Below, one piece after another: positions 1-64,000 of a stretch of 64,000 nt of DNA (within the stretch, counting starts at the first letter, position 1; each line of letters opens with the position of its first letter). The stretch comes from Haloplanus natans DSM 17983 (GTDB lineage Archaea > Halobacteriota > Halobacteria > Halobacteriales > Haloferacaceae). The notes under the pieces were generated by a model. The model was not told where the DNA came from. It did not search any database and saw only the letters and a program-made list of their open reading frames with translations. The translations under genes were made by a program, and so were the position numbers. Location: contig NZ_KE386573.1 of NCBI RefSeq assembly GCF_000427685.1, forward strand, positions 1-64,000. The letters run 5' to 3'.

Positions 1-168
1 GCGAGCCTCTGGGAGATCCGATTCGCCGCCTCACCATTCATACTTCATTCACATTGGTGAGCTACCGCTGTCTGTGCTCACCGTTTTTCACCGTCCGAGC
101 GGCCGCACTGGCCAGCCGTGGCCGCCGACCGCTAGGCTTAAGCGCGGGACGCCGATACTATCGACTGC

Positions 169-244
169 GCCAAGGTGGCAGAGTCCGGCCTAACGCAGCG
201 GCCTGCAGAGCCGCCCATCGCCGGTTCAAATCCGGCCCTTGGCT
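169..244 (+). tRNA. tRNA-Cys (GCA)
   Basis: The sequence folds as a full cloverleaf. Acceptor GCCAAGG pairs with CCTTGGC at the 3' end, the anticodon stem GCGGC/GCCGC carries the loop CTGCAGA with anticodon GCA, and the T-arm contains GGTTCAAATCC. No CCA is encoded, and the discriminator base is T at 244. A TATA-like gcttaagc lies about 30 nt upstream. Accessory genes follow directly, which fits use of the tRNA as an integration site. Confidence 0.95.
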
Positions 245-348
245 CTCACACGATACCCTAAAGCCCAAGACGACTACGTCTTGACGACTCCTCTTATTTC
301 GAGGCGCTGTGTACGATTATCGAGAGAAATTTTCAACGAGGAGGTCGA

Positions 349-612
349 CTACTCCGAATCGTCGTCGGACTCGTCGTTCGCTTCGAGGATCTTCGCCGCT
401 ACATCCGTTACGTGCTGCTGGTGGGCAACCGATGTCCGGACGCTTTGGGCTGCATCGAGTTGGTCGTTGACGACCGCGTTCTGCTGGGGCCCCCACGTCT
501 CCGGTGGCTCGGACTCGATGTACTCGACCCAGCGCTTGACACCTTCGATGCGCTGTTCACGGTTGCGTTCGTGCTTCGCATCAAGGCGCTCGTGCGCGTT
601 TGAGTCGCTCAT
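349..612 (-). CDS. Small acidic hypothetical protein paired with a nucleotidyltransferase
   Basis: This 87-residue helical, charged protein begins MSDSNAHERLDAKHERN and ends in an Asp/Glu/Ser-rich tail. I do not recognise the family. Its start overlaps the last 32 bases of the upstream nucleotidyltransferase gene in another frame, so the two are almost certainly co-transcribed and translationally coupled. A small partner next to an MNT-like nucleotidyltransferase resembles toxin-antitoxin or abortive-infection pairs, but that role is inferred from arrangement only. It lies in the accessory block after tRNA-Cys. Confidence 0.65.
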   Translation of the reverse strand: MSDSNAHERLDAKHERNREQRIEGVKRWVEYIESEPPETWGPQQNAVVNDQLDAAQSVRTSVAHQQHVTDVAAKILEANDESDDDSE

Positions 613-1180
613 AGTCGGCTTCGAAATCGAGTCGCGTTACCCACTCTTTGAGGCGGGACACACTAAGACTTTCCTCGAAAAGAGTGTAGAGGTGGACCGC
701 ATCTTCGATGTCCTCCTGCGCGCCGAGGTGGAGTTTGTATGCGATCTGGAGCTCTAAGGGGCCTATCGGAACTGTCTTTCCACCGATTCGGGCCGTGATT
801 GAGTTTTCGAGGGACGCGCGGTCGAACTCGTCGCGCGCGAACTTGACTTCGAGATGCGGCGTGATCTGATTCGTTGGCGCGACCCAGATGTTATCCCTCT
901 CGTACATCGATGTGAGTGGCATCGCTGGGCTCCAGAACCCGTTCTCATCGAGTGTCTCTGCGAGTTCGTCTACAGCCTCTTCGTCGATCTGTTCGATGAG
1001 GATGTCGATATCTTCGGTAGAGCGAGCCCGACCGGCGAGGATGGAGACATACCCCGCGATGTAGACGTGCTTGATGTCGAATTGACCGAGAATCTCGGCG
1101 AACTCAATCGCCAGCTCGTCGAGCTGATTCGGTCCACGTTCGACGACGAGTGTGCCGTTTCGTAGCTCGATACCGCCCAT
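581..1180 (-). CDS. Nucleotidyltransferase-fold protein (DUF6036/AbiEii-like)
   Basis: The 199-residue protein has the nucleotidyltransferase signature near residues 43-60: a Gly-containing turn (IAGYVSILAGRARST) followed by EDIDILIEQI, whose two Asp residues fit the DxD metal site. The usual third acidic position may be the Glu in HLEVKF. Proteins of this type occur as toxins or stand-alone enzymes in MNT/AbiE-like systems; the substrate is unknown. I chose the ATG at 1180 because a TATA-like ttatgcgc sits about 25 nt upstream, which fits a leaderless transcript. An in-frame upstream extension to 1303 lacks this support. The 87-residue partner gene overlaps the 3' end. Confidence 0.7.
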   Translation of the reverse strand: MGGIELRNGTLVVERGPNQLDELAIEFAEILGQFDIKHVYIAGYVSILAGRARSTEDIDILIEQIDEEAVDELAETLDENGFWSPAMPLTSMYERDNIWVAPTNQITPHLEVKFARDEFDRASLENSITARIGGKTVPIGPLELQIAYKLHLGAQEDIEDAVHLYTLFEESLSVSRLKEWVTRLDFEADYERLKRARAP

Positions 1181-1299
1181 AGAGGTTCGTTCGCAGGTGG
1201 GCGCATAACTTATCGGGAGTCGGTGGTCAACACCCAAATCCGGATTTCGGTAGCTGGTTCCCTGCTCCAATGATCGTTCGGTACAGGCTGACCGAACTT

Positions 1300-2115
1300 T
1301 CACTGGGCGGGTACTCGACCGTCATCGTCGCTCTTCGAGGTCGTCGATCGCTCGGTATTCGATGGCGGTTTCGATGTCGCTTGGTCTTCTAACACACCTC
1401 TGTACTTCTCGAACTCGTCTTGGTCAGGGTCGGCCGCGAGCACGCACTCGACGTAGCCGTCGAGGGCGGACTGCAAGGATTTGGTGTAGCGGCCGTATGC
1501 GGCGTCGATGCGGGTGTAGTTGTCGTCGATTCCCTCGAACAGTGCACGGTAGGTGATCGCAGCCGCCCGGTAGCGCTCGCGCCCGCGGTACCGCTCGGCT
1601 ACTTCGAAGAAGTGTGAGAAGTCGATTGCCTCCGTGACGACTGGATAGTGCTGTGTGTGCTGGTCGAACGACTCTTGGATTTCGTCACGATACTCCTCTA
1701 CCGACTTGCCGCTGTCGCCGAAACGGGCGAGAAACTGCTCACGCAGGTCCGGGTTCTCGGCGAGTGCGTCCCGCACGAACGCACGCAGGTCGTCGGGTGG
1801 GACATCTTCGATCACCCCGTCGACGCGTTCGCTCTCGTCTTGGGGCGGATCGGCGACGACATCCAGCAGCACCGCGACAACGTGTTTGCACTCGCCCGCC
1901 CCCTCGTAGGGACACGTACACCGCGCATCGATGGTATTCTCGCCCAGTTCGACGGTCACGTCGTACAGACTTGACCCCCGAACCGCGGCTGTGACCACGC
2001 CGCCAAACCGTTCGATTCGCCGAATGCGTCTTTCGTCTCGGTAGTTCCGCCCGCGCTCGAACACCGCGTCGGTACAGGCCTCCCGAATTTTTGCCTTGTC
2101 GAGATCCATGCTCAT
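1300..2115 (-). CDS. SWIM zinc-finger domain protein
   Basis: The 271-residue protein carries a SWIM motif, CTCPYEGAGECKH (CxCx7CxH), around residues 66-78. Next come a charged linker and a C-terminal helical region (roughly 140-250) that resembles a TPR-like repeat found in other SWIM proteins. SWIM fingers bind zinc and mediate DNA or protein contacts, so a regulatory or DNA-associated role is likely but unproven. Start candidates are 2115 (MSMDLDK) and 2109; a GTG-rich extension to 2172 looks non-coding. The gene belongs to the accessory block after tRNA-Cys. Its stop lies about 120 bp from the nucleotidyltransferase start, with both genes on the same strand. Confidence 0.75.
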   Translation of the reverse strand: MSMDLDKAKIREACTDAVFERGRNYRDERRIRRIERFGGVVTAAVRGSSLYDVTVELGENTIDARCTCPYEGAGECKHVVAVLLDVVADPPQDESERVDGVIEDVPPDDLRAFVRDALAENPDLREQFLARFGDSGKSVEEYRDEIQESFDQHTQHYPVVTEAIDFSHFFEVAERYRGRERYRAAAITYRALFEGIDDNYTRIDAAYGRYTKSLQSALDGYVECVLAADPDQDEFEKYRGVLEDQATSKPPSNTERSTTSKSDDDGRVPAQ

Positions 2116-2170
2116 GGCACAGTCGTCTACCCTGGCTCGTCCGTTCGCGGCTCTATTCGTGTAGTAGTTC

Positions 2171-2274
2171 ACAGGGATTATCGTAGCGGTTCATAGGCTC
2201 GGTTTCGCCCGAGTCGGAGACCACGGCCAGTCGAGTATCGCTAGACCTCCGGATGGCTACGATACTCCCTATCA
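2171..2274 (-). repeat. Palindromic element copy 1 (degenerate, long)
   Basis: The two ends match the dispersed 86-bp element: ggattatcgtag on one side and tacgatactccctatca on the other, the second close to the consensus ttacgataatccgtatca. The interior is longer and poorly conserved. The TGA end (2274 to 2272 on the minus strand) falls in a PIN-domain relic and is not in frame with it. Confidence 0.55.
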
Positions 2275-2327
2275 GTAACACTCTCGACGGGGGCGTAGTA
2301 GCAGCGTTCGATCCGCCAGCGTATCAT
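2241..2327 (-). pseudogene. Relic of a PIN-domain (DUF3368-type) toxin C-terminus
   Basis: A 28-codon frame reads RWRIERCYYAPVESVTDRE. The YYAPVESVT stretch matches the C-terminus of the intact PIN toxin at 49979-50491 (GYYAPVESVTELLDDGQ), and 24 of 30 nucleotides agree between 2273-2302 and about 50002-50031. The rest of the gene is missing, so this is a decayed end fragment. It runs into palindromic element copy 1, as a second PIN relic does at copy 9. Confidence 0.5.
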
Positions 2328-2341
2328 AATTAAAATGTGGA

Positions 2342-2365
2342 TTCGATTCGGGTCCTTGGCCCTCA
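2342..2365 (+). other. Possible degenerate copy of the tRNA-Cys 3' end (att-like)
   Basis: The stretch ttcgattcgggtccttggcc resembles the T-arm plus acceptor 3' strand of tRNA-Cys at 224-247, with about 19 of 24 positions matching including the CCTTGGC core. If it is real, the accessory block 245-2341 would be an old insertion bounded by tRNA-Cys and this remnant. The match is weak and could be chance. Confidence 0.3.
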
Positions 2366-2454
2366 TGCCGGAACGGCGTGAGGGCGCAGAGCCGAACGGC
2401 CGCGATTTGCACGATACGCGAAGCGACGGTCGTTCGAGCCCGGTCCACAGTTAC

Positions 2455-3528
2455 TCACTCCGCGTCCTCCTCGTCGGCCATCCACCGTTGTCCGTACGAC
2501 CGGTAGCCGTCGAACTCCCCGCGGGAAATCTCGTGCTCGATCTCCTCGCGTGTCTCGCTGCTGATCCGGACGAGATGGCAGATGGGATGGCCGGGCAGGG
2601 CGACGGGATTCTCGAGGACGCCGACGATGAGGCCGGTGAAGGGGGCTTCGACGACGCGTTCTCGATCCTTGAAATGATCCGAAATCGTACAGATCGCGTC
2701 TCCCTCGTGAACGAGGGGATTGGGTCCCCACTGCATCTCGACGAGGCCGCCCGTGTCGGCACGGAGCCACCGTTTCTCCTCGTTCGGTCCCATGACCGTC
2801 CGCCAGGACGGTTCGGTCACCGTCCCCTCGGGATAGACGCCGTACTCTGCGAGAACGTTCTCGACGCCGCTCAGTGCCTTCTCGATCAGGCCGGGTTGGA
2901 AGCGGTGTGCCTTCCCCATCTCGACGGTGATCGTCGGGACACCGTTTCGGGAGGCGACGGCGCGGAGCGATCCGGCGTCACCCTCTCCGGAGAGGATCAC
3001 GTTCGTCCCGAACGCCGCGGCGAGGCGCTCGGTTTCGGGGCTTCCGATGTCGGCGCGGGCGTGATACATGGTGGTCCGGTTTCTGGTCGAGGTGTGGAAG
3101 TCGAGGCCGAGGTCACACTGGCTCACGAATCGGTGATACACCGCATGAGCGATACGTTCGGCCGTGTTCGACCGTTCTTTCCCCGGGAACGAGCGGTTGA
3201 GATCCTGATCGTAGATGGGGAGATACCGTTGTTGGGCCTGGTAGCCGGGAACGTTCACGACGTGGAGACAGACCAGCGTCCCGTGGATGTCCCCCGGCCG
3301 GTAGCGGTCGGCGACTTCTTGGAGTACCTTGACGCCGTTGAGTTCGTCGCCGTGGAGCGCCGCAGTCAGGCAGATACGGGGGCCGTCCCCCTCGCCGTTG
3401 ACGACCGTCACGGGAATCTCGACGGGGTCGCCGAGATACGTCTTGCTCACTTCGAACCGGAACTGCCGTTTCTCACCGGGGTCGATGTCGGCGTCGATCC
3501 GGAACGGGCGTGGCTGGTCGTCGGACAT
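2455..3528 (-). CDS. Succinylglutamate desuccinylase/aspartoacylase family zinc hydrolase
   Basis: The 357-residue protein is an M14-like zinc carboxypeptidase-fold acylase. The zinc-binding HGDELNG lies near residue 60, DLNRSFPG near 110 supplies substrate-binding Asn-Arg, and LDFHTS near 143 gives the third zinc ligand. A conserved Glu occurs in ITVEMGKAHRF. Family members cleave N-acyl amino acids or small amides; the substrate here cannot be read from sequence. The start is MSDDQPRP at 3528, two codons inside a longer ATG frame. The gene is monocistronic, with a large non-coding gap downstream. Confidence 0.85.
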   Translation of the reverse strand: MSDDQPRPFRIDADIDPGEKRQFRFEVSKTYLGDPVEIPVTVVNGEGDGPRICLTAALHGDELNGVKVLQEVADRYRPGDIHGTLVCLHVVNVPGYQAQQRYLPIYDQDLNRSFPGKERSNTAERIAHAVYHRFVSQCDLGLDFHTSTRNRTTMYHARADIGSPETERLAAAFGTNVILSGEGDAGSLRAVASRNGVPTITVEMGKAHRFQPGLIEKALSGVENVLAEYGVYPEGTVTEPSWRTVMGPNEEKRWLRADTGGLVEMQWGPNPLVHEGDAICTISDHFKDRERVVEAPFTGLIVGVLENPVALPGHPICHLVRISSETREEIEHEISRGEFDGYRSYGQRWMADEEDAE

Positions 3529-3588
3529 ATGCACCGAGTGGTGGGTGCGGATAATTAACTGTCGGCTCTCGGTGGGGTCACCGACCGC

Positions 3589-3674
3589 TCATACGGTTTA
3601 TCGTAAGTCATTACCGGTGGAGTGCCGAGACGAGCCGGCGATTCACCGGTGAACAGTTACAATAATCCGTATCA
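3589..3674 (-). repeat. Palindromic element copy 2 (86 bp, intact)
   Basis: This is a full-length inverted repeat with ends TCATACGG and CCGTATCA. The inner arms are taagtcattaccggtg and caccggtgaacagtta. On the minus strand the element begins with TGA, which is the in-frame stop codon of the 3672-3971 gene. Confidence 0.9.
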
Positions 3675-3971
3675 GTCCCCATTCTCCGCTGCGGCCCGTT
3701 CGATGGCCCGTGCGACGCCGTCCTCGTCGTCGGCCTCGAACGCCGCCGTGAAGGAGTCCATCACCACCTTCGCCAGTTCGCGCGCGTCGGCTTCACTCGA
3801 CTGGACGTTCTCGACACGGGTCGACTCCTCGCGCTCCTCGTCGACGATCCAGACCTCGAAGGTGCCGTTGCGCTCCGGCGTGGGCTGGAACTTCACTTCG
3901 ACGTCGACGGTCAGGTTCTCGTACTCGCGGCGACCAGTTTTCAGCCAGCCGTCCGGAACTGCTTGGGTCAT
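3672..3971 (-). CDS. Conserved haloarchaeal small protein of unknown function
   Basis: The 99-residue acidic protein starts MTQAVPDGWLKTGRREYENL. A beta-rich N-terminal half (DVEVKFQPTPERNGTFEVWIVDE) precedes a helical C-terminal half ending AIERAAAENGD. I do not recognise a functional family. A TATA-like ttattt about 25 nt upstream of 3971 supports a leaderless start there; longer in-frame extensions upstream have Arg/Ser-rich shadow composition. The stop codon TGA is the first three bases of palindromic element copy 2. Confidence 0.8.
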   Translation of the reverse strand: MTQAVPDGWLKTGRREYENLTVDVEVKFQPTPERNGTFEVWIVDEEREESTRVENVQSSEADARELAKVVMDSFTAAFEADDEDGVARAIERAAAENGD

Positions 3972-4037
3972 ACTCCCTACTCCGTCGGTGATCGAAATAA
4001 GGCTATTGTGGGTCGGTGTCGGGCGCGGATCGGCTCG

Positions 4038-4113
4038 TAGTGATCGTTGTACGTCAGTACCGGCGGTTCGCCAGAACGGTCGGTCGAACCACCGGTCACA
4101 GTAAACAGTATCA
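4038..4113 (-). repeat. Palindromic element copy 3
   Basis: Read on the minus strand it starts TGATACTGTTTACTGTGACC, then has the ACCGGTGG/CCGCCGGT palindromic arms, and fades at about 4038. The initial TGA is the stop codon of the ABC transporter gene that ends at 4111. Confidence 0.85.
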
Positions 4114-6003
4114 GTCGTCCGCGACTCGTCCGGCGTCGGCTTGGGCCTGCCAGAGTGCGGCGTAGTCGCCGTCGTCAGCCAGCAGATCGGCGTGGGTGCC
4201 GGATTCGGCGATTTCGCCGTCGTCGAGGACGACGATGCGGTCGGCGTCCCGAATCGTCGAGAGGCGGTGGGCGATGACGAACGCGGTGCGGTCCTCGATG
4301 AGACGGTCGAGGCTCTCCTGGATGAGTTCCTCCGTCTCGGTATCGACGTCGCTGGTCGCCTCGTCGAAGACGATGATCGCGGGGTCGTTGAGGAGGGCAC
4401 GGGCGATGGCGAGGCGCTGGCGCTGGCCCCCGGAGAGTTTGACGCCGCGTTCGCCGACCATCGTGTCGTAGCCGTCGGGCAGGTCGCTGATGAACTCGTG
4501 GGCCTCCGCGGCCGTCGCCGCCTCGACGAGGCGCTCACGGACCGTGTCGTCGTCCCGTCGCTCGGCCGCCAGCGCGTCCCGATCCCCGTACGCGACGTTC
4601 TCGGCGACGGTGCCGGAGAAGAGGTAGGGGTTCTGTTCGACGACGGCGATCTCCTCCCGGAGCGCGTCGAGGTCGTAGTCGCGAACGTCGACGCCGTCGA
4701 CGCGCACGGCGCCGGCGCTCGTGTCGTGAAATCGGGGGACGAGTTTCAGGAGCGTCGACTTCCCGGCCCCGGTCGGCCCGGCGAGGCCGATAGTGGCGCC
4801 CGCGGGCACGTCGAGCGAGACGTTCCGGAGCACCGGATCGCGGTCACCGTAGCTGAAGGTCACGTCGTCGAAGGTCACCGCGCCGTCGACGCTGTCGGGC
4901 AGGTAGGGGTCTTCGGGGTCCGTGATCGTCGGCTCGCGCCCGAGGAGGCCGAACACGCGCTCGGCGCTCGATTTCGCGAGCTGATACTTGTTCGCGGACT
5001 TGCCGACGCGGCGCATCGGGGAGTAGAGCCGGCGTAGATAGAGAAAAAAGAGCGCGAAACTGCCCGCGGTCAGTGCGCCTTCGGCTCCGGTGATGTTGTC
5101 CATGCCGCCGATGTAGAGCACGAGAACGAACACGACGCCGGTGAGGAGACGGAGCGCGGCGAAGAAGGCCCGCCGGATGCGGAGAGCAGCCACCTTCTCG
5201 TCGTGGTACTCCTGGCTTCGCTCGGCGACTCGGTCGCGCTCGAAGGCGTAGCGGTTGAACGTCTTGATCACCGCCGCGCCGCCGAGGTTGTTCTCCAGTC
5301 GGGTGTTGAGGCGGGAAACGGCTTCCCGTATCGACTTGTACCGGGGTTCGATCCACGTCAGGAATCGGCCGCTCGCGACGCCGATCAGGGGGACGGGTGC
5401 GAGCGCGATGACGGCGAGTTTCGGCGAGTACGTCCAGAGGACGACGGCGATGCCGCCGACGGTGGCGACGACCCTGATGAGTTGTCTGAACTCGGTGTTG
5501 AGAAACTGCTCCAGTCGGTTGATATCGCTGTTCAGAATAGACATCATCGCCCCGGTCTGGTGGTCGACGAAGAAATCCATCGAGAGGTGCTGGAGGTGAT
5601 CGTAGGTGTCGTTCCGGAGGTCGCGCTGAATCTTCTGGGCGGCCGACTGGAGGAGATATCGCGAGCCAAAGCGGGTGAGCGAGCGGACGACGTACGCGAG
5701 CGCCGCGATGGCGACGAGGCGTTCGAGCAGCGCCGTCCGCGCCGCGGTGCCGGCGATCCGACCGGCCGGGAGGAGCCCGATCCGGGCCAACAGGCCGGGA
5801 TCGGCCGGGCCGAGGACGATCCGGTCGATGGCCGTAGCGACGAGAATGGGCGGGACGAGCCGGGCGAAGCGGGTACAGAACGCCGCGGCGACGCCGAGCG
5901 AGACGCGGGTCCAGTAGGGGCGGGCGTAGGCGAGCAGGCTCACAATCGGGTGGCCCTCCAGCGTCTCGCGTACGTCCTCGAACCCGCCGTGGTCGTCCGT
6001 CAT
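4111..6003 (-). CDS. ABC exporter, fused permease and ATPase (MsbA/MdlB type)
   Basis: The 630-residue half-transporter fits the usual exporter length. Residues 1-330 form the six-helix transmembrane domain, with the cytoplasmic loop QRDLRNDTYDHLQHLSMDFF. The nucleotide-binding domain follows, with Walker A GPTGAGKST, signature LSGGQRQRLAIARALL, Walker B IIVFDEATS and the H-loop in IAHRLST. Such proteins work as dimers that export lipids, drugs or peptides using ATP; the cargo is unknown. It is a single gene, 24 bp beyond the 3' end of the kinase gene on the same strand. Its stop codon is supplied by palindromic element copy 3. Confidence 0.92.
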   Translation of the reverse strand: MTDDHGGFEDVRETLEGHPIVSLLAYARPYWTRVSLGVAAAFCTRFARLVPPILVATAIDRIVLGPADPGLLARIGLLPAGRIAGTAARTALLERLVAIAALAYVVRSLTRFGSRYLLQSAAQKIQRDLRNDTYDHLQHLSMDFFVDHQTGAMMSILNSDINRLEQFLNTEFRQLIRVVATVGGIAVVLWTYSPKLAVIALAPVPLIGVASGRFLTWIEPRYKSIREAVSRLNTRLENNLGGAAVIKTFNRYAFERDRVAERSQEYHDEKVAALRIRRAFFAALRLLTGVVFVLVLYIGGMDNITGAEGALTAGSFALFFLYLRRLYSPMRRVGKSANKYQLAKSSAERVFGLLGREPTITDPEDPYLPDSVDGAVTFDDVTFSYGDRDPVLRNVSLDVPAGATIGLAGPTGAGKSTLLKLVPRFHDTSAGAVRVDGVDVRDYDLDALREEIAVVEQNPYLFSGTVAENVAYGDRDALAAERRDDDTVRERLVEAATAAEAHEFISDLPDGYDTMVGERGVKLSGGQRQRLAIARALLNDPAIIVFDEATSDVDTETEELIQESLDRLIEDRTAFVIAHRLSTIRDADRIVVLDDGEIAESGTHADLLADDGDYAALWQAQADAGRVADD

Positions 6004-6027
6004 TCGGGCGTGCTAATCAAGGCAGGT

Positions 6028-7481
6028 TCAAATACCGTGTGTCTCGTCGTCGGCCCGCTGGAGTTCGACACAAAAAATCGTCCCTTTCGGCTCGTTGTCC
6101 TCGATCCAGACCCGGCCGCCGTACGTCTCGACGAGGTTGTCGACGAGGTAGAGGCCGAGGCCGCTGCCGGGGCTCTCCAGCCCCTTTTTCCCGCGACCGA
6201 ACACCTCGCGCTTGCGCGAGTCCGGAATGCCGGGGCCGTTGTCGGCGATGCGGGCGACGACGGTGTCTTCGTCTACCGTGATCTCGATGTGGATACGGAT
6301 CTCGGCCTCGTCGTTGTGAAAGACGGCGTTGTCGAGGAGGTTGCCGAACACCGACGAGAGAATCGAGGTGGCCCACACGTCGACGACGGGTAGGTCGGCG
6401 TCGCCGGTGATCTCGATGCTTTCGGATCGGTAGTCGAAGTTCGATCGGACGCGCTCGATCTCCCCCCGGAGCACGTCGTCGAGCGCGACGGATTCGAGTT
6501 CGGGATCGGTCGGCCCGAGGATGCCCGCGAGGTCGCCGACCGCCTCGGTGAGCTCCTTGGTGTGTGTCACGGCGGTCATGACGCGTTCGAAGGCGTCGCT
6601 GTCCTCGTCGGGGATACGGTCGGCGAGTTCGCCGCCCCAGCCGAGCGCGACAGTCATGTCGTTGCGGATGTCGTGGCGAACGATCTGGTTGAGCAAGGCG
6701 AGGCGGTCGCGTTCGGTTTCGAGTGCCTCCTCGGCTCGCTTGCGGTCGGTCACGTCCTGCTGGAAGCCGACGTAGTGTGAGGGTTCGCCCCCCTCGTCGT
6801 AGATGGGGGCGATGGTCACCTGGTTCCAGAACTCCTCGCCGTTGCGGCGGTAGTTGCGCACTTCCACGGTCACTGGCTCCCAGCTGTCGACGGCGCGGCG
6901 CATCCGCGCCACCGTCTCGGGGTCGGTGTTTTCCCCCTGCAGGAACCGGCAGTTCCGGCCGACGACTTCCTCGATCGGATACCCCGTGATGCGTTCGAAG
7001 GCGGCGTTGGCGTAGACGACGGGATTGTCCGGCAGCGACGGGTCGGAGATGGTGATTCCGATGGGCGCCTCGTCCATCGCCCGCTCCTTGAGACGGAGGT
7101 CCGCGGCCGTCTCGCTACGGGCGGCCCGACCGACGTGAGTTACCACCGCGTAGCGCTCATCCTCGTGGCCGGCGGCGGCGTACCGCACGATCAACGCCTC
7201 GCCGTCCGCGTCGGCGTGGTAGGGTACTCCCCGCTCGCCTCGCTCTCGCCCTCGAACAGCGCCTCGAGTCGTCCGGCGAGGGTTACGGCTTGCCCGTTTT
7301 GCGACCGCCGGAGCGTGTCGAGATACGGGCGGTCGTCGTCGGTCGGGACGAGCGGATGGTCGTGATCGGCGACGAACGCGCGCCACGCGGCGTTCGACTC
7401 GACGATCCGTCCCCGGCCATCGATCACCGCGATGCGGGCCGGGAGCGTATCGAGGACCGTCTCGGTCAGCCCCGATGACAT
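6028..7481 (-). pseudogene. Frameshifted LOV/PAS sensor histidine kinase
   Basis: Two adjacent frames together make one kinase. The first (start 7481, MSSGLTETV) holds a PAS domain up to GESEASGEY. The second continues with HADADGEALIV, a LOV-type PAS with the flavin-binding motif GRNCRFLQG, a coiled linker, the H-box RHDIRND, N-box NLLDNAVFHND, and G-boxes DNGPGIP and GSGLGLYLVD. One missing C in the run at 7222-7224 (CCC where CCCC would restore EYPYHADADGE) breaks the frame. The LOV cysteine suggests blue-light or redox sensing. No receiver gene is adjacent. It could be a sequencing error or a true lesion. Confidence 0.85.
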
Positions 7482-7610
7482 ACTGGTGCCGTCACGACCG
7501 ATCCCTGGCAGGCCACCGTAATAGACCTGTTCGCTCGCGGGCGTCACACACGGTGGCCGACCGCCGCGAATGCCCGGGCTTTTGTCGTGCCGTCCGTTGG
7601 AGTCACACGC

Positions 7611-8630
7611 ATGACAGACACGATGCACGCGGCCGTGGTTCCCGAGGCGGGCGCCGACTTCGAACTCGTCGAGCGACCGATTCCGGACCCCGACGCCGAC
7701 GAGGTTCGGATCGCCGTCGACGCCTGTGGTATCTGCCACAGCGACGTGTTCGTCAAAGAGGGAACGTTCCCCGGCGTCTCGTACCCCCGAGTTCCGGGAC
7801 ACGAGGTGGTCGGCCGGGTCGACGCCGTCGGGGCCGACGTGACCGCCTGGAGCGAGGGCGACCGCGTCGGCGCCGGGTGGCACGGCGGCCACTGTTTCAC
7901 CTGCGAGCCGTGTCGCCGCGGCGACTTCCTCCTGTGTGAGAACGCCGAGATCACGGGGCTCACGTTCGACGGCGGCTACGCCGAGTACGCGACCGTTCCG
8001 ACCGAGGCGCTGGCGGCCGTCCCCGACGACCTAGACGCCGTCGATGCCGCGCCCCTCCTCTGTGCGGGCGTGACCACCTACAACGCCCTGCGGAACAGCG
8101 ACGCGCGTCCCGGTGACGTGGTCGCCGTGGTCGGCGTCGGCGGCCTCGGCCACCTCGGTATCCAGTACGCTCACGCCGCCGGCTTCGAAACCGTCGCAGT
8201 CTCGCGGAGCCCGGACAAGCGTGACCTCGCCCTCGACCTCGGCGCCGATCACTTCGTCGACGCGAGCGAGGACGACCCCGCCGAGGCGCTCCAGCAACTC
8301 GGTGGCGCTCGGGTCGTCCTCACGACGGCGCCGTCGGCCGACGCGGTCGAGTCCGTGGTGGGTGGCCTCGGCGCCGACGGCGAAGTCGTCGTCGTCGGCA
8401 TCCCCGGCGACCCCGTCCCGGTCGACGCCCAGCATCTCGTCGGCACGCGCGGCGCCGTCTCCGGTTGGGGCTCCGGCCACGCCCGCGACTCCCAGGACAC
8501 CCTCGAGTTCAGTGACCTCCGAGATATTACGCCGGTCGTCGAGACGTTCCCCCTCGACGAGGTGAGTGCGGCCTACGACCGGATGCTTGACAACGAAGCG
8601 CGCTTCCGGGCCGTCCTCGATCTCACGTAG
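7611..8630 (+). CDS. Zinc-dependent alcohol dehydrogenase (MDR family)
   Basis: The 339-residue protein has all landmarks of the zinc alcohol dehydrogenases: catalytic Cys in ACGICHSDVF and His-Glu in PGHEVVG near residues 40-65, the structural zinc lobe with Cys residues in CFTCEPCRRGDFLLC near 95-110, and the Rossmann motif GVGGLGHLG near 175. It should oxidise alcohols or reduce aldehydes with NAD(P). The start MTDTMHAAVV at 7611 is preceded by a TATA-like cttttgt about 30 nt upstream; 7623 is an alternative. It diverges from the LOV kinase gene. Confidence 0.9.
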   Translation: MTDTMHAAVVPEAGADFELVERPIPDPDADEVRIAVDACGICHSDVFVKEGTFPGVSYPRVPGHEVVGRVDAVGADVTAWSEGDRVGAGWHGGHCFTCEPCRRGDFLLCENAEITGLTFDGGYAEYATVPTEALAAVPDDLDAVDAAPLLCAGVTTYNALRNSDARPGDVVAVVGVGGLGHLGIQYAHAAGFETVAVSRSPDKRDLALDLGADHFVDASEDDPAEALQQLGGARVVLTTAPSADAVESVVGGLGADGEVVVVGIPGDPVPVDAQHLVGTRGAVSGWGSGHARDSQDTLEFSDLRDITPVVETFPLDEVSAAYDRMLDNEARFRAVLDLT

Positions 8631-8792
8631 CGGCCGAAAGCTATCGGCTTTCCGACCGATTTGGTCGTTCGCCGGGTCGCCAAACCGACACCGATCCGGC
8701 CCTCACCGTCCGGGAGTACGGTATCAGTCGAGATAATCCGCCCACCAGATATATGTTGGTGACCCCGAGTCTCGGCGGTAGTCACGAGAACC

Positions 8793-10253
8793 ATGACCGT
8801 CTCCCAAGAGCCCGGACACCCGGCGGCCGAGTTTCCCCTGTCGTTCGACCGAATCGTCGGCCGTATCGGCGCACCGATCTTCATTCTCGACGCTGACCAC
8901 GAGGTGGTCCTGTGGAACGAGGCTATCGAGACGTTGACCGGTAGTAGCGAGGCCGACGCCCGGGCGGCGGACTCGGTCGGCGAGGCCTGGTATCAGGACG
9001 GTCGCCGAGCGAAGACACTCGCCGACAAGGTGCTCGAAGCCCCCCGCGACGCCCACCGGCAGTTCGACGTCGAGCGCATCGACGACGGCGACCACCCCGA
9101 GTACCGCGACCGGAGCACGTTCACCGACACCCGCGGCGACACTCGCCACATCACGTTCAGTGCGTCGCCGCTGTACGACGACGGCGAACTCGCTGGCGTC
9201 GTCGAACTCGTCACGGACCGCACCGAGGAGGTTCGGCGCCGCCAGCGCGTCGAGGACCTCGTCGAGGAGGTCACCGCCACGATGCACGCCATCCAGCGCG
9301 GTGACCTCGGAGCGCGGGCGGAGTTCGAAGACGACACCGTCGACGACGAGTTGCTCGCGGTCGTCGACTCGTTGAACGAGATGGGGGCAACCCTCGATGG
9401 CCTCGTCGCGGACGTGGACGAACAGACCCACGACCTCCGGGAGATCACACGCGAGGTTGCGGACAGCGCCGCCCGGATGGAGGAACTGGCCGACGAACAG
9501 GCCGACCGAACCGAGGAGGTGGCGGGCGAGGTGTCGAACCTCAGCGCGACGGTCGAGGAAGTCGCCTCGACGGCCGACTCCGTCGCCGGCACCGGTCGAC
9601 AGGCCCGCGATCACGCGGAGAACGGGCGCGAACTCAGTCAGAGTGCCCGCGAGACCATGTCCTCGGTCCGGGCGTCGAGTCGCGAGGTGCGATCGGACGT
9701 GGACGCACTCAGCGGCACCGTCGACGACATCGACGCGGTGATCGAGGTAATAAACGACATCGCGGACCAGACGAATCTGCTCGCCTTGAACGCCAACATC
9801 GAGGCGGCGCGCGCCGACCGCGACAGCGAGGGGTTCGCCGTCGTCGCCAACGAGATCAAATCACTCGCCCAGCAGGCACAGGAGCAGGCCGGCGAAATCG
9901 AGTCCATGATCGTCGACGTCCAGCGCCGGACCGAGGGGACGGTCGACAGCCTCGAGACGACCGAAGACGCCATCGACGACGGCGTCGAGGAGGTCGAAGC
10001 GGGGATGCGGAAACTCGACGACATCGTCGACGCCGTGGGCGAGGCGGTCGCCGGGATTCAGGAGGTGTCGACGGCGACGGACGAACAGGCCGCGAGCGCC
10101 GAGGAGATCGCGGCGATGGTCGACGACGCCCGCGACCGGGCCGACCGGGTCGCCGACGAGGTCACGCAGGTCGCCCGCGCCGCGGAGCGCCAAGCCGAGA
10201 AGGTCGAAGAAATCGAACGGAGCGTCGGGCAGTTGCGCGGCGACTCGGCGTGA
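8793..10253 (+). CDS. Soluble chemotaxis transducer (methyl-accepting protein with PAS domain)
   Basis: The 486-residue protein lacks membrane segments. An N-terminal PAS domain (about 20-145) is followed by a HAMP-like stretch and a long coiled coil. The signalling hairpin tip is DQTNLLALNANIEAARADRD, followed by GFAVVANEIKSLAQQA. Acidic Glu/Asp-rich helices on both sides carry candidate methylation sites. It belongs to the haloarchaeal Htr family of cytosolic transducers, which signal through CheA/CheW to the archaellum motor. The PAS ligand is unknown. A TATA box gatatatg lies about 40 nt upstream. Confidence 0.92.
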   Translation: MTVSQEPGHPAAEFPLSFDRIVGRIGAPIFILDADHEVVLWNEAIETLTGSSEADARAADSVGEAWYQDGRRAKTLADKVLEAPRDAHRQFDVERIDDGDHPEYRDRSTFTDTRGDTRHITFSASPLYDDGELAGVVELVTDRTEEVRRRQRVEDLVEEVTATMHAIQRGDLGARAEFEDDTVDDELLAVVDSLNEMGATLDGLVADVDEQTHDLREITREVADSAARMEELADEQADRTEEVAGEVSNLSATVEEVASTADSVAGTGRQARDHAENGRELSQSARETMSSVRASSREVRSDVDALSGTVDDIDAVIEVINDIADQTNLLALNANIEAARADRDSEGFAVVANEIKSLAQQAQEQAGEIESMIVDVQRRTEGTVDSLETTEDAIDDGVEEVEAGMRKLDDIVDAVGEAVAGIQEVSTATDEQAASAEEIAAMVDDARDRADRVADEVTQVARAAERQAEKVEEIERSVGQLRGDSA

Positions 10254-10283
10254 CGCGCCGGGGGACACCCGCGCCCGCCTCGC

Positions 10284-10364
10284 AGTGATCACTGTAACCG
10301 TTTCCCGGTGAGTCGCCGACCGACCTTGACGAACTCCGATACTGACTTACAATACTCACGATCA
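10284..10364 (-). repeat. Palindromic element copy 4
   Basis: On the minus strand it begins TGATCGTGAGTATTGTAAGT and ends near GGTTACAGTGATCACT. The arms are diverged but recognisable (CCGGTGAG and GTAAC blocks). The first TGA closes the reading frame of the adjacent dUTPase/dCTP deaminase relic. Confidence 0.75.
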
Positions 10365-10507
10365 CCGCTGGGCGAGGCCGGATCGAAGCGCCGACACCCG
10401 CGCGTTCTCCTTCAACACCTCGCTCACGGTGAGGTCGATGCCGCTCTCGTGGACTTGCGTCGTCTCGTGAAGCAGGCCGCCACGAAACCGTTCCCGGTGT
10501 CGCTCAT
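10362..10507 (-). pseudogene. Relic of a dCTP deaminase/dUTPase N-terminus
   Basis: From the ATG at 10507 the frame reads MSDTGNGFVAA. A one-base shift then gives LLHETTQVHESGIDLTVSEV. The GIDLTVSEV segment is like the GVDLTL motif near the N-terminus of archaeal Dcd/Dut enzymes, which remove dUTP or make dUMP. Only about 45 residues remain and the frame is broken, so it is not functional. The surviving frame ends on the TGA of palindromic element copy 4. The family assignment rests on a short motif. Confidence 0.45.
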
Positions 10508-10549
10508 GAGTCGACCGAGCCCCGCGACGGAGAAAAATCCCGGCCGGCG

Positions 10550-11941
10550 TCAGTGATCGTGGTCGTGGTCGTGATCCGAGTGCCCACCGTCGCCCGCAAC
10601 TAGGGTGTCGGAGTCGCCGTCGATCATATCCATGTTCTTGAGGTTGTCCCGTTCCTCGAAGTCCTCGACGGCGTCGAGGATGTCCTCCTGGGTGAGCGCC
10701 GTGCGCTCCTCGGTGAGCGCTTCGAGCACGGCCTCCCGGAGCACCATCCGGAGGTCGCTCCCGGTGAGCCCCTCGGTGCGTTCGGCTACCGACTGTGGAT
10801 CGAACTCGGCGATCTCCATGCGGCGGGTGATCACCTCGAGGATCTCCGCTCGCATCTGTACGTCCGGTTTGGGGAAGTTGACGATCTCGTCGAAGCGACG
10901 CCACGCCGCGGCGTCGAGCTGATCGGGGTGGTTGGTCGCGCCGATCAGGAGCACTTCGTCCCGGATCAGGCTGATGTCGTCGATGCTCTTGAGCAGGGTG
11001 TTGACCGCCCGCTTGAGCGCCGCGTGCTCGTCGGAGCGGCGGGTCTTCGCCACGGAGTCGAACTCGTCGATAAAGAGGATACAGGGCGAGAGACGCTTGG
11101 CGACCTCGAAGGTCTTCTCGACGTTTTTGGCCGTCTCGCCGAGATACTGGCTGGTGATCATCGACAGCTTCACCTCGACGAACGGCTGGCCGAGTTCGTG
11201 GGCCAGCGCGCGGGAGGCGGTGGTCTTGCCCGTTCCCGGCGGGCCGACGAAGAGCAGTTTCCCGATCTCGCGCAGGCCGATCTCCGCGAGATACTCGCGG
11301 TGTTCGATGGCCTTGACGATCTTCTGGATTTCTCCCTCCTGATCCGCGGTGAGCACGAGGTCGTCGAGGGTCATCTCGATCTCTTCGGGCGCCCGAACCT
11401 GCACCAGATCGAGCATCTCGGCGTCCTCCTCCTCGTCGAAGTAGGCGTCGAGCAGGCTGTCGATCCAGACGCGGTCGGCGTGGATCGGGCGGGTCTGTTC
11501 GCGCGCCTCCGCGAGCGTCACGTCCACGTCGTCGCGGTCGGCGATGACCGACGCGAGCGTGGGGTTGGTCGCGAGGCGGTCGCGGTCGGCGCGTTCGACG
11601 ACCCAGTCGATCGCCATATCCGCCTGGGTCAGCGAGATGCGGCCGGAGAAGTTCTCCTTCTCGGTAAAGAGGAGATCCGACACCGCGTCCCACGGGTGTT
11701 CGACTCCCGTCGCCTGCCGGGCGGTCCGCTCGGTCACGACGAGGGGCCGCTCGATCCCCCCGGTCATCGCGTCACCGGGACCGGGCCGTTCCTCGCCGTC
11801 GCCGTCGTCTGCGTCCTCCCCGTCGGCCCAGAACACGCGCCGGTAGCGTGGCGGGAGGTCGTTTTCGTCGAGGCTCCGATCGTCCGTGTAGACGTGGGCC
11901 GTCAGCAGGAACTCGACGACTTCGAGAGCCGGGTCACTCAT
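10550..11941 (-). CDS. AAA-family ATPase with histidine/aspartate-rich tail
   Basis: The 463-residue protein has an unassigned acidic N-terminal half, then one AAA module: Walker A GPPGTGKTT near residue 233, pore-region SQYLGE, Walker B CILFIDEFDS near 290, sensor 1 IGATNHPDQLD, an Arg-rich region after AAWRRFDE, and the sensor 2 helix region TGSDLRMVL. It ends HSDHDHDHDH, a possible metal-binding tail. AAA proteins of this type remodel or unfold proteins as hexamers; the target is unknown. It is monocistronic and abuts the dUTPase-like relic at its 3' side. Confidence 0.88.
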   Translation of the reverse strand: MSDPALEVVEFLLTAHVYTDDRSLDENDLPPRYRRVFWADGEDADDGDGEERPGPGDAMTGGIERPLVVTERTARQATGVEHPWDAVSDLLFTEKENFSGRISLTQADMAIDWVVERADRDRLATNPTLASVIADRDDVDVTLAEAREQTRPIHADRVWIDSLLDAYFDEEEDAEMLDLVQVRAPEEIEMTLDDLVLTADQEGEIQKIVKAIEHREYLAEIGLREIGKLLFVGPPGTGKTTASRALAHELGQPFVEVKLSMITSQYLGETAKNVEKTFEVAKRLSPCILFIDEFDSVAKTRRSDEHAALKRAVNTLLKSIDDISLIRDEVLLIGATNHPDQLDAAAWRRFDEIVNFPKPDVQMRAEILEVITRRMEIAEFDPQSVAERTEGLTGSDLRMVLREAVLEALTEERTALTQEDILDAVEDFEERDNLKNMDMIDGDSDTLVAGDGGHSDHDHDHDH

Positions 11942-12053
11942 CCCTAACCTGTTCTCGTGGCACGGGTTTAAGATCGTCGGATTACGTCCCCGTTCCGTCC
12001 GCCGATCGTACGGATCGCGGTGTCGACCGGACGGGGCAACGGCACAGTCCGTC

Positions 12054-12139
12054 TCGTACGGATTATCGTAACTGTGTACCGGTGGTTCGGCGGACCGTCC
12101 TGGCGAACCACCGGCAATGACTCACGACGAACCGTCTCA
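12054..12139 (-). repeat. Palindromic element copy 5 (86 bp)
   Basis: This full-length copy has ends TCGTACGG and CCGTCTCA. The internal palindrome is accggtggttcggcgg...cgaaccaccgg. Read on the minus strand it starts TGAGACGG, and that TGA is the stop codon of the antiporter gene ending at 12137. Confidence 0.88.
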
Positions 12140-14095
12140 GTCCTCGCTGGGATGGGCGAACCCGAGCGCCTGTGTCACCGATTCGCTGTCGCCGATGAAG
12201 GTGATGCGGTCGCCGTGTTCGAGCCGACAGCTTCCATCGGGGACGATGGTCTCGCCGTTGCGGGACACGAGCGCGATCAAACACCGCGGCGGGAGCTGTG
12301 GGCCGATCTCCGAGATGGTCTTGCCGACGAGGTCCTCGGAGGTGACCTCGATCTCTTGGACCTCGCCCTCGTGGCCGATTTCGCTCATCCAGTTGACGAG
12401 CGACGGGCGTTCGATGTAGTCGTCGAAGGCCATCGCGGTGGCGTCGACGGCGGAGATGGCGCGCACGCCGAGATCCTCGAACGCGTCCACGTTGTCCGGG
12501 TTGTTGACGCGGGCGAGGATGGTCTCGGGCGAGAACTTCGAGTCCGCGAGCTGGGCGACCAGGAGGTTCACGTCGTCGTCGCCGGTGGTCGTCGCGACGA
12601 TTTTGGCGTTCTCCGCCCCGGCCGAGCGCAACACTTCGGTGTCGGTGCCGTCGCCGTGGTGGACGGTCAACCCCGCGTTGCGCGCCGTCTCCACGTTGTT
12701 CACGTCCTGTTCGATCAGGACGACGTTCTCTCCGCGGTCTTCGAGGCGCCGAGCGAGGGTGCGTCCCACGTTCCCGGCGCCGATGATGATCACACGCATG
12801 GGTATCACGTCGAGGAATTCGGCGATCTGTCTGGCGAACCCCGCTTCGAGGGCGACCGTCAGGAAGATGACGAGGAAGACGGTGCCGACGAGGACGTTCG
12901 CGACTTCGGGCATCCCCTCGGCACGGAACTCGACGGCAAAGAGCGTCGCGACGGAGGCGGGGATGATCCCCCGTGGGCCGACGAAGCTCATGAACAGCCG
13001 TTCCCCTCTGGTGAACCGATCCCCCCGCGTGCTGACGAACACGAGCACTGGACGGATCACGAGGGCGACGAGGGCCGCGACGACGAGGCCGCCAAGCCCC
13101 AATCCGAGGAGGTATTCGAACTGGAGCAGTGCGGCGAGCGCGATGAAGACGAAAGAGAGGACGATCAGCGTCACGTCTCCTTTGAAATCGGTGATCTCCT
13201 CCTCGTACGGTACGTCGGCGTTGCCGAGCAGGATGCCCGCGGTAGCGACCGCGGCGATGCCGGCCTCGGTGGCGACCGCGTCGGCGGCGCCGTAGGCGAC
13301 GAGTGCGCCGCCGAGGACGAGCAGACGGGCGTTCTGTGGCGCGTTCCCCGGCGACAGATCGACGTAACGGAGGGCGTAGTAGACGATGCCCGCGACGGCG
13401 AGGCCGACGACGATTCCGGTCCCGAGTCGCTGGGTAAAGAGCGCGAACAGTTCCCCCGGCGCCCGGACGTCCTCGATGATCGCCTCGAAGATGACAATCG
13501 CGAGAATGGCCGCCGTCACGTCGTTGACGATGCCCTCCGTTTCGAGGGCGGTGCCGACGCGACTCCGAACCGGCACCACCTCCAGAATGGGTGCGATGAC
13601 GGTCGGGCCGGTGGCGACGAGGAGGGCGCCGATCAGCGACGCGACCAGCCACTCCGTCCCGAGGGCGTAGTGGACGACCACCGTCGTGCCCACGAGGGCG
13701 ATGACCGCTCCGAGGGTCACGAGTTTGAATGTCGCGGTCGGCGCCTCGCGCAGACGGTCGATACGCAGGTGGAACGCCCCCTCGAAGACGATGACTGCGA
13801 CGGAGAGGCCGACGATGGCCGACAGCGCGTTTCCAAAGGAGTCGGGTCCGACGACGCCCATCACCTCGGGGCCGAGGATGACTCCGGAGGCCAGCAGAAA
13901 GACGACGCTCGGGATCCGGTAGCGATCGGAGAGGATCTGGGCGACCACGCCCACGCCGATCAGTGCCGCGACCAGTGTGATGAGATTCCCGCCGCCGGCG
14001 GCCACTTCAGTCCACCCCCATGTGTGGACGACGACGGCGTCGACGCCGATAAAACCAGCCTTTTGCCCGCCGGTCGGCGCCACCCAATCGTCCAC
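12137..14095 (-). CDS. Cation:proton antiporter with TrkA-N and TrkA-C domains
   Basis: The 652-residue protein has twelve or so membrane segments in residues 35-430, typical of CPA1/NhaP-type Na+(K+)/H+ antiporters. These include the conserved IVNDVTAAI stretch and the loop GPRGIIPASVA. A cytoplasmic TrkA-N Rossmann domain follows (VIIIGAGNVGRTLARRL near 440), with Asp-rich nucleotide contacts, and then a TrkA-C domain at the end. The fusion couples NAD(H) or nucleotide sensing to cation exchange, useful for osmotic balance in a salt-in halophile. It starts 18 bp after the MBL hydrolase gene, so the two form an operon. Its stop codon belongs to palindromic element copy 5. Confidence 0.9.
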   Translation of the reverse strand: MDDWVAPTGGQKAGFIGVDAVVVHTWGWTEVAAGGGNLITLVAALIGVGVVAQILSDRYRIPSVVFLLASGVILGPEVMGVVGPDSFGNALSAIVGLSVAVIVFEGAFHLRIDRLREAPTATFKLVTLGAVIALVGTTVVVHYALGTEWLVASLIGALLVATGPTVIAPILEVVPVRSRVGTALETEGIVNDVTAAILAIVIFEAIIEDVRAPGELFALFTQRLGTGIVVGLAVAGIVYYALRYVDLSPGNAPQNARLLVLGGALVAYGAADAVATEAGIAAVATAGILLGNADVPYEEEITDFKGDVTLIVLSFVFIALAALLQFEYLLGLGLGGLVVAALVALVIRPVLVFVSTRGDRFTRGERLFMSFVGPRGIIPASVATLFAVEFRAEGMPEVANVLVGTVFLVIFLTVALEAGFARQIAEFLDVIPMRVIIIGAGNVGRTLARRLEDRGENVVLIEQDVNNVETARNAGLTVHHGDGTDTEVLRSAGAENAKIVATTTGDDDVNLLVAQLADSKFSPETILARVNNPDNVDAFEDLGVRAISAVDATAMAFDDYIERPSLVNWMSEIGHEGEVQEIEVTSEDLVGKTISEIGPQLPPRCLIALVSRNGETIVPDGSCRLEHGDRITFIGDSESVTQALGFAHPSED

Positions 14096-14113
14096 TCGCC
14101 ACCGGGCGGCCGG

Positions 14114-15010
14114 TCAGTTCTCCTCGTCGAGGTAGCCGAGGACGCCTTTCACGTTGAGGCGGTACTCCGCGCGGGTCTTGCGCTCGCCCCACGGCTCGAC
14201 CGTCTCGGCCGTCTCGGCGAAGTAGTCGATGACGGCGTCGTCGTCGTCGAGTTCCGCCCGCTTCGTGCGCACCTGCTCGACCCACTCGGTGAGAACCGTC
14301 CCGTACTCGTCCATCAGGTCGGGGCTGAAGGGGGCGGCGCCGAAGTGGCCGAAGCAGATGCGGTCGGGGTTCCGCTCGGCGATGGTCTCCGCGTCCGCGA
14401 TACAGGCCTCCAGATCGAAGTTGACCGGCGGTGAGGTGGGGAAGAGGTCGGCCGCCCCCTCGGGGCGGATGCCACCCGCGTCGCCCGAGAACAGGAGGTC
14501 GTCGCCCCGGTCGTGGAAGACGACCTGGTGGGGGGCGTGTCCCGGTGCGTGGATCACGTCGACCGTTCGGTCGCCGAGATAGATCTCGTCGCCGTCGTCG
14601 AGCGATTCGATGCGGTCTTGGGGGACCGGCTTCGGATCGACGTAGTACTGCCACTGGTCACCGACGGCGGCTTTCGTCCCCGCGACCAGACGCGAGGGGT
14701 CGATCAGGTGGCGAACGCCGATGTCGTGGGTGTACACCGTCGCGTCCGGGAACGCCTCGGCGAGAAAGCCCGCCCCGCCCGCGTGGTCGAGGTGGATGTG
14801 TGTCGTCAGGATGGCGTTCAGGTGGTCGATACCCACCTCGTCGATGGCGTCGAGGAGGGTGTCCACGTTCGTCCCGAGGCCGGTGTCGACCACCGCCGGG
14901 CGGTCCGCATCGAGGATGTAGACCGAACCGTAGCCTTGTACGTCGTACGCGCCCACGTCGACGTAGTAGAGATCGGTGCCGTCGACCGCAGTGAGATCGC
15001 CGATAGCCAT
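14114..15010 (-). CDS. MBL-fold metallo-hydrolase
   Basis: The 298-residue protein has the metallo-beta-lactamase signature THIHLDHAGG near residue 70, plus His in APGHAPHQVVFH near 155, Asp in FSGDAGG near 175 and a terminal His in CFGHFG. These complete a dinuclear zinc or iron site. Such enzymes include thiolesterases and lactonases; the substrate is not evident. It is the first gene of a short operon with the antiporter. The start ATG at 15010 opens with MAIGDLTAVDG. Confidence 0.88.
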   Translation of the reverse strand: MAIGDLTAVDGTDLYYVDVGAYDVQGYGSVYILDADRPAVVDTGLGTNVDTLLDAIDEVGIDHLNAILTTHIHLDHAGGAGFLAEAFPDATVYTHDIGVRHLIDPSRLVAGTKAAVGDQWQYYVDPKPVPQDRIESLDDGDEIYLGDRTVDVIHAPGHAPHQVVFHDRGDDLLFSGDAGGIRPEGAADLFPTSPPVNFDLEACIADAETIAERNPDRICFGHFGAAPFSPDLMDEYGTVLTEWVEQVRTKRAELDDDDAVIDYFAETAETVEPWGERKTRAEYRLNVKGVLGYLDEEN

Positions 15011-15158
15011 GATGGGTGGCCGTCGTGGCTGGTGAAAAGCCTTCGCCCCGGCTGGCCGGTAGTGTTCGGAGACGCGTGTGGCCCATCATCCCTCCCGCTC
15101 TCCTCCGAACAGTACCGGCTGGCCGAAACGTTTTGCGCGTCAGACCGTAGGAGGAGGT

Positions 15159-16661
15159 ATGCCGTCTTCCCCGGGAGCGTCGTTCCGTGCTCGGCTCGCG
15201 ACCGTCGATCACGAGACGGCGACGGCGTTCGTCGCGGCGGTGTTCGCGGCTCGGGGGTGGACGGTCGACCACCGTGGAGACGACCTGCGAGCGACGCCGC
15301 CGGGTGCGGATCGGCCCCGTCGACTCGTCGTCGACATCGGGGTTGGGGAGCACGCCCACGCGGAGGCGGACACGAACGCGGCCGACGGCGCCGACCCGAT
15401 TCGCGTCGACGCCGCGACCCTCCACGAACTGGTCGTGTACGCGCTGTCGACGGCGGAGCGGACGCGTCTCTGTCGGGAGTTCCTCGACAGCGAGTTCGGC
15501 GCCTTCGACGCGCCGCCGACGGTCGATCGGGTGGACGTGGGGACGGGCCGGAACGCGCGGGACAGCGACTCGCGTGGGACGGCGGACACGTGGCGGGAAC
15601 GCGGTGGTGGGGCTCCGGCCTCGGACTCGACCGACGACGCCCGGTCCCGGGACGAGGTCCCCGAACACGACGGGGACGGAGAGTCGAGCGCGAGCGGGGA
15701 CGCACGAACGATGACGCGGCGGGAGCGACGCGTCCGCGTGGGGGTCGCGGTAGTCGCGCTCTCGCTCGTCCTCGGCGGCATCGTGACCGCGGTGGGACCG
15801 GGACTCACGGGGTCCGCGGCGGCGATCCTCGACGGCGGCGTGACGGCCGACGACGGCGGCGGCGGGCAGGCGGACGAAGTGCAGTTGGCGGCCAACGGCT
15901 CGTGGCCCCCGGGCCTCGACGGGAGCGGCGTCGGAAACGCACGGCGACTCGCCGATGCACACGAAGCCGCTCTCGACGGCCGGCCGTTCCGGCTCCGGAT
16001 CGTCTTCCGGGAGTTCGACGACGACGGTATGCGCGGCGTCGCCCACGAACGCGCCGTCGTCGCGGCGTCGGGCCGCTACCGATCCGAAGTGCGACGGATC
16101 GGCACGATCGATCACGGGTCGTCGGTGATCGGCGCGGCGGAGACGTACTCGGACGGGGAGCGACGGTACGTGCGTTCGGCGGACGGCGACGGCGACGCTG
16201 CGGGTGAGAGCCCGACGCTCCGGCCCTATAGCACGATGGCGACGACGGACCCGAACCGCCTCGTCGACCGGACCGAGCGGTACGTCCGGTGGTATCTGGG
16301 TGTGAACGAGTCACGACTCACCGGAACCGTCGATCGGGACGGGACGACGCTGTACGCTATCGACTTCGAGGGGGACCCCTGGCCCGCCGCGACCGACGCA
16401 TCGGGCCGGGCGCTCGTCAGCGAGACGGGTGTCGTCCGCGAGATTCGCCGGACGTACGTCCCCCGGAGCGACCGGTCGGTGCGGATCGAGATCGTCGTCC
16501 AAATCACACCGGAGCCGGTGGCGGTAACGCGGCCGGACTGGGTGCCGACCGACGAGCCGGGACACGGGACGGACCCTCGGCCACCGCGGAACGCGAGCGC
16601 CGTCGACGGCCGCGCCGAAGCCGTCCGGGCCGGGGCACGACGCGACGTAACCACCGTCTGA
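15159..16661 (+). CDS. Membrane-anchored protein of unknown function with endonuclease-like N-terminal region
   Basis: The 500-residue protein has three parts. Residues 1-120 (AAVFAARGWTVDHRGDDLRA...RRLVVDIG) resemble the haloarchaeal restriction-endonuclease-like fold of unclear activity. An Asp/Ser/Arg-rich linker leads to one membrane helix near 193-215 (VGVAVVALSLVLGGIVTAV). The rest is a beta-rich exterior domain. I do not recognise the exterior domain; LolA/LppX-like folds are one possibility. A Shine-Dalgarno ggaggt directly upstream fixes the start at 15159. The stop codon is the first three bases of palindromic element copy 6. Confidence 0.72.
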   Translation: MPSSPGASFRARLATVDHETATAFVAAVFAARGWTVDHRGDDLRATPPGADRPRRLVVDIGVGEHAHAEADTNAADGADPIRVDAATLHELVVYALSTAERTRLCREFLDSEFGAFDAPPTVDRVDVGTGRNARDSDSRGTADTWRERGGGAPASDSTDDARSRDEVPEHDGDGESSASGDARTMTRRERRVRVGVAVVALSLVLGGIVTAVGPGLTGSAAAILDGGVTADDGGGGQADEVQLAANGSWPPGLDGSGVGNARRLADAHEAALDGRPFRLRIVFREFDDDGMRGVAHERAVVAASGRYRSEVRRIGTIDHGSSVIGAAETYSDGERRYVRSADGDGDAAGESPTLRPYSTMATTDPNRLVDRTERYVRWYLGVNESRLTGTVDRDGTTLYAIDFEGDPWPAATDASGRALVSETGVVREIRRTYVPRSDRSVRIEIVVQITPEPVAVTRPDWVPTDEPGHGTDPRPPRNASAVDGRAEAVRAGARRDVTTV

Positions 16662-16744
16662 TACGGTTTAGTGTAAGTCATTACCGGTGGGCCGCCAGGA
16701 CGGGTCGGCGACCCACCGGTGAACAGTTACACTAATCCGTATGA
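16659..16744 (+). repeat. Palindromic element copy 6 (86 bp, intact)
   Basis: It begins TGATACGGTTTAGTGTAAGT and ends ttacactaatccgtatga. The palindrome ggtgggccgcc/ggcgacccacc lies in the middle. The first TGA is the stop codon of the upstream gene. Outside the central segment it is nearly identical to the reverse complement of copy 9. Confidence 0.92.
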
Positions 16745-16804
16745 TACGATCCGCCGCCCGTCGTCCCGACACGGTTTTGTCCCGGCCGCGAGAAGGTCAG
16801 CCAA

Positions 16805-18190
16805 ATGCTCAGCAGGCAGTATCTCCGGGAGAATCCCGACGTGGTGCGGCGGAATCTCGACGACCGGGGAATGGCCGACGACGTCGATCTCGACCGACTG
16901 GTGGAGATCGACGAGGAGTGGCGATCGCTCAAAAGCGAGGGCGACGACCTCCGCCACGAGCGCAACGAAGTGAGCGACCGGATCGGCCGCCTCAAAGCCG
17001 AGGGAAAAGAGGAGGCGGCCCAGGACGCCATCGACCGTTCGGGGGAACTCAAAGAGCGGTTGGAGGACATCGAGGACCGCGCCGACGAACTCGAAGCCGA
17101 ACTCGAAGCGGGTCTCATGGGGATTCCGAACGTCCCCCACGAGGACGTGCCCGTCGGCGCGGACGAGAGCGACAACGTCGAGGAGCGTCGCCACGGCTTC
17201 GACGACCTGCGCGACCTGCCCGACGCGGTGACGCCTCACTACGACCTCGGCGAGGAGTTGGACGTCATCGACGAGGCGCGTGGCGCCAAGACCACTGGCG
17301 CCGGCTTCTACTTCCTGAAAGGCGACGGCGCCCGCCTCGAACACGCGCTCGTCCAGTTCATGATGGACGTACACCGCGAGCAGGGCTATGTCGACCTCTT
17401 CCCGCCCATCCCCGTCAAGTCCACGTCGATGGAGGGGACGGGTCAGTTGCCCAAGTTCGCGGAGGACGCCTACCGCATCGGCGGTTCGGAGACCGAAGCG
17501 TACGACGACGACGACCTGTGGCTCTGCCCCACCGCCGAAGTTCCGGTCACCAACATGTACGCCGACGACATCCTCCTGCGGGAGGATCTGCCCCTGAAAC
17601 ACCAGGCGTACACGCCCAACTTCCGTCGCGAGGCGGGTGAACACGGCACCGAGACGCGGGGCATCGTCCGCGTCCACCAGTTCAACAAGGTGGAACTCGT
17701 CAACTTCGTCGACCCCGAGGAGAGCTACGAGCGCCTCGAAGGCCTGGTCGAGGAGGCCGAGGAGGTCCTGCGGCGTCTCGGCCTGCCCTACCGAATCCTC
17801 ACGCTCTGTACCGGCGACCTCACCTTCGCGTCCGCGAAGACCTACGACATCGAGGTGTGGGCGCCGGGGACGGACGCCGACGACGGCCCGGAACGCGGCG
17901 GTCGGTGGCTCGAAGTCTCCAGCGCCTCGAACTTCGAGGACTTCCAGGCCCGTCGCGCGGGCCTTCGCTACCGCCCGGAGCGCCACGAGTCGGCGGAGTA
18001 TCTCCACACGCTCAACGCCTCCGGCACCGCCGTCGGCCGCGTGATGGTCGCCATCCTCGAATACTACCAGAACGCGGACGGCACGGTGACGGTTCCGGAG
18101 GCCCTCCGGCCGTACATGGGCGGCATGGAGGTCATCGAGGGACACGAGAAGGTGGGAGAGAGCGCGGTTGGCGCCGGCGACCGGGAGTGA
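16805..18190 (+). CDS. serS: Seryl-tRNA synthetase
   Basis: The 461-residue class II enzyme charges tRNA-Ser (and tRNA-Sec where present) with serine in the cytoplasm. Residues 1-105 are the long antiparallel coiled coil that reads the tRNA long arm (MLSRQYLRENPDVVRRNL...). The catalytic domain has TAEVPVTNMY for serine binding, motif 2 FRREAGEHGTETRGIVRVHQF split across residues 275-295, and motif 3 LNASGTAVGR near 415. Length and motifs match the common bacterial-type SerRS rather than the rare methanogen form. It is preceded by palindromic element copy 6. Confidence 0.97.
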   Translation: MLSRQYLRENPDVVRRNLDDRGMADDVDLDRLVEIDEEWRSLKSEGDDLRHERNEVSDRIGRLKAEGKEEAAQDAIDRSGELKERLEDIEDRADELEAELEAGLMGIPNVPHEDVPVGADESDNVEERRHGFDDLRDLPDAVTPHYDLGEELDVIDEARGAKTTGAGFYFLKGDGARLEHALVQFMMDVHREQGYVDLFPPIPVKSTSMEGTGQLPKFAEDAYRIGGSETEAYDDDDLWLCPTAEVPVTNMYADDILLREDLPLKHQAYTPNFRREAGEHGTETRGIVRVHQFNKVELVNFVDPEESYERLEGLVEEAEEVLRRLGLPYRILTLCTGDLTFASAKTYDIEVWAPGTDADDGPERGGRWLEVSSASNFEDFQARRAGLRYRPERHESAEYLHTLNASGTAVGRVMVAILEYYQNADGTVTVPEALRPYMGGMEVIEGHEKVGESAVGAGDRE

Positions 18191-18378
18191 GAGCGGACGG
18201 CCGGCCCACCCGTAGCGACCTCACTTACGCTGGCGGCCCGACAAGCGTCGGCCGCCACGACCGAGACGCCAACGCCCGACGACTACTTCCAATAGGAGTG
18301 TCGCGTCGGCGCCGACGCTGGGCTGATCGTCGTCCGACGCGCCGAAACTTGTAGGGCCGCCGGGTCGAACCCACGGCC

Positions 18379-18924
18379 ATGGCCGACTCGTCGCCGGATA
18401 TCGAGTTCACGACCATCCTCTACGGCGTCGTCGCCTCGAACGCCCTGTTTCGCCTCACGCCCGCGGTCGACATCCGAAACGCCATGTTGCTGTTCGCGTT
18501 CGGCATCCTCGCGGCCGACTGGTTCGAATACCGGCTGTCGGCGGCCGCCGTGCCCGACACCGTCGGCGCCGACCTGCGCCAGTTCGGACTCGATATGCTG
18601 ATCCTGGTCGTGTGGGCGTTCTTGCCGGTGTTGCCGGCGACCGCCCTCCCGACGTATCTCGCCGTCGTCGCCGTCTTCGTCGTTCTACAAGGCGTGTGGG
18701 ACGCCGCGTTGCTGGAGACGCCGCCCACCCGCGGCATCCACACCCGGGCCGAGTGGGAACTCGCCGTCGGCTACGGCGCCTTGCTCGGTGCGTCCGTGCT
18801 CGTCCCCGTTTCGCGGCCCGCCCTGTTCGTGGCCGGTGTGGCCCTCTTTCTCGGTCCGAAGGGACTGGCCTGGCGGACGCTGTACCGCCGGGCGAAACGG
18901 GACGGCGCGACGGGCCGGATCTGA
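18379..18924 (+). CDS. Integral membrane protein of unknown function
   Basis: The 181-residue hydrophobic protein has about five predicted membrane segments (for example AMLLFAFGILAADWF, MLILVVWAFLPVLPA and FVAGVALFLGPKGLAW) and short loops, and ends with a basic tail YRRAKRDGATGRI. No family is recognised. It sits 189 bp after serS on the same strand and converges with the SnoaL-like gene, leaving a 3-bp gap. Confidence 0.72.
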   Translation: MADSSPDIEFTTILYGVVASNALFRLTPAVDIRNAMLLFAFGILAADWFEYRLSAAAVPDTVGADLRQFGLDMLILVVWAFLPVLPATALPTYLAVVAVFVVLQGVWDAALLETPPTRGIHTRAEWELAVGYGALLGASVLVPVSRPALFVAGVALFLGPKGLAWRTLYRRAKRDGATGRI

Positions 18925-18927
18925 CGG

Positions 18928-19317
18928 TCAGTCCGTGTACGTCCGCAACGACTCGATGCCCGCATCGCTCACGCGGTGAACGTCGACGAATCCGAACAGG
19001 TCGGTGCCGTCGACGGCTCGCAGTCGGCCCTCGACGAAGACGGCCGACGGGCCGTCGTCTCGCGGCCTCTCGGACACCTCGCCCCCGTTCCGGGACGCCG
19101 CCGTCGTCTCCCCCCCGACGCCCACCGCCTTGAGGACGTGTTCGGTGTCGGTTCGTGGCCGCTCCTCGCGCATGAATCGGACGAACGACTCCGGTCCGTC
19201 CAGGGTCCGGTCGGGACGGTGCTGGACGAAATCGGGCGCGAGGAGGGCACGCAAGCGGTCGTAGTCGCCGGCGTCGACGGTCTCGTAGTACGCCATCGCT
19301 GCGTCGCGACGATCCAT
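18928..19317 (-). CDS. SnoaL-like/ester cyclase-related NTF2-fold protein
   Basis: The 129-residue protein begins MDRRDAAMAYYETVDAGDYDRLRALLAPDFVQHRPDRTLDG. That is the classic start of SnoaL-like NTF2-fold proteins: a helix followed by DFVxHRPD. The rest forms the expected curved beta sheet, with an Arg-rich insertion. These small proteins act as isomerases, hydrolases or non-catalytic ligand binders; the role here is unknown. The ATG at 19317 was chosen over an upstream ATG at 19380 because the fold begins there. Confidence 0.75.
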   Translation of the reverse strand: MDRRDAAMAYYETVDAGDYDRLRALLAPDFVQHRPDRTLDGPESFVRFMREERPRTDTEHVLKAVGVGGETTAASRNGGEVSERPRDDGPSAVFVEGRLRAVDGTDLFGFVDVHRVSDAGIESLRTYTD

Positions 19318-19502
19318 ACCGCCCCGTTCGTCGGTGGGCGGATGAAGCGTTCGGTCCACATAATGACAACAGTTTACCACGAACGGCGCGTGGAGGGACG
19401 TACGAGCGACGGGCCGACGACTTTCTCGCCGATCCCGACGCGCACCGACTGCTCGGACCGGCGTAGCCGAATCCCTTTATTCACTGGCCGCCTGCCCCCG
19501 CT

Positions 19503-19991
19503 GTGGACCTCCACGTTCGCTACGCGGGCGACGACGACCCCGAGAAATGCACCGCCCGCAAACTCGCGCGGTTCGACCTCGCCGAACTCCACCGCTCGGA
19601 CCGGGGGACGCCGTACGGCGTCGTGCTCAACCCCCACGCGGAGCGGGCGCTCTCCCCCGCGGATGCGACGGAGACGCTCGTTGCTCTCGACTGTTCGTGG
19701 GAGTCGGCGGGCGAGGCCCGCTTCTCACTCCCCGGCGAACACCGCGCGCTCCCCTATCTCGTCGCCGCGAACCCGGTCAACTTCGGCAAGCCCTTTCGTC
19801 TGACGACGGTGGAGGCGCTGGCCGCAGGGCTGACCATCCTCGGCGACCGATCCCACGCCGAGCGGGTGCTCTCGAAGTTCACGTGGGGCGAGACGTTTCT
19901 CGAACTCAACGACGAACCGCTGCGGCGGTACGCCGACTGCGACGACTCGGCGGCCGTGGTGGCGGTGCAAGGCGAGTATCTGGATCGGTAG
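19503..19991 (+). CDS. tsr3: Tsr3 family rRNA aminocarboxypropyltransferase
   Basis: The 162-residue protein matches the DUF367/Tsr3 family. Tsr3 transfers the 3-amino-3-carboxypropyl group of SAM to a modified uridine in helix 31 of small-subunit rRNA. Diagnostic stretches are [38 protein letters not shown], and [20 protein letters not shown] followed by [11 protein letters not shown]. It starts with GTG at 19503. A TATA-like tttattc about 28 nt upstream indicates a leaderless transcript. Confidence 0.92.
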
Positions 19992-20050
19992 GTCGGCGGG
20001 CGCCGCCCGAAGCTGTAGAATCGTCGGTGTGTGCCGCCTAACGGCGGCGT

Positions 20051-20431
20051 ACGCGGTCCCTCAAGCCCGTTCCCACCACCCTCGCCCTGGCCGGTGCCGC
20101 GGTCATCGCCATCGGCGTCCACCAGGGGCTCGTCGGCGTCGGCGCCGTCGCGGCGCGCCGGTGGCGACGCCTCGCCGTCGCCCCAGCCGCGACGGGTTTC
20201 GTCGTCCTGTTCTATACGCTCCGGGCAGTCCTGCACTACGCGCTGGAGCCGGGTCTCTACGTCGAAGTCACGACGTACGGGGCGCCGACGCGGTTCGTCC
20301 TCGGCGCCGAACCGATACTGCTCGTCGCCGGCGGGTTACTCCTCGTCGGCGCCGGCGTCGTCGGGTGGCGTGGAGCCGACCCCGACGGCGCGGAGGACGG
20401 CGAGACGCCGCGCGCGCCGTCGACACGGTAG
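20051..20431 (+). CDS. Membrane protein frame lacking a canonical start codon
   Basis: The frame 20042-20431 reads RSLKPVPTTLALAGAAVIAI, then several hydrophobic helices (FVVLFYTLRAVLHYAL, LLVAGGLLLVGAGVVGW) and a Glu/Asp-rich tail ending at a TAG. Codon use is typical of local genes. After the in-frame TAA at 20039 there is no ATG, GTG or TTG. The best-placed initiator would be ACG at 20051 (T-RSLKPVP). It may start at ACG, be a start-codon mutant, or have a shifted 5' end. It lies between tsr3 and the Nog1-type GTPase. Confidence 0.45.
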   Translation, partial: TRSLKPVPTTLALAGAAVIAIGVHQGLVGVGAVAARRWRRLAVAPAATGFVVLFYTLRAVLHYALEPGLYVEVTTYGAPTRFVLGAEPILLVAGGLLLVGAGVVGWRGADPDGAEDGETPRAPSTR

Positions 20432-20485
20432 TTCTCGCCGGTGCGAACGGACGACCTTTTATCCGCCCGTGTCGAAACGTCGACA

Positions 20486-21490
20486 ATGATTTTCGAAGCC
20501 CTGCCGACCACGCCCCGGTCGGCGGAACTCATCGACAAGGCGTTCTCTCGGGCCGCGCGCACCGGGCGCGCGAAATCCGGCGTCGAGGCCCAGCAGTCGA
20601 TGCTACAGACGGCGGGCAACATCCTCTCGGACAATCTGGAGAACGTGGTGACGGAGTGGCCGGATTTCGGCGTCGTCGATCCGTTCTACCGCGAACTCGC
20701 CGACGCCGTGTTGCACGGCGAGATGAGCACTCGCACCGCCGACGACGGCACCGAACAGACGGGCGTCGACGCCCTCCGGGCGAGCCTCTCGGAAGTGACG
20801 TGGGCGAGCCGTCAGGTCGAGGAGATCCAGCGTGAGTACAACGCGAAACTCCGGAAGACGGACCCCGAGACGGCAAGAAAGCATCGCAAGCAGGCCTTCG
20901 CGCGCATGGCGGACGTGGTCGAGGAAGTCGCCGACGACCTGTTGCGGGTGGGCGAGGCCCGCGACGCCCTCCGTGACCTGCCGGATATCCGCCCGGACGA
21001 ACCCACCATCGTCGTCGCCGGCTACCCGAACGTCGGCAAGTCGTCGTTCGTGAACGCGGTCACGCGCGCCGACAACGAAATCGCCCGGTATCCGTTCACC
21101 ACCCGCCGCATCGGGATCGGTCACTTCGACCGCGACCACATCCGCTACCAGATCATCGACACGCCGGGGCTGCTGGATCGACCGGAAGACGAGCGCAACG
21201 ACATCGAGAGCCAGGCGGTGAGCGCGCTGGCTCACCTCGCCGACGCCGTCCTCTTCGTCGTCGACGCGAGCGAGGCGTGTGGCTACCCGCTCGACGCCCA
21301 ACTCGACCTGCGGGACGCAGTCGTCGACCGTTTCGACGCGCCGGTCCTCACGGTGTGTAACAAGAGCGACCGCTCGCGGGCCGTCGACGCCGACGCCTAC
21401 ATGAGCGTCAGCGAGGGTGACAACGTCGAGAGCGTCCTCGATCTGGCGGTCGAGACGGTGGACTGGGAACCCGACCTCCCCTCGCGCTAG
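20486..21490 (+). CDS. Nog1/Obg-type GTPase
   Basis: The 334-residue protein has an N-terminal helical domain (MIFEALPTTPRSAELIDKAF) like eukaryotic and archaeal Nog1, followed by the G domain: G1 GYPNVGKSS near residue 183, switch I PFTTRRIGIG, G3 DTPGLLDRP and G4 NKSD. Nog1 proteins act in large ribosomal subunit assembly. A TATA box ccttttatcc about 28 nt upstream places the leaderless start at 20486 rather than 20441. The stop overlaps the convergent SIMPL gene's stop by four bases. Confidence 0.92.
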   Translation: MIFEALPTTPRSAELIDKAFSRAARTGRAKSGVEAQQSMLQTAGNILSDNLENVVTEWPDFGVVDPFYRELADAVLHGEMSTRTADDGTEQTGVDALRASLSEVTWASRQVEEIQREYNAKLRKTDPETARKHRKQAFARMADVVEEVADDLLRVGEARDALRDLPDIRPDEPTIVVAGYPNVGKSSFVNAVTRADNEIARYPFTTRRIGIGHFDRDHIRYQIIDTPGLLDRPEDERNDIESQAVSALAHLADAVLFVVDASEACGYPLDAQLDLRDAVVDRFDAPVLTVCNKSDRSRAVDADAYMSVSEGDNVESVLDLAVETVDWEPDLPSR

Positions 21491-22200
21491 GCGGCGGTGT
21501 AGGTCACGTCGACCGTGACGGTGACCGTCACGGGAGCGGGCTGGATGACCGTCCCGCCGCCCTCCGCAGCGTCCTCGAACCGGGCAACGGGGAAGGGCGT
21601 GAACTCCGCGCCGGTCGAGGTCTGCCGGACGCCCGTCACCGAGAGGTCCGCCGCGGACGCGATGCCGTCCGCGTCGGTCCGGGCGGTGTCCATCGCCCGC
21701 TCGAGCGCCGTCACGCGCAGTTCGGCCCGCCGCTCGTCGCTCAGAGTGAAGCGGACGCCGTCGAAGTGCGTTGCGCCGTTACCGACCGCGAGGTCGACGA
21801 TTTCGCCGACCCGGTCGGGCGCCGTCTCTATCGCGAGCGCGTGCACCGCGCGGTAGCCGACCACCTCGCGCTCGCCTCGTGAGTAGTTGTAGACGGGCGC
21901 GATGCCAAACGTCGTCGTCGTCACGTTCGCGTCGGCCACCCCGCCGTCGGCGAGGGCGCCCCGAACGCGCTCGATGTCGCGGGCCACCTGCGCGCGGGCC
22001 GCGTTCGCGCCGTCGGCCGTCGTCTCGACGGCCACGTTCACGACCGCGAGGTCGGGATCGGCGTTCGCCGACCCGGTCGCCGAGACGGAGATGGTCGGTC
22101 CGGACGGGGCGTCTCCGGTGTTCGCACCCGCCTGTAGCGGGCCGATACAGCCGGCGAGGAGGACGAGCACGACGAGTGTCAATGAAACAATAGCTTTCAT
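21487..22200 (-). CDS. SIMPL (DUF541) domain lipoprotein
   Basis: The 237-residue protein has a signal peptide MKAIVSLTLVVLVLLAGC ending in a lipobox (LAGC), so it should be lipid-anchored outside the membrane. The mature part is a SIMPL/DUF541 domain: ISVSATGSANADPDLAVVNV, GIAPVYNY near 100, and a C-terminal beta strand VTVTVTVDVTY. Members are periplasmic or surface proteins sometimes linked to oxidative stress; the molecular role is unclear. The stop overlaps that of the convergent GTPase by four bases. Confidence 0.88.
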   Translation of the reverse strand: MKAIVSLTLVVLVLLAGCIGPLQAGANTGDAPSGPTISVSATGSANADPDLAVVNVAVETTADGANAARAQVARDIERVRGALADGGVADANVTTTTFGIAPVYNYSRGEREVVGYRAVHALAIETAPDRVGEIVDLAVGNGATHFDGVRFTLSDERRAELRVTALERAMDTARTDADGIASAADLSVTGVRQTSTGAEFTPFPVARFEDAAEGGGTVIQPAPVTVTVTVDVTYTAA

Positions 22201-22230
22201 ACCTGTGGGGACGGCGGCCGAGCATATGAA

Positions 22231-23649
22231 CTATCTCCCGTGGTGAACGATAGCGTGGCTCGGCGTCCCGACGGGGGGTCGTTCCGGCGTCTCGGGCGCG
22301 CCGGACCGAACGGTCGCCGCGGCGGCCGTCCGATCGGCGCTCGTCCCCGTGTTGACGGCGACGTACCGGACTTCGACGGTGATGGGGCCGTCGATCCGGA
22401 GGAGGGGATTGTCGAGGGCGTCGATCCGTTCGGCGAGCCGGCCCGCGAGCGCAGGCATCTCCCCTCCGGGCGGGTGGCCGACGGTGATCGTCACGCGTTC
22501 CGGACTGGAGAAGGGAAACGTCTCCTCGTAGGCGACGGTGAGCGAGAGGCGCTCCAACTCCTCGTAGTCGTCGAGCACGTCGTCGACGGCGGCACGGGTG
22601 TTCTCCTCGAACGTCGCGGTTCGGTAGGTACCGTAGGTGACGCCCGCCAGGAGTGAGGAGAGGGCGAGGAGGGCAACGCCGAGCGTGGCGATGCGTTTCA
22701 GCGTCGCCGTCCGTGCCTCCTCGCGTCGGAACCAGTTTTTCGGGCGATAGCCCGTGAGCCAGAGGACCGCCAGCGCCGCGAAGTTGATCGAGAGGAAGTT
22801 GACGAGGACGAGGACGAACGCGCCGGAGACGGTTCGGGGCGATCCCCACGCGAGGCCGATGCCGACGACGGCGGTCGGGGGGACGAGCGCCGCGGCGATC
22901 ATGACGCCCACGAGCGCCGTCGAGACGCCGGTCGAGAGGCTGAGCGCGCCCGCGGCGCCCGCACCGAGCGCGATGACCAGCGAGAGCACGTCCGGAACGA
23001 GGCGTTCCCGCACCTCGTCGATGGCGAACACCTCCGCCGCTTCGAGCGGGACGACGTGGGCCGTTCGGAGCAGCGTCGCGAACGCCCCGGCGGCGACGAC
23101 GGCCAGCACGCCGCCGGCGATCTGGAGTTTCACTCCCCGAAGCAGGAGGTCCCGATCGTCGACGACCGATCCAGTGCTCGTCGCCATCGCGGGGCCGATC
23201 AGCGGCGCGATGACCATCGAGCCGACGACGACGGCCGCGGAGTCGAGCAACAGGCCCGCGGTGGCGACCACGGCGCTCACGACCGTCATGATCACGAACG
23301 TCCGCCAACTCGGTGCGAGCGAGCGCGCCCGTGCCGCCAGTTCCTCGCGCGCGATCCGGTCGCCGTTCTCCTCGCCTTCCTCGTAGCGTTCGACGAGATC
23401 CTCGAATCGCCGCGAGATAACCGTCTCGGCGTCGAGGACGACCGTGTAGGCGTCGCGGTCGAGACCAGCCTCTCGAAGCTCCTCCAAGACCGGCTCCACC
23501 GCCGCCTGCGGGAGCGGGAAGGTTACCGACGCGGTGTATTCGCGGTTGCTGGTCTCCTCCGTGACGACGTAGTCGATGCCCTCGTCGTCGAGGGTCCGCA
23601 GGATCGACTCACGCTTGCCCGCGGGGACCATGACCTGGACGAGTCGCAC
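22231..23649 (-). CDS. DUF389/TIGR00341 family membrane protein
   Basis: The 472-residue protein has a soluble N-terminal region (MRLVQVMVPAGKRESILRTL) with an ACT-like pattern. Five to six membrane segments follow, containing GSMVIAPLIGPAMATS and ALVGVMIAAALVPPTAVVGIGLAWG, the hallmark DUF389 helices. An extracytoplasmic C-terminal domain completes it. The function of the family is unknown; transport has been suggested. It is 30 bp upstream of the SIMPL lipoprotein on the same strand, so the two probably form an operon. Confidence 0.85.
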   Translation of the reverse strand: MRLVQVMVPAGKRESILRTLDDEGIDYVVTEETSNREYTASVTFPLPQAAVEPVLEELREAGLDRDAYTVVLDAETVISRRFEDLVERYEEGEENGDRIAREELAARARSLAPSWRTFVIMTVVSAVVATAGLLLDSAAVVVGSMVIAPLIGPAMATSTGSVVDDRDLLLRGVKLQIAGGVLAVVAAGAFATLLRTAHVVPLEAAEVFAIDEVRERLVPDVLSLVIALGAGAAGALSLSTGVSTALVGVMIAAALVPPTAVVGIGLAWGSPRTVSGAFVLVLVNFLSINFAALAVLWLTGYRPKNWFRREEARTATLKRIATLGVALLALSSLLAGVTYGTYRTATFEENTRAAVDDVLDDYEELERLSLTVAYEETFPFSSPERVTITVGHPPGGEMPALAGRLAERIDALDNPLLRIDGPITVEVRYVAVNTGTSADRTAAAATVRSGAPETPERPPVGTPSHAIVHHGR

Positions 23650-23716
23650 GGACGCATATCCACCCGCGTCGGCAAATAGTCTGTGTCGGGTCGCGGTCCC
23701 GTTCGGTCCGCTCCGT

Positions 23717-24349
23717 TCAGCGGCCGTCGGGGTCGGCCGGCGGCGGCGTCTCGGCGACCTGCAGTTCGTGGACCGTCGTCGCCGTCGTCGTGTCGTCGTC
23801 GACGAGGCCGAACTCGCGCAGGACCGCGAACTCCAGATCGCTGTACCCCTCGCCTTTCCCGACGCGGGCCCCGTCCTCGGCCACCGCGACGCTGCCGCTG
23901 ACGATCAGATCCACCGTCTCCATCCCCGCGGGTCCGACGAGGTCGCCGTACTCGTCGATACCGCCGACGGTGGTCGCGGCGTCGTACTCGTCGATAGCGT
24001 CGGAGTCGAGACGACGGAAGGCCTGCTCGTCGCGCAGGCGCGGCACCGCCACGTACACCGTCTTCCCGTCCCGGAGCGCCACTCGCCGAACCGGCAACTG
24101 CGGAGCGTCGGGATTGGCCTTGATCGTCCCCGCGTCCGCCCACTCGTCGGTCGCGGCGAGCCGGTCGGCCGCCTCGCTCGCGCCCGCGAAATTGGGGATG
24201 CGGCCGTGCGGTGGAAACGGGAACCGGGCGTCGCCGCGTTCTTCCAACTCGTCCCGGATTCGGTCGCGGAGGGCCGCCTTGTCCGTACGACCCGTCGTCG
24301 CTCGCGGTTCATATACGTCGCCCCGACACGCCGAGTTTAAACCCGTCAC
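23717..24349 (-). CDS. 5-formyltetrahydrofolate cyclo-ligase family protein
   Basis: The protein of up to 210 residues matches the haloarchaeal MTHFS-like family: [17 protein letters not shown] near 42, [20 protein letters not shown] near 95, and the nucleotide loop [19 protein letters not shown] near 162. The family converts 5-formyl-THF to methenyl-THF with ATP. The only canonical in-frame start is GTG at 24349, inside the EngB promoter. A TATA box (tatatg, 24309-24318) 28 nt before the ACG in T-DKAALRD (24286) hints at an alternative ACG start. It is divergent from engB. Confidence 0.8.
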
Positions 24350-24364
24350 CCGTCTATCGACCCT

Positions 24365-24979
24365 ATGTTCGAGGACCGTCCGGACCGCGACGAAGTCGTT
24401 CTCGTCGGCCGGTCCAACGTGGGGAAGTCGACGCTGATGCGCGAGCTAACCGGCCACTCGGTGACGACGGGTCGGAAACCGGGCGTCACCCGCCAGCCCA
24501 ACCACTTCGACTGGGTCTCCGAATCGTTCATGTTCACCGACCTCCCCGGCTTCGGGTTCATGTCCGGGGTGCCGGAGGAGCAACGCGAGCGAATCAAAAC
24601 CGACGTGGTGCGCTACGTCGAGGACAACGCCGCCGACATCCTCGCGGGCGTCCTCGTCGTCGACGGGAAAAGCGTCGTCGACATCATCGACCGCCACAGC
24701 GGCGACGACGAGATTCCACACGACGTGGAGCTGTTTCACTTCCTCCGCGAACTCGGGGTTCCGACCGTCGTCGCCGTCAACAAGATGGACAAGGTCGACG
24801 ACCGGGACGAACGGCTGGACGACCTCTGTGACCGACTGGGCATCCTCCCGCCGTGGCAGCAGTGGCAGGAGACGGTCGCCCCCATCAGCGCCAAGCGGGG
24901 CGACATCGACGCCCTCACCGACGCGCTGGCGACCCACTTCCACGAACAAAAGCGGGACGACCTGCTGAAGTTCCTCTAG
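24365..24979 (+). CDS. engB: Ribosome-biogenesis GTPase EngB/YihA
   Basis: The 204-residue small GTPase has G1 GRSNVGKST near residue 15, G2 [14 protein letters not shown]3 [10 protein letters not shown] and G4 NKMDK near 142, followed by SAK (G5). EngB assists large-subunit maturation. A TATA box tttaaac about 25 nt upstream gives a leaderless start at 24365. The stop codon overlaps the convergent hydroxyacid dehydrogenase stop by four bases. Confidence 0.93.
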
Positions 24980-25914
24980 ACGACGCGATTCGTCAGCGAC
25001 TCGCCCGCATCGAACCGCCGCAGGTTCTCGCGGACGATGGTCGCGACACGCTCGTAGTACTCCTCGTTGAAACCGGCAGCGTGGGGGGTGACGATGACCT
25101 CCTCGCGGTCCCAGAGCGTCGAGTCGGCGGGGAGCGGTTCGGTCTCGAACACGTCGAGACCGGCGCCCGCGAGTTCGTCGGCGTCGAGGGCGTCGACGAG
25201 GGCGGCCTGATCCACGACGGGGCCGCGCGCGACGTTGACGAGGTAGGCGTCGTCGCGCATGGTTTCGAACTCGGCTGCCCCCAGCATCCCCTCGGTGTCG
25301 TCGGTCAGCGGCACCGCGAGGGCGACGAAGCGGGCGTCTGCGATGGCCTCGTGGAGGTCCTCGGGTGGGTAGACGCGGTCCACGCCGTCGACCGGTGTCG
25401 GGGTTCGCTTGACGCCCGTCACCGCCATCCCGAGCGCCGACGCGCGGGAAGCGATGCCCTGACCGAGCGTCCCGAGGCCGACGACGCAGGCCGACTCTCG
25501 ACGGAGCGGGAAGGCGTCGTCCCACGCGGGTTTGACCCACTCGCCGCGCTCCTGATTCGAGCGGTGGACGTGCAGGCGGCGGGCGAACGCGAGCATCAGT
25601 CCGACCCCCGTCTCGCCCACCACGTCGCCGTGGATGCCCGTGCTGTTGGTGAGGGCGACCCCCCGCTCCCGCAGGGCGTCGAACGGGAAGCGATCCACGC
25701 CTGCTTGGATCGAGTGGATCCAGTCGAACTCGGCGTCGAGGAAGCGCTCCTCGTAGGTGAAGGTGACGAGGGCGTCGTAGGCGGCGAGATCGTCGTCGCC
25801 GACGACGCGGACCGTCGGCCCGCCGTCGCCGTCGACGAGGGCGTCACGAAAGACGGACGGCGGGAACACTTCGGCTACCGAGTCGTGGACCCCGAGGGTC
25901 GAAATTTCGGTCAT
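24976..25914 (-). CDS. D-2-hydroxyacid dehydrogenase
   Basis: The 312-residue protein has an NAD-binding Rossmann motif [10 protein letters not shown] near 150 and the catalytic triad of the family: Arg in [10 protein letters not shown], Glu in DVFETEPLP and His in TPHAAGF near 285. It interconverts 2-oxo acids and D-2-hydroxy acids. The start at 25914 ([11 protein letters not shown]) is preceded by a TATA-like ctatag about 32 nt upstream. A longer frame to 25974 lacks support. Confidence 0.92.
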
Positions 25915-26135
25915 GCCGACGGCTACCGATGCTGGCACGAAAAACCTATAGTCTCGCTCGGAACTGAATGTCACCCGATCCTGGGGCTGCGCGGGATGGG
26001 TTTCAACCGATACGATCCGTGAACGGTGGCTCGGGAAAATCCCTCGTCATAAGGGGCTCGGAGGGGGTAACTGTCGTCACGGCCACCGACGGCCGTTCGT
26101 CGCGCGGCCTCAAGAACCCCGCGTCTCGGCGGCGT

Positions 26136-26264
26136 TCAGTCGTCGGCGGGCGTCGCTGCCGTCTCGACCCCGTGTGCCGCGACGCCCGCGTAGCGAACCA
26201 GTTCGACACCCAGCGTCAGGAAGGCCGACTCGGGATCGGTCGGGGTGTGGACGCCCTCGTCCAT
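26136..26264 (-). CDS. Small hypothetical protein
   Basis: A 42-residue frame reads MDEGVHTPTDPESAFLTLGVELVRYAGVAAHGVETAATPADD. Its codon choice (mostly GC-ending) and balanced composition look like a real short haloarchaeal gene rather than a shadow. I do not recognise the family. A GTG at 26375 would extend it by 37 Pro/Arg-rich residues that look non-coding. A TATA-like attaat sits near 26388. Confidence 0.42.
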   Translation of the reverse strand: MDEGVHTPTDPESAFLTLGVELVRYAGVAAHGVETAATPADD

Positions 26265-26480
26265 GCCCGTCGACTCGGCGGCGTGACGGATACATTTCGG
26301 CGTGGACTGTCGGCTCCGCGCGCCGCCCGCCGGCCACGGCGGCGCCGGGGGCGCCGAACGATCCGGGTTCACCACTCTTGACCGGGATTAATCGTCGTTA
26401 AATTCGGTTCAAACCGCCGAAATTCGGGTTGACGGGAATCGGGGTTCAATACCCCCCAGCCACACGGATCGAGCGCAACG

Positions 26481-26912
26481 ATGACCCGAACGAAACTCGT
26501 CGCAGTCGCGTTCGCGGCGCTGCTGGTGACCGTCGGTACGGTCGCCGCGGCGCCGGGCAACGCGCCCGTCGACGTCGGTGCGGACGACCAGTACGATGAC
26601 CACGCGGACGCGGCCGCCGACAACGCCGACGACGCGTCCGAAGACGACGACGCGGCGGCGAACGAGTCGAACGACGGTCAGCCCGCCGACGCGGCCGCCG
26701 ACAACGCCGACGGCGCGGCACCCGATGCGGCCGCGGAGAGCGCCGACCGTCGCGGCCCGCCCGCGGATCTGCCCGCGCAGGTGCCCGATCACGTCTCGGC
26801 GATTCACGACCTGATCCGGTCGTTCCTGGGCGGCGATCACGACGGCTCGCTCGGCGAGTCGGTGAGCGACGCGACGCCCGACGACGGTGGCGAGAACGCC
26901 GCGCCGGCGTAA
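26481..26912 (+). CDS. Secreted acidic alanine-rich protein
   Basis: The 143-residue protein has a Sec-type signal peptide MTRTKLVAVAFAALLVTVGT ending at VAAAPG. A low-complexity Asp/Ala/Asn region with two near-identical DAAADNAD blocks follows. A short conserved-looking segment LPAQVPDHVSAIHDLIRSFL precedes an acidic tail. Similar small exported acidic proteins are common in haloarchaea; no function is known. The start fits a TATA-like gttcaata about 30 nt upstream. Confidence 0.75.
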   Translation: MTRTKLVAVAFAALLVTVGTVAAAPGNAPVDVGADDQYDDHADAAADNADDASEDDDAAANESNDGQPADAAADNADGAAPDAAAESADRRGPPADLPAQVPDHVSAIHDLIRSFLGGDHDGSLGESVSDATPDDGGENAAPA

Positions 26913-26933
26913 TCGTCACGCCCGCTGACGCCG

Positions 26934-28166
26934 TTACCCTTCCTCGTCCCACGCCGCGTTTTCTTCGTGTTCGGCCGCCACGTCCCGAACTCCCTCGCTG
27001 TCCAGCGCGCCGCGCTCGGTGAGCACCGCGTCCACCACTTCGGCGGGCGTCCGATCGAAGATGGGGTTCGAGACGGTCACGGCCGCCGATCCGTCGTAGA
27101 GGTCGACGGCGTCGCCCGCCTCGCCGTGGAATCGCTCGTCGGGCCGTATCTTGTCCGCGGCGGCGACGACGTACACCGGCACGCCCTCGCGGGCGGCCGC
27201 GAACGCCAGGCCGCGGGTACCGACCTTGTTGACGACGCTCCCGTCCGCGAGCACCGCGTCGGCGCCGACGAGGACGGCCGTTGGCGCCGAGTCGGCGAGT
27301 TCGCTCGAAAGCGCCGCGTCGGTCGTCAGCGTCACGTCCAGTCCCGAGTCGGCCAGTTCGGCCGCCACGTCGACGCCCTCGCGGGCGGGGCGGGACTCGC
27401 CGATCAGGACCGACGGCTCGGCCGCCCGGAGCGCCGCGAGGACGGTGCCGGAGCGCGAGAGTGTGGCCACCGATGCGCCACACCGCTCGGCGGCGAGCGT
27501 CGCCGCCGCGTCGTCGGCGTCGAGGGCGTCGCTAGCGACCGCCTCCGCCCGCTTTCGCACCGCCTCGGGCGTCCGCTCGGCCGTTGCCAGCACCCGGTTC
27601 ACCCGGTTGGCGACGGCGGCCATGCTCGGCCGGGCGTCCCGGAGTTCGCGCGCGACGGCGACGACCGACGCCATCGAGTCGGCCGTGGCGGCCCGGTCCC
27701 GCAGGACGTCGAGTGCCCGCACTGAAATCCAGGCCGAGCCGTGCGTTTCGTCGTCGCGCACCGTCTCGACTGTCGGCGCGACGGCCGCGTAGGCGTCCCA
27801 GAGGCCGGGAACGGTGGATCGCTCGCGGATCGCTGGGGGCGACACCCACTCGTGGGCGACTATCTCCTCGTTCGGCTCGACCGTCCGATCTCCGACCTCG
27901 AACAGGAACGGGTGGACGGTCCACGTTCGGTCGCCGTCCACGATGTCCAGGGGGTCGCCGGCGCGGACGAGCGTCGCGTCGGTGCGCCCGACTTCCTCGC
28001 GAATCTCACGGCGGGCGTCGGCTTCGGCGTCGGCGGGGTCGCCCTCGACGTAGCCCGAGACGCCAGCCCACCGCCCGGCGTAGGTGCCGACGGCGCCGCT
28101 CCGGCGACCGAGCAGGACGTGTGTCCGGTGGCGCAGAAAGCAGGTGACGACGTGGGCGTGGGGCAT
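26934..28166 (-). CDS. NUDIX domain fused to eIF-2B-like domain
   Basis: The 410-residue protein has an N-terminal NUDIX hydrolase: GYVEGDPADAEADARREIREEVG near 35-57 fits Gx5Ex7REUxEEx. An eIF2B-alpha/ribose-1,5-bisphosphate isomerase-like domain follows from about 170. The second part keeps VGADAVLADGSVVNKVGT but has LSRSGTV where ribose-1,5-bisphosphate isomerases carry the catalytic Cys, so isomerase activity is doubtful. The start MPHAHVVTCFL at 28166 opens the NUDIX fold. It is divergent from the phosphodiesterase gene. Confidence 0.82.
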   Translation of the reverse strand: MPHAHVVTCFLRHRTHVLLGRRSGAVGTYAGRWAGVSGYVEGDPADAEADARREIREEVGRTDATLVRAGDPLDIVDGDRTWTVHPFLFEVGDRTVEPNEEIVAHEWVSPPAIRERSTVPGLWDAYAAVAPTVETVRDDETHGSAWISVRALDVLRDRAATADSMASVVAVARELRDARPSMAAVANRVNRVLATAERTPEAVRKRAEAVASDALDADDAAATLAAERCGASVATLSRSGTVLAALRAAEPSVLIGESRPAREGVDVAAELADSGLDVTLTTDAALSSELADSAPTAVLVGADAVLADGSVVNKVGTRGLAFAAAREGVPVYVVAAADKIRPDERFHGEAGDAVDLYDGSAAVTVSNPIFDRTPAEVVDAVLTERGALDSEGVRDVAAEHEENAAWDEEG

Positions 28167-28247
28167 GGCGGTCGTTCGACGGCCAGCCACACGGCTCTTG
28201 TGCCGCCGGTGGGACAAGGATTTCACCTCGCGCGACTACGCCAGTGT

Positions 28248-28751
28248 ATGGAGTTGGCGATCATCAGCGACACACACGTTCCCGATCGGGCGAGCGGCAT
28301 CCCCGACTGGGTCCGTGAGCGGATCGAGGCGGTCGATCACGTCATCCACGCTGGCGACTACGAGACGGCCGCCGTCGTCGACGAGGTTCGATGCCTCGCG
28401 GGCGGGTCGTTCACCGGCGTCCGGGGCAACGTCGATCCGGCGAGTGTCGACCTGCCCGAGGTGACGACGGTCGAGTCCGGTGGCGTCGAGTTCGTCGTCA
28501 CCCACGGCACCGGCGACCGCATCGGCTACGAGGACCGCGTCGCCGCCGCGGTGCGGGAACACGGCGGGCCCGACGCCGTCGGCGTCGCCGGCCACACCCA
28601 CGAACACCTCGACGGGGTCCACGACGGCGTGCGCATCCTGAACCCCGGCACGGCGACCGGTGCGAATCCGGGCACCGAGACGACGATGTTGACCGCCACC
28701 GCCGTCGACGGCAACCTCGACGTGACGCTCCACCGCGGGGACGGCTGGTGA
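28248..28751 (+). CDS. MJ0936/YfcE-type metallophosphoesterase
   Basis: The 167-residue protein has the calcineurin-fold metal motifs in order: DTHVPD (DxH) at residue 8, HAGDYE (GDxxE) near 36, GNVD near 64, THGTG near 84, and GHTHEH near 111. Family members are manganese- or nickel-dependent phosphodiesterases; the natural substrate is unknown. The start MELAIISD lies at 28248. The cofE gene begins 25 bp downstream on the same strand, suggesting co-transcription. Confidence 0.9.
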   Translation: MELAIISDTHVPDRASGIPDWVRERIEAVDHVIHAGDYETAAVVDEVRCLAGGSFTGVRGNVDPASVDLPEVTTVESGGVEFVVTHGTGDRIGYEDRVAAAVREHGGPDAVGVAGHTHEHLDGVHDGVRILNPGTATGANPGTETTMLTATAVDGNLDVTLHRGDGW

Positions 28752-28776
28752 CGCCCGTCGCCACTGGAGGCGGCCG

Positions 28777-29535
28777 ATGAAGCTCTCTCCCGTCCCCGAC
28801 CTCCCCGAGTTCGACGCCGGCGACGACGTCCCCGCCCTCGTCTCCGAACGGGTCGACCTCCGCCCCGACGACGTGGTCTGTGTGGCGAGTACGATCGTCT
28901 CCAAAGTCGAGGGGCGCGTGGCCGACCTCGCCGACTTTCCGGCCGGCCCCCGCGCCCGCGAAGTCGCTACCCGCCTCGAACGCGCCACGGGCGAGCGGAA
29001 GGACCCGCGGTTCGCGCAGGCGGTCTTAGAGGAGAGTACGGACCTCCTGATGGAGTCACCCTTCCTGCTGACGGAGACGCGATTCGGCCACGTGACGGTC
29101 AACGCGGGTATCGACCGCTCGAACGTGCCCGGCGGCGACCTGTTGCTCCTCCCGAAGCGGCCAAGCGAGAGCGCGGCCCGGATCGCGGCCGGCCTCGACG
29201 CCGACCGGGTGGTCGTCACCGACACCTGCGGCCGGCCGTTCCGTCACGGCCAGCGTGGCGTCGCCATCGGGTGGGCCGGGACGCCCGCCGCCCGCGACTG
29301 GCGGGGGGAGCGCGACCGCGACGGGCGGGAACTCGGCGTCACCGTCCAGGCCGTCGTGGACGAACTCGCGGCCGCCGCCAACCTCGTCGCCGGCGAGGGT
29401 GCGGGCGGGACCCCCGTCGTCGTCGTCCGCGACTTCGAGTTCGGCGACCACGACGGCAGCGACGCCCTCTTCCGGGACGTGGAGGGTGACTTCGTCCGGC
29501 AGGCACTCCGGGGCTGGTCGTTCGAGGACGGCTGA
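28777..29535 (+). CDS. cofE: Coenzyme F420-0:L-glutamate ligase
   Basis: The 252-residue protein matches CofE, which adds glutamate residues to F420-0 using GTP. Characteristic blocks are CVASTIVSKVEGRV near 30-43, NAGIDRSNVPGGDLLLLP near 109, and DTCGRPFRHGQRGVAIGWAG near 148. The nearby mer gene encodes an F420-dependent enzyme, which fits. The stop TGA at 29533-29535 is the first three bases of palindromic element copy 7. Confidence 0.92.
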   Translation: MKLSPVPDLPEFDAGDDVPALVSERVDLRPDDVVCVASTIVSKVEGRVADLADFPAGPRAREVATRLERATGERKDPRFAQAVLEESTDLLMESPFLLTETRFGHVTVNAGIDRSNVPGGDLLLLPKRPSESAARIAAGLDADRVVVTDTCGRPFRHGQRGVAIGWAGTPAARDWRGERDRDGRELGVTVQAVVDELAAAANLVAGEGAGGTPVVVVRDFEFGDHDGSDALFRDVEGDFVRQALRGWSFEDG

Positions 29536-29605
29536 TACTGTCGATCGTAACTGTGTTCCGGCGTGTTGCCGACCCGTTCGACGACACGCCGGTACTGACT
29601 CACAT
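29533..29605 (+). repeat. Palindromic element copy 7
   Basis: It begins TGATACTGTCGATCGTAACT, with the inner palindrome ttccggcgtgttgcc...cgacacgccggta. The far end is degraded after gtactgactcac. The initial TGA is the stop codon of cofE. Confidence 0.82.
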
Positions 29606-29651
29606 GCCCTCCCCCGGCACCCTTTTGTCACCCCCCCGGCCTGCGGGTGGC

Positions 29652-30644
29652 ATGGAGTATACGACGCTCGGATCGACCGGCACGACGGTCAGCCGTCTCT
29701 GTCTCGGCTGTATGAGCTTCGGTTCGAGCGACTGGCGCGACTGGGTGCTCGACGAGGCCGAGAGCCGGCCGATCATCGAGCGCGCAATCGATCTCGGAAT
29801 CAACTTCTTCGACACGGCGAATATGTACTCGCTCGGCGAGTCCGAACGCATCCTCGGGAGCGTCCTCGACGAGTACGACGACGACTGGCCGGTCGTCGCG
29901 ACGAAGGTGTACAACTCGATGGACGACGACAACCCGAACGCGCAGGGGTTGTCGCGGAAGGCCATCGAGCAGGAACTGCAGAACAGCCTCGACCGCCTCG
30001 GCATGGAGACGATCGACCTCTATCAGATCCACCGCTGGGACTACGACACGCCCATCGAGGAGACGCTGCGCGCCCTCGACGACGCGGTGCGTCGGGGCCG
30101 GGTTCGTCACCTCGGCGCCAGTTCGATGTGGGCCTACCAGTTCGCGGACGCGCTCCACACGAGCGACGCGTTGGGCCTCGACCGCTTCGTCACCATGCAG
30201 AACCACTACAACCTTGCCTACCGCGAGGAGGAACGAGAGATGCTCCCCCTCTGTGCGCGGGAGGGAATCGGCGTGCTCACGTGGTCGCCGCTCGCCCGCG
30301 GCTTTCTAGCGCGCCCCCACGAGGCCACCGGCGAGACGACCCGCGGCGAGTTCATGGACAACCACGACCGCATGTCCGAACGGGTCGCCACCTACTACGC
30401 CAACGGCGGCGCCGAGATCAACGAACGCGTTGAGGAACTCGCCGCCGAGAAGGGCGTGACGATGGCACAGGTCGCACTCGCGTGGCTCCTCCATCAAGAC
30501 GAGGTGGACGCCCCCATCGTCGGGACGACGAGCATCGAGCATCTGGAGGCCGCGGTCGAAGCGCTGGAGATCGACCTCTCGGGGAGCGATCTCGACTATC
30601 TGGTGGAGCCGTACGGGCCGGTGCCGGTCAACGGGCACACCTAG
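29652..30644 (+). CDS. Aldo/keto reductase
   Basis: The 330-residue TIM-barrel oxidoreductase carries the catalytic tetrad in order: Asp in NFFDTANMYSLG, Tyr in the same segment, Lys in VVATKVY near 83, and His in YQIHRWD near 125. The C-terminal NADPH-binding residues lie in PIVGTTSIEHLEAAV. It resembles the YajO/Tas-like group. The substrate is unknown. The ATG at 29652 (MEYTTLGSTG) is the natural start of the barrel. Confidence 0.92.
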   Translation: MEYTTLGSTGTTVSRLCLGCMSFGSSDWRDWVLDEAESRPIIERAIDLGINFFDTANMYSLGESERILGSVLDEYDDDWPVVATKVYNSMDDDNPNAQGLSRKAIEQELQNSLDRLGMETIDLYQIHRWDYDTPIEETLRALDDAVRRGRVRHLGASSMWAYQFADALHTSDALGLDRFVTMQNHYNLAYREEEREMLPLCAREGIGVLTWSPLARGFLARPHEATGETTRGEFMDNHDRMSERVATYYANGGAEINERVEELAAEKGVTMAQVALAWLLHQDEVDAPIVGTTSIEHLEAAVEALEIDLSGSDLDYLVEPYGPVPVNGHT

Positions 30645-30713
30645 GATCGGCGGCGTCGCCGTCTGTCCGAGGGGCGTCGCTCCTCGCTATCACCGGACTC
30701 CGCCGGTTGTTCG

Positions 30714-30732
30714 TGGCGCGAGGCGCCACGCT
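30714..30732 (+). promoter_or_regulatory. Perfect hairpin upstream of mer
   Basis: The sequence cgtggcgcgaggcgccacg forms an 8-bp perfect stem with a three-base loop. It lies about 70 bp after the aldo/keto reductase stop and 110 bp before mer. It could be a terminator stem or an operator; no T-run follows, so the role is open. Confidence 0.4.
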
Positions 30733-30841
30733 ATCACCGACACCGGCAGGTACCGCGTACGACGAACGGTTTTTGAGCGTCGGGGCCAACCGACTGACGG
30801 ATGACCCAGCCCACGCGCGCCCGACGGAGGAACCGCCGCTG

Positions 30842-31822
30842 ATGTTCGGGATCGAACTCACGCCCGAGCATCCGCTCGATCGACTGGTCGACCTCGGCAC
30901 CGCGGCCGAGGCCGCCGGCTACGACACGCTGTTCGTCTCCAGTCACTACAACAACCGGTCGCCCTTCGCCGCCCTCTCGCGGCTGGCGGCGGCGACCGAC
31001 GACATCCGGCTGGGGCCGGGCGTCGTCAACCCCCTCGAACGCCACCCCGTGACGCTCGCGGGCGAGGTGGCGACCGTCGCCGAGGCCAGCGACGGCCGCG
31101 CCGTCTTCGGCATCGGTCCCGGCGATCCCTCGACGCTCGGCAATCTCGGCCTCGCCGAGGACCGGGGGCTCCGCCCCGTCCTGGAGGCGTTCAAGATCGC
31201 CCGACGGCTCTGGGACGGCGAGCGCGTCAGCCACGACGGCACCTTCACCGCCGAGGACGCCGGTCTCAACTTCGACGTGCCCACGCCCATCCCGACCTAC
31301 GTCGGCGGCGAGGGGCCACATATGTGCAAGATGGCCGCCAAACACGCCGACGGCCTGCTCTACAACGGCTCTCACCCCGCCGACCTGCGCTGGGCACGCG
31401 ACCAGGTCGACGACGGACTCGACGACCGCCTCGACGACCTCGGCGAGTTCGACCTCGCCGCCTACGCGAGCGTCAGCGTCGCCGCGGACGGCACGGCGGC
31501 CCGCGAGGCGGCCCGCCCGCCGGTCGCCTTCATCGCCGCCGGGTCGCCCCCGCCGGTCCTGAAGCGACACGGCATCGACGCCGACCGCGCCGACGAGGTG
31601 GGCAACGCCATCGCAGCCGGCGACTTCACCGACGCCTTCGACCTCGTGACGCCCGCCATGATCGACGCCTTCTGTGCCGCGGGCACGGTCGACGAGGTGG
31701 CCGATCGGCTGGCCGACGTACTGGCGTACGCCGACAGCGTCGTCGTCGGCTCGCCGCTCGGACCGGATCTCGACGCCGCGATCGATCTCGCGGCGGAGGC
31801 CCACGAGCGGGCACGGGAGTAG
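30842..31822 (+). CDS. mer: F420-dependent methylenetetrahydromethanopterin-type reductase (luciferase-like)
   Basis: The 326-residue protein belongs to the luciferase-like F420-dependent reductases. It begins MFGIELTPEHPLDRLVDLGTAAE and has LGPGVVNPLERHPVTLAGEVAT near 60, GIGPGDPSTLGNLGL near 90 and PTYVGGEGPHMCKMAA near 150, the pattern of Mer. Mer reduces methylene-tetrahydropterin with F420H2; haloarchaea use it in folate-type C1 metabolism. A ggagga motif about 9 nt upstream supports this start. Confidence 0.88.
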   Translation: MFGIELTPEHPLDRLVDLGTAAEAAGYDTLFVSSHYNNRSPFAALSRLAAATDDIRLGPGVVNPLERHPVTLAGEVATVAEASDGRAVFGIGPGDPSTLGNLGLAEDRGLRPVLEAFKIARRLWDGERVSHDGTFTAEDAGLNFDVPTPIPTYVGGEGPHMCKMAAKHADGLLYNGSHPADLRWARDQVDDGLDDRLDDLGEFDLAAYASVSVAADGTAAREAARPPVAFIAAGSPPPVLKRHGIDADRADEVGNAIAAGDFTDAFDLVTPAMIDAFCAAGTVDEVADRLADVLAYADSVVVGSPLGPDLDAAIDLAAEAHERARE

Positions 31823-31823
31823 G

Positions 31824-32033
31824 TCAGGAGACGACGGTATCGCGAACCCACGCGAACAGCGCGCCGACCGTCAGCGCGCCGAAGAGGCCGGCGGCGACCG
31901 TCGTGAGCGCCGCGCCGACCAGAAAGACCAGCAGGCCGATCGGATCGTGCGGCGCCACCTCGGTGACGAAGACGATCACGAGGTCGACGACGCTCTCCAC
32001 CAATCGCACAAGTAACTCCGTCACGGTAGCCAT
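31824..32033 (-). CDS. Small two-helix membrane protein
   Basis: The 69-residue protein has two membrane segments (LVESVVDLVIVFVTEVA and GLLVFLVGAALTTVAAGLFGALTVGALFAW, given in parts) separated by a PHDP turn. I do not recognise the family. It converges with mer with a 1-bp gap. Codon use is typical of the region. Confidence 0.68.
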   Translation of the reverse strand: MATVTELLVRLVESVVDLVIVFVTEVAPHDPIGLLVFLVGAALTTVAAGLFGALTVGALFAWVRDTVVS

Positions 32034-32116
32034 ATCCCCGGTAGGTGCGCGTCGAACTTGACCGCTCCGGGCCCGTCGCCGTCACGGTTAATGCGCTCGA
32101 CGCCCGGACGACACGC

Positions 32117-32341
32117 GTGTCCGACCGTTCACTCGACGAGTTCGCAGTTGCGTCGACGGAGGGTGATCAGGCCGACGTGGCAGACGACGAGGCGTCGACG
32201 CCCGCGGCCGACGCCGCCCCCAGCGTCCCGACGATGCGGTGGTCGGCCAACGGCGCCGCCTGCGACGACTGTGACGCCGTCGTCTCGCGTCGCTGGCGCG
32301 ATGGCGATTCGTTCGTCTGTGCCGACTGCAAGGAGTGGTAG
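32117..32341 (+). CDS. Small zinc-ribbon protein (DUF7573-like)
   Basis: The 74-residue protein starts with GTG (MSDRSLDEFAVAS). It has an acidic Ala-rich middle and ends with a zinc ribbon ACDDCDAVVSRRWRDGDSFVCADCKEW, with two CxxC pairs. A TATA box gttaat about 27 nt upstream of 32117 fixes this leaderless GTG start and excludes a longer frame from 32045. Such small zinc proteins are abundant in haloarchaea and mostly of unknown role. It converges with mutL. Confidence 0.78.
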   Translation: MSDRSLDEFAVASTEGDQADVADDEASTPAADAAPSVPTMRWSANGAACDDCDAVVSRRWRDGDSFVCADCKEW

Positions 32342-32349
32342 CCGCCGCG

Positions 32350-34008
32350 TCAGCGACGGTTCGGATGCCGATCGAATCCGCGGGCGAGGTGTGTCTCGTC
32401 GATGGCGAGGACCGTCGGCCGGCCGTGCGGGCAGGCGAAAGGCTGGTCGCATGCCCCGAGTCGCTCGATCAGCGCCGCCGCCTCGTCGTCGGTGAGTTCG
32501 TCCCCCGCCTTCAGCGACGGGTGACAGGCCAGATCCGCGAGCAGGGCGTCCCGTTCGTCGGCTCCCGACCCGTCACGGAGCGCGGCGAGCGTCGATTCCA
32601 GCGCCTCGGGGTCGGCGACCCGCCCGAGCGGCGCCGGGACGGCCCGGAGTCGGACGGTGCCGCCCCCGAACGGCTCGGGGTCGAAGCCGAGACGGGCGAG
32701 TTCGTCGGCGTGGGCCTCGACGGCGGCGACGTCGGCGGGCGAGAGCGACAGCGTCGCCGGCGGGTCGAGCGTCGCCGACGGGACGGCCGCCGAGTCGACC
32801 GCCTCGCGCAGGCGCTCGTAGTTGATTCGCTCGTGGGCCGCGTGCTGGTCGATCACCAGCAGGTCGCCGTCGGCCGCACAGAGCAGATACAGGTCGCGAA
32901 AGCGGCCGACGAACGTCGCGTCGGCGAGCGCCGACTCGTCGGCGTCGACCGGTTCGAGCGCCGCGTCGAGGTCCATCGCCACCTCCGCCGACCGCCGGAG
33001 GTCGGCCGTCGAGAGGGCGTCACCGACCGCGTCCTCGACCACACTCGCCACCGCGTCGGCCGCCCGAAGCGCCACTGTCTCTTTCGTCGGGTGGACGTTC
33101 GGATCGACGGCCCACGGCGGGAGCGAGACGGCGAGGGCGGCGACGGGATGGCGATCACCCGGCAGGAGCGACCCGTACCCCCGTTCGACCGCCAGGCGGA
33201 GCGCCGGCACCGAGACGGGGCGGCCGTTGACCGCGAGGCGGACGTGTCCGGTCGACGCCCGGGTCGTCGACGGGTAGGCGAGCAGGCCGCGGACCGCCAC
33301 CTCCGTCTCCCGACCGGCAATCTCGACCGGCGCCGCCGCGTCGAGGGTCGTGCTCTCGCGGGCCACCGTCCGGCCGTACACCGAGAGCGCGGCGTCCGCG
33401 GCGTCGCCGGTGCCGGGGGTGGCGACGGTCCGCCGGCCGTCGTGATCGAGCGAGAATGCCACCGCGGGACGGAGGAGCGCGTAGTCGGCGACGCGGTCGC
33501 TGATCCGCTCGAACTCCGTCGCCGGCGCGGCCAGCGACTCCCGTCGGGCCGGGCGGTTGTGGAACAGGTCGCGAACCTCGACGGTCGTCCCGCGACCACG
33601 GCCCGCGGACTCGACGGTCACGTCGTCGCCGTCCACGGTGACCCGCGTTCCCCTCGGCCCCCCATCGTTCGTCGTCAGCGTCAGCCGGGCCACGTCCGCG
33701 ACGCTGGCGAGCGCCTCGCCCCGGAACCCAAGGGTCTCCACGGCCGTCAGGTCTCCCTCGGGTAACTTGCTCGTCGTGTGGCGCTCGACGGCCAGTTCGG
33801 CCGCCTCGGTGCTCATCCCCTCCCCGTCGTCGGCGACGCGGATTCGCTCGGTTCCGTCGCCGTCCACCTCGATTTCGATCCGCTCCGCGCCCGCATCCAG
33901 CGCGTTCTCGATGAGTTCGACGACGACCCGCGCCGGACGGGTGACGACTTCCCCGGCCGCGATGCGGTCGACCGTCTCGCGATCCAACCGTCGCATGGTC
34001 GGGCTCAC
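32350..34008 (-). CDS. mutL: DNA mismatch repair protein MutL
   Basis: The 552-residue protein has the GHKL ATPase N-terminal domain: RIAAGEVVTRPARVVVELIENALDAG near 15, DDGEGM near 60 and TLGFRGEAL near 93. The C-terminal endonuclease domain has the metal motif DQHAAHERINYE near 385, plus ACHPSLKAGD and CPHGRPT. It should therefore nick DNA after mismatch recognition. Its start overlaps the mutS stop by four bases, giving a coupled mutS-mutL operon. Confidence 0.95.
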   Translation of the reverse strand: MSPTMRRLDRETVDRIAAGEVVTRPARVVVELIENALDAGAERIEIEVDGDGTERIRVADDGEGMSTEAAELAVERHTTSKLPEGDLTAVETLGFRGEALASVADVARLTLTTNDGGPRGTRVTVDGDDVTVESAGRGRGTTVEVRDLFHNRPARRESLAAPATEFERISDRVADYALLRPAVAFSLDHDGRRTVATPGTGDAADAALSVYGRTVARESTTLDAAAPVEIAGRETEVAVRGLLAYPSTTRASTGHVRLAVNGRPVSVPALRLAVERGYGSLLPGDRHPVAALAVSLPPWAVDPNVHPTKETVALRAADAVASVVEDAVGDALSTADLRRSAEVAMDLDAALEPVDADESALADATFVGRFRDLYLLCAADGDLLVIDQHAAHERINYERLREAVDSAAVPSATLDPPATLSLSPADVAAVEAHADELARLGFDPEPFGGGTVRLRAVPAPLGRVADPEALESTLAALRDGSGADERDALLADLACHPSLKAGDELTDDEAAALIERLGACDQPFACPHGRPTVLAIDETHLARGFDRHPNRR

Positions 34009-36656
34009 GACTCCTCGACCCGATCTTTCAGCGCCGCCAGCAGGTTCAGCGCCTCGATGGGCGTCGTTCGAGCGAGGTCGGTCTCACGGAGGGTGGCGGC
34101 GACGCCGTCGTCGGCCTCCGCTCCTCCGCCGGTCGCCCCCACCTCGACGCCGTCACGGTCCACGCCGTCGAGTGTCACCTGTATCCCGTCGTCGTGGCCG
34201 TTCGTGCCCCGGTCCGCGTCCTCGACGAGCGCCCGCGACCGCTCGACGACCGGATCGGGAACCCCGGCCATGCGCGCCACCTCGACGCCGTACGACGACG
34301 AGGCTGGCCCGTCGGCGACGCGGTGGAGGAAGGTCACGTCGCCGTCCTCGCGTTCGGCCGCGAAATGCAGGTTCCGAACCCCTTCGTACGCCTCGGCCAG
34401 CCCCGTCAGATCGTGGTAGTGGGTCGCAAAGAGCGTCGTCGCGCCCACCTCGTCGTGGAGGAACTCGGCGGTGGCGCGGGCGATGGCGCGGCCGTCGGCA
34501 GTGCTCGTGCCGCGCCCCACCTCGTCCAGCAAGACGAGGGAGTCGGGCGTCGCCTCGTGCAGGATCGCGGTGAGTTCGGCCATCTCGCGCATGAAGGTGG
34601 ACTGCCCGCCCGCGATGTCGTCGCTCGCGCCGACGCGGGTGAACACCCGGTCGACCACTGGGAGACGAGCGGCGTCGGCGGGGACGAAACTCCCCATCTG
34701 CGCCAGGACGACGATCAGCGCCACCTGTCGCATGTAGGTCGACTTCCCGCTCATGTTCGGGCCGGTGACGAGGCTGACGCTGCCCGGCGGCAGGGCGGCG
34801 TCGTTCGGGACGAACCGGTCCTGTGTCGCCTCGACGACCGGATGGCGGCCCGCCTCGATGTCGATGCCCCCGTCGTGGAACGTCGGCCGCGCGTAGTTCC
34901 GGTCGACGGCGACGCCCGCGAGCGTCGCCAGGGCGTCGAGTTGGGCGAGAGCGTCGGCGACCGCTTGCAGTCGGTCAGTCTCGGCGGCGACCGACTCGCG
35001 CACCTCGCAGAAGCGTTCGTACTCCAGCGTGTCCGCCCGCTCGGCCGCGCCAAGAATCTCGTCCTCGCGGCGTTTCAACGCCGGCGTGTAGAACCGCTCG
35101 GCGTTTTTGAGCGTCTGACGCCGCGTGTAGTCGTCGGGCACCCGATCCAGATTGGGGTCGGTCACCTCGATGTAGTAGCCGTGGACCTGGTTGTGCCCGA
35201 CCGAGAGGGAGTCGATGCCGGTCCGCTCCCGTTCGCGGGCTTCGAGATCCGCCACCCACGCCCGCCCCTCGCGTTCGGTCTCCCGAAGTCGGTCGAGTTC
35301 GTCGTCGAACCCCTCACGGATCACGCCGCCCTCGGTCAGTTCGACGGGCGGATCGGGCTGGATCGCCCGCCCGATCAGGTCGCGCACGTCGTCGACGGGG
35401 TCGATACGCTCGCGCAACTCGTCCAGCCGGGCCGCGTCGCCGTCGACTCCGTCCACGCCCGCCAGCACGTCGGGGACGGCGTCGAGCGTCGCTTTCAGCG
35501 ACCGCAGGTCGCGGGCGTCCGCCCGTCCCCGGGAGATACGCCCCGAGAGCCGTTCGAGGTCGTACACCGCGTGGAGGGCGTCACGGATCGTCTCGCGGGC
35601 GAGGACGGCGTCGGCGAGGGCGTCGACGGCGTCCAGTCGCGCCTCGATTCGCTCGCGGTCGACGAGCGGTCGGCGGAGCCAGCCGTCGAGTTTCCGCCGG
35701 CCGAGCGCGCACGCGGTGTCGTCGAGCACGTCGAACAGCGTCTCGCTCGCGCCGGCGCCCCGATTCTCGAACAGTTCGAGACTGCGGACGGCCGTCGCGT
35801 CGAGGCCGAGGGCTGCCCGCGGGTCGTAGCGACGGATGCGCGTGACGTAGTCGAGGGGACCGTCGTCCCCCTGTGTCCACTCGGCGTAGGCGAGGGCGGC
35901 GCCACAGGCCCGGCGTTCGGCGTCGCCCTCGACCACCGCATCGGGGCGTGAGACGTACGCCGAGAGGGTTTCGGCCGCCGCTTCGACATCCAGATCGGCC
36001 GCCTCGTGGTCGGTCATCATCGGCGCGACGGCGAGCGTCTCGGTGTCGACGCTCGCGTCGGGACCGACGAGCAGTTCCGCGGGCGCGAGGCGGTCGAGTT
36101 CCGCGTACAGGCCGGCTTCGTCGTCGACGCTCGTCACCAGACACTCGCCGGTGGCGGCGTCGACGGCGCCGACGGCGCGGGTCCGACCCTCGCGGGTCAC
36201 CGCCGCGACGTAGTTTTTCGTCCCTGCCCCCAGCAACTCGTCGTCGATGACGGTTCCCGGAGTGATCACCTGCGTGACCGCGCGGTCGACGAGCCCCGAC
36301 GCCGCCTCGGGCCGTTCGACCTGTTCCGCGACGGCGATTCGGTAGCCGGCCTCCAGCAGGCGTTCGACGTACGTCGCGGCGTTGTCGACGGGGATGCCCG
36401 CCATCGGGTAGGTGCCCGTGCTGTCTTCACGCTGGGTGAGCGTGAGTTCGCACACCCGCGCCACCTCCTCGGCGGCGTCACAGTAAGTCTGGTAGAAGTC
36501 GCCGTTCTGGAAGAGGAGGAGGGCGTCCTCGTACTCGGCACAGCGGTCGAAGTACTGACTCAACATCGGCGTCAGGTCGTCGCGGGCGTCGACCATGCCG
36601 TCCGGAGGGCCAGTGACGGCGTCCGCGTCGGCCTCCGTGCCGGCGTCCGCGTTCAT
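34005..36656 (-). CDS. mutS: DNA mismatch repair protein MutS
   Basis: The 883-residue MutS has the N-terminal mismatch-binding domain (FQNGDFYQTYCDAA near 50), connector, lever, clamp (DSLSVGHNQVHGYYIEVTD near 480) and ATPase domain: Walker A GPNMSGKST near 625, Walker B LVLLDEVGRGTS near 705, and FATHYHDLTGL. In the F-x-E mismatch wedge the Glu is replaced by Gln (GDFYQ), which is unusual. It is the first gene of the mutS-mutL operon, and the start is the ATG at 36656. Confidence 0.95.
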   Translation of the reverse strand: MNADAGTEADADAVTGPPDGMVDARDDLTPMLSQYFDRCAEYEDALLLFQNGDFYQTYCDAAEEVARVCELTLTQREDSTGTYPMAGIPVDNAATYVERLLEAGYRIAVAEQVERPEAASGLVDRAVTQVITPGTVIDDELLGAGTKNYVAAVTREGRTRAVGAVDAATGECLVTSVDDEAGLYAELDRLAPAELLVGPDASVDTETLAVAPMMTDHEAADLDVEAAAETLSAYVSRPDAVVEGDAERRACGAALAYAEWTQGDDGPLDYVTRIRRYDPRAALGLDATAVRSLELFENRGAGASETLFDVLDDTACALGRRKLDGWLRRPLVDRERIEARLDAVDALADAVLARETIRDALHAVYDLERLSGRISRGRADARDLRSLKATLDAVPDVLAGVDGVDGDAARLDELRERIDPVDDVRDLIGRAIQPDPPVELTEGGVIREGFDDELDRLRETEREGRAWVADLEARERERTGIDSLSVGHNQVHGYYIEVTDPNLDRVPDDYTRRQTLKNAERFYTPALKRREDEILGAAERADTLEYERFCEVRESVAAETDRLQAVADALAQLDALATLAGVAVDRNYARPTFHDGGIDIEAGRHPVVEATQDRFVPNDAALPPGSVSLVTGPNMSGKSTYMRQVALIVVLAQMGSFVPADAARLPVVDRVFTRVGASDDIAGGQSTFMREMAELTAILHEATPDSLVLLDEVGRGTSTADGRAIARATAEFLHDEVGATTLFATHYHDLTGLAEAYEGVRNLHFAAEREDGDVTFLHRVADGPASSSYGVEVARMAGVPDPVVERSRALVEDADRGTNGHDDGIQVTLDGVDRDGVEVGATGGGAEADDGVAATLRETDLARTTPIEALNLLAALKDRVEES

Positions 36657-36694
36657 ACCCGCTACCGGGCGGTCGAAGAATAAAAACCGTCAGG

Positions 36695-38923
36695 TTAGCC
36701 GAACAGCCGTTCGATCAGCCCGCGGTCCCGTTTCCGCTCGGCCAGCAGGACCGAACACTCCACGTCGTTGACCACGTCGAGGACGAGCGTTCCGCGGACC
36801 AGCCGGGAGAGCAGGCCACGCTCCGTCGCGCCGATGACGAGCATCGTCGCGTCCGCGGCCTCCGCCTCGATGGCCGCCTCCACGTCGCCGGAGCGGACGA
36901 CGAGTTCGGCGTCCGAGAGGCCGTTTTCGGCCGCCCACTCCTCCAAGAACGCCTCGCCCGCGTCCACGTCATCGGCGACGTGGAGCACCCGCACCTCGGC
37001 GTCGTTGGTGAGGCGGAGGAGCGCCGCCACCTCCGCCGCGAGTTCGGAGTCCGGCCCGCCCGCGGTGGGGACGACGATCCGCGAGGGGTCGAACCCGCGG
37101 TCGTTCAACACCAGCATGTCGCAGGGCAGGCTGTGGACGAGTTCGTCCATCGTGCCTTCGACGCGGCCGGGGGCGCCGTGGGCGCCCGGATTCCAGCCCA
37201 TCACCACGAGGTCGGCGTCGTGGGTCCGCGCCGCGTCGAAAATCTCCTCGTAGGAGCGATGCGAGAGGATGGTGTGGGTCTCCACCTCGACGCCGAAGGT
37301 TTCGGCGTCCTCGCGCGCCCGGTCGAGCAGGAACTTCGAGGTTTCGTCTATCTCGTCGGCCCGCCCTTTGGCGCGTTCCAGGGCCGTCTGGTCCGGCACC
37401 GTGATGATGTGGGTGGCGACGACGGTCCCGCCGCGTTCCTTCGCGATGGTGCTCGCTAGTTCGATCAGTTCCCGTTCGTGTTCGGGATTGGCCAGCGGCA
37501 CCATCACCCGATACTCGCCGCCGTCCGGCTGGACGCTCGCGGCGGCGTCGACTGCGGCGTCGGGGAGTTCGTCGGCCCGATCGACGATATACTCCGAGAG
37601 GATCCCCTGTTTGGTTGCGCGGGTGCGGGCGTACGCGAAGTACCAGATGATCGCTCCGGCGACGAGGAGGGCGCTCAGCCCGATGACCAGCGGCGTGATG
37701 AAGACGATCAGCCCGAGCGCCGTGAGCGCGCCGAGGATCGGAACGACCGGGTAGAGCGGGATCGTGTAGTCCGGGTCGTACTCCGCCGGCTTCGCCTCCC
37801 GCATCACGATCAACGCGACGTTGAGGAGGGCGTAGATGACCAGGTGGAGGACACTCCCCATCGCCGCTAGCGTCTCGACGGTTCCCGCGGCGATGAACGC
37901 GAGGATGAGCGCGCCGGTGATGGCGATGGCACGGTAGGGGGTGGCGAATCGGGGGTGGATCTCGTTGAGCGACTCGCTGACGATGCCGTCCCGGCCCATC
38001 GCGAAGTTGATTCGCGAGGACGCGAGGATCGAGGCGTTGGCGCTAGAGGCCGTCGCCAGCAGACCGCCGAGCAACATGGCGATGGCGCCCGCGGGGCCGA
38101 GGAGGAGTCGCGCCACCTCGACGACGGCGATCCGTTCGGTCGGGAGGGCGTTGATGAATCCCTGCTCCACCGCGGCGGCCATCGTCACCAGTACGAGCGC
38201 GTAGATCACCGTCACGAGGAGGACGCTTCCGATGACCGCCCGTGGCAGGTTCCGGCCGGGGTCTTTGATCTCCTCGGCGACGCTCGTGATCTGGACGAAG
38301 CCCAGATAGGAGACGAAGATGATGCCGGTCACGGCCATCGTATCGCCGAACCCGGCGGCCGGCGGCAGGTTCGCGGGGTCGGCCCGGAGCGCGCCGTAGG
38401 CGGTGAAGACGGCGAGAATCCCGACCAAGACGATCACGATGACGTTCTGGAGGCGTCCCGTCTCCTTGGCGCCCACGTAGTTGACGCCGACGAAGAACGC
38501 ACCGCCCGCGAGGGCGATGAGCTTCACCGGGTCGAGCCCGATAGGGCCGAGGCCGACCGTTCCCGTGATCCCGAATATCTGCTGGATGTACTGGCCGAAC
38601 CCGACCATATAAAATGCGGAGGCGAAGGCGAGGCCGAGCCAGTTGGCCCAGCCGGCGATCGATCCAAAGAGCGGCCCGAGCGCGTGGTTGACGTAGTAGT
38701 ACGCGCCGCCGGATTTCGGCATCGCCGTCCCGAGTTCGCTCGCCGAGAACGCCGTCAGGAGCGCGATGGCGCCCCCGAGGACGAACGCGACGACGGCGAA
38801 GGAGCCGGCCTGACTGATCGCCGTCCGCGGGAGCACGAAGATGCCCGCGCCGATCATCGTCCCGACGCCGATGGTGAGGGCGGCCAGCGGACCGAGGTCC
38901 TTCGCGAGTTCCTCGTCGCTCAC
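36695..38923 (-). CDS. APC-superfamily amino acid permease with C-terminal UspA domains
   Basis: The 742-residue protein starts with GTG (MSDEELAKDLGPL). Residues 10-430 hold twelve membrane helices, with the APC signature IGVGTMIGAGIFVLPRTAI. The C-terminal half (about 460-740) has two universal-stress-protein domains: RVMVPLANPEHERELIELA and VMGWNPGAHGAPGRVEGTM, then RIVVPTAGGPDS and LVIGATERGLLSRLVRGTL, with ATP-binding Gly/Ser patterns. Such fusions are typical of haloarchaea and probably regulate amino-acid uptake. The GTGA overlap with the upstream uspA gene shows coupling. Confidence 0.9.
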   Translation of the reverse strand: MSDEELAKDLGPLAALTIGVGTMIGAGIFVLPRTAISQAGSFAVVAFVLGGAIALLTAFSASELGTAMPKSGGAYYYVNHALGPLFGSIAGWANWLGLAFASAFYMVGFGQYIQQIFGITGTVGLGPIGLDPVKLIALAGGAFFVGVNYVGAKETGRLQNVIVIVLVGILAVFTAYGALRADPANLPPAAGFGDTMAVTGIIFVSYLGFVQITSVAEEIKDPGRNLPRAVIGSVLLVTVIYALVLVTMAAAVEQGFINALPTERIAVVEVARLLLGPAGAIAMLLGGLLATASSANASILASSRINFAMGRDGIVSESLNEIHPRFATPYRAIAITGALILAFIAAGTVETLAAMGSVLHLVIYALLNVALIVMREAKPAEYDPDYTIPLYPVVPILGALTALGLIVFITPLVIGLSALLVAGAIIWYFAYARTRATKQGILSEYIVDRADELPDAAVDAAASVQPDGGEYRVMVPLANPEHERELIELASTIAKERGGTVVATHIITVPDQTALERAKGRADEIDETSKFLLDRAREDAETFGVEVETHTILSHRSYEEIFDAARTHDADLVVMGWNPGAHGAPGRVEGTMDELVHSLPCDMLVLNDRGFDPSRIVVPTAGGPDSELAAEVAALLRLTNDAEVRVLHVADDVDAGEAFLEEWAAENGLSDAELVVRSGDVEAAIEAEAADATMLVIGATERGLLSRLVRGTLVLDVVNDVECSVLLAERKRDRGLIERLFG

Positions 38924-39396
38924 TGGTCGGCCTCCGCGTCCGTGCCGTCGCTCGCAGCGTCCGGCAACACCACGACCGGTCGGTCGCTCTCGGCGATCAG
39001 CGTATCGCGTACGTCGCCGGTCAGGAGGTCGAGCAGCCACGACCCGCCACGGGGGTGGAAGACGATCGCGCTAGCGTCGAGATCCGCGGCCGCGTCGAGG
39101 ATGGCATCGACCACGTCGGTGCCGTACCGGATCTCAGTCTCGACGTCGACCCCCGCCTCGGCGGCGCAGTCGCGAACGGCCGAAAACGCCGCTTTGGCCG
39201 CCTCCTCGCGCCCTTCGACCGAGGCCTTATCGGGCGCGCCTCCCGCCTTCTCTATCACGTGGACGACCACGGCCCGGCCGTCCGCGGCGGCGATACGCGG
39301 GAACGCCGTGTGACAGGTTTCGACCGCGTCGTCCTCGCTCGCCACTGGTATTAGCGGCCGCGATAGGAGGGCTGGCGGGGGAGTCGCGTCACTCAC
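38920..39396 (-). CDS. Universal stress protein family (UspA-like)
   Basis: The 158-residue protein has a single UspA-like alpha/beta domain: RPLIPVASEDDAVETCHTAF, RAVVVHVIEKAGGAP, and the C-terminal AIVFHPRGGSWLLDLLTGDV followed by RPVVVLP. The usual G-2x-G-9x-G(S/T) loop is altered to PRGGSWLLDLLTGD, so nucleotide binding is uncertain. The gene overlaps the permease-UspA gene by four bases, indicating joint function. A TATA-like aattatg lies about 33 nt upstream. Confidence 0.85.
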   Translation of the reverse strand: MSDATPPPALLSRPLIPVASEDDAVETCHTAFPRIAAADGRAVVVHVIEKAGGAPDKASVEGREEAAKAAFSAVRDCAAEAGVDVETEIRYGTDVVDAILDAAADLDASAIVFHPRGGSWLLDLLTGDVRDTLIAESDRPVVVLPDAASDGTDAEADQ

Positions 39397-39474
39397 GGCC
39401 CCGCTCCTCCGATCTCCACGAGACGTTCATAATTCAGTATCCCGTTCGCCACGAGTATCACGCTTCCCCTCCGG

Positions 39475-39558
39475 TCGTACGGATCGTCGTCCGTCGGACC
39501 CGTCCGTCACCGACGCGGGACGGCGACTCACCGGCACCCAGTTACGGCCCCCGTCTCA
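39475..39558 (-). repeat. Palindromic element copy 8
   Basis: It has ends TCGTACGG and CCGTCTCA. The inner arms are diverged (gtccgtcaccgacgcgggac and cggcgactcaccggcaccca). On the minus strand the first TGA is the stop codon of the 39556-39975 gene. Confidence 0.8.
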
Positions 39559-39975
39559 CACCTGCGTCACCCACGCCCGGTAGCCGTCGTCGAGGCCGTA
39601 GGTGGCCTGCAGGGCGCGGTCGGCGAACTGTCCCAGCCGGTTCGCGTCCGAGCGCGCGGTGACCCGAACGTTCGCCCCCTCGGCCTCGTCGGGTCGTTCG
39701 ATCCGGTCGATACGACATTCGGGAAATTCGGCCAGCACGTCCTTCAGGCGGTCGAGCTCCGCGTCGGTGCAGTCGAGGTTGAACGTCTTTTCGGCGAACT
39801 GGACCCAGGGCACGGGCGCGGGGTCGTCGTCGCCGTCGTCGGGATCGACGCCCGGTGCGTCCGCGGGGTCGACCTCGATGGTCAGAAACTGGCTGCCACG
39901 GTTGCGGTGGGCGAGTACCGCCTCCGCGAACAGTTTGCGTCGCCCGGCCGTGTCGGCCGCGTCGAAGCGAGTCAT
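39556..39975 (-). CDS. Conserved haloarchaeal protein of unknown function
   Basis: The 139-residue acidic protein begins MTRFDAADTAGRRKLFAEAVLAHRNRGSQFLTIEVDP and contains FAEKTFNLDCTDAELDRLKDVLAEFPECRID. The C-terminal half repeats a beta-alpha pattern (VRVTARSDANRLGQFADRAL). No functional family is recognised. The ATG at 39975 is preferred because the upstream extension is Arg/Pro-rich. It is divergent from the S2P protease gene, and its stop comes from palindromic element copy 8. Confidence 0.78.
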   Translation of the reverse strand: MTRFDAADTAGRRKLFAEAVLAHRNRGSQFLTIEVDPADAPGVDPDDGDDDPAPVPWVQFAEKTFNLDCTDAELDRLKDVLAEFPECRIDRIERPDEAEGANVRVTARSDANRLGQFADRALQATYGLDDGYRAWVTQV

Positions 39976-40096
39976 GTCTCGACACTTGGTGGCCGACGGG
40001 AAAAAGCCGCGCGGGTTCGGTCGGCGGCGAGGAGACGCCCGAAGCGTGGTGATCGTATCCGAACGCCTTTTGCCGTCGCGGCCTTGCCTCGGGTAG

Positions 40097-41878
40097 ATGA
40101 ACACGCTGCTGTGGGTGCTCGTCGGCGTCCTCGTCTACTCCCTCGTGGCGAAGGCCCTCCAGATCCGCGGCTACCTCCCGAGTGCCGTGCGATTACAGGG
40201 TCCAATCGCGACGATTCACACCCGCCGTGGACGCGCCCTCCTCACCCGTCTCGCGCAGCCGAGGCGCTTCTGGCGCGCGTACAGCAACGTCGGCGTCGGC
40301 GTCGCGCTGGTCATCATGGCCGGTATGTTCCTCCTCCTGCTCTTTCAGGCGCTGACGATCCTCCGAAACCCGCCGCCGCCGTCGGCGGTCAACCAGCCCC
40401 AGAACTTCCTCGTCGTCCCCGGCGTCAACGACTTCCTCCCGCTCGCCGTCGCGCCCGAAATCGTCTTCGGCCTGCTGGTCGGCCTCGTCGTCCACGAAGG
40501 GGGACACGGCCTCCTCTGTCGCGTCGAGGACATCGACATCGAGTCGATGGGCGTGGTCTTTCTGGCCTTTATCCCCATCGGCGCCTTCGTCGAACCCGAC
40601 GAGGAGAGCCAGGGGGCGGCCAACCGCGGCGCCCGCACCCGGATGTTCGCGGCGGGCGTGACCAACAACTTCGTGCTCACCGCCGTTGCCTTCGCGCTCC
40701 TTTTCGGTCCCGTCATCGGCGCGGTGGGCGTCGCTCCCGGCGTCGCCGTCGACGGCGCGTACGAGGGGTCGCCGGCATCGGCCGCCGGCATCGGCCACGG
40801 TGACCGGGTGACGGCCGTCGCCGGCACCGAGGTGACGACCGAGCGCGACCTGGACGACGCCCTCCTCGCCGCGGATAACCGGACCGTCGCCGTCGAAATC
40901 GATGGCGAGCGGACGATTCGGGTCGAGCGCTCGCTGACCGTCGTCGGGAGCGTCGGCGGCAACCCCGCGAACCTCTCGGTCGGGGACGAACCGATCCGCG
41001 TGACGGCGGTCAACGGCACGCCGGTCACCACCCGCGGCGAGTTCCGGGCCGCGGTGGCGAACGACACGTTCGCCGAGATCGAGACGACCGCCGGCACGCG
41101 CACCATCCCCGTCGGGGCGTACATCACCGGGGTCGCCCCCGACGGGCCGCTCGCCAACGCCAGCGCCCCGACGAACGCCACGCTGATCATCACGAGCATC
41201 GGCGGCGAACGGGTCACCTCCTCGGACGACCTGTCGCGGGTGCTGGACGGCTACGAGGAGGGCGACCGCGTCCCCGTCCGCGCCTACGTCGACGGCGAGT
41301 TCCGAACCTACGACGTGCGCCTCGGCGAGAACCCGCGAGACGGCAACGGCTTCATTGGCGTCGACATCTTCCCCGGCACGAGCGGGCTCCTCATCACCGA
41401 CTTCGGCGTCCGCACCTACCCCGCGGGCACCTACCTCGAACTGCTCGGCGGGTCGGGTGGCGCCGGCGGCTCGGCCGTCGCCGGCCTGACAGACTCGCCC
41501 TTTGCCCTCGTCTACGTCGCCCTCGTCCTTCCGCTCGCCTCCGTCGTGCTTGGCATCCCCAACTTCCCCGGTTTCACGCCCTCGGTGACGAACTTCTTCG
41601 TCGTCGAGGGGCCGCTTGCCCCCCTCGGTGACGGGGTGTTCGTCCTCGCCAACACCCTCTTCTGGGCGGCGTGGGTGAACCTCCAGCTCGGCCTGTTCAA
41701 CTGCATTCCCGGCTACCCGCTCGACGGTGGGCGCATCCTGCGCATGGGCGCCGAGTCGGTGGTGTCGCGGCTACCCGTCTCCGACCCCGCGAGGCTCGTA
41801 CGCACCATCACCACTAGCATCGGGCTGACGATGCTCGCCTCGCTCGTGTTGATGATCTTCGGGCCGCAGTTGCTCTAA
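40097..41878 (+). CDS. Site-2-type intramembrane metalloprotease (M50)
   Basis: The 593-residue polytopic protein has the catalytic HExxH motif (VVHEGGHGLL) in a membrane helix near residue 135 and the third zinc ligand in NCIPGYPLDGG near 535. Two PDZ-like segments lie between them (GSPASAAGIGHGDRVTAVAG near 225, and about 340-420). It should cleave membrane-bound substrates within the bilayer, like RseP/S2P. The targets are unknown. A T-rich stretch (ccttttatt) just after the stop may terminate transcription. Confidence 0.9.
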   Translation: MNTLLWVLVGVLVYSLVAKALQIRGYLPSAVRLQGPIATIHTRRGRALLTRLAQPRRFWRAYSNVGVGVALVIMAGMFLLLLFQALTILRNPPPPSAVNQPQNFLVVPGVNDFLPLAVAPEIVFGLLVGLVVHEGGHGLLCRVEDIDIESMGVVFLAFIPIGAFVEPDEESQGAANRGARTRMFAAGVTNNFVLTAVAFALLFGPVIGAVGVAPGVAVDGAYEGSPASAAGIGHGDRVTAVAGTEVTTERDLDDALLAADNRTVAVEIDGERTIRVERSLTVVGSVGGNPANLSVGDEPIRVTAVNGTPVTTRGEFRAAVANDTFAEIETTAGTRTIPVGAYITGVAPDGPLANASAPTNATLIITSIGGERVTSSDDLSRVLDGYEEGDRVPVRAYVDGEFRTYDVRLGENPRDGNGFIGVDIFPGTSGLLITDFGVRTYPAGTYLELLGGSGGAGGSAVAGLTDSPFALVYVALVLPLASVVLGIPNFPGFTPSVTNFFVVEGPLAPLGDGVFVLANTLFWAAWVNLQLGLFNCIPGYPLDGGRILRMGAESVVSRLPVSDPARLVRTITTSIGLTMLASLVLMIFGPQLL

Positions 41879-41887
41879 AACGCTCAC

Positions 41888-41920
41888 CTTTTATTGCGCT
41901 CGGTCGCTTATAAAAGCTGG
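41888..41920 (+). promoter_or_regulatory. Terminator-like T-run and strong TATA box
   Basis: A ccttttattg stretch follows the protease stop. A strong cttataaaag TATA box lies at about 41908-41917. Transcription from it would start near 41940, leaving a leader of about 140 nt before the PitA start codon at 42083. Confidence 0.45.
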
Positions 41921-42082
41921 ACCAAAAGCCTGCGGACCGCCTTACAGTCGGTCCTTGGCCCGCGCTCCGGTCGCAACCCTCCTCACAGCGACCGCACCGC
42001 CTCCGCCGCCGCATCGGCTCCCCTTCCCATCGCCTGGCGACGACACACAACTCCCATACCCCCCCAGTCCCAACGGACTCCT

Positions 42083-43519
42083 ATGCGCGAACCACCCCAG
42101 ACGGACGAAGGCTGGTACGCACTGCACGACTTCCGTCGGATCGACTGGGCGGCGTGGCGTGACGCCCCCGAGCGGGAGCGAGAGTCGGCCATCGAGGAGG
42201 GCGTCGCGTATCTCGACGCTCACGAGGCCGTCGAGGACGCCGAGGACGGCGTCTCGGCCGTCTTCGCGATGGTCGGGCACAAGGCGGACCTGATGATCGT
42301 CCACCTGCGTCCGACCCTCGACGCGCTGTCGACGGCCGAACGGCGGTTCGACCGCACGGCCCTCGGCGCGTTCACCGAGCAGTCCACCTCTTACGTCTCC
42401 GTCACCGAAGTGAGCGGCTACGTCTCGGACGCCTACTTCACCGACGACGAGGAGGAGACCGACGAGGGTCTCAAACGCTACATCGAGGGGAAACTCGAAC
42501 CCGACATTCCCGAGGGCCAGTACGCCTGTTTCTACCCCATGAGCCGGAAACGGGGCGAGCAGGACAACTGGTACGACCTGCCCTTCGAGCGCCGGCGGGA
42601 GATGATGGAAGAGCACGGCGAACACGGCCGCGAGTTCGGTGGGCGGGTGAAACAGATCGTCTGCTCGTCGGTCGGCCTCGACGACTGGGAGTGGGGTGTG
42701 ACGCTCTTCTCCGAGGACCCGACGAATCTGAAGGATATCGTCTACGAACTCCGGTACGACGAGGCGAGTGCCCGCTACAGCGAGTTCGGGCCGTTCTACG
42801 TCGGGCGCCGGTTCCCACCGAGTGATCTGCCCGCGTTTCTGGCGGGCGAGTCGGTGCCGACCGGCGACGACGCGCACGCCCACGACGAGGCCGACGCGGA
42901 CCACCACGGTGACGACGAACACGACGAGGCCGACGCGGACGACATCCGCGGCGAACTCGAAGACCTGGACATCTACGCCGGCAAGCCCCACGGCGAGGAC
43001 GTGTACGCGACGGTGCTCTACTCGGAAGCCGACGCCGACGGCCTCTTCGACGAGGTGGACGGCCTACGATCCAACTTCGACCACTACGACACACACGTCA
43101 AGACGGCGGTGTACGACGCCCTCGAACGGGACCGGCGGGCGGTCGTGAGCATCTGGGACACCGCGAGCGCCGCCGACACCGCCGCGGGCTTTCTCTCGGA
43201 ACTCCCCGGCATCGTCAGCCGGGCGGGCGAGGAGTCCGGCTTCGGCACGATGGGTATGTTCTATACGGTCAAGCCGGACCACCGCGAGGAGTTCGTCGAG
43301 AAGTTCGAGACGGTCGGCGGCGTACTCGCGGACATGGCGGGCCACGGCGAGACGGACCTGATGATCAACCTCGAAGACGAGAACGACATGTTCATCGCCA
43401 GCCAGTGGCGCTCGAAGGAAGACGCCATGAACTTCTTCCGTTCCGACGCGTTCACCGACACCGTCTCTTGGGGGCGCGACGTGCTCGCAGACCGGCCGCG
43501 CCACGTCTTCCTCGCCTGA
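42083..43519 (+). CDS. pitA: PitA/HemQ-type chlorite-dismutase-like heme protein fused to ABM domain
   Basis: The 478-residue protein has an N-terminal chlorite dismutase/HemQ-like domain (GWYALHDFRRIDWAAW, YACFYPMSRKRGEQDNWYDL, VKQIVCSSVGLDDWEWGVTL), as in coproheme decarboxylases. A His/Asp-rich linker (DDAHAHDEADADHHGDDEHD) joins it to a C-terminal antibiotic-biosynthesis-monooxygenase-like domain (GMFYTVKPDHREEFVEKFE). This layout is the haloarchaeal PitA family. A role in heme maturation or handling is inferred. The start MREPPQTDEGW at 42083 opens the fold. Confidence 0.88.
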   Translation: MREPPQTDEGWYALHDFRRIDWAAWRDAPERERESAIEEGVAYLDAHEAVEDAEDGVSAVFAMVGHKADLMIVHLRPTLDALSTAERRFDRTALGAFTEQSTSYVSVTEVSGYVSDAYFTDDEEETDEGLKRYIEGKLEPDIPEGQYACFYPMSRKRGEQDNWYDLPFERRREMMEEHGEHGREFGGRVKQIVCSSVGLDDWEWGVTLFSEDPTNLKDIVYELRYDEASARYSEFGPFYVGRRFPPSDLPAFLAGESVPTGDDAHAHDEADADHHGDDEHDEADADDIRGELEDLDIYAGKPHGEDVYATVLYSEADADGLFDEVDGLRSNFDHYDTHVKTAVYDALERDRRAVVSIWDTASAADTAAGFLSELPGIVSRAGEESGFGTMGMFYTVKPDHREEFVEKFETVGGVLADMAGHGETDLMINLEDENDMFIASQWRSKEDAMNFFRSDAFTDTVSWGRDVLADRPRHVFLA

Positions 43520-43574
43520 CCGCGGACCGTGCACACCCGAACCCCTTTGAGTACCCGTTGCTTACCGGGGCTGC

Positions 43575-44474
43575 ATGACGAAGCGACACGTCTCTCTCCC
43601 CGCCGATGCCGAGGACGGCGTCGGGGAGTTTATCGACTACGTCGACGAGCGACTCTCCTCCGACGAGGATACGTGCAGGGTAGTACGGGACGTACTGGTC
43701 GACCTGTTCGGGGACCGCGAGGCGTACGAACGGTGGCAGGACGGCGGCGACGTGTCCCCCGCCGAGCGCGTCCGCCTGCAGGGATACGACCCGTGTAACG
43801 CCACGCTCGAGAGCGAGTACTACGCGGAGAAAGACGAAGAGCAGTTCAGGGAGTCGAAGTACCTCCAGTGGCTCTGGCGCCAGTTCGACGCCACGCCGAT
43901 GGCCGACAACGTCGAGTTCGCGCTCCGGTTCCGGCGGATGCTCGCCAACCACCTCTTCGCCGACTGCGGCGACGACTGTCGCTTCTTCAAGGGTATCACG
44001 TTCACCTACGGCCACAACATCGCCGTCGGCGACAATGTCGTCGTCCACGACGACGTCCACCTCGACGACCGGGGGCGACTGACGGTCGGCGACCGGGTCT
44101 CTATCTCCGACGGCGTCCACGTCTACAGCCACGACCACGACATCGTCGACCAGACCGAGGTGCGTAACTACCACACGATCATCGAGGACGACGCCCGCGT
44201 CACCTACGACTCGATGGTCAGCGCCGGCACGCGCGTCGGCCCGAACGCCGTCGTCGGCGCCCGGGCGGTCGTGCAAGGCGACGTACCGGCCCATCACATC
44301 GCAGTCGGGATGCCCGCCAAGAGCGTCCGCGTCAAACCCGGCTGGGACGAGGTGGCCGAACCGCTCGACGCCGGCGGCGAGAACCGCACGGAGGAGCGCC
44401 GCATCGACTACGACCTGCCCGACGACCTCGATGTCTTCGACGAGTTCGGCCGGAATCTCTCCCCCCCGAAGTAG
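43575..44474 (+). CDS. Left-handed beta-helix (hexapeptide) acetyltransferase
   Basis: The 299-residue protein has a charged N-terminal helical extension of about 110 residues, then the maltose/galactoside O-acetyltransferase core with hexapeptide turns: ITFTYGHNIAVGDNVVVHDD, VSISDGVHVYSHDHDI (catalytic His), and GTRVGPNAVVGARAVVQGDV followed by GMPAKSVRV. It transfers acetyl from acetyl-CoA to a sugar or similar acceptor. The substrate is unknown. Confidence 0.88.
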   Translation: MTKRHVSLPADAEDGVGEFIDYVDERLSSDEDTCRVVRDVLVDLFGDREAYERWQDGGDVSPAERVRLQGYDPCNATLESEYYAEKDEEQFRESKYLQWLWRQFDATPMADNVEFALRFRRMLANHLFADCGDDCRFFKGITFTYGHNIAVGDNVVVHDDVHLDDRGRLTVGDRVSISDGVHVYSHDHDIVDQTEVRNYHTIIEDDARVTYDSMVSAGTRVGPNAVVGARAVVQGDVPAHHIAVGMPAKSVRVKPGWDEVAEPLDAGGENRTEERRIDYDLPDDLDVFDEFGRNLSPPK

Positions 44475-44501
44475 TTTATCGCTCCAGTCCTACCGGCCGA
44501 T

Positions 44502-45632
44502 ATGGACCGACGACGCTACCTCGCGACCCTCGGGGCTACCGCGGTGCTCGGGGGCTGTGCCGAGCGGTCGGAGACGGGCAGTGGCTCGGCCGGGAGCGAC
44601 GACACTGCCACCACCGACGGCGTCGCTACCGAAACTCTCGCTACCGGCCTGGAGATTCCGTGGGGCGTCGGCTACCGCGACGGCACCCTCTACCTCACCG
44701 AGCGGCCGGGGCGGATCGTCCGGCTGATCGACGGCTCGGTCGAACCCGTCGTCGAGTCCGTCGACGGCGTGCGCCACGTCGGCGAAGGGGGCCTGCTAGG
44801 GCTTGCTTTCCACCCCTCGGAGCCCTACGCCTACACCCACCAGACCTACGAGGCGGACGGCGGACTGGCCAACCGCCTCGTCCGTCACGATCTGACCGAC
44901 GGCTGGGCGGCCGAACCGCTTCTCACGGGGATTCCGGGGGCACACATCCACGACGGCGGGCGCCTCCTCGTCCACGACGACGCCCTCTATATGACGTGTG
45001 GCGACGCGTCGGCCGCCCCGAGCGCCCAGGACTCCGACGTTCTCGCGGGCTCGGTGCTCCGCGTGACCCTCGACGGTGAGCCCCACCCCGACAACCCCTT
45101 CGACTCCCCCGTGTTCAGCTACGGCCACCGCAACCCCCAAGGGCTCGCCGTCCGCGACGGCCGACTCTACAGCACGGAACACGGCCCCTCCGTCGCGGAC
45201 GAAATCAACGTCCTCCGGGCCGGCGAGAACTACGGCTGGCCCGAAGCCAGGGGGCCGAGCGACGACGACCGGTTCACCGACCCGCTCGCCCACTACTCCC
45301 CCACCATCGCGCCCGCGAGTGCGACGTTCTACGACGGCCCCATCGAGGCGTGGCGGGGGGATTTCTTCTTCGGGACGCTCAAGGCCGAACACGTCCGCCG
45401 GGTTCGGTTCGGGGGGAGCGAGTCGAGACGCGACTCGAACGGATCGGACGACGAGCCGCGAGGCCGCGACGCGGTGGTCGAACAGGAACGGCTCTTCGAG
45501 GGGGCGTACGGCCGGATTCGGACGGTGTTCACCGGCCCCGACGGCCACCTCCACGCCGTGACGAGCAACCGCGACGGTCGGGGGTCGCCCGTCGGAGCGG
45601 ACGACCGCCTGCTCCGATTCACCCCAGCGTGA
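44502..45632 (+). CDS. Exported PQQ-dependent sugar dehydrogenase-like lipoprotein
   Basis: The 376-residue protein has a Tat/lipobox N-terminus (MDRRRYLATLGATAVLGGC), so it is exported folded and lipid-anchored. The six-bladed beta-propeller matches soluble glucose dehydrogenase: GLEIPWGVGYRDGTLYLTER, GGLLGLAFHP, YGHRNPQGLAV, EHGPSVADEINVLRAGENYGWP. These blades hold PQQ and calcium in the family. It is leaderless: a TATA box gtttatc lies about 26 nt upstream. The Nmad3-like gene follows immediately. Confidence 0.9.
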   Translation: MDRRRYLATLGATAVLGGCAERSETGSGSAGSDDTATTDGVATETLATGLEIPWGVGYRDGTLYLTERPGRIVRLIDGSVEPVVESVDGVRHVGEGGLLGLAFHPSEPYAYTHQTYEADGGLANRLVRHDLTDGWAAEPLLTGIPGAHIHDGGRLLVHDDALYMTCGDASAAPSAQDSDVLAGSVLRVTLDGEPHPDNPFDSPVFSYGHRNPQGLAVRDGRLYSTEHGPSVADEINVLRAGENYGWPEARGPSDDDRFTDPLAHYSPTIAPASATFYDGPIEAWRGDFFFGTLKAEHVRRVRFGGSESRRDSNGSDDEPRGRDAVVEQERLFEGAYGRIRTVFTGPDGHLHAVTSNRDGRGSPVGADDRLLRFTPA

Positions 45633-45637
45633 GCGAC

Positions 45638-46345
45638 ATGCCCCGAGCCATCGCCATCAACGTCGGCGCCAACACCACGCTCCCGGGGTTCCGTGGCCCC
45701 GTCACCCCGGACGGCCGGTTCGCGTACGTCCCGATTCCCGAACGCGAGCCGACGGGCGAGGCGGTGCCGACGTACGGTGATCTCTCCTTTCGGCTCCCCG
45801 TCGACACGAGCGACGTGGCCGACCGGCGGGTCCACCTCGACCCCGAGTTCGCGGGCGTCCACGGCTCGACGACCCACACCTACGGCGACGAACACGGCGT
45901 GAAGGCGGGGCCGCTCTCGACGCTCGATCCCGGCGACTCCCTCCTCTTTTACGCGACGCTGTCGCTCCGCGGCGACCCCGCCGGGGCGCCCGCGTTCCCG
46001 CCCGAGTGGGGCGCCTACCTGATCGGCGAGTTTCGGGTCGAACGCGCGGTGACGGGCGAGACGTACCGTGAACTCGACGACGCGGCACGGGCGCCGTTCA
46101 CGAGCAACGCCCACCTCAAACGCGCGGCGTTCGACGCGAAGGTGCTGGTCGCCGGCGGCGAGGGCTCCCGCCTGCTGGATCGGGCGGTGCCGTTGAGTGC
46201 GCCCGATGCGGGCGCGACGGCCGGTCGCCTCGTCACCGAACTGTCGAGCGACTCGGGGAAGGGGCCGTGGTGGCGGCGGGTGCTTCGGTACGACGAGGGG
46301 GCGACGGCCGAACTCCGACGCGTCGTCGACGACGCCCAGCCTTAG
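45638..46345 (+). CDS. Nmad3-like putative nucleotide-modification-associated protein
   Basis: The 235-residue protein begins MPRAIAINVGANTTLPGFRGPVTPDGRFAYVPIPE. The Gly-rich loop followed by PDGRF-x-PIPE is the pattern of Nmad3 proteins, which were predicted to act in nucleotide or base modification. Later blocks are RRVHLDPEFAGVHGSTTHTYGD and EWGAYLIGEFRVERA. Function is unproven. A GTG at 45629 would overlap the upstream stop (GTGA) and is an equally good start. The stop overlaps the convergent gene's stop. Confidence 0.6.
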   Translation: MPRAIAINVGANTTLPGFRGPVTPDGRFAYVPIPEREPTGEAVPTYGDLSFRLPVDTSDVADRRVHLDPEFAGVHGSTTHTYGDEHGVKAGPLSTLDPGDSLLFYATLSLRGDPAGAPAFPPEWGAYLIGEFRVERAVTGETYRELDDAARAPFTSNAHLKRAAFDAKVLVAGGEGSRLLDRAVPLSAPDAGATAGRLVTELSSDSGKGPWWRRVLRYDEGATAELRRVVDDAQP

Positions 46346-47439
46346 CGCCCGCGCAAGCGGTCGATCCGGTCTCCGAGGGCGACGTTCACCGACAGCGGAT
46401 TCGGCACGCGCCGCCGCGTCGGTTCCAGCGCGTGCACCTCGGCGTAGCGCTCGAACGCGTCGGCGACGGCGTCGTTCCCGACGGTTCCTGCCGCCACGTC
46501 GTCGGCCGCCCGGACGCCGCGTCGGGCGAGCCAGAATCCGACGAGGACGACGCCGACGGCGCTCCCGAGTAGCGGCCACCGTGGCCCCCATCCGGCCACC
46601 GCCGCGACGAGCGGTATCGCCGCGAGGGTGGCGCTGCCGGCCCGCCGGACGAGGAGGCGCGTTCGGACGCGGCCGGCCTGCACCGCGAGCAGGGCCGCCG
46701 CCGTCTCGTCGTCGAACCGGTCGAGGAACGTGGTCGTGACGAACAGCCGGCGGTAGCCCGGCGGGCCGCGGACGTAGGCGGCCGCCGTCTCCTCGTCGTC
46801 GGTGTCGAGGACGAGCGTGTCCCGGACGTCGAGTCCCGCCCGGTTCCGGAGCGTCGCCAGTCGGTCCCGAACCGACTCGTCCGGCGAGGTGGTCGAGCGA
46901 AGCGCGGCGACGATCCACGGCGAAGCGCCGACCCCGACGAGAAGCAGGACGGCGACGACGATAGTCAGTCCGAGCGGCGACACGCCCGACCCGACTCGAA
47001 GCGGGAGCATGACCACGGCGACGGCGACGCTCACCCCGACGACGTATCGCGCCATCCGGGCGACCGCCGTGGTCGTCGAGAGATCGATGTCGCGGACGGC
47101 CCGCACGCCGCGGATCGTGGCCGCGTATGCCGCCAGCCACACGACGCCGGCGCCGAGCAGCCCCGTCGCGTCCGCGACCAGCGAGCCGAGTGGGCCGGCC
47201 GTGCCGACCGTCGCCGCAACGGCGCTCCCGAACTCGAGGAGGGCGAGGACGCCGTACGACAGCAGCGCGAACGGCACGAGAACGCCGAGATACAGGAGTC
47301 GATACTTGCCGACGGGGTTCGATAGGCGGCGCGCGACGGCGCTTCCGAGCGCACCGAGACCGACGCCGCCGACGACGAGGACGACGAGAAACGCCAGCGG
47401 CGGGCCGAGTGAGGGCGGAGCGGACTGGAGGGGGACCAT
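46342..47439 (-). CDS. M48-like membrane protein with lost protease motif
   Basis: The 365-residue protein resembles haloarchaeal M48 (HtpX/CAAX-type) peptidases, with several N-terminal membrane helices and then a domain containing VRGPPGYRRLFVTTTFLDRF. Where active members carry LAHExGH, this one has LLAVQAGRVRTR: His to Val, Glu to Gln, and His to Arg. The later third-ligand Glu region (RAADDVAAGTVGND) also lacks a clear match. It is most likely a pseudoprotease. The start MVPLQSAPP at 47439 was chosen over 47466. Confidence 0.75.
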   Translation of the reverse strand: MVPLQSAPPSLGPPLAFLVVLVVGGVGLGALGSAVARRLSNPVGKYRLLYLGVLVPFALLSYGVLALLEFGSAVAATVGTAGPLGSLVADATGLLGAGVVWLAAYAATIRGVRAVRDIDLSTTTAVARMARYVVGVSVAVAVVMLPLRVGSGVSPLGLTIVVAVLLLVGVGASPWIVAALRSTTSPDESVRDRLATLRNRAGLDVRDTLVLDTDDEETAAAYVRGPPGYRRLFVTTTFLDRFDDETAAALLAVQAGRVRTRLLVRRAGSATLAAIPLVAAVAGWGPRWPLLGSAVGVVLVGFWLARRGVRAADDVAAGTVGNDAVADAFERYAEVHALEPTRRRVPNPLSVNVALGDRIDRLRGR

Positions 47440-47519
47440 GGGCACGGTACGAGCGTGGTCGCACAAAAATCGTGTGTGACTGCGCCATTCGGGACGTGGG
47501 AGGGCAAACGACCACAGGG

Positions 47520-47541
47520 AGTGCGCCGTCCGGGAATCGAA
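47520..47541 (-). other. Second copy of tRNA-Gly 3' end (att-like)
   Basis: The sequence tgcgccgtccgggaatcgaa is an almost exact copy of the T-arm/acceptor 3' end of tRNA-Gly at 47624-47645 (tgcgccgtccgggaattgaa), about 104 bp away in the same orientation. Direct duplication of a tRNA 3' end is the usual footprint of site-specific integration. The spacer holds no gene. Confidence 0.65.
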
Positions 47542-47623
47542 CCACGGTCGTTCCGCTCGCGTTCGCTCGCTTCACTTCCTGATTCGATTCCGTGGCGATT
47601 TCGCCTCACTTCGGTCGCAGAAA

Positions 47624-47694
47624 TGCGCCGTCCGGGAATTGAACCCGGGCTAGTGGCTTGGGAAGCCACTGTCCTACCACTGGACCAACGGCGC
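47624..47694 (-). tRNA. tRNA-Gly (CCC)
   Basis: On the minus strand it folds as a cloverleaf of 71 nt. Acceptor GCGCCGT pairs with ACGGCGC, the anticodon stem GTGGC/GCCAC carries the loop TTCCCAA with anticodon CCC, and the T-arm contains GGTTCAATTCC. The discriminator is A, and no CCA is encoded. A strong TATA box is about 35 nt upstream. Confidence 0.95.
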
Positions 47695-47726
47695 GCGTCG
47701 GCCATCCGGACAATGGCCGATGAGTC

Positions 47727-47737
47727 GTATAAATACA
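47727..47737 (-). promoter_or_regulatory. TATA box of tRNA-Gly
   Basis: The sequence gtataaatac reads gtatttatac on the minus strand, close to the archaeal TATA consensus TTTATA. It is centred about 37 nt before the tRNA-Gly 5' end. Because it is nearly symmetric it could also drive plus-strand transcription. Confidence 0.6.
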
Positions 47738-47796
47738 TCGGATGCGGGAGCGTGGGCACCGCTACTGATATGTGAGCTGATATTTCACTGGGCGGT

Positions 47797-48132
47797 ATGG
47801 AGCTCCGACGATGGACGCCGTTCACCTTCCTCGTCCCCGATCAGTACGTCGATAACGACGCCCGGTGGCGGACGTTCGACTTCGAGAGGTGGTCGCGGTC
47901 GACCTACGAGTGGACCGCCGACGGCGACCCCTTGCACGTCGACGCCGTCGACTTCTACGACTCCGGGGTCTGGGTGACCCACGCCGGCGGCCGCGACTTC
48001 TTCCCGTACGAGCGCGTGCTCCGCATCCGGGAGGAGGCCACGGGCGGCGAGGCGGAGACGGCGGGCGAGCGACGCGACGCGGCCAGCGGGACGACCGGCG
48101 CCGTCGACGAGACGACACTCGACGTGGAGTGA
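47797..48132 (+). CDS. Small conserved protein of unknown function
   Basis: The 111-residue protein begins MELRRWTPFTFLVPDQYVDNDARWRTFDFERWSRSTYEWTADG and ends with an acidic Ala-rich tail. The first 75 residues have an aromatic-rich beta pattern (FYDSGVWVTHAGGRDFFPYERVLRI), suggesting a compact beta domain. I do not recognise the family. A TATA-like gatatt upstream fits a leaderless or short-leader start. It stands alone between tRNA-Gly and nadE. Confidence 0.72.
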   Translation: MELRRWTPFTFLVPDQYVDNDARWRTFDFERWSRSTYEWTADGDPLHVDAVDFYDSGVWVTHAGGRDFFPYERVLRIREEATGGEAETAGERRDAASGTTGAVDETTLDVE

Positions 48133-48235
48133 CGAACTGTCCGTCCGGTCGATTTCGGGATCGCTGTTCGGACGCACGTCCACCGCATTCCGTGAATGGG
48201 AGAGTATTTCAAACCGGCACCCGTACACCGAGTCG

Positions 48236-49093
48236 ATGAGCGACGAATCCGTCATTCTGGAGGAGTCGGCCCCGCTCGACCTCCGCCTCTCGGAGGCGGA
48301 ACTGGCGGCGACGCGCGACCATATCACCGCGTTCGTCGCGGATGTCGTCGACCGTGCCGGCGCCGACGGGGCCGTCCTCGGCCTCTCCGGCGGTATCGAC
48401 AGCACGCTGACGGCGTTTCTCGCGGTCGAGGCCCTCGGTGCCGACCGCCTCCACGGTCTCGTGATGCCCAGCGAGGTGAACGCCGCGGACAACATGAGCG
48501 ACGCCGAACGCGTCGCCCGCGATCTCGGCATCGAGTACGATGTCATCGACATCGAGCCCATCTTCGACGCCTTCGTCGACGCCTTCCCGGAGCAGGGGAC
48601 AGGGGAGCGAATCGACACCGACCCGCTCCGGACGGCCGCGGGGAACGTCCGCGTTCGGGTTCGGGCTGTCCTCAACTACTTCGTCGCCAACGCGGAAAAC
48701 CGGGTCGTCCTCGGGACGGGCAACCGGAGCGAGGCGCTCACGGGCTACTTCACGAAATACGGCGATCAGGCGGTCGACTGCAACCCCATCGGCAATCTCT
48801 ACAAACAGCAGGTACGGCAGATGGCTGCCCACGTCGGCGTCGACGACGATCTGGTGACGAAGACGCCGTCGGCCGAGATGTGGACCGGCCAGACCGACGA
48901 GGCGGAGATGGGGCTCGGCTACGACACGCTCGATGCCATCCTCGCGTTACACATCGACGGCCCGCTCTCGAAGTCCGGGACGGTTCGGCATCTCGACGTG
49001 ACCCCCGATCAGGTCGACCGCGTCGTCGATCTGTACGAACGGAGCGCGCACAAACGCGAGATGCCACCCGCGCCCGATCCGATTCACCTGTAA
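48236..49093 (+). CDS. nadE: Ammonia-dependent NAD+ synthetase
   Basis: The 285-residue protein converts deamido-NAD to NAD with ATP and ammonia. The adenine nucleotide hydrolase fold shows the P-loop LGLSGGIDST near residue 49, MPSEVNAADNMSDAE near 82, GTGNRSEALTGYFTKYGD near 160, DCNPIGNLYK and KTPSAEMW. There is no glutaminase domain, so it uses free ammonia. A TATA box gtatttc about 27 nt upstream supports the leaderless start. Confidence 0.95.
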   Translation: MSDESVILEESAPLDLRLSEAELAATRDHITAFVADVVDRAGADGAVLGLSGGIDSTLTAFLAVEALGADRLHGLVMPSEVNAADNMSDAERVARDLGIEYDVIDIEPIFDAFVDAFPEQGTGERIDTDPLRTAAGNVRVRVRAVLNYFVANAENRVVLGTGNRSEALTGYFTKYGDQAVDCNPIGNLYKQQVRQMAAHVGVDDDLVTKTPSAEMWTGQTDEAEMGLGYDTLDAILALHIDGPLSKSGTVRHLDVTPDQVDRVVDLYERSAHKREMPPAPDPIHL

Positions 49094-49168
49094 GGCTCCC
49101 GTCGTGCCGTCGGCGCCTCGGACACCGTTTCCAAAGGTCTTTGGCTCTCCCAGTGCTACCGCTTTGTA

Positions 49169-49834
49169 ATGGACAACGCCGTACGGGCCCGGCGTGCCGC
49201 CCGCGACGCGCTCGCCGACATCGAACCCGAACGGCTCCGCGAAGTGCTTCGCGACCGTCTCGCGGACGCCTCGATGGCGCCCAGCGTCCTGACGTTGCTG
49301 AGCGCCCGCGCGCTCGACCCGGCGGTCGATACCGCTCCCCTCGCCGAACGCGCCGCTGGCGTCCAACTCATCTACGAGGGGCTTCGACTCACCCGGACGC
49401 TCGCCCACGATGAACCCTGGGCCGACGGTGAGAGCGAGGCCGCTCGGCAGGCCGATCTCGACATCCTCGCTGCCGACGTGTTCGTCTCCCGGGGGTTCTA
49501 CCTCCTCGCGCGCACGGAGACGGCCGACCGCGCCGTCGAAGTGGTTCGGGCGTTCGGCCGGGACCAGACCCGGCGCCACGGAACCGGTGCCGACGCCGAC
49601 CACGCGGCCCTGGATCGCAATCTCGAAGCCGACGTGTTCGCTCTCGCCGTCGCCGCCGGAACGACCGGCGTCGGCGTCACGCCCGGGTCGGACCTCCTCG
49701 AATACGCCGCCGGCCTCGCCAGGGAGTTCGACGGCGACCTTCCGCCCCCCGACGCCGCGCTCCCGGACGCGACTGCCGACCGTATCCTCACGCTCGCCGA
49801 CGGCGACGCCGCGCCCTCGGCCGCCGACCCGTAA
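49169..49834 (+). CDS. Haloarchaeal all-helical protein of unknown function (DUF7114-like)
   Basis: The 221-residue acidic, helix-rich protein starts MDNAVRARRAARDALADIEPERLREVL. It contains LAERAAGVQLIYEGLRLTRTL and DLDILAADVFVSRGFYLLA. The second block, with DxxAxD and long helices, recalls the prenyl-synthase-like helical fold, but the catalytic DDxxD motifs are not seen. Function is unknown. It lies just upstream of tRNA-Thr. Confidence 0.78.
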   Translation: MDNAVRARRAARDALADIEPERLREVLRDRLADASMAPSVLTLLSARALDPAVDTAPLAERAAGVQLIYEGLRLTRTLAHDEPWADGESEAARQADLDILAADVFVSRGFYLLARTETADRAVEVVRAFGRDQTRRHGTGADADHAALDRNLEADVFALAVAAGTTGVGVTPGSDLLEYAAGLAREFDGDLPPPDAALPDATADRILTLADGDAAPSAADP

Positions 49835-49877
49835 ATCGAAACGCCTAAAGACGGCTCCGGCCAACCGGAATACGCGC

Positions 49878-49949
49878 GCCTGGGTAGCTTAGCGGTAAAG
49901 CGCGTCCTTGGTAAGGACGAGACCCCGGGTTCAAATCCCGGCCTAGGCT
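49878..49949 (+). tRNA. tRNA-Thr (GGT)
   Basis: The cloverleaf has acceptor GCCTGGG pairing with CCTAGGC (one G-T pair), anticodon stem CGTCC/GGACG with loop TTGGTAA and anticodon GGT, and T-arm GGGTTCAAATCCC. The discriminator is T. No CCA is encoded. Two partial copies of its 3' end follow at 50849-50883 and 52453-52489, marking it as an integration hotspot. Confidence 0.95.
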
Positions 49950-49978
49950 TGCGCCCGCGGCGCAGACTGCCCTCGTTT

Positions 49979-50491
49979 CTACTGCCCGTCGTCGAGTAAC
50001 TCTGTCACGCTCTCGACCGGCGCGTAGTACCCTCGGCGTTTGCGCCACCTATCGAGCCACTCGTCAGCCGTTTTGCTGTCGATCCGCTCGCGTTCGATAC
50101 CGAGCACGAGCAGTCCGATCGATCCCGTGACGGGAAGATCTCTGCTCTCGGCGACCCGGCGAGCGGCCAGGTCGTCCGTCGCCACCGTTCCGCCGTGGGA
50201 GAGTACTCCCAGTATCGATTCCGCTTCACCGGCATCGAGTCGGTCGCGGATCTCCGAATCGTCCGCTTCGGACGGTACCTCTCGAATCGGTAGCGACTCA
50301 CCGATCGCATCGACTGCGACGCCGAGATACTCGTATCCGGCACGCTCTCCGCGTTCGATCTCTTCGCGAACGGCAGGCACGACGACTGGCGATTCGAGCA
50401 ACGTCGAGAGAAATCCGATTCCGTCCGTGCTGGCGAAGTTGCTGACGACGGTCGTGTCGAGAAACACCGGTTGCGGATGCCCTTCCGCCAT
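49979..50491 (-). CDS. PIN-domain (DUF3368-type) toxin
   Basis: The 170-residue protein has the PIN-fold acidic residues: Asp in VFLDTTVVSNF at residue 11, Glu in GEAESILGVL near 98, and Asp in VATDDLAARRVAES near 112. PIN toxins cleave RNA with Mg2+ or Mn2+. The C-terminal part RKRRGYYAPVESVTELL lacks canonical PIN ligands but recurs in relics elsewhere in this window. The UPF0175 antitoxin gene ends one base before this start, forming a classic two-gene operon inside the tRNA-Thr island. Confidence 0.88.
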   Translation of the reverse strand: MAEGHPQPVFLDTTVVSNFASTDGIGFLSTLLESPVVVPAVREEIERGERAGYEYLGVAVDAIGESLPIREVPSEADDSEIRDRLDAGEAESILGVLSHGGTVATDDLAARRVAESRDLPVTGSIGLLVLGIERERIDSKTADEWLDRWRKRRGYYAPVESVTELLDDGQ

Positions 50492-50716
50492 TTACTCGCC
50501 GAGGTTCCGAGCGGTGTCGATTTCCGCTTCCAGCTGGTCGTCCGTTCGTGGCCCGTACAGTGACTCGAAGCCGGCGTCCCGAAGTACTTCCTCGAACTCC
50601 CAGCGGGTCATCCCCGCCGCTTCGGCGGCCTTCCCGAGGGATATCTCGCCGAGGACGTACTGACCGACGGCAGTCGCCAACTCGTCGGTGGGTTCGGAAC
50701 TGGTGGACGATGCCAT
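50492..50716 (-). CDS. UPF0175-family antitoxin
   Basis: The 74-residue protein contains LATAVGQYVLGEISLGKAAEAAGMTRWEFEEVLRDAG, a helix-turn-helix typical of UPF0175 antitoxins that pair with DUF3368 PIN toxins. It probably binds the toxin and represses the operon. It is the first gene of the pair, directly adjacent to the toxin start. Confidence 0.88.
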   Translation of the reverse strand: MASSTSSEPTDELATAVGQYVLGEISLGKAAEAAGMTRWEFEEVLRDAGFESLYGPRTDDQLEAEIDTARNLGE

Positions 50717-50848
50717 TACATCTCTATGTCGGGCCTCTCGACGTAAGAATGTTCCCTCGGGAGCGTTGGAGCCGAGACTGGACTTCGAGCGGCCATCTTC
50801 TCACTTGGTGTAGTCTGCTAAACAGCCGCGTGTAACCGCCAGCGCGGT

Positions 50849-50883
50849 GACGAGAGTCCCGGGTTCAAATCCTGGCCTAGGCT
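50849..50883 (+). other. tRNA-Thr 3'-end copy 2 (att-like)
   Basis: The stretch gtcccgggttcaaatcctgg followed by cctaggct copies the T-arm and acceptor 3' strand of tRNA-Thr with one mismatch and one extra base. It shares the flank ctctttctgc with copy 3 at 52453-52489. The PIN/UPF0175 module lies between the tRNA gene and this copy. Confidence 0.75.
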
Positions 50884-50885
50884 CT

Positions 50886-51236
50886 TTCTGCCGTACACTC
50901 CTTGTACGCACACTTTAACGGCCACACACCTCTGAACGAAACCCGTTCAAGATTGACTCCTCTCGCTAAACGGGGCATCCCTCGCCGTAATGCGATTCGA
51001 TGATGTGTCAGGACACACAGACTAATTCATAGACAGCGGCGGGATAGACCCGAAATCGACCGAGGCGCGTCCCCTCAGGGACACCACGGATTTCGCTAAT
51101 CCACACTCACAGGACGGACGATGAACCGTAGTCAGGAATGTGATAGAATGGCCTCGATGCGGCCATCCACGACGGTTACGTGGCGAGTGGGATTCCGGCG
51201 AAACGACTATTGGTAAGACCAGCGTATTACGTCTAT
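50886..51236. other. Intergenic stretch inside tRNA-Thr island
   Basis: I see no convincing gene here. A minus-strand frame from 51255 to 51022 (78 codons) has an unlikely His/Arg/Ser-rich composition and no recognisable motif; it may be debris from a lost gene. The antitoxin promoter should lie at the right edge, with a TATA-like gactattgg at 51206-51214. Confidence 0.5.
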
Positions 51237-51515
51237 ATGTCCGAAGCGGATACAAACGACGGCGGGGACGACATCGCCACGGTGAATTTCAAACTCACCG
51301 AATCGTTCCTCGAACAGATAGACGATACGTGGCAGGGGCGCGGGTTCAACAGTCGGAGCGAGTTCATCCGGTACACGCTTCGGGACGCTGTCGAGTTCCC
51401 GACGTTCGACCGCGACGAACTCGTCGCCCTGCTCGAAGCCGAGGAGGACATCCGCGAGGGACGGACGACGAGCGCAGAGGAGGCCCGCGAGCGGTTCGGC
51501 ACGAGCGATGAGTGA
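51237..51515 (+). CDS. Ribbon-helix-helix antitoxin
   Basis: The 92-residue protein has an N-terminal ribbon-helix-helix: IATVNFKLTESFLEQIDDTW then GFNSRSEFIRYTLRDAVE. An acidic tail (EEDIREGRTTSAEEARERFG) probably wraps the toxin. RHH antitoxins repress their own operon. The start MSEADTNDGG was chosen at 51237. The toxin gene begins eight bases before this stop, so the two are coupled. Confidence 0.85.
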   Translation: MSEADTNDGGDDIATVNFKLTESFLEQIDDTWQGRGFNSRSEFIRYTLRDAVEFPTFDRDELVALLEAEEDIREGRTTSAEEARERFGTSDE

Positions 51516-51792
51516 CGACGGGTGGACGTGGGAACTCTCCTCGACAGCCGAAGACGACCTCGACGGACTCTCCCCCGCCGACCAAGACCGGATACTGGAC
51601 AAGCTCGATGAAATCGTCTCCTCACCGTGGCGCGACCCGCCGGACTACGGGGAACCGCTCCAGAACAGTCCCTACAAGAAGATACGAATCGGGGAGTTCC
51701 GGCTCTCCGTGACCTTCCGCCCGAACGACGGGCGGCTGGTCGTCGCACGCATCAAGCGTCGTAGCGGCGCGTACACCGCTGACGACGACTAG
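51508..51792 (+). CDS. RelE/ParE-superfamily toxin
   Basis: The 94-residue protein has the RelE/ParE pattern: an N-terminal strand (WTWELSSTAEDDLDGLSPADQDRILDKLDEI), NSPYKKIRIGEFRLSVTFRPNDGRLVVARIKRR and a short tail. The basic KKIRIGEFRL strand matches the core ParE/RelE sheet. Targets are either ribosome-bound mRNA (RelE) or gyrase (ParE); sequence alone does not decide. It overlaps the RHH antitoxin by eight bases. Confidence 0.85.
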   Translation: MSDDGWTWELSSTAEDDLDGLSPADQDRILDKLDEIVSSPWRDPPDYGEPLQNSPYKKIRIGEFRLSVTFRPNDGRLVVARIKRRSGAYTADDD

Positions 51793-51961
51793 TACTCTCG
51801 ATGGTGAGACGCGAGAGAGATACGTCGAATTCGCTCCGGTCGTAATCGGTCAGTAGCCGCCTCACCGCGGCTGGTTGCTTTTTCCCTCCTCGGTGTGTGG
51901 AGCGTTTGAGAGATACTGGAGATTTATTTGTGTATGCGGGAAGTTGCTAGCGTGAAGTGAT

Positions 51962-52048
51962 TCATTCTCCAGCTGCTAAGCGATAGAAGACGTATATCAG
52001 GGCGGTCAGAACCAGAAAAGCGACGAACACATCCGCCCAATTGATCAT
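51962..52048 (-). CDS. Tiny single-span membrane protein (28 residues)
   Basis: A 29-codon frame starts ATG at 52048 and reads MINWADVFVAFLVLTALIYV, then FYRLAAGE and stop. It is one clean transmembrane helix with an aromatic edge and a short basic/acidic tail. Its size and shape recall type I toxins or small membrane-complex subunits such as KdpF. It sits downstream of another tiny membrane protein on the same strand, inside the AT-richer part of the tRNA-Thr island. Confidence 0.45.
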   Translation of the reverse strand: MINWADVFVAFLVLTALIYVFYRLAAGE

Positions 52049-52140
52049 ATAAGGGAATGGGCCACCGGGATGTGCTTGTAGCATCATACACGCGTAATTA
52101 TTCATCGAATATCAACCATCTACCAATTCTCTCAGAGGGC

Positions 52141-52236
52141 TCAGCTACCGGAACTACGCATCCAAAATAAAATGTAATTCGACCAAACCACCGCACCGGC
52201 AATTGCCACCAAGATAGCGATTCCGAGGAGAGTCAT
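52141..52236 (-). CDS. Tiny single-span membrane protein (31 residues)
   Basis: A 32-codon frame starts ATG at 52236 and reads MTLLGIAILVAIAGAVVWSN, then YILFWMRSSGS and stop. The N-terminal two thirds form one transmembrane helix, followed by an aromatic, positively charged C-terminus. No family is recognised. It is followed 92 bp downstream by the 28-residue membrane protein, so the two may be co-expressed. Confidence 0.45.
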   Translation of the reverse strand: MTLLGIAILVAIAGAVVWSNYILFWMRSSGS

Positions 52237-52452
52237 TTCGGCGGAGGTGTTCGGGTTGTGGGCCGTGCCAGTACGGCCCCCGGCCGGGATAGTGGGCTTC
52301 ATCTACCTCCGCGCGGAGTGCGTATCCGTACCCCGGACTCGGCATCACAACCGACGAGCGCCGGTACAATCAACGTTTTGCCGGCTGTCGGCTTCATCCC
52401 ACGACTGAACTCGTGGGCTTTCGCCTCGAAACTCCGTAACCGCCGGAGCGGC

Positions 52453-52489
52453 GACGGGAGACCCGGCGTTCCAAATCCCGGCCTAGGCT
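52453..52489 (+). other. tRNA-Thr 3'-end copy 3 (att-like)
   Basis: The stretch acccggcgttccaaatcccg followed by gcctaggct copies the tRNA-Thr 3' end with a few changes. The flank ctctttctgc is shared with copy 2. Between copies 2 and 3 lie the RHH/RelE module and the two tiny membrane proteins. Confidence 0.7.
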
Positions 52490-52507
52490 CTTTCTGCTGG
52501 ACAGTCC

Positions 52508-52593
52508 TCATACCAATTAGTGTAACTGTTCACCGGTGGGTCGCCAGGACGGGTCGGCGACCCACCGGTAATGACTTACACTAAACCGTATCA
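52508..52593 (-). repeat. Palindromic element copy 9 (86 bp, intact)
   Basis: On the minus strand it begins TGATACGGTTTAGTGTAAGT and ends tgtaactgttcaccgg reversed, with outer end TCATACC on the plus strand. It is nearly identical to copy 6 in inverted orientation, differing mainly in the central segment. It lies 18 bp after tRNA-Thr 3'-end copy 3 and borders a PIN relic. Confidence 0.92.
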
Positions 52594-52740
52594 CACACAA
52601 GCGTCGCTTCGTGCGCATCCCGGACACCCGCCACCGGGCGGACCGCCTGTTCGATTCCACCCTCCAACGACACGCTTCGGACCGTACCGGGATACTCGTA
52701 TCCAGCACGCTCGCGGTGTCGGCGCCCACGGCAAACCTCA
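52594..52740 (-). pseudogene. Second PIN-domain toxin relic
   Basis: A minus-strand frame contains RERAGYEYPG, matching GERAGYEYLG of the intact PIN toxin. At the DNA level 21 of 22 bases agree between 52691-52712 and 50326-50347. The remaining sequence has diverged and the frame runs into palindromic element copy 9, where it meets a TAG. It is a decayed fragment, not a gene. Confidence 0.5.
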
Positions 52741-52856
52741 ATCAAAATTAAGTTGACGCAGTGACAAGAGCTACACATGGCGTAGACAGTATATCTGAGC
52801 TCTAGAACGTCTGTTTTCGCGCCGCACGTGATTTGCTATCACGCTGATACCAGAAA

Positions 52857-52867
52857 ACATTTAATAC
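52857..52867 (+). promoter_or_regulatory. Probable promoter of the S-layer glycoprotein gene
   Basis: The AT-rich acatttaatac is a good TATA candidate. It would start transcription near 52889 and leave a leader of roughly 90 nt before the ATG at 52981. A long leader is known for S-layer glycoprotein mRNAs of haloarchaea, unlike most leaderless genes. Confidence 0.5.
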
Positions 52868-52980
52868 AGGATGGGTATGTTTCGACTACCCCTACCGGTG
52901 GCTGGCGCGACGCCGGACCACAAATTCGACACGAAAGAGGGTCGACCTCGGGACTGTCACTGCAGACAACAACGAAAAAC

Positions 52981-54192
52981 ATGACAGACTATAATAAGAA
53001 AGTCCGCGCAGTCATCCTGGCCGCGCTCATGGTGTTCAGCGTCTTCGCTGGCACCGTGGCGCTGTCTGGGAGTGCTGCGGCAGCAGCCGGTACTCCAGTG
53101 CTCCAAAACGAGAGCCTGAGTCCGACTAGTGTTGCACAAACCACTGTGACACACGATGTATCGTTCGATGTGGATAATTACTCGGCAACTGGCGACAGTA
53201 CGACCGAAATCAGTATCAGTGCCGGTTCATTTGCTGATGCCGATCTCGAAGTCACAGACGTAGACAACACTACTACCCTTTCCGGGAAAGCTGTTTCAAC
53301 TGCGTCTGGATCTTCGATTGACATCACAACTAATGGGAAACAAAATGTTTCCATTAGCGGGACCGTCACTATCGACTGGAGTGGAACCACTTCGGGAGAT
53401 AAAACTGTCAATATCAACGCTTACGACGGTTCAGCAACCGCCACTGGGACTGTTGACGCCAACACACCTGTCACCGTCACCGTCTCCTCCAGCACCACCC
53501 GGTCCAACCCGGGCGCTGGTGACGCGGACAGTCAGGTCTACAACGGATCGACCGTCTTCCAGGGTGAGGAAGACATCACGTTCGTCGATTCCAGCGGGAA
53601 TCAGCTCGACTCCCTGACCGGCACCAGCGGTGATGCCGAGGGGCAGACGCTCACGATCCCGATCGACGACGACCAGGCGACCGGCCAGTACGACGAGAAC
53701 GGTCCCGACCAGTTCCAGGACAGCGTCTACGGCGTGACGGTCCTGCAGCCCCAGATCGAGGACCTCGAAATCCTCAACACGAACGGCGAGGACATCGCTG
53801 GCGGCTCCGTCCGCGAGGGCGAGGGTGGCGCTAGCGGTCCCAACACCGGAACCGGTTCCGGTGACCTCGACGTCGTGGCCGACTACAACTACGAGGAGTC
53901 CGAGAACATCGAACTGACCGTCGAGGACGACACCGGCCTCGACGTGACCGGCGACGCGCTCACCCAGAACGGTGGCCCCGCGGTCAAGGGCGCCAACACC
54001 GACGGTGAGGACGTCACCTGGAACCTCGACCTGACCGACCTCGGGACGGGGACCTACACGGTCACCGTCGCTGGGAGCGACGACCTCGACTTCGGGTCGG
54101 CGACCGAGTCGACGACAATCACCGTCACCGGTGACGACGACATCACCAACGACCTCGACATGGAAACGGCCACGCGCGGGGTGAGGACGTGA
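52981..54192 (+). CDS. csg: S-layer glycoprotein, N-terminal part (frame broken)
   Basis: The 403-residue N-terminal part has the classic haloarchaeal surface-glycoprotein signal peptide (MTDYNKKVRAVILAALMVFS, cleaved after GSAAAAA). Then comes a Thr/Ser/Asp-rich ectodomain of Ig-like beta domains with many N-glycosylation sequons (for example NES, NYS, NGS). The frame ends early at TGA 54190-54192 just after DLDMETATRG. The downstream frame continues the same protein (GEDVTFTLRGSD). Removing two bases (tg) from cgcggggtgagg near 54174-54186, or adding one, rejoins them. The first part has a lower-GC stretch before about 53480. Confidence 0.88.
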   Translation: MTDYNKKVRAVILAALMVFSVFAGTVALSGSAAAAAGTPVLQNESLSPTSVAQTTVTHDVSFDVDNYSATGDSTTEISISAGSFADADLEVTDVDNTTTLSGKAVSTASGSSIDITTNGKQNVSISGTVTIDWSGTTSGDKTVNINAYDGSATATGTVDANTPVTVTVSSSTTRSNPGAGDADSQVYNGSTVFQGEEDITFVDSSGNQLDSLTGTSGDAEGQTLTIPIDDDQATGQYDENGPDQFQDSVYGVTVLQPQIEDLEILNTNGEDIAGGSVREGEGGASGPNTGTGSGDLDVVADYNYEESENIELTVEDDTGLDVTGDALTQNGGPAVKGANTDGEDVTWNLDLTDLGTGTYTVTVAGSDDLDFGSATESTTITVTGDDDITNDLDMETATRGVRT

Positions 54193-55949
54193 CCTTCACG
54201 CTCCGTGGGTCGGACGCTGGTGACAACCACTACGTGGTCATCGACGCCGAAGACTTCCGTGACACCAACAGCAACCTCGACTCGGCGCGCATCTTCCGCC
54301 AGGTCGGTGACACGAACGATGTCGGCCTGATCAACGCTTCCAACAGCGTGCTCACCCGGACGGAGATCAGCAACGGTGACACCGTCGGCACCGTGGAGTA
54401 CGCCTACGCCAACGTCACCATCGACGACGACACGGGCGTCGGTGTCGGTCAGATCGAGACGCAGTACCTCGATACGACCGACGTCGATGTCGACCTCCAC
54501 GCGTCGGGCACGACTCCGACGCAGATCGTCAACGGGCAGGAGCCCGAAGACGACCCGACGCTCACCGTCGAAGAAGGTGAGGTCTCCCTCGAGACTCCGG
54601 ACAACACCTACGTGGTCGGCAGTGAAGTGACCATCAATGGTTCCGCGAGTCAGGGCATCGACGATGTCTCGCTCTACATCCGGCGCCAGGGCGACTACCA
54701 GCTTCTGGACGTCGACGGTACCGAAACCGGTAACGACGGTGCCAGCAGCGGTCCGGTCGACGGGTCGATCAGCGTCGACGCTGACGACACGTTCGAAGTC
54801 GAAGACGTCATCCTCTCGGAGGGTGACGGCGGAGGTAACGAGATCCTCTCGCTGCCCGGCAGCTACCGCATCGGCGTGATCGACACGGCCGACGCGGGTG
54901 GTACGGGTAACCCCGACTCGTCGCTCAACGTCTCGGCGTTCAACACGGGGACGAGCAGTCAGAAGTCCCTCCGTGTGGTCGACACCGAACTGAGCGCAAC
55001 CGTCCAGACGGTCGGTGGCCAGGTGGCCATCGAGGACGACGAAGTGAACGTCACCGGGACGGCTCTGGGTAACCAGAACGTCGACGTGATCTTCGTCGGC
55101 GAGCGTGGGAACGCGAACTACGAGTCCATCTCGGTGGACGACGACAACACGTTCGAGGAAGACGAACTCAGCGTCTCCGGCGGTCAGGGCCTCCAAGAGG
55201 GTCAGGTCAGCGTGCACGTCCTGATCCCGGGCCGTGACGGCGACTACGGTGACGGTAACTTCCCGACCGGTGTCAACGATCTCCAAGACTTCGCCGAGAA
55301 CGAACTCGACGGTGCGGGCCTGACGGGTGACCAGATCCGTGCGCGCATCCTCGATCAGACGACCGAGGAAGTCGCGAGCGACGACCGGATGGTGACCCAG
55401 CAGTTCCGCTACGCTGACGCGCAGACGACGATCCAGAACGTCTACCCCGAAGGCGCCGAGGCCTCGGGTGTCAACCCGATCGCCGTCGACGACACGATGG
55501 TCGTCGAGGGCAGTACGAACCTCGTGCCGGACGACAACGCGATCACCGTGGAGCTGCTGACCCAGGAGGGTGACTCCGTCGCCCTGACCACTACGGACAG
55601 TTGGTCGATGGACGGAACCTACCAGGTCTCGCTGGCACTCGAGGACGTGCAGACGGGCACGTACACGCTCGAGTCCGACGACAGCTACAACACGGACACC
55701 GAGACCGTGGAGATCGTCCAGAACCGCCAGACTGCGACGCCGGAACCGACGGCGACGCCGGAGCCGACTCCGACGGAGACGCCGGAGCCGACGCCGGAGC
55801 CGACGCCGGAACCGACGCCGGAGCCGACGCCGACGGCAACGGCAACGGCCACCGACACGACTAGCGGTGGCGGTCCCGGCTTCGGTGCCATCGTTGCAGT
55901 CATCGCGCTCATCGCGGCTGCGCTGCTGGCCGCCCGGCGCGACAACTAA
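54189..55949 (+). CDS. csg: S-layer glycoprotein, C-terminal part with PGF-CTERM
   Basis: This 586-codon frame continues the S-layer protein. It has Ig-like domains (DNTYVVGSEVTINGSASQGI), sequons (NGS, NVS, NVT), a Thr/Pro/Glu mucin-like stretch of PEPT repeats for O-glycosylation, and a PGF-CTERM tail: GGGPGFGAIVAVIALIAAAL then LAARRDN, for archaeosortase processing and lipid anchoring. It has no signal peptide of its own, so separate translation from the GTG at 54189 would not yield an exported protein. The intact protein would be near 990 residues, comparable with csg family members. Confidence 0.88.
   Translation: MTFTLRGSDAGDNHYVVIDAEDFRDTNSNLDSARIFRQVGDTNDVGLINASNSVLTRTEISNGDTVGTVEYAYANVTIDDDTGVGVGQIETQYLDTTDVDVDLHASGTTPTQIVNGQEPEDDPTLTVEEGEVSLETPDNTYVVGSEVTINGSASQGIDDVSLYIRRQGDYQLLDVDGTETGNDGASSGPVDGSISVDADDTFEVEDVILSEGDGGGNEILSLPGSYRIGVIDTADAGGTGNPDSSLNVSAFNTGTSSQKSLRVVDTELSATVQTVGGQVAIEDDEVNVTGTALGNQNVDVIFVGERGNANYESISVDDDNTFEEDELSVSGGQGLQEGQVSVHVLIPGRDGDYGDGNFPTGVNDLQDFAENELDGAGLTGDQIRARILDQTTEEVASDDRMVTQQFRYADAQTTIQNVYPEGAEASGVNPIAVDDTMVVEGSTNLVPDDNAITVELLTQEGDSVALTTTDSWSMDGTYQVSLALEDVQTGTYTLESDDSYNTDTETVEIVQNRQTATPEPTATPEPTPTETPEPTPEPTPEPTPEPTPTATATATDTTSGGGPGFGAIVAVIALIAAALLAARRDN
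55737..55850 (+). repeat. 12-bp tandem repeat coding PEPT in the S-layer gene
   Basis: Repeats of the unit acgccggagccg, with small variants, encode TPEPTPEP-type residues in the mucin-like, O-glycosylated stalk next to the membrane anchor. Copy number at such repeats can vary by slippage. Confidence 0.8.
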
Positions 55950-55961
55950 GATAACCACGAC

Positions 55962-55998
55962 TGACCGCCGAAAGCGGTCACCCGGTGCGGATTCTTTT
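55962..55998 (+). terminator. Transcription terminator of the S-layer gene
   Basis: A 7-bp perfect stem tgaccgc/gcggtca with loop cgaaa lies 12 bp after the stop codon. The T-rich tract ttctttta follows. This fits termination of a very highly expressed transcript. Confidence 0.65.
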
Positions 55999-56447
55999 AT
56001 CGGCGCCACCCGGTCAGCGACGGCTGTTTCGACACGAAACGGGGGTCGCTGTCACCGTCTTGAGTCGCTGCTGCGACGGCGGACAGCACGGGCGTCCTCC
56101 ACGTCCGAGTCCGACAATGTTGACACGCCCGTGAGCCGTTCGCTGATGCGACGACGGCTTCCTTGGACGTAGCCGCCGGATGCTCCGTCCGAGCCTCCCG
56201 CCTTGGAGCCGGCTCCGGAGCGATGACGCGGGCACGACTCGTCGCCGGCTTCGACGGGGAAACGGCGAATCGAGCGATAACGGGTGTAGATCCGCTCGTC
56301 GGCGCTCACGGCAGCGTTCCGGGGAACGAGATTCACATGGGTGAGACGCGGACGACGGTCGCCGTTCTCGGAACGGACCTCTACGGGCCCCGAGAACTCG
56401 ACGATCCGCGAGGTGTTCGTCGACGCCGCTGGGCGGCCCCGCGCCCC
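55999..56447. other. Long intergenic stretch without a recognised gene
   Basis: About 450 bp between the S-layer terminator and palindromic element copy 10. A minus-strand frame (56336-56052, 94 codons) and a plus-strand frame from 56338 exist, but both have Arg/Ser/Gly-rich shadow-like composition and no motif. I see nothing I can support as a gene. Confidence 0.5.
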
Positions 56448-56514
56448 GCCGACGGGTCGTCGTAACTGGGTATCGGCCGTCGTTGTCCCGTGGAACTGAT
56501 TACAACGCGTGTCA
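56448..56514 (-). repeat. Palindromic element copy 10 (short, degenerate)
   Basis: On the minus strand it begins TGACACGCGTTGTAATCAGT. It ends with cagttacgacgacccgtcgg, matching the far arm cagttacgataatccgt. The interior is shortened. The first TGA is the stop codon of the lipoprotein gene ending at 56512. Confidence 0.6.
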
Positions 56515-57348
56515 CGCGGTCCAGATGACCTTCACGTCGCCGTTCGAGAGCGACGCCTCCCACCAGCAGGTGAGGTCGCTCGCCTGCGTCCCCGTGGGGA
56601 CGGCGTAGACGAGGTCACCGCGCCGAATCGTCCGTTCGTCGAGTTCGGTTCCTTCGTACGGATCGTCGCTCACGGCTTGGAACTGTGGACGGCGCTCGCC
56701 GTTGACTTCCAGAACGAACGTCGACGCTGCTGGCGTGTCCTGTGGCTCCTGCAGACGGTTTCGGACCTCGAGGCGCATGACTGCCCACTTCTCACCGTCG
56801 GGCGCGGCGGTCGACGTCCCGTTCGTCGCGGTCGATGCTGCCGTTTCGAACGATCCGCCGAGGAGGCTGAAACGGAGTCCAGTCGGGACGTTGTACGAGT
56901 CGCCGAAGCCGAGCGTCCTCGGCGTGACCTGGGTCGACCACTGCTCGTCGAACGCCACGATACGAAAACGGATCGGGTCGAGATACCGGGGCACGAACCG
57001 GGCGCTTTGCCACTCCCTCGTCTCGCCGGCGGGCACCGATACCGAAAGCTCGCCGGCAGTCCGCCACTCCGCGTCGCCGATTTTGATTCGAATCGGCGAC
57101 GTGAACGTCCCGTCGGCCGACCCGACGTTTCGAACGGTGACGGTGAACGACTCGGGAACGTTCAGCTGGACGGAGTCGGGCGCCTGCACTCCGACGAACT
57201 CGAACGCCGCCGAACCACGCCCGCCGTTCGTGCTCGTCGACGGAGTGGGCGTCGGCGTGGCGGTTGGATCGGTCTCCGACCCGTCGTTGCCCGCGCAGCC
57301 ACCGACCACGGTGGCTCCGAGCGTCCCGAGGAAGGCGCGGCGTTGCAT
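56512..57348 (-). CDS. Tat-exported lipoprotein with CARDB-like domain
   Basis: The 278-residue protein has a twin-Arg-like signal and lipobox (MQRRAFLGTLGATVVGGC), then a Thr/Pro/Ser linker and a beta-sandwich (VQAPDSVQLNVPESFTVTVRNVGSADGTF) of the CARDB/adhesion type. A C-terminal beta domain follows (WAVMRLEVRNRLQEPQDTPA). It is probably a surface-anchored protein; no enzymatic motif is seen. Its stop codon is supplied by palindromic element copy 10. Confidence 0.82.
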   Translation of the reverse strand: MQRRAFLGTLGATVVGGCAGNDGSETDPTATPTPTPSTSTNGGRGSAAFEFVGVQAPDSVQLNVPESFTVTVRNVGSADGTFTSPIRIKIGDAEWRTAGELSVSVPAGETREWQSARFVPRYLDPIRFRIVAFDEQWSTQVTPRTLGFGDSYNVPTGLRFSLLGGSFETAASTATNGTSTAAPDGEKWAVMRLEVRNRLQEPQDTPAASTFVLEVNGERRPQFQAVSDDPYEGTELDERTIRRGDLVYAVPTGTQASDLTCWWEASLSNGDVKVIWTA

Positions 57349-57458
57349 ACGCCGTGCGTTGTGGTGACGACTACAAATTCCGTTCGATGTCGACGGTGAC
57401 TCCCATCCGCCACCAGCGCCCGTCGCCAGATGGGTCCGGTACCGAACGGTGCCGCCCC

Positions 57459-57479
57459 GAAAACAAAAATTTTTTATAG
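57459..57479 (+). promoter_or_regulatory. Heat-shock type promoter of hsp20
   Basis: A cgaaaac BRE-like element followed by ttttttata is an unusually strong archaeal promoter. It would place the transcription start near 57502, about 18 nt before the ATG, leaving room for the gaggtgat Shine-Dalgarno at 57507-57514. Haloarchaeal heat-shock genes typically have such strong BRE/TATA pairs. Confidence 0.6.
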
Positions 57480-57519
57480 AACCGCGAACAAGGATCGGAT
57501 GGAATCGAGGTGATCAGCA

Positions 57520-57891
57520 ATGGCTCTGCAACCGAGCCCGTCCAGTTCGTGGATGAGTGGTCTCGATTTCCCGAACCGACTCTTCGAGATGGGATCGGAC
57601 GACTACGAACTGTACGAGGAGGACGACGAGTTCGTCCTGAGCGTCGAGATGCCGGGGTTCGATCCCCAGGACATCCAAGTGACCTGGGACGACGGGGTCC
57701 TCAATATCGCCGGCGAACACGCCGACGAGTCGCGGAACCAACGGCGGACGTATCACCGCCGGTTCCGGTTCCCGAAGACCATCGACGACGATGACATCTC
57801 GGCCCGATATCGTAACGGTATCCTCGAAATCCGGCTGCCGGTTCTGGAGGGGGCCGCCACGCAGGGGACCACGATCGACATCCAGCAGTAA
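57520..57891 (+). CDS. hsp20: Small heat shock protein Hsp20/alpha-crystallin
   Basis: The 123-residue protein is an alpha-crystallin domain with short arms: YELYEEDDEFVLSVEMPGFD near 30, DDGVLNIAGEHADESRN near 63 and RNGILEIRLPVLEGA near 103 (the GxLxxxxP-type strand). It forms oligomers that hold unfolded proteins in the cytoplasm. A strong BRE/TATA and a Shine-Dalgarno lie directly upstream, indicating stress-inducible high expression. Confidence 0.93.
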   Translation: MALQPSPSSSWMSGLDFPNRLFEMGSDDYELYEEDDEFVLSVEMPGFDPQDIQVTWDDGVLNIAGEHADESRNQRRTYHRRFRFPKTIDDDDISARYRNGILEIRLPVLEGAATQGTTIDIQQ

Positions 57892-57942
57892 CCGGCGCCG
57901 ATCTCCGGTCTTCCGATCGGTGTCGCGCGGTCACCGCCGTCC

Positions 57943-58587
57943 GTGAACGGCGCGGTGAGACGGTTTCAAGTCGACGGGCTGAGAACGACCGGACGATACG
58001 TCGTGTCGTCGGTTCCCGAATCGCTGTGGCGCGAAGCCTGGCCGCTGGGAGCCGCGACCGTGCCGATCTTCGAGGGCACGGCCGCCGCCCTCGTGTCGAG
58101 CGCGGCCGGTCTCGTCGCCTGCGGGGCGTTCGTCCACCTGTCCGGCGGCCTCGTCGCTCGGCGTGACATGGCCGGCGGACAGCCGGTGTCGCCGACGACG
58201 CTCGCCCGCGCCGTCCGTGCCGCGATACACCTCCTCGCGTCGCCGCTTCTGGTCGGGGCGTGGAGCCTCGCCGTCGCTGCGGGCGCCCTCGTCCTCGCTC
58301 CCGATCTCGACGCCGTCGCCACGGCGCTGGCGGCGCTCGCGATCGCCGTTGCCGTCCGGGCGGCCGCGTACTACAGCGAGGACTTCTCCCGGACGCTGGC
58401 GACGATGCTCCCGTTCTCGTTGCTCGGTCTCGCCGTTCTGGACGGCGTAGTGACGCGCTCGCCGGCGACCGCCGCCGACGTGGTCGTGCGCCTGCTCGCC
58501 CACTGGCCAGTGGCCGTCTACGGGCCGTCGGCGCTGTTGCTCGTCGAGGCGATACTCGGAACGATCGACGTCGTGCGCCGTCGGTGA
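57943..58587 (+). CDS. Multi-span membrane protein of unknown function
   Basis: The 214-residue protein starts with GTG (MNGAVRRFQVDGLRTTGRYVV). It has about five Ala/Leu/Val-rich helices (for example ALVSSAAGLVACGAFVHLSG, ALAALAIAVAVRAAAY, VYGPSALLLVEAILGTI). It ends with basic residues VVRRR. No family is recognised. It follows hsp20 by 51 bp and may be co-transcribed. Confidence 0.7.
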   Translation: MNGAVRRFQVDGLRTTGRYVVSSVPESLWREAWPLGAATVPIFEGTAAALVSSAAGLVACGAFVHLSGGLVARRDMAGGQPVSPTTLARAVRAAIHLLASPLLVGAWSLAVAAGALVLAPDLDAVATALAALAIAVAVRAAAYYSEDFSRTLATMLPFSLLGLAVLDGVVTRSPATAADVVVRLLAHWPVAVYGPSALLLVEAILGTIDVVRRR

Positions 58588-58599
58588 CGCGTTTCTCGC

Positions 58600-58766
58600 A
58601 CCCCGGCTCGGTACCCGGCCCCGCGAGCGTGTAGGGAGCTCCGGCTACCCGTCGCCGAAGACGGCGCCGTGGGGGAACGGCGCCGAGCACCGAGGTGCCA
58701 GTGGGGTGTGCCGGGCGCGCGGGTGGGGAGGATGGGAACTGAAGCCGGTGGTGCGCGCCCAGTGGT
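58600..58766 (-). ncRNA. Candidate structured RNA
   Basis: This intergenic region contains several strong stems. There is an 8-bp ggcgccgt/acggcgcc hairpin at 58663-58684, a gcac/gtgc tetraloop hairpin at 58687-58698, and further GC-rich pairings. A TATA box attataaata at 58783-58792 is properly placed for minus-strand transcription starting near 58765. I find no match to SRP, RNase P or tRNA features. It could also be a terminator region of the membrane-protein gene. Confidence 0.3.
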
Positions 58767-58868
58767 ATGCTGTCCATGCCCGATTATAAATATGCGTCAG
58801 ACAGGGGTCTGCCGTCACGCGATACGGGGCGGGCAAGGCTCTTTAGGCGGCCCCGCTCACACCCGACT

Positions 58869-58973
58869 ATGACTTGGGCCGACCTCTTCGCGCGCGCGGA
58901 CCGCTACGACCGGACCGAGGAGGACGTGACCGACACGCTCCGCCGGCACCGCGCGGACGACGATGACGACTAA
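58869..58973 (+). CDS. 34-residue small acidic protein
   Basis: The frame reads MTWADLFARADRYDRTEEDV then TDTLRRHRADDDDD and stop. A TATA-like ctttagg about 27 nt upstream fits a leaderless start at 58869. The compact helix-turn-helix-like composition and clean promoter suggest a real small protein of a type common in haloarchaea; function unknown. It lies upstream of the PIN-like gene on the same strand. Confidence 0.6.
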   Translation: MTWADLFARADRYDRTEEDVTDTLRRHRADDDDD

Positions 58974-59032
58974 CGTAACTGCCGTATCCGCGTCCCCATG
59001 CGCCACCGGAACGGGACGACGGAGCCCCGATC

Positions 59033-59509
59033 GTGACCGATAGCGACCCCTCACCCGCCCGCGTCGTCGCCGACGCCGACGTTCTCGCGGCGGACCTCCT
59101 CGTCGGCGGCCCTGCCCGCGCGGCACTGGATCACGTCCGCGAGCACTCGTGGGTCACGCTCGTCGCCAGCGACCCCCTCCTCGACGACGCCGTGGCCGTC
59201 GTCGAGACCCTCGGCGACGCCGACCTGGCGCGGGACTGGCGCACCCGGATCGAGCGGGCGTGTGAACTGGTGTCCCATCCCGCCGAGGACCATCCGGCGC
59301 TCGCGAGCGCCTACCGCGGCGGCGCGATGCACCTGCTGACCCTCGACGACTCGCTGCTGTCGGCGTCGGCGGGCGCCGCCCTCCGGGGACGCGTCGAGAC
59401 CAGCCCTCGCCATCCGCGCGCGTTCGCGACGCTGTTCGACGCCGCGAGCCTCCATCGCGAGGTGGTGGGCAGCGAGTATCCCGGGCCGGACCGAGACCCA
59501 CGTGGGTAG
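59033..59509 (+). CDS. PIN-like domain protein (haloarchaeal)
   Basis: The 158-residue protein starts with GTG (MTDSDPSPARVVADADVLAADLL). It follows a PIN-like layout: Asp in VVADADVLAADLLVG, Asp in ASDPLLDDAVAVVE, Asp/Glu residues mid-protein and MHLLTLDDSLLSASAG (final Asp pair). Metal-dependent nuclease activity is possible. No antitoxin is adjacent, so it may be a housekeeping nuclease rather than a toxin. Confidence 0.72.
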   Translation: MTDSDPSPARVVADADVLAADLLVGGPARAALDHVREHSWVTLVASDPLLDDAVAVVETLGDADLARDWRTRIERACELVSHPAEDHPALASAYRGGAMHLLTLDDSLLSASAGAALRGRVETSPRHPRAFATLFDAASLHREVVGSEYPGPDRDPRG

Positions 59510-59559
59510 GCGTCGAACACGGGAGCGCCGTGCGAGCCGTGTCGAGTCGGGTCGCGGCG

Positions 59560-60189
59560 CTACCGCGTCGCGTACCACTCCGCGAACTTCCCGAGCGCGC
59601 GGCCGCGATGGGAGACGGCGTTCTTTTTGACCGGTCCCATCTCCGCGAACGTCGTCCCCTCGTGTTCGAACACCGGATCGTAGCCGAACCCGGCGTCGCC
59701 ACGCGGGTTGACGAGGCGCCCGCGGACGACGCCCTCGAAGAGTTTGACGGGGAGTGTGGCGTCGTCGTCGTCCTCGTCGACGGCCGCGGCGGCGGCCCGG
59801 TCGCCCCGGTCGATGGGGTCGGGGCTGGCGTCGAAGGAGTCGCCGTCACAGTAGGCGAGCACGCAGCGGAAGGCGGCGCGTGCCGGGTCGGGATCGGCAA
59901 CATCGCGGGCGAGCGCGCTCACCCGTTCGATGCCCAGTTTCTCCTCGGCGTACGCGGTGTACGGCCCGGGGAAGCCGTCGAGACCGTCGACGAACAGGCC
60001 GGCGTCGTCGACGAGAACGGGTTCGCCGGCGTGGCGGTAGGCCTCGCGGGCGCCGCGGGCGGCGATCGGGTCGAGCGTCGGCGCCTGAATCTCGGTGTAG
60101 TCGAAATCGAGCTGTGAGACCGAGCCGTCGGCGAGATACTCCTCGGCCTCGCGCACCTTCCCGGCGTTGGTCGTGACGTAGCGAAGCAT
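59560..60189 (-). CDS. rdgB: XTP/dITP diphosphatase (RdgB/HAM1)
   Basis: The 209-residue protein matches the Ham1/RdgB family, which removes dITP and XTP to protect DNA. It begins MLRYVTTNAGKVREAEEYL (substrate-binding SxNxxK-type loop as TTNAGK). It has VLVDDAGLFVDGLDGFPGPYT near 65, a family hallmark, and DAGFGYDPVFEHEGTTFAEM near 165, then SHRGRALGKF. The start at 60189 is set by the family N-terminus. It is divergent from aIF2-gamma. Confidence 0.93.
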   Translation of the reverse strand: MLRYVTTNAGKVREAEEYLADGSVSQLDFDYTEIQAPTLDPIAARGAREAYRHAGEPVLVDDAGLFVDGLDGFPGPYTAYAEEKLGIERVSALARDVADPDPARAAFRCVLAYCDGDSFDASPDPIDRGDRAAAAAVDEDDDDATLPVKLFEGVVRGRLVNPRGDAGFGYDPVFEHEGTTFAEMGPVKKNAVSHRGRALGKFAEWYATR

Positions 60190-60305
60190 AGCGGGCGTGG
60201 GGCCGGTCGGGGCAAAGAGGCGTCGGTACCGGTCCCCGCTCTGTGCGTCGGCAAACAGCAAGTTTATCACCGCCAGGGGGCGAAAATCCTCCAAGATTAC
60301 TCTCA

Positions 60306-61538
60306 ATGGCGACGGAAACACACCAGCAACCGGAGGTGAACATCGGCCTCGTCGGCCACGTCGATCACGGAAAGACGACGCTGGTCCAGGCTCTCAGTGG
60401 GTCGTGGACCGACCAGCACTCCGAGGAGATGAAACGCGGTATCTCCATCCGACTCGGGTACGCGGACGCGACCTTCCGCAAGTGCCCCGGCGTCGAGGAA
60501 CCGGAGGCGTTCACCGTCGACGAGACCTGCCCCGACGGCTCCGAGAGCGACGTACTCCGGACGGTCTCCTTTGTCGACGCGCCGGGTCACGAGACACTGA
60601 TGGCGACGATGCTCTCCGGGGCCGCGCTCATGGACGGCGCGGTGCTGGTCGTGAGCGCGACCGAGGGGGTCCCGCAGGCCCAGACCGAAGAACACCTGAT
60701 GGCACTCGACATCATCGGCGTCGAGAACATCGTCATCGCCCAGAACAAGATCGACCTCGTCGACCGTGACCAGGCGGTCCGGAACTACGAGGGGATCGAG
60801 GAGTTCGTCGAGGGCACCGTCGCCGAGGACGCGCCGATCGTCCCCATCAGCGCCCAACAGGAGGTGAACATGGACCTCCTCATCGCCGCCATCGAGGAAG
60901 AGATTCCGACGCCGAAGCGCGACGAGGGCGAGGCGGCCCGGATGTTCGCCGCCCGCAGTTTCGACATCAACCGCCCGGGGACGACCTGGCAGGATCTCAA
61001 CGGCGGCGTCGTCGGCGGGAGTCTCGTCGACGGCACGCTGGAGGTCGGCGACGAACTCGAACTCCGTCCCGGCCGCGAGGTCGAGGAGGGTGGCCAGACC
61101 GAGTGGCGCCCGATCACGACCGAGGTGCGATCGCTCCAGGCCGGCGGCCGGTCGGTCGAGGTGGCCAGCCCCGGCGGGTTGCTCGGCGTCGGCACCGGTC
61201 TCGATCCGTCGCTCACGAAAGGCGACGCGCTGGCGGGGCAGGTCGCCGGCGACCCCGGGACGCTCCCGCCGACCTACGAGTCCTTCGAGATGGACGTGGA
61301 ACTCCTCGACCGCGTCGTCGGTGAGGAAGAAGAAGAGATCGAGGAGATTTCGACGGGTGAGCCGCTGATGCTCACTGTCGGTACCGCGACGACGGTCGGT
61401 GCGGTGACCAGCGCGCGCGCCGGCGAGTGCGAAGTATCGCTCAAACGCCCGGTCTGTGCGGAGTCGGGCGACCAGATAGCCATCAACCGCCGTGTCGGCG
61501 CGCGCTGGCGACTCATCGGTATCGGCACGCTCAAGTGA
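60306..61538 (+). CDS. eif2g: Translation initiation factor aIF-2 subunit gamma
   Basis: The 410-residue GTPase delivers initiator Met-tRNA to the small ribosomal subunit as part of the aIF2 trimer. G domain: G1 GHVDHGKTT at residue 17, G2 [11 protein letters not shown]3 DAPGHE near 98 and G4 NKID near 150. Two beta-barrels follow, with [20 protein letters not shown] in domain 2. The zinc-knuckle region retains only two Cys (KCPGVEEP...DETCPDG). The downstream PIN gene begins within its stop codon (GTGA). Confidence 0.96.
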
Positions 61539-61921
61539 CAGAACCACCCGTCGCAATGGACACCAGCGCGCTCATGATGCCGGTCGAATGCGACGTGCGG
61601 CTGTTCGACGAACTCGACCGCCTCCTCGGCGACTGCGAGTTCGTGACGCCGGCCGCCGTGATCGCCGAACTGGAGTCCCTGGCGACGGGTGCGGGTGCTG
61701 AGGCCACCGCAGCGAGCGTGGGCCGGGACCTCGCCGAGCGATGCCGTGTGGTTGAGACCGACGCGTCGTACGCCGACGACGCCCTCGTCGAACTCGCCGA
61801 GGGCGGCGAGTGTGCGTGCGTCGTGACGAACGACCGTCCCCTTCGGGACCGACTGCTCGAACGCGGCGTTCGGGTAATCGGTTTAAGGGGTCGGAACACA
61901 CTGAACATAACACAACCTTAG
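61535..61921 (+). CDS. PIN-domain protein linked to translation cluster
   Basis: The 128-residue protein starts with GTG overlapping the aIF2-gamma stop (GTGA). PIN motifs are [13 protein letters not shown] (Asp), [11 protein letters not shown] (Glu), [29 protein letters not shown] (Asp pair) and a closing GLRGRNTL. Its fixed place between aIF2-gamma and rpoE suggests a housekeeping RNA-processing nuclease, perhaps like VapC9/Fcf1-type PIN proteins, rather than a toxin. Confidence 0.88.
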
Positions 61922-61922
61922 C

Positions 61923-62495
61923 ATGTACAAACGGGTACGACTCAAGGACACGGTCGAAGTGCCGCCCAGGCACCTCGCCGACGTGACGCCCGAGCGGGTG
62001 AAGCGCCTGCTCCAAGACAAGCTCGAAGGACGGATGGACGAGGAGGTGGGGAGCGTCGTGAGTGTCATCGAAGTCCACGACATCGGTGACGGCGCGGTGT
62101 TGCCCAACCGACCCGGCGTCTACTACGAGGCCGATTTCGACGCCATCACCTTCGATCCACAGATGCAGGAGGTCGTCGACGGGACGGTCGTCGAAGTCGT
62201 GGAGTTCGGTGCCTTCGTCGGGATCGGTCCCGTCGACGGCCTGCTCCACGTCTCTCAGATCTCCGATGAATATCTCGCCTACGATGGCGAGAACCAGCAG
62301 CTCGCCTCGACGCAGACGAACCGGACCCTCGGCGTCGGCGACGAGATTCGGGTGCGCATCGTCACCAAGAGCGTCGACGAGCGCAACCCCCGTGACAGCA
62401 AGATCGGGTTGACGGCCAAACAGCCCGGGCTTGGCAAGCACGGCTGGCTCGAAGAGGAACGCCAGAAACGCGAGGCGCAGATGGAGGGTAACTGA
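61923..62495 (+). CDS. rpoE1: DNA-directed RNA polymerase subunit E' (Rpo7)
   Basis: The 190-residue protein is the Rpb7 homologue of the polymerase stalk. It begins MYKRVRLKDTVEVPPRHLAD in the RNP-like tip domain, and the S1 RNA-binding domain starts near 80 with GTVVEVVEFGAFVGIGPVDG. Haloarchaeal forms carry a charged C-terminus as here (EEERQKREAQMEGN). It overlaps the start of spt4 by one base in a tight operon. Confidence 0.96.
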   Translation: MYKRVRLKDTVEVPPRHLADVTPERVKRLLQDKLEGRMDEEVGSVVSVIEVHDIGDGAVLPNRPGVYYEADFDAITFDPQMQEVVDGTVVEVVEFGAFVGIGPVDGLLHVSQISDEYLAYDGENQQLASTQTNRTLGVGDEIRVRIVTKSVDERNPRDSKIGLTAKQPGLGKHGWLEEERQKREAQMEGN

Positions 62496-62692
62496 TGGCC
62501 GAGGACCGCCTCGCCTGCCGTGAGTGTCACTTCATCAACGATCCCGACACGCAGACGTGTGCGAACTGCGGATCGTCGAGCCTCACGGAGGACTGGGCGG
62601 GCTACGTCATCATCACCCACCCCGAACGCTCGGCGGTCGCCGAGGAGATGAACGTCTCCGCGCCGGGCGGCTACGCACTCAAGGTCCGCTGA
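62495..62692 (+). CDS. spt4: Transcription elongation factor Spt4 (RpoE'')
   Basis: The 65-residue zinc protein has two CxxC pairs (CRECHFI and CANCGSS) and the Spt4 core SSLTEDWAGYVIITHPERS. It pairs with Spt5/NusG to aid RNA polymerase processivity. Its ATG overlaps the rpoE stop (TGATG), and the dephospho-CoA kinase gene follows after two bases. Confidence 0.95.
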   Translation: MAEDRLACRECHFINDPDTQTCANCGSSSLTEDWAGYVIITHPERSAVAEEMNVSAPGGYALKVR

Positions 62693-62694
62693 CC

Positions 62695-63222
62695 GTGCTG
62701 GAACTCCCCGACGACCTGCGGGGAGCCTTCAAAGACCCGCTGGGTCCCGTCTTCACCGATCCGGAGACGCTTCTGGCGGCCGACGACGCCGGCACCCCGC
62801 TCGTCGCCGTCGGCGACGTGGTCACGGCCCACCTCCGCGACGCCGGTCACCCGCCAGACGTGGCGGTGATCGACGGGAAGACCGAGCGCCACGCCGTCGA
62901 CGACTCCATCGGACGCTCGCTTCCCCACCCCGACATCGAGGTGACGAACCCGCCGGCCACTCTCTCCCGCGCGCTTCTCGATGCGCTCGTCGAGGCGCTT
63001 GCCCGTGACGCCCCGACGACTATCGGCGTCGACGGCGAGGAGGATCTGGCGGCGCTGCCGGCCATCCTCGCGACGCCACTCGGCGGCTGTGTCGTCTACG
63101 GCCAGCCCGGCGAGGGAATGGTGCTCGTGCCCGTGACCGCCGAAACGCGAACGCTCGCTCGCGACTTGCTCTCGCGGATGGCCGGCGACGTCGATGCCGC
63201 GCTCGCCGGTCTCGACGGCTGA
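62695..63222 (+). CDS. GTP-dependent dephospho-CoA kinase (DUF359)
   Basis: The 175-residue protein starts with GTG (MLELPDDLRGAFKDPLGPVF). It matches the archaeal DUF359 family, which makes coenzyme A from dephospho-CoA using GTP: VGDVVTAHLRDAG near 40, VIDGKTERHAV near 60, EVTNPPATLS near 82, IGVDGEEDLAALP near 107 and VVYGQPGEGMVLV near 135. It sits in the translation/transcription operon with two bases between it and spt4. Confidence 0.93.
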   Translation: MLELPDDLRGAFKDPLGPVFTDPETLLAADDAGTPLVAVGDVVTAHLRDAGHPPDVAVIDGKTERHAVDDSIGRSLPHPDIEVTNPPATLSRALLDALVEALARDAPTTIGVDGEEDLAALPAILATPLGGCVVYGQPGEGMVLVPVTAETRTLARDLLSRMAGDVDAALAGLDG

Positions 63223-63299
63223 TCGGCCGCTGTGAACGCCTCGCCGACCGCTTCGTAATCCTTTTGTCCAGTTCGGGACCACGTATGGGTAACTGAACG

Positions 63300-63626
63300 A
63301 TGGATATCGACATCATCGAGGAAGACGAGAACCCCATGTTGCATCGAACGGACGTGCGTTTCGAGATCACTCACGAGGAGGCGACGCCCTCGCGCCTCTC
63401 CGTCCGCGACAGCCTCGCGGCCAAGCTGAACAAGGACTCCGCCGAAGTGGTCGTTCACAAACTCGACACGAAGTTCGGGATGCGAAAGACCGTCGGCTAC
63501 GCCAAAGTGTACGAAAGCCCGGACCACGCCCGCGACGTGGAACAGGAGCATATGCTCGACCGGAACAAGATCAGTCCGGACGGCGAGGACGCCGACGAGG
63601 CCGACGCGGAAGCCGAAGAAGCGTAA
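63300..63626 (+). CDS. rps24e: 30S ribosomal protein S24e
   Basis: The 108-residue protein begins MDIDIIEEDENPMLHRTDVRFEITHEEATPSRLSVRDSL and contains DTKFGMRKTVGYAKVYES, the S24e signature. The C-terminus is a haloarchaeal acidic tail. A TATA-like ccttttgt sits about 35 nt upstream. kae1 begins only six bases after the stop, with no rps27ae gene between them. Confidence 0.95.
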   Translation: MDIDIIEEDENPMLHRTDVRFEITHEEATPSRLSVRDSLAAKLNKDSAEVVVHKLDTKFGMRKTVGYAKVYESPDHARDVEQEHMLDRNKISPDGEDADEADAEAEEA

Positions 63627-63632
63627 CGCTGG

Positions 63633-64000
63633 ATGCGCATTCTCGGCATCGAGGGCACCGCGTGGGCGGCAAGTGCCGCCGTCTTCGACTACGACCCCGA
63701 CGACCCCGCGCCCCTCGACGCCGACCCACCGGTTATCGAAACCGACGCCTACCAGCCACGTAGCGGCGGCATTCACCCGCGCGAGGCCGCCGAACACATG
63801 GGCGAGGCCATCCCCACGGTGATCGAATCGGCGCTCGACGCCGCCGACGGCCCCATCGACGCCGTCGCCTTCTCTCGTGGACCGGGACTCGGCCCCTGCC
63901 TGCGTATCGTCGGCACCGCCGCCCGCGCCCTCGCGGGCAGCCTCGACGTACCCCTGATCGGCGTCAACCACATGGTCGCCCACCTCGAAATCGGGCGATA
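63633..64000 (+). CDS. kae1: KEOPS Kae1 tRNA threonylcarbamoyladenosine synthase (5' part)
   Basis: The first 122 residues are present and the gene runs off the window. MRILGIEGTAWAASAAVFDY is the Kae1 start, and GGIHPREAAEHMGEAIPTVI and SRGPGLGPCLRIVGTAARAL follow. NHMVAHLE supplies the two metal-binding His residues. Kae1 makes t6A37 in ANN-decoding tRNAs within KEOPS. In haloarchaea it is usually fused to the Bud32 kinase; the C-terminal part is outside the window, so the fusion cannot be checked. Confidence 0.95.
   Translation, partial: MRILGIEGTAWAASAAVFDYDPDDPAPLDADPPVIETDAYQPRSGGIHPREAAEHMGEAIPTVIESALDAADGPIDAVAFSRGPGLGPCLRIVGTAARALAGSLDVPLIGVNHMVAHLEIGR

Follow-up and report, generated by a model that had tools for sequence, protein, structure and literature searches.

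An out-of-frame S-layer glycoprotein gene in Haloplanus natans and its intact twin share a near-identical core but differ in their N-terminal domains

Introduction

Among the described systems closest to the genes reported here is csg, the S-layer glycoprotein gene of Haloferax volcanii. The available excerpts of the structural work on its product (PMC8640222) describe domain D1 as surrounding a central pore and D1 together with D2 as forming a dome; they present D1 as divergent among haloarchaea, and additional N- or C-terminal Ig-like domains as possible in the S-layer proteins of other haloarchaea. The S-layer protein of Haloquadratum walsbyi HBSQ001 carries an N-terminal extension of ~150 aa, interpreted in the excerpted text of that study as virus evasion (PMC3119063). 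In Halorubrum lacusprofundi, one S-layer protein is described as the receptor of HRTV-DL1, with escape mutations in its N-terminal parts (partial text of PMC10544981), and between two strains of this species the S-layer gene is given as the point of lowest identity (54%) on main replicons that are mostly 99-100% identical (partial text of PMC6011602). Extracts of further reports describe recombination inside Haloferax S-layer clades (PMC5867893) and mutually replacing islands in Halorubrum (PMC11078007). Already known are S-layer N-termini that vary between strains and genomes with two S-layer genes. In the open-access literature, we found no description of archaeal S-layer paralogues combining a homogenised core with unrelated N-terminal domains in one genome; subscription journals lay mostly outside the scope of this search, making it weak evidence of absence.

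Results

We analysed a window of 64,000 nucleotides from Haloplanus natans DSM 17983 (NZ_KE386573.1, positions 1 to 64,000), located on a 3.27-Mb contig of an assembly of 3.80 Mb in 8 contigs. Below, this genome is designated G000 and its relatives G001 and onwards. An S-layer glycoprotein gene, csg copy A, occupies 52981-55949 of the window on the + strand. Its first frame runs from the ATG at 52981 through ...ATRGVRT to a TGA at 54190-54192, and a second frame, two bases on, reads RGEDVTFTLRG and continues to a stop at 55949, ending in a PGF-CTERM segment (55872-55949). The first-pass annotation had reported an S-layer gene split in this way, with one frame stopping at 54192 and the next resuming at GEDVTFTLRG, and this frame break is confirmed in the sequence as given. 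That annotation allowed for either two extra bases or one missing base; alignment with a second csg gene of the genome, copy B, rules out the latter and reveals GGGG at 54178-54181 where copy B has GG (GCGC-GGGG-TGAG versus GCGC-GG-TGAG), i.e. two extra G.

Taken together, the two frames make up a complete csg, the frame break being its only defect. The first frame opens with a haloarchaeal signal peptide (52981-53082; TIGR04207, 43.6 bits for a cut-off of 24.6), 91% identical to that of copy B, followed by a variable N-terminal domain (53083-53540) and the csg core (53541-55949), the latter nearly identical to that of copy B. The profile of HVO_2072-family S-layer glycoproteins (TIGR04216, cut-off 400) scores 582 bits on the second frame alone and 153 bits, below the cut-off, on the first, and the PGF-CTERM anchor (PF18204, TIGR04126) is present only in the second frame. 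Single-sequence folding of the first 400 residues gave a mean pLDDT of 37, and we claim no fold for the N-terminal domain.

Copy A also retains a BRE/TATA-like box (52851-52867), which lines up by eye with a box that precedes most other csg genes, and a 5' leader (52888-52980) with hairpins conserved among the csg leaders of the genus; downstream, a hairpin with a T-run (55962-55998) is common to copy B and most csg genes of the genus. Promoter-like boxes precede both copies. In the second leader hairpin, 5 of the 8 pairs show two-sided changes among 17 distinct leaders, and the 12 two-sided-change cells were equalled in none of 500 shuffles. The sequence spanning this hairpin (L010) matched no Rfam family, and the csg leader is a candidate structured S-layer mRNA leader.

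Copy B lies at G000:C7:563144-566089 on the minus strand, 0.51 Mb from copy A and in inverted orientation. It is intact, reading in a single open frame of 982 residues from signal to anchor, whereas the frame of copy A is interrupted at the GGGG run. A second csg had been proposed as the mark of a pseudogene, and copy B provides it; since copy B can make an S-layer protein, the initial concern that such a protein is normally essential falls away. The bodies of the two genes are 98-100% identical in DNA across most of 2 kb, and their core proteins are 98% identical. Their flanks are unrelated, their N-terminal domains are 24% identical, and they also differ in a short patch (55256-55313) and in the linker ahead of the C-terminus. 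Over 53651-55255, five substitutions plus the GG separate them, and the break falls inside a 647-nt tract (53844-54490) in which A and B are identical apart from the extra GG. All 25 other full-length csg genes aligned at this point are in frame (copy B and 24 genes of ten relatives; incomplete genes at the contig ends of G005 and G011 and a degenerate fragment of G007 are excluded), so that copy A is disrupted relative to every full-length relative and has an intact paralogue in the same genome. Because the tract is otherwise identical and copy A has no second defect, the break is likely young, or an error. With only four G in A and two in B, the site does not amount to a simple-repeat tract for phase variation. 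Near copy B, we also observed an integrase-like ORF, named by eye (L009 13442-14500), and, ~5 kb away, a CRISPR array (L009 15050-16001) whose 30-nt unit is repeated at least 14 times.

We consider it probable that copy A is a broken member of a two-gene csg family in which B is intact, the cores are kept alike by recombination, and the N-terminal domains are unlike; within this family, copy A most plausibly represents a young null allele. Two surplus G in the core common to both genes throw copy A out of frame, and copy B can supply the S-layer. As sequenced, copy A would yield no anchored S-layer protein, because its first product (403 aa) lacks the PGF-CTERM and its second frame lacks a signal peptide, and it would presumably be silent in the cell. 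The three possibilities raised by the first-pass annotation (error, inactivated paralogue, or recoding) thus narrow towards the paralogue.

The possibility of a sequencing or assembly error appears unlikely. Both copies would then be intact and the extra GG artefactual, arising for example when two near-identical 2-kb repeats were resolved. The break does sit in a G run within a long repeat, in a gene free of other defects, and another break in a G/C run lies at 7224 of the window. There, a gene for a PAS-domain histidine kinase (6046-7541, minus strand) is out of frame, being one base short in the run compared to G006 and G001 by alignment, with G004 in agreement by protein search; this run-length difference shows that breaks, or errors, occur near copy A. 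However, two extra bases on a run of two are unusual as a homopolymer error, no N is found in 204 kb of G000, and frame breaks are no commoner there than in two control genomes. Comparing coding-like ORFs of relatives to these 204 kb, of which 149 kb were covered, yielded seven frame-switch candidates, versus eight in 142 kb of G001 and three in 37 kb of G004, the controls being run in reverse. Four of the seven were aligned (others near 28.2, 119.3, and 185.7 kb): one lies in a gene, at 7224, and three lie outside genes or at gene ends. The G000 assembly is not unusually rich in frame breaks.

The combination of near-identical cores and unlike N-terminal domains extends well beyond this pair. 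Matches to csg were found in all 12 genomes of the genus, eight of which have at least two full-length copies among those compared. With the core defined as residues 240-900 of copy B and the N-domain as residues 34-180, core identity reaches 98-100% within five same-genome pairs (G000A/B, G001a/b, G006a/c, G007a/b, and G008a/b), whose N-domains are only 24-41% identical; in G003, G004, and G009, the closest pairs have 84-91% core identity. Five of the eight multi-copy genomes are thus mosaic (core ≥98%, divergent N-domains). DNA identity profiles of the five pairs have sharp edges and pass from unrelated flanks through a like signal-peptide stretch, an unrelated N-domain, and a core of ~2.3 kb (mostly 93-100%) to unrelated flanks again; the signal-peptide stretch is alike in all five, the leader in some only. 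A degenerate csg piece in G007, with an internal deletion and without the N-terminal part, was also seen (L071 6538-7209, G007:C1:2101552-2102208).

Phylogenies of the two regions told different stories. In the core tree, same-genome copies cluster, with 12 changes for 11 genomes (minimum 10) and none of 200 shuffles as low. In the N-domain tree, in which most inner branches are weak and the row of G001c is mostly empty, same-genome copies do not cluster (20 changes, 161 of 200 shuffles as low). Constraining same-genome N-domains to group was rejected for each of the five pairs (AU p 0.0133, 0.0326, 0.00006, 0.003, and 0.00015), the values for G000 (0.0133) and G001 (0.0326) being modest. Some N-domains instead find kin in other species, at 73% identity with 58% for the cores (G001b-G008b), 79% with 64% (G007c-G010a), and 60% with 59% (G002a-G009c). 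One csg site, recognised by its flanking DNA, is common to six genomes, and there the N-domains are 17-34% and the cores 56-77% identical. From its residue 16 on, the H. volcanii csg chain (PDB 7PTP/7PTR) aligns to copy B over residues 181-982; since the match begins only at residue 181, the variable domain corresponds to an addition before D1. The overall pattern fits homogenisation of the core by recombination combined with exchange of the added outer domain. The few pairs compared from outside the genus did not show such near-identical cores: core identity was 72% in G118, without an N-domain match, and 49% in both G072 and G093. Of 60 family genomes and 79 class genomes, only 11 in each set passed the thresholds used, and these counts include G000 itself and the same-genus genomes.

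The surroundings of copy A vary between genomes. The stretch that contains it (~51.5-58.6 kb) is for the most part absent from G009 and reduced in length in G001 and G006. At the site common to six genomes, G000 (C7:991849-1000689) has no csg, and the flanks are 372 bp apart, versus ~6.5 kb in G001. Upstream of copy A, a repeat of ~190 bp (52242-52434) recurs with 97% identity at G000:C7:2052955-2053147 and, in weaker form, many times across the genus; it resembles a small mobile element. Downstream, a lipoprotein-like gene (56512-57348, minus strand) has a weak DUF4352 match, below the cut-off; in G001, a relative of this gene adjoins the csg of the shared site, and the gene may travel with csg. 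A scan of viral contigs for the break junction, with and without the extra bases, returned nothing.

Two readings would give the break itself a function. The broader one, which we regard as decidedly unlikely, is a face-exchange system across Haloplanus, in which conversion would keep the lattice core uniform, N-domains would be swapped among copies and species, and here a silent face would be held behind a movable or erasable break for virus escape. The narrower one, more improbable still, is that copy A is a stored alternative face, and that recombination with B moves the break to the other N-domain, one face being displayed at a time, either by conversion of the lesion or by a crossover upstream of it that would invert 0.51 Mb. 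This reading draws on geometry: the copies share one region and differ in another, they are inverted, and the N-domain is separated from the lesion by ~600 bp of near identity. A precedent for S-layer genes, one active and one silent, that are swapped by inversion exists in Lactobacillus acidophilus, according to excerpts of PMC7858073. However, this would be a single case, as the frame is open at the break point in all 24 csg genes of relatives, and promoter-like boxes stand on both copies. Near-identical pairs are also mixed in orientation, inverted in G000, G006, and G008 and direct in G001 and G007; the direct pairs disfavour inversion as a general mechanism, a role which conversion could fill. 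Finally, programmed or tolerated frameshifting, for which the two frames jointly forming an otherwise faultless csg might speak, deserves hardly any credence, because CGC GGG GTG AGG (within 54172-54192) has no X XXY YYZ slippery heptamer, a +1 slip on GGGG runs into the TGA, the tract occurs in no relative, and no frameshift is needed in copy B or in the 24 other genes.

Discussion

By itself, the frameshift is an ordinary broken paralogue, of minor interest alone. Its intact twin, however, exposes a genus-wide design, with a common lattice core and interchangeable outer domains present in one archaeal genome. If copy A is indeed the broken member of a recombining two-gene family, the cores would be kept nearly identical by exchange between copies, through gene conversion or through duplication with exchange of ends, while the added N-terminal domains differ completely. 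We infer from the sequence comparisons that gene conversion is the process at work, yet the similarity of the cores would also follow from a recent duplication whose ends were replaced, with no need for repeated conversion.

Virus pressure on the N-terminal S-layer region is plausible. The added domain of Haloplanus would lie on the outer face of the S-layer, its exchange is probably virus-driven, and virus pressure may likewise drive its diversity. A shared body with differing outermost domains may help cells vary their surface. If so, two questions become directly testable: whether viruses recognise the S-layer through the face formed by its N-terminal domain, and whether archaeal cells keep alternative faces in store and exchange them.

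The Haloplanus genes resemble several known systems without coinciding with any of them. With H. volcanii csg (HVO_2072 family), they share the signal peptide, Ig-like core, and PGF-CTERM, and differ in the added variable N-terminal domain, the several copies per genome, and the broken frame of copy A. Going by the partial text of each of the following reports, the conserved S-layer body of H. walsbyi HBSQ001 is similarly preceded by an N-terminal extension of unrelated sequence, but its conserved part is 55% identical between strains, compared to a core 98% identical within one Haloplanus genome (PMC3119063). H. lacusprofundi likewise has two S-layer genes in one genome, although at 41% identity this pair is not core-homogenised, unlike that of Haloplanus (PMC10544981). 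The slpA/slpB pair of L. acidophilus also places two S-layer genes in one genome, one active and the other silent, and these can be exchanged by inversion (PMC7858073); the pair is bacterial and unrelated in sequence, and silence in Haloplanus would stem from a frame break.
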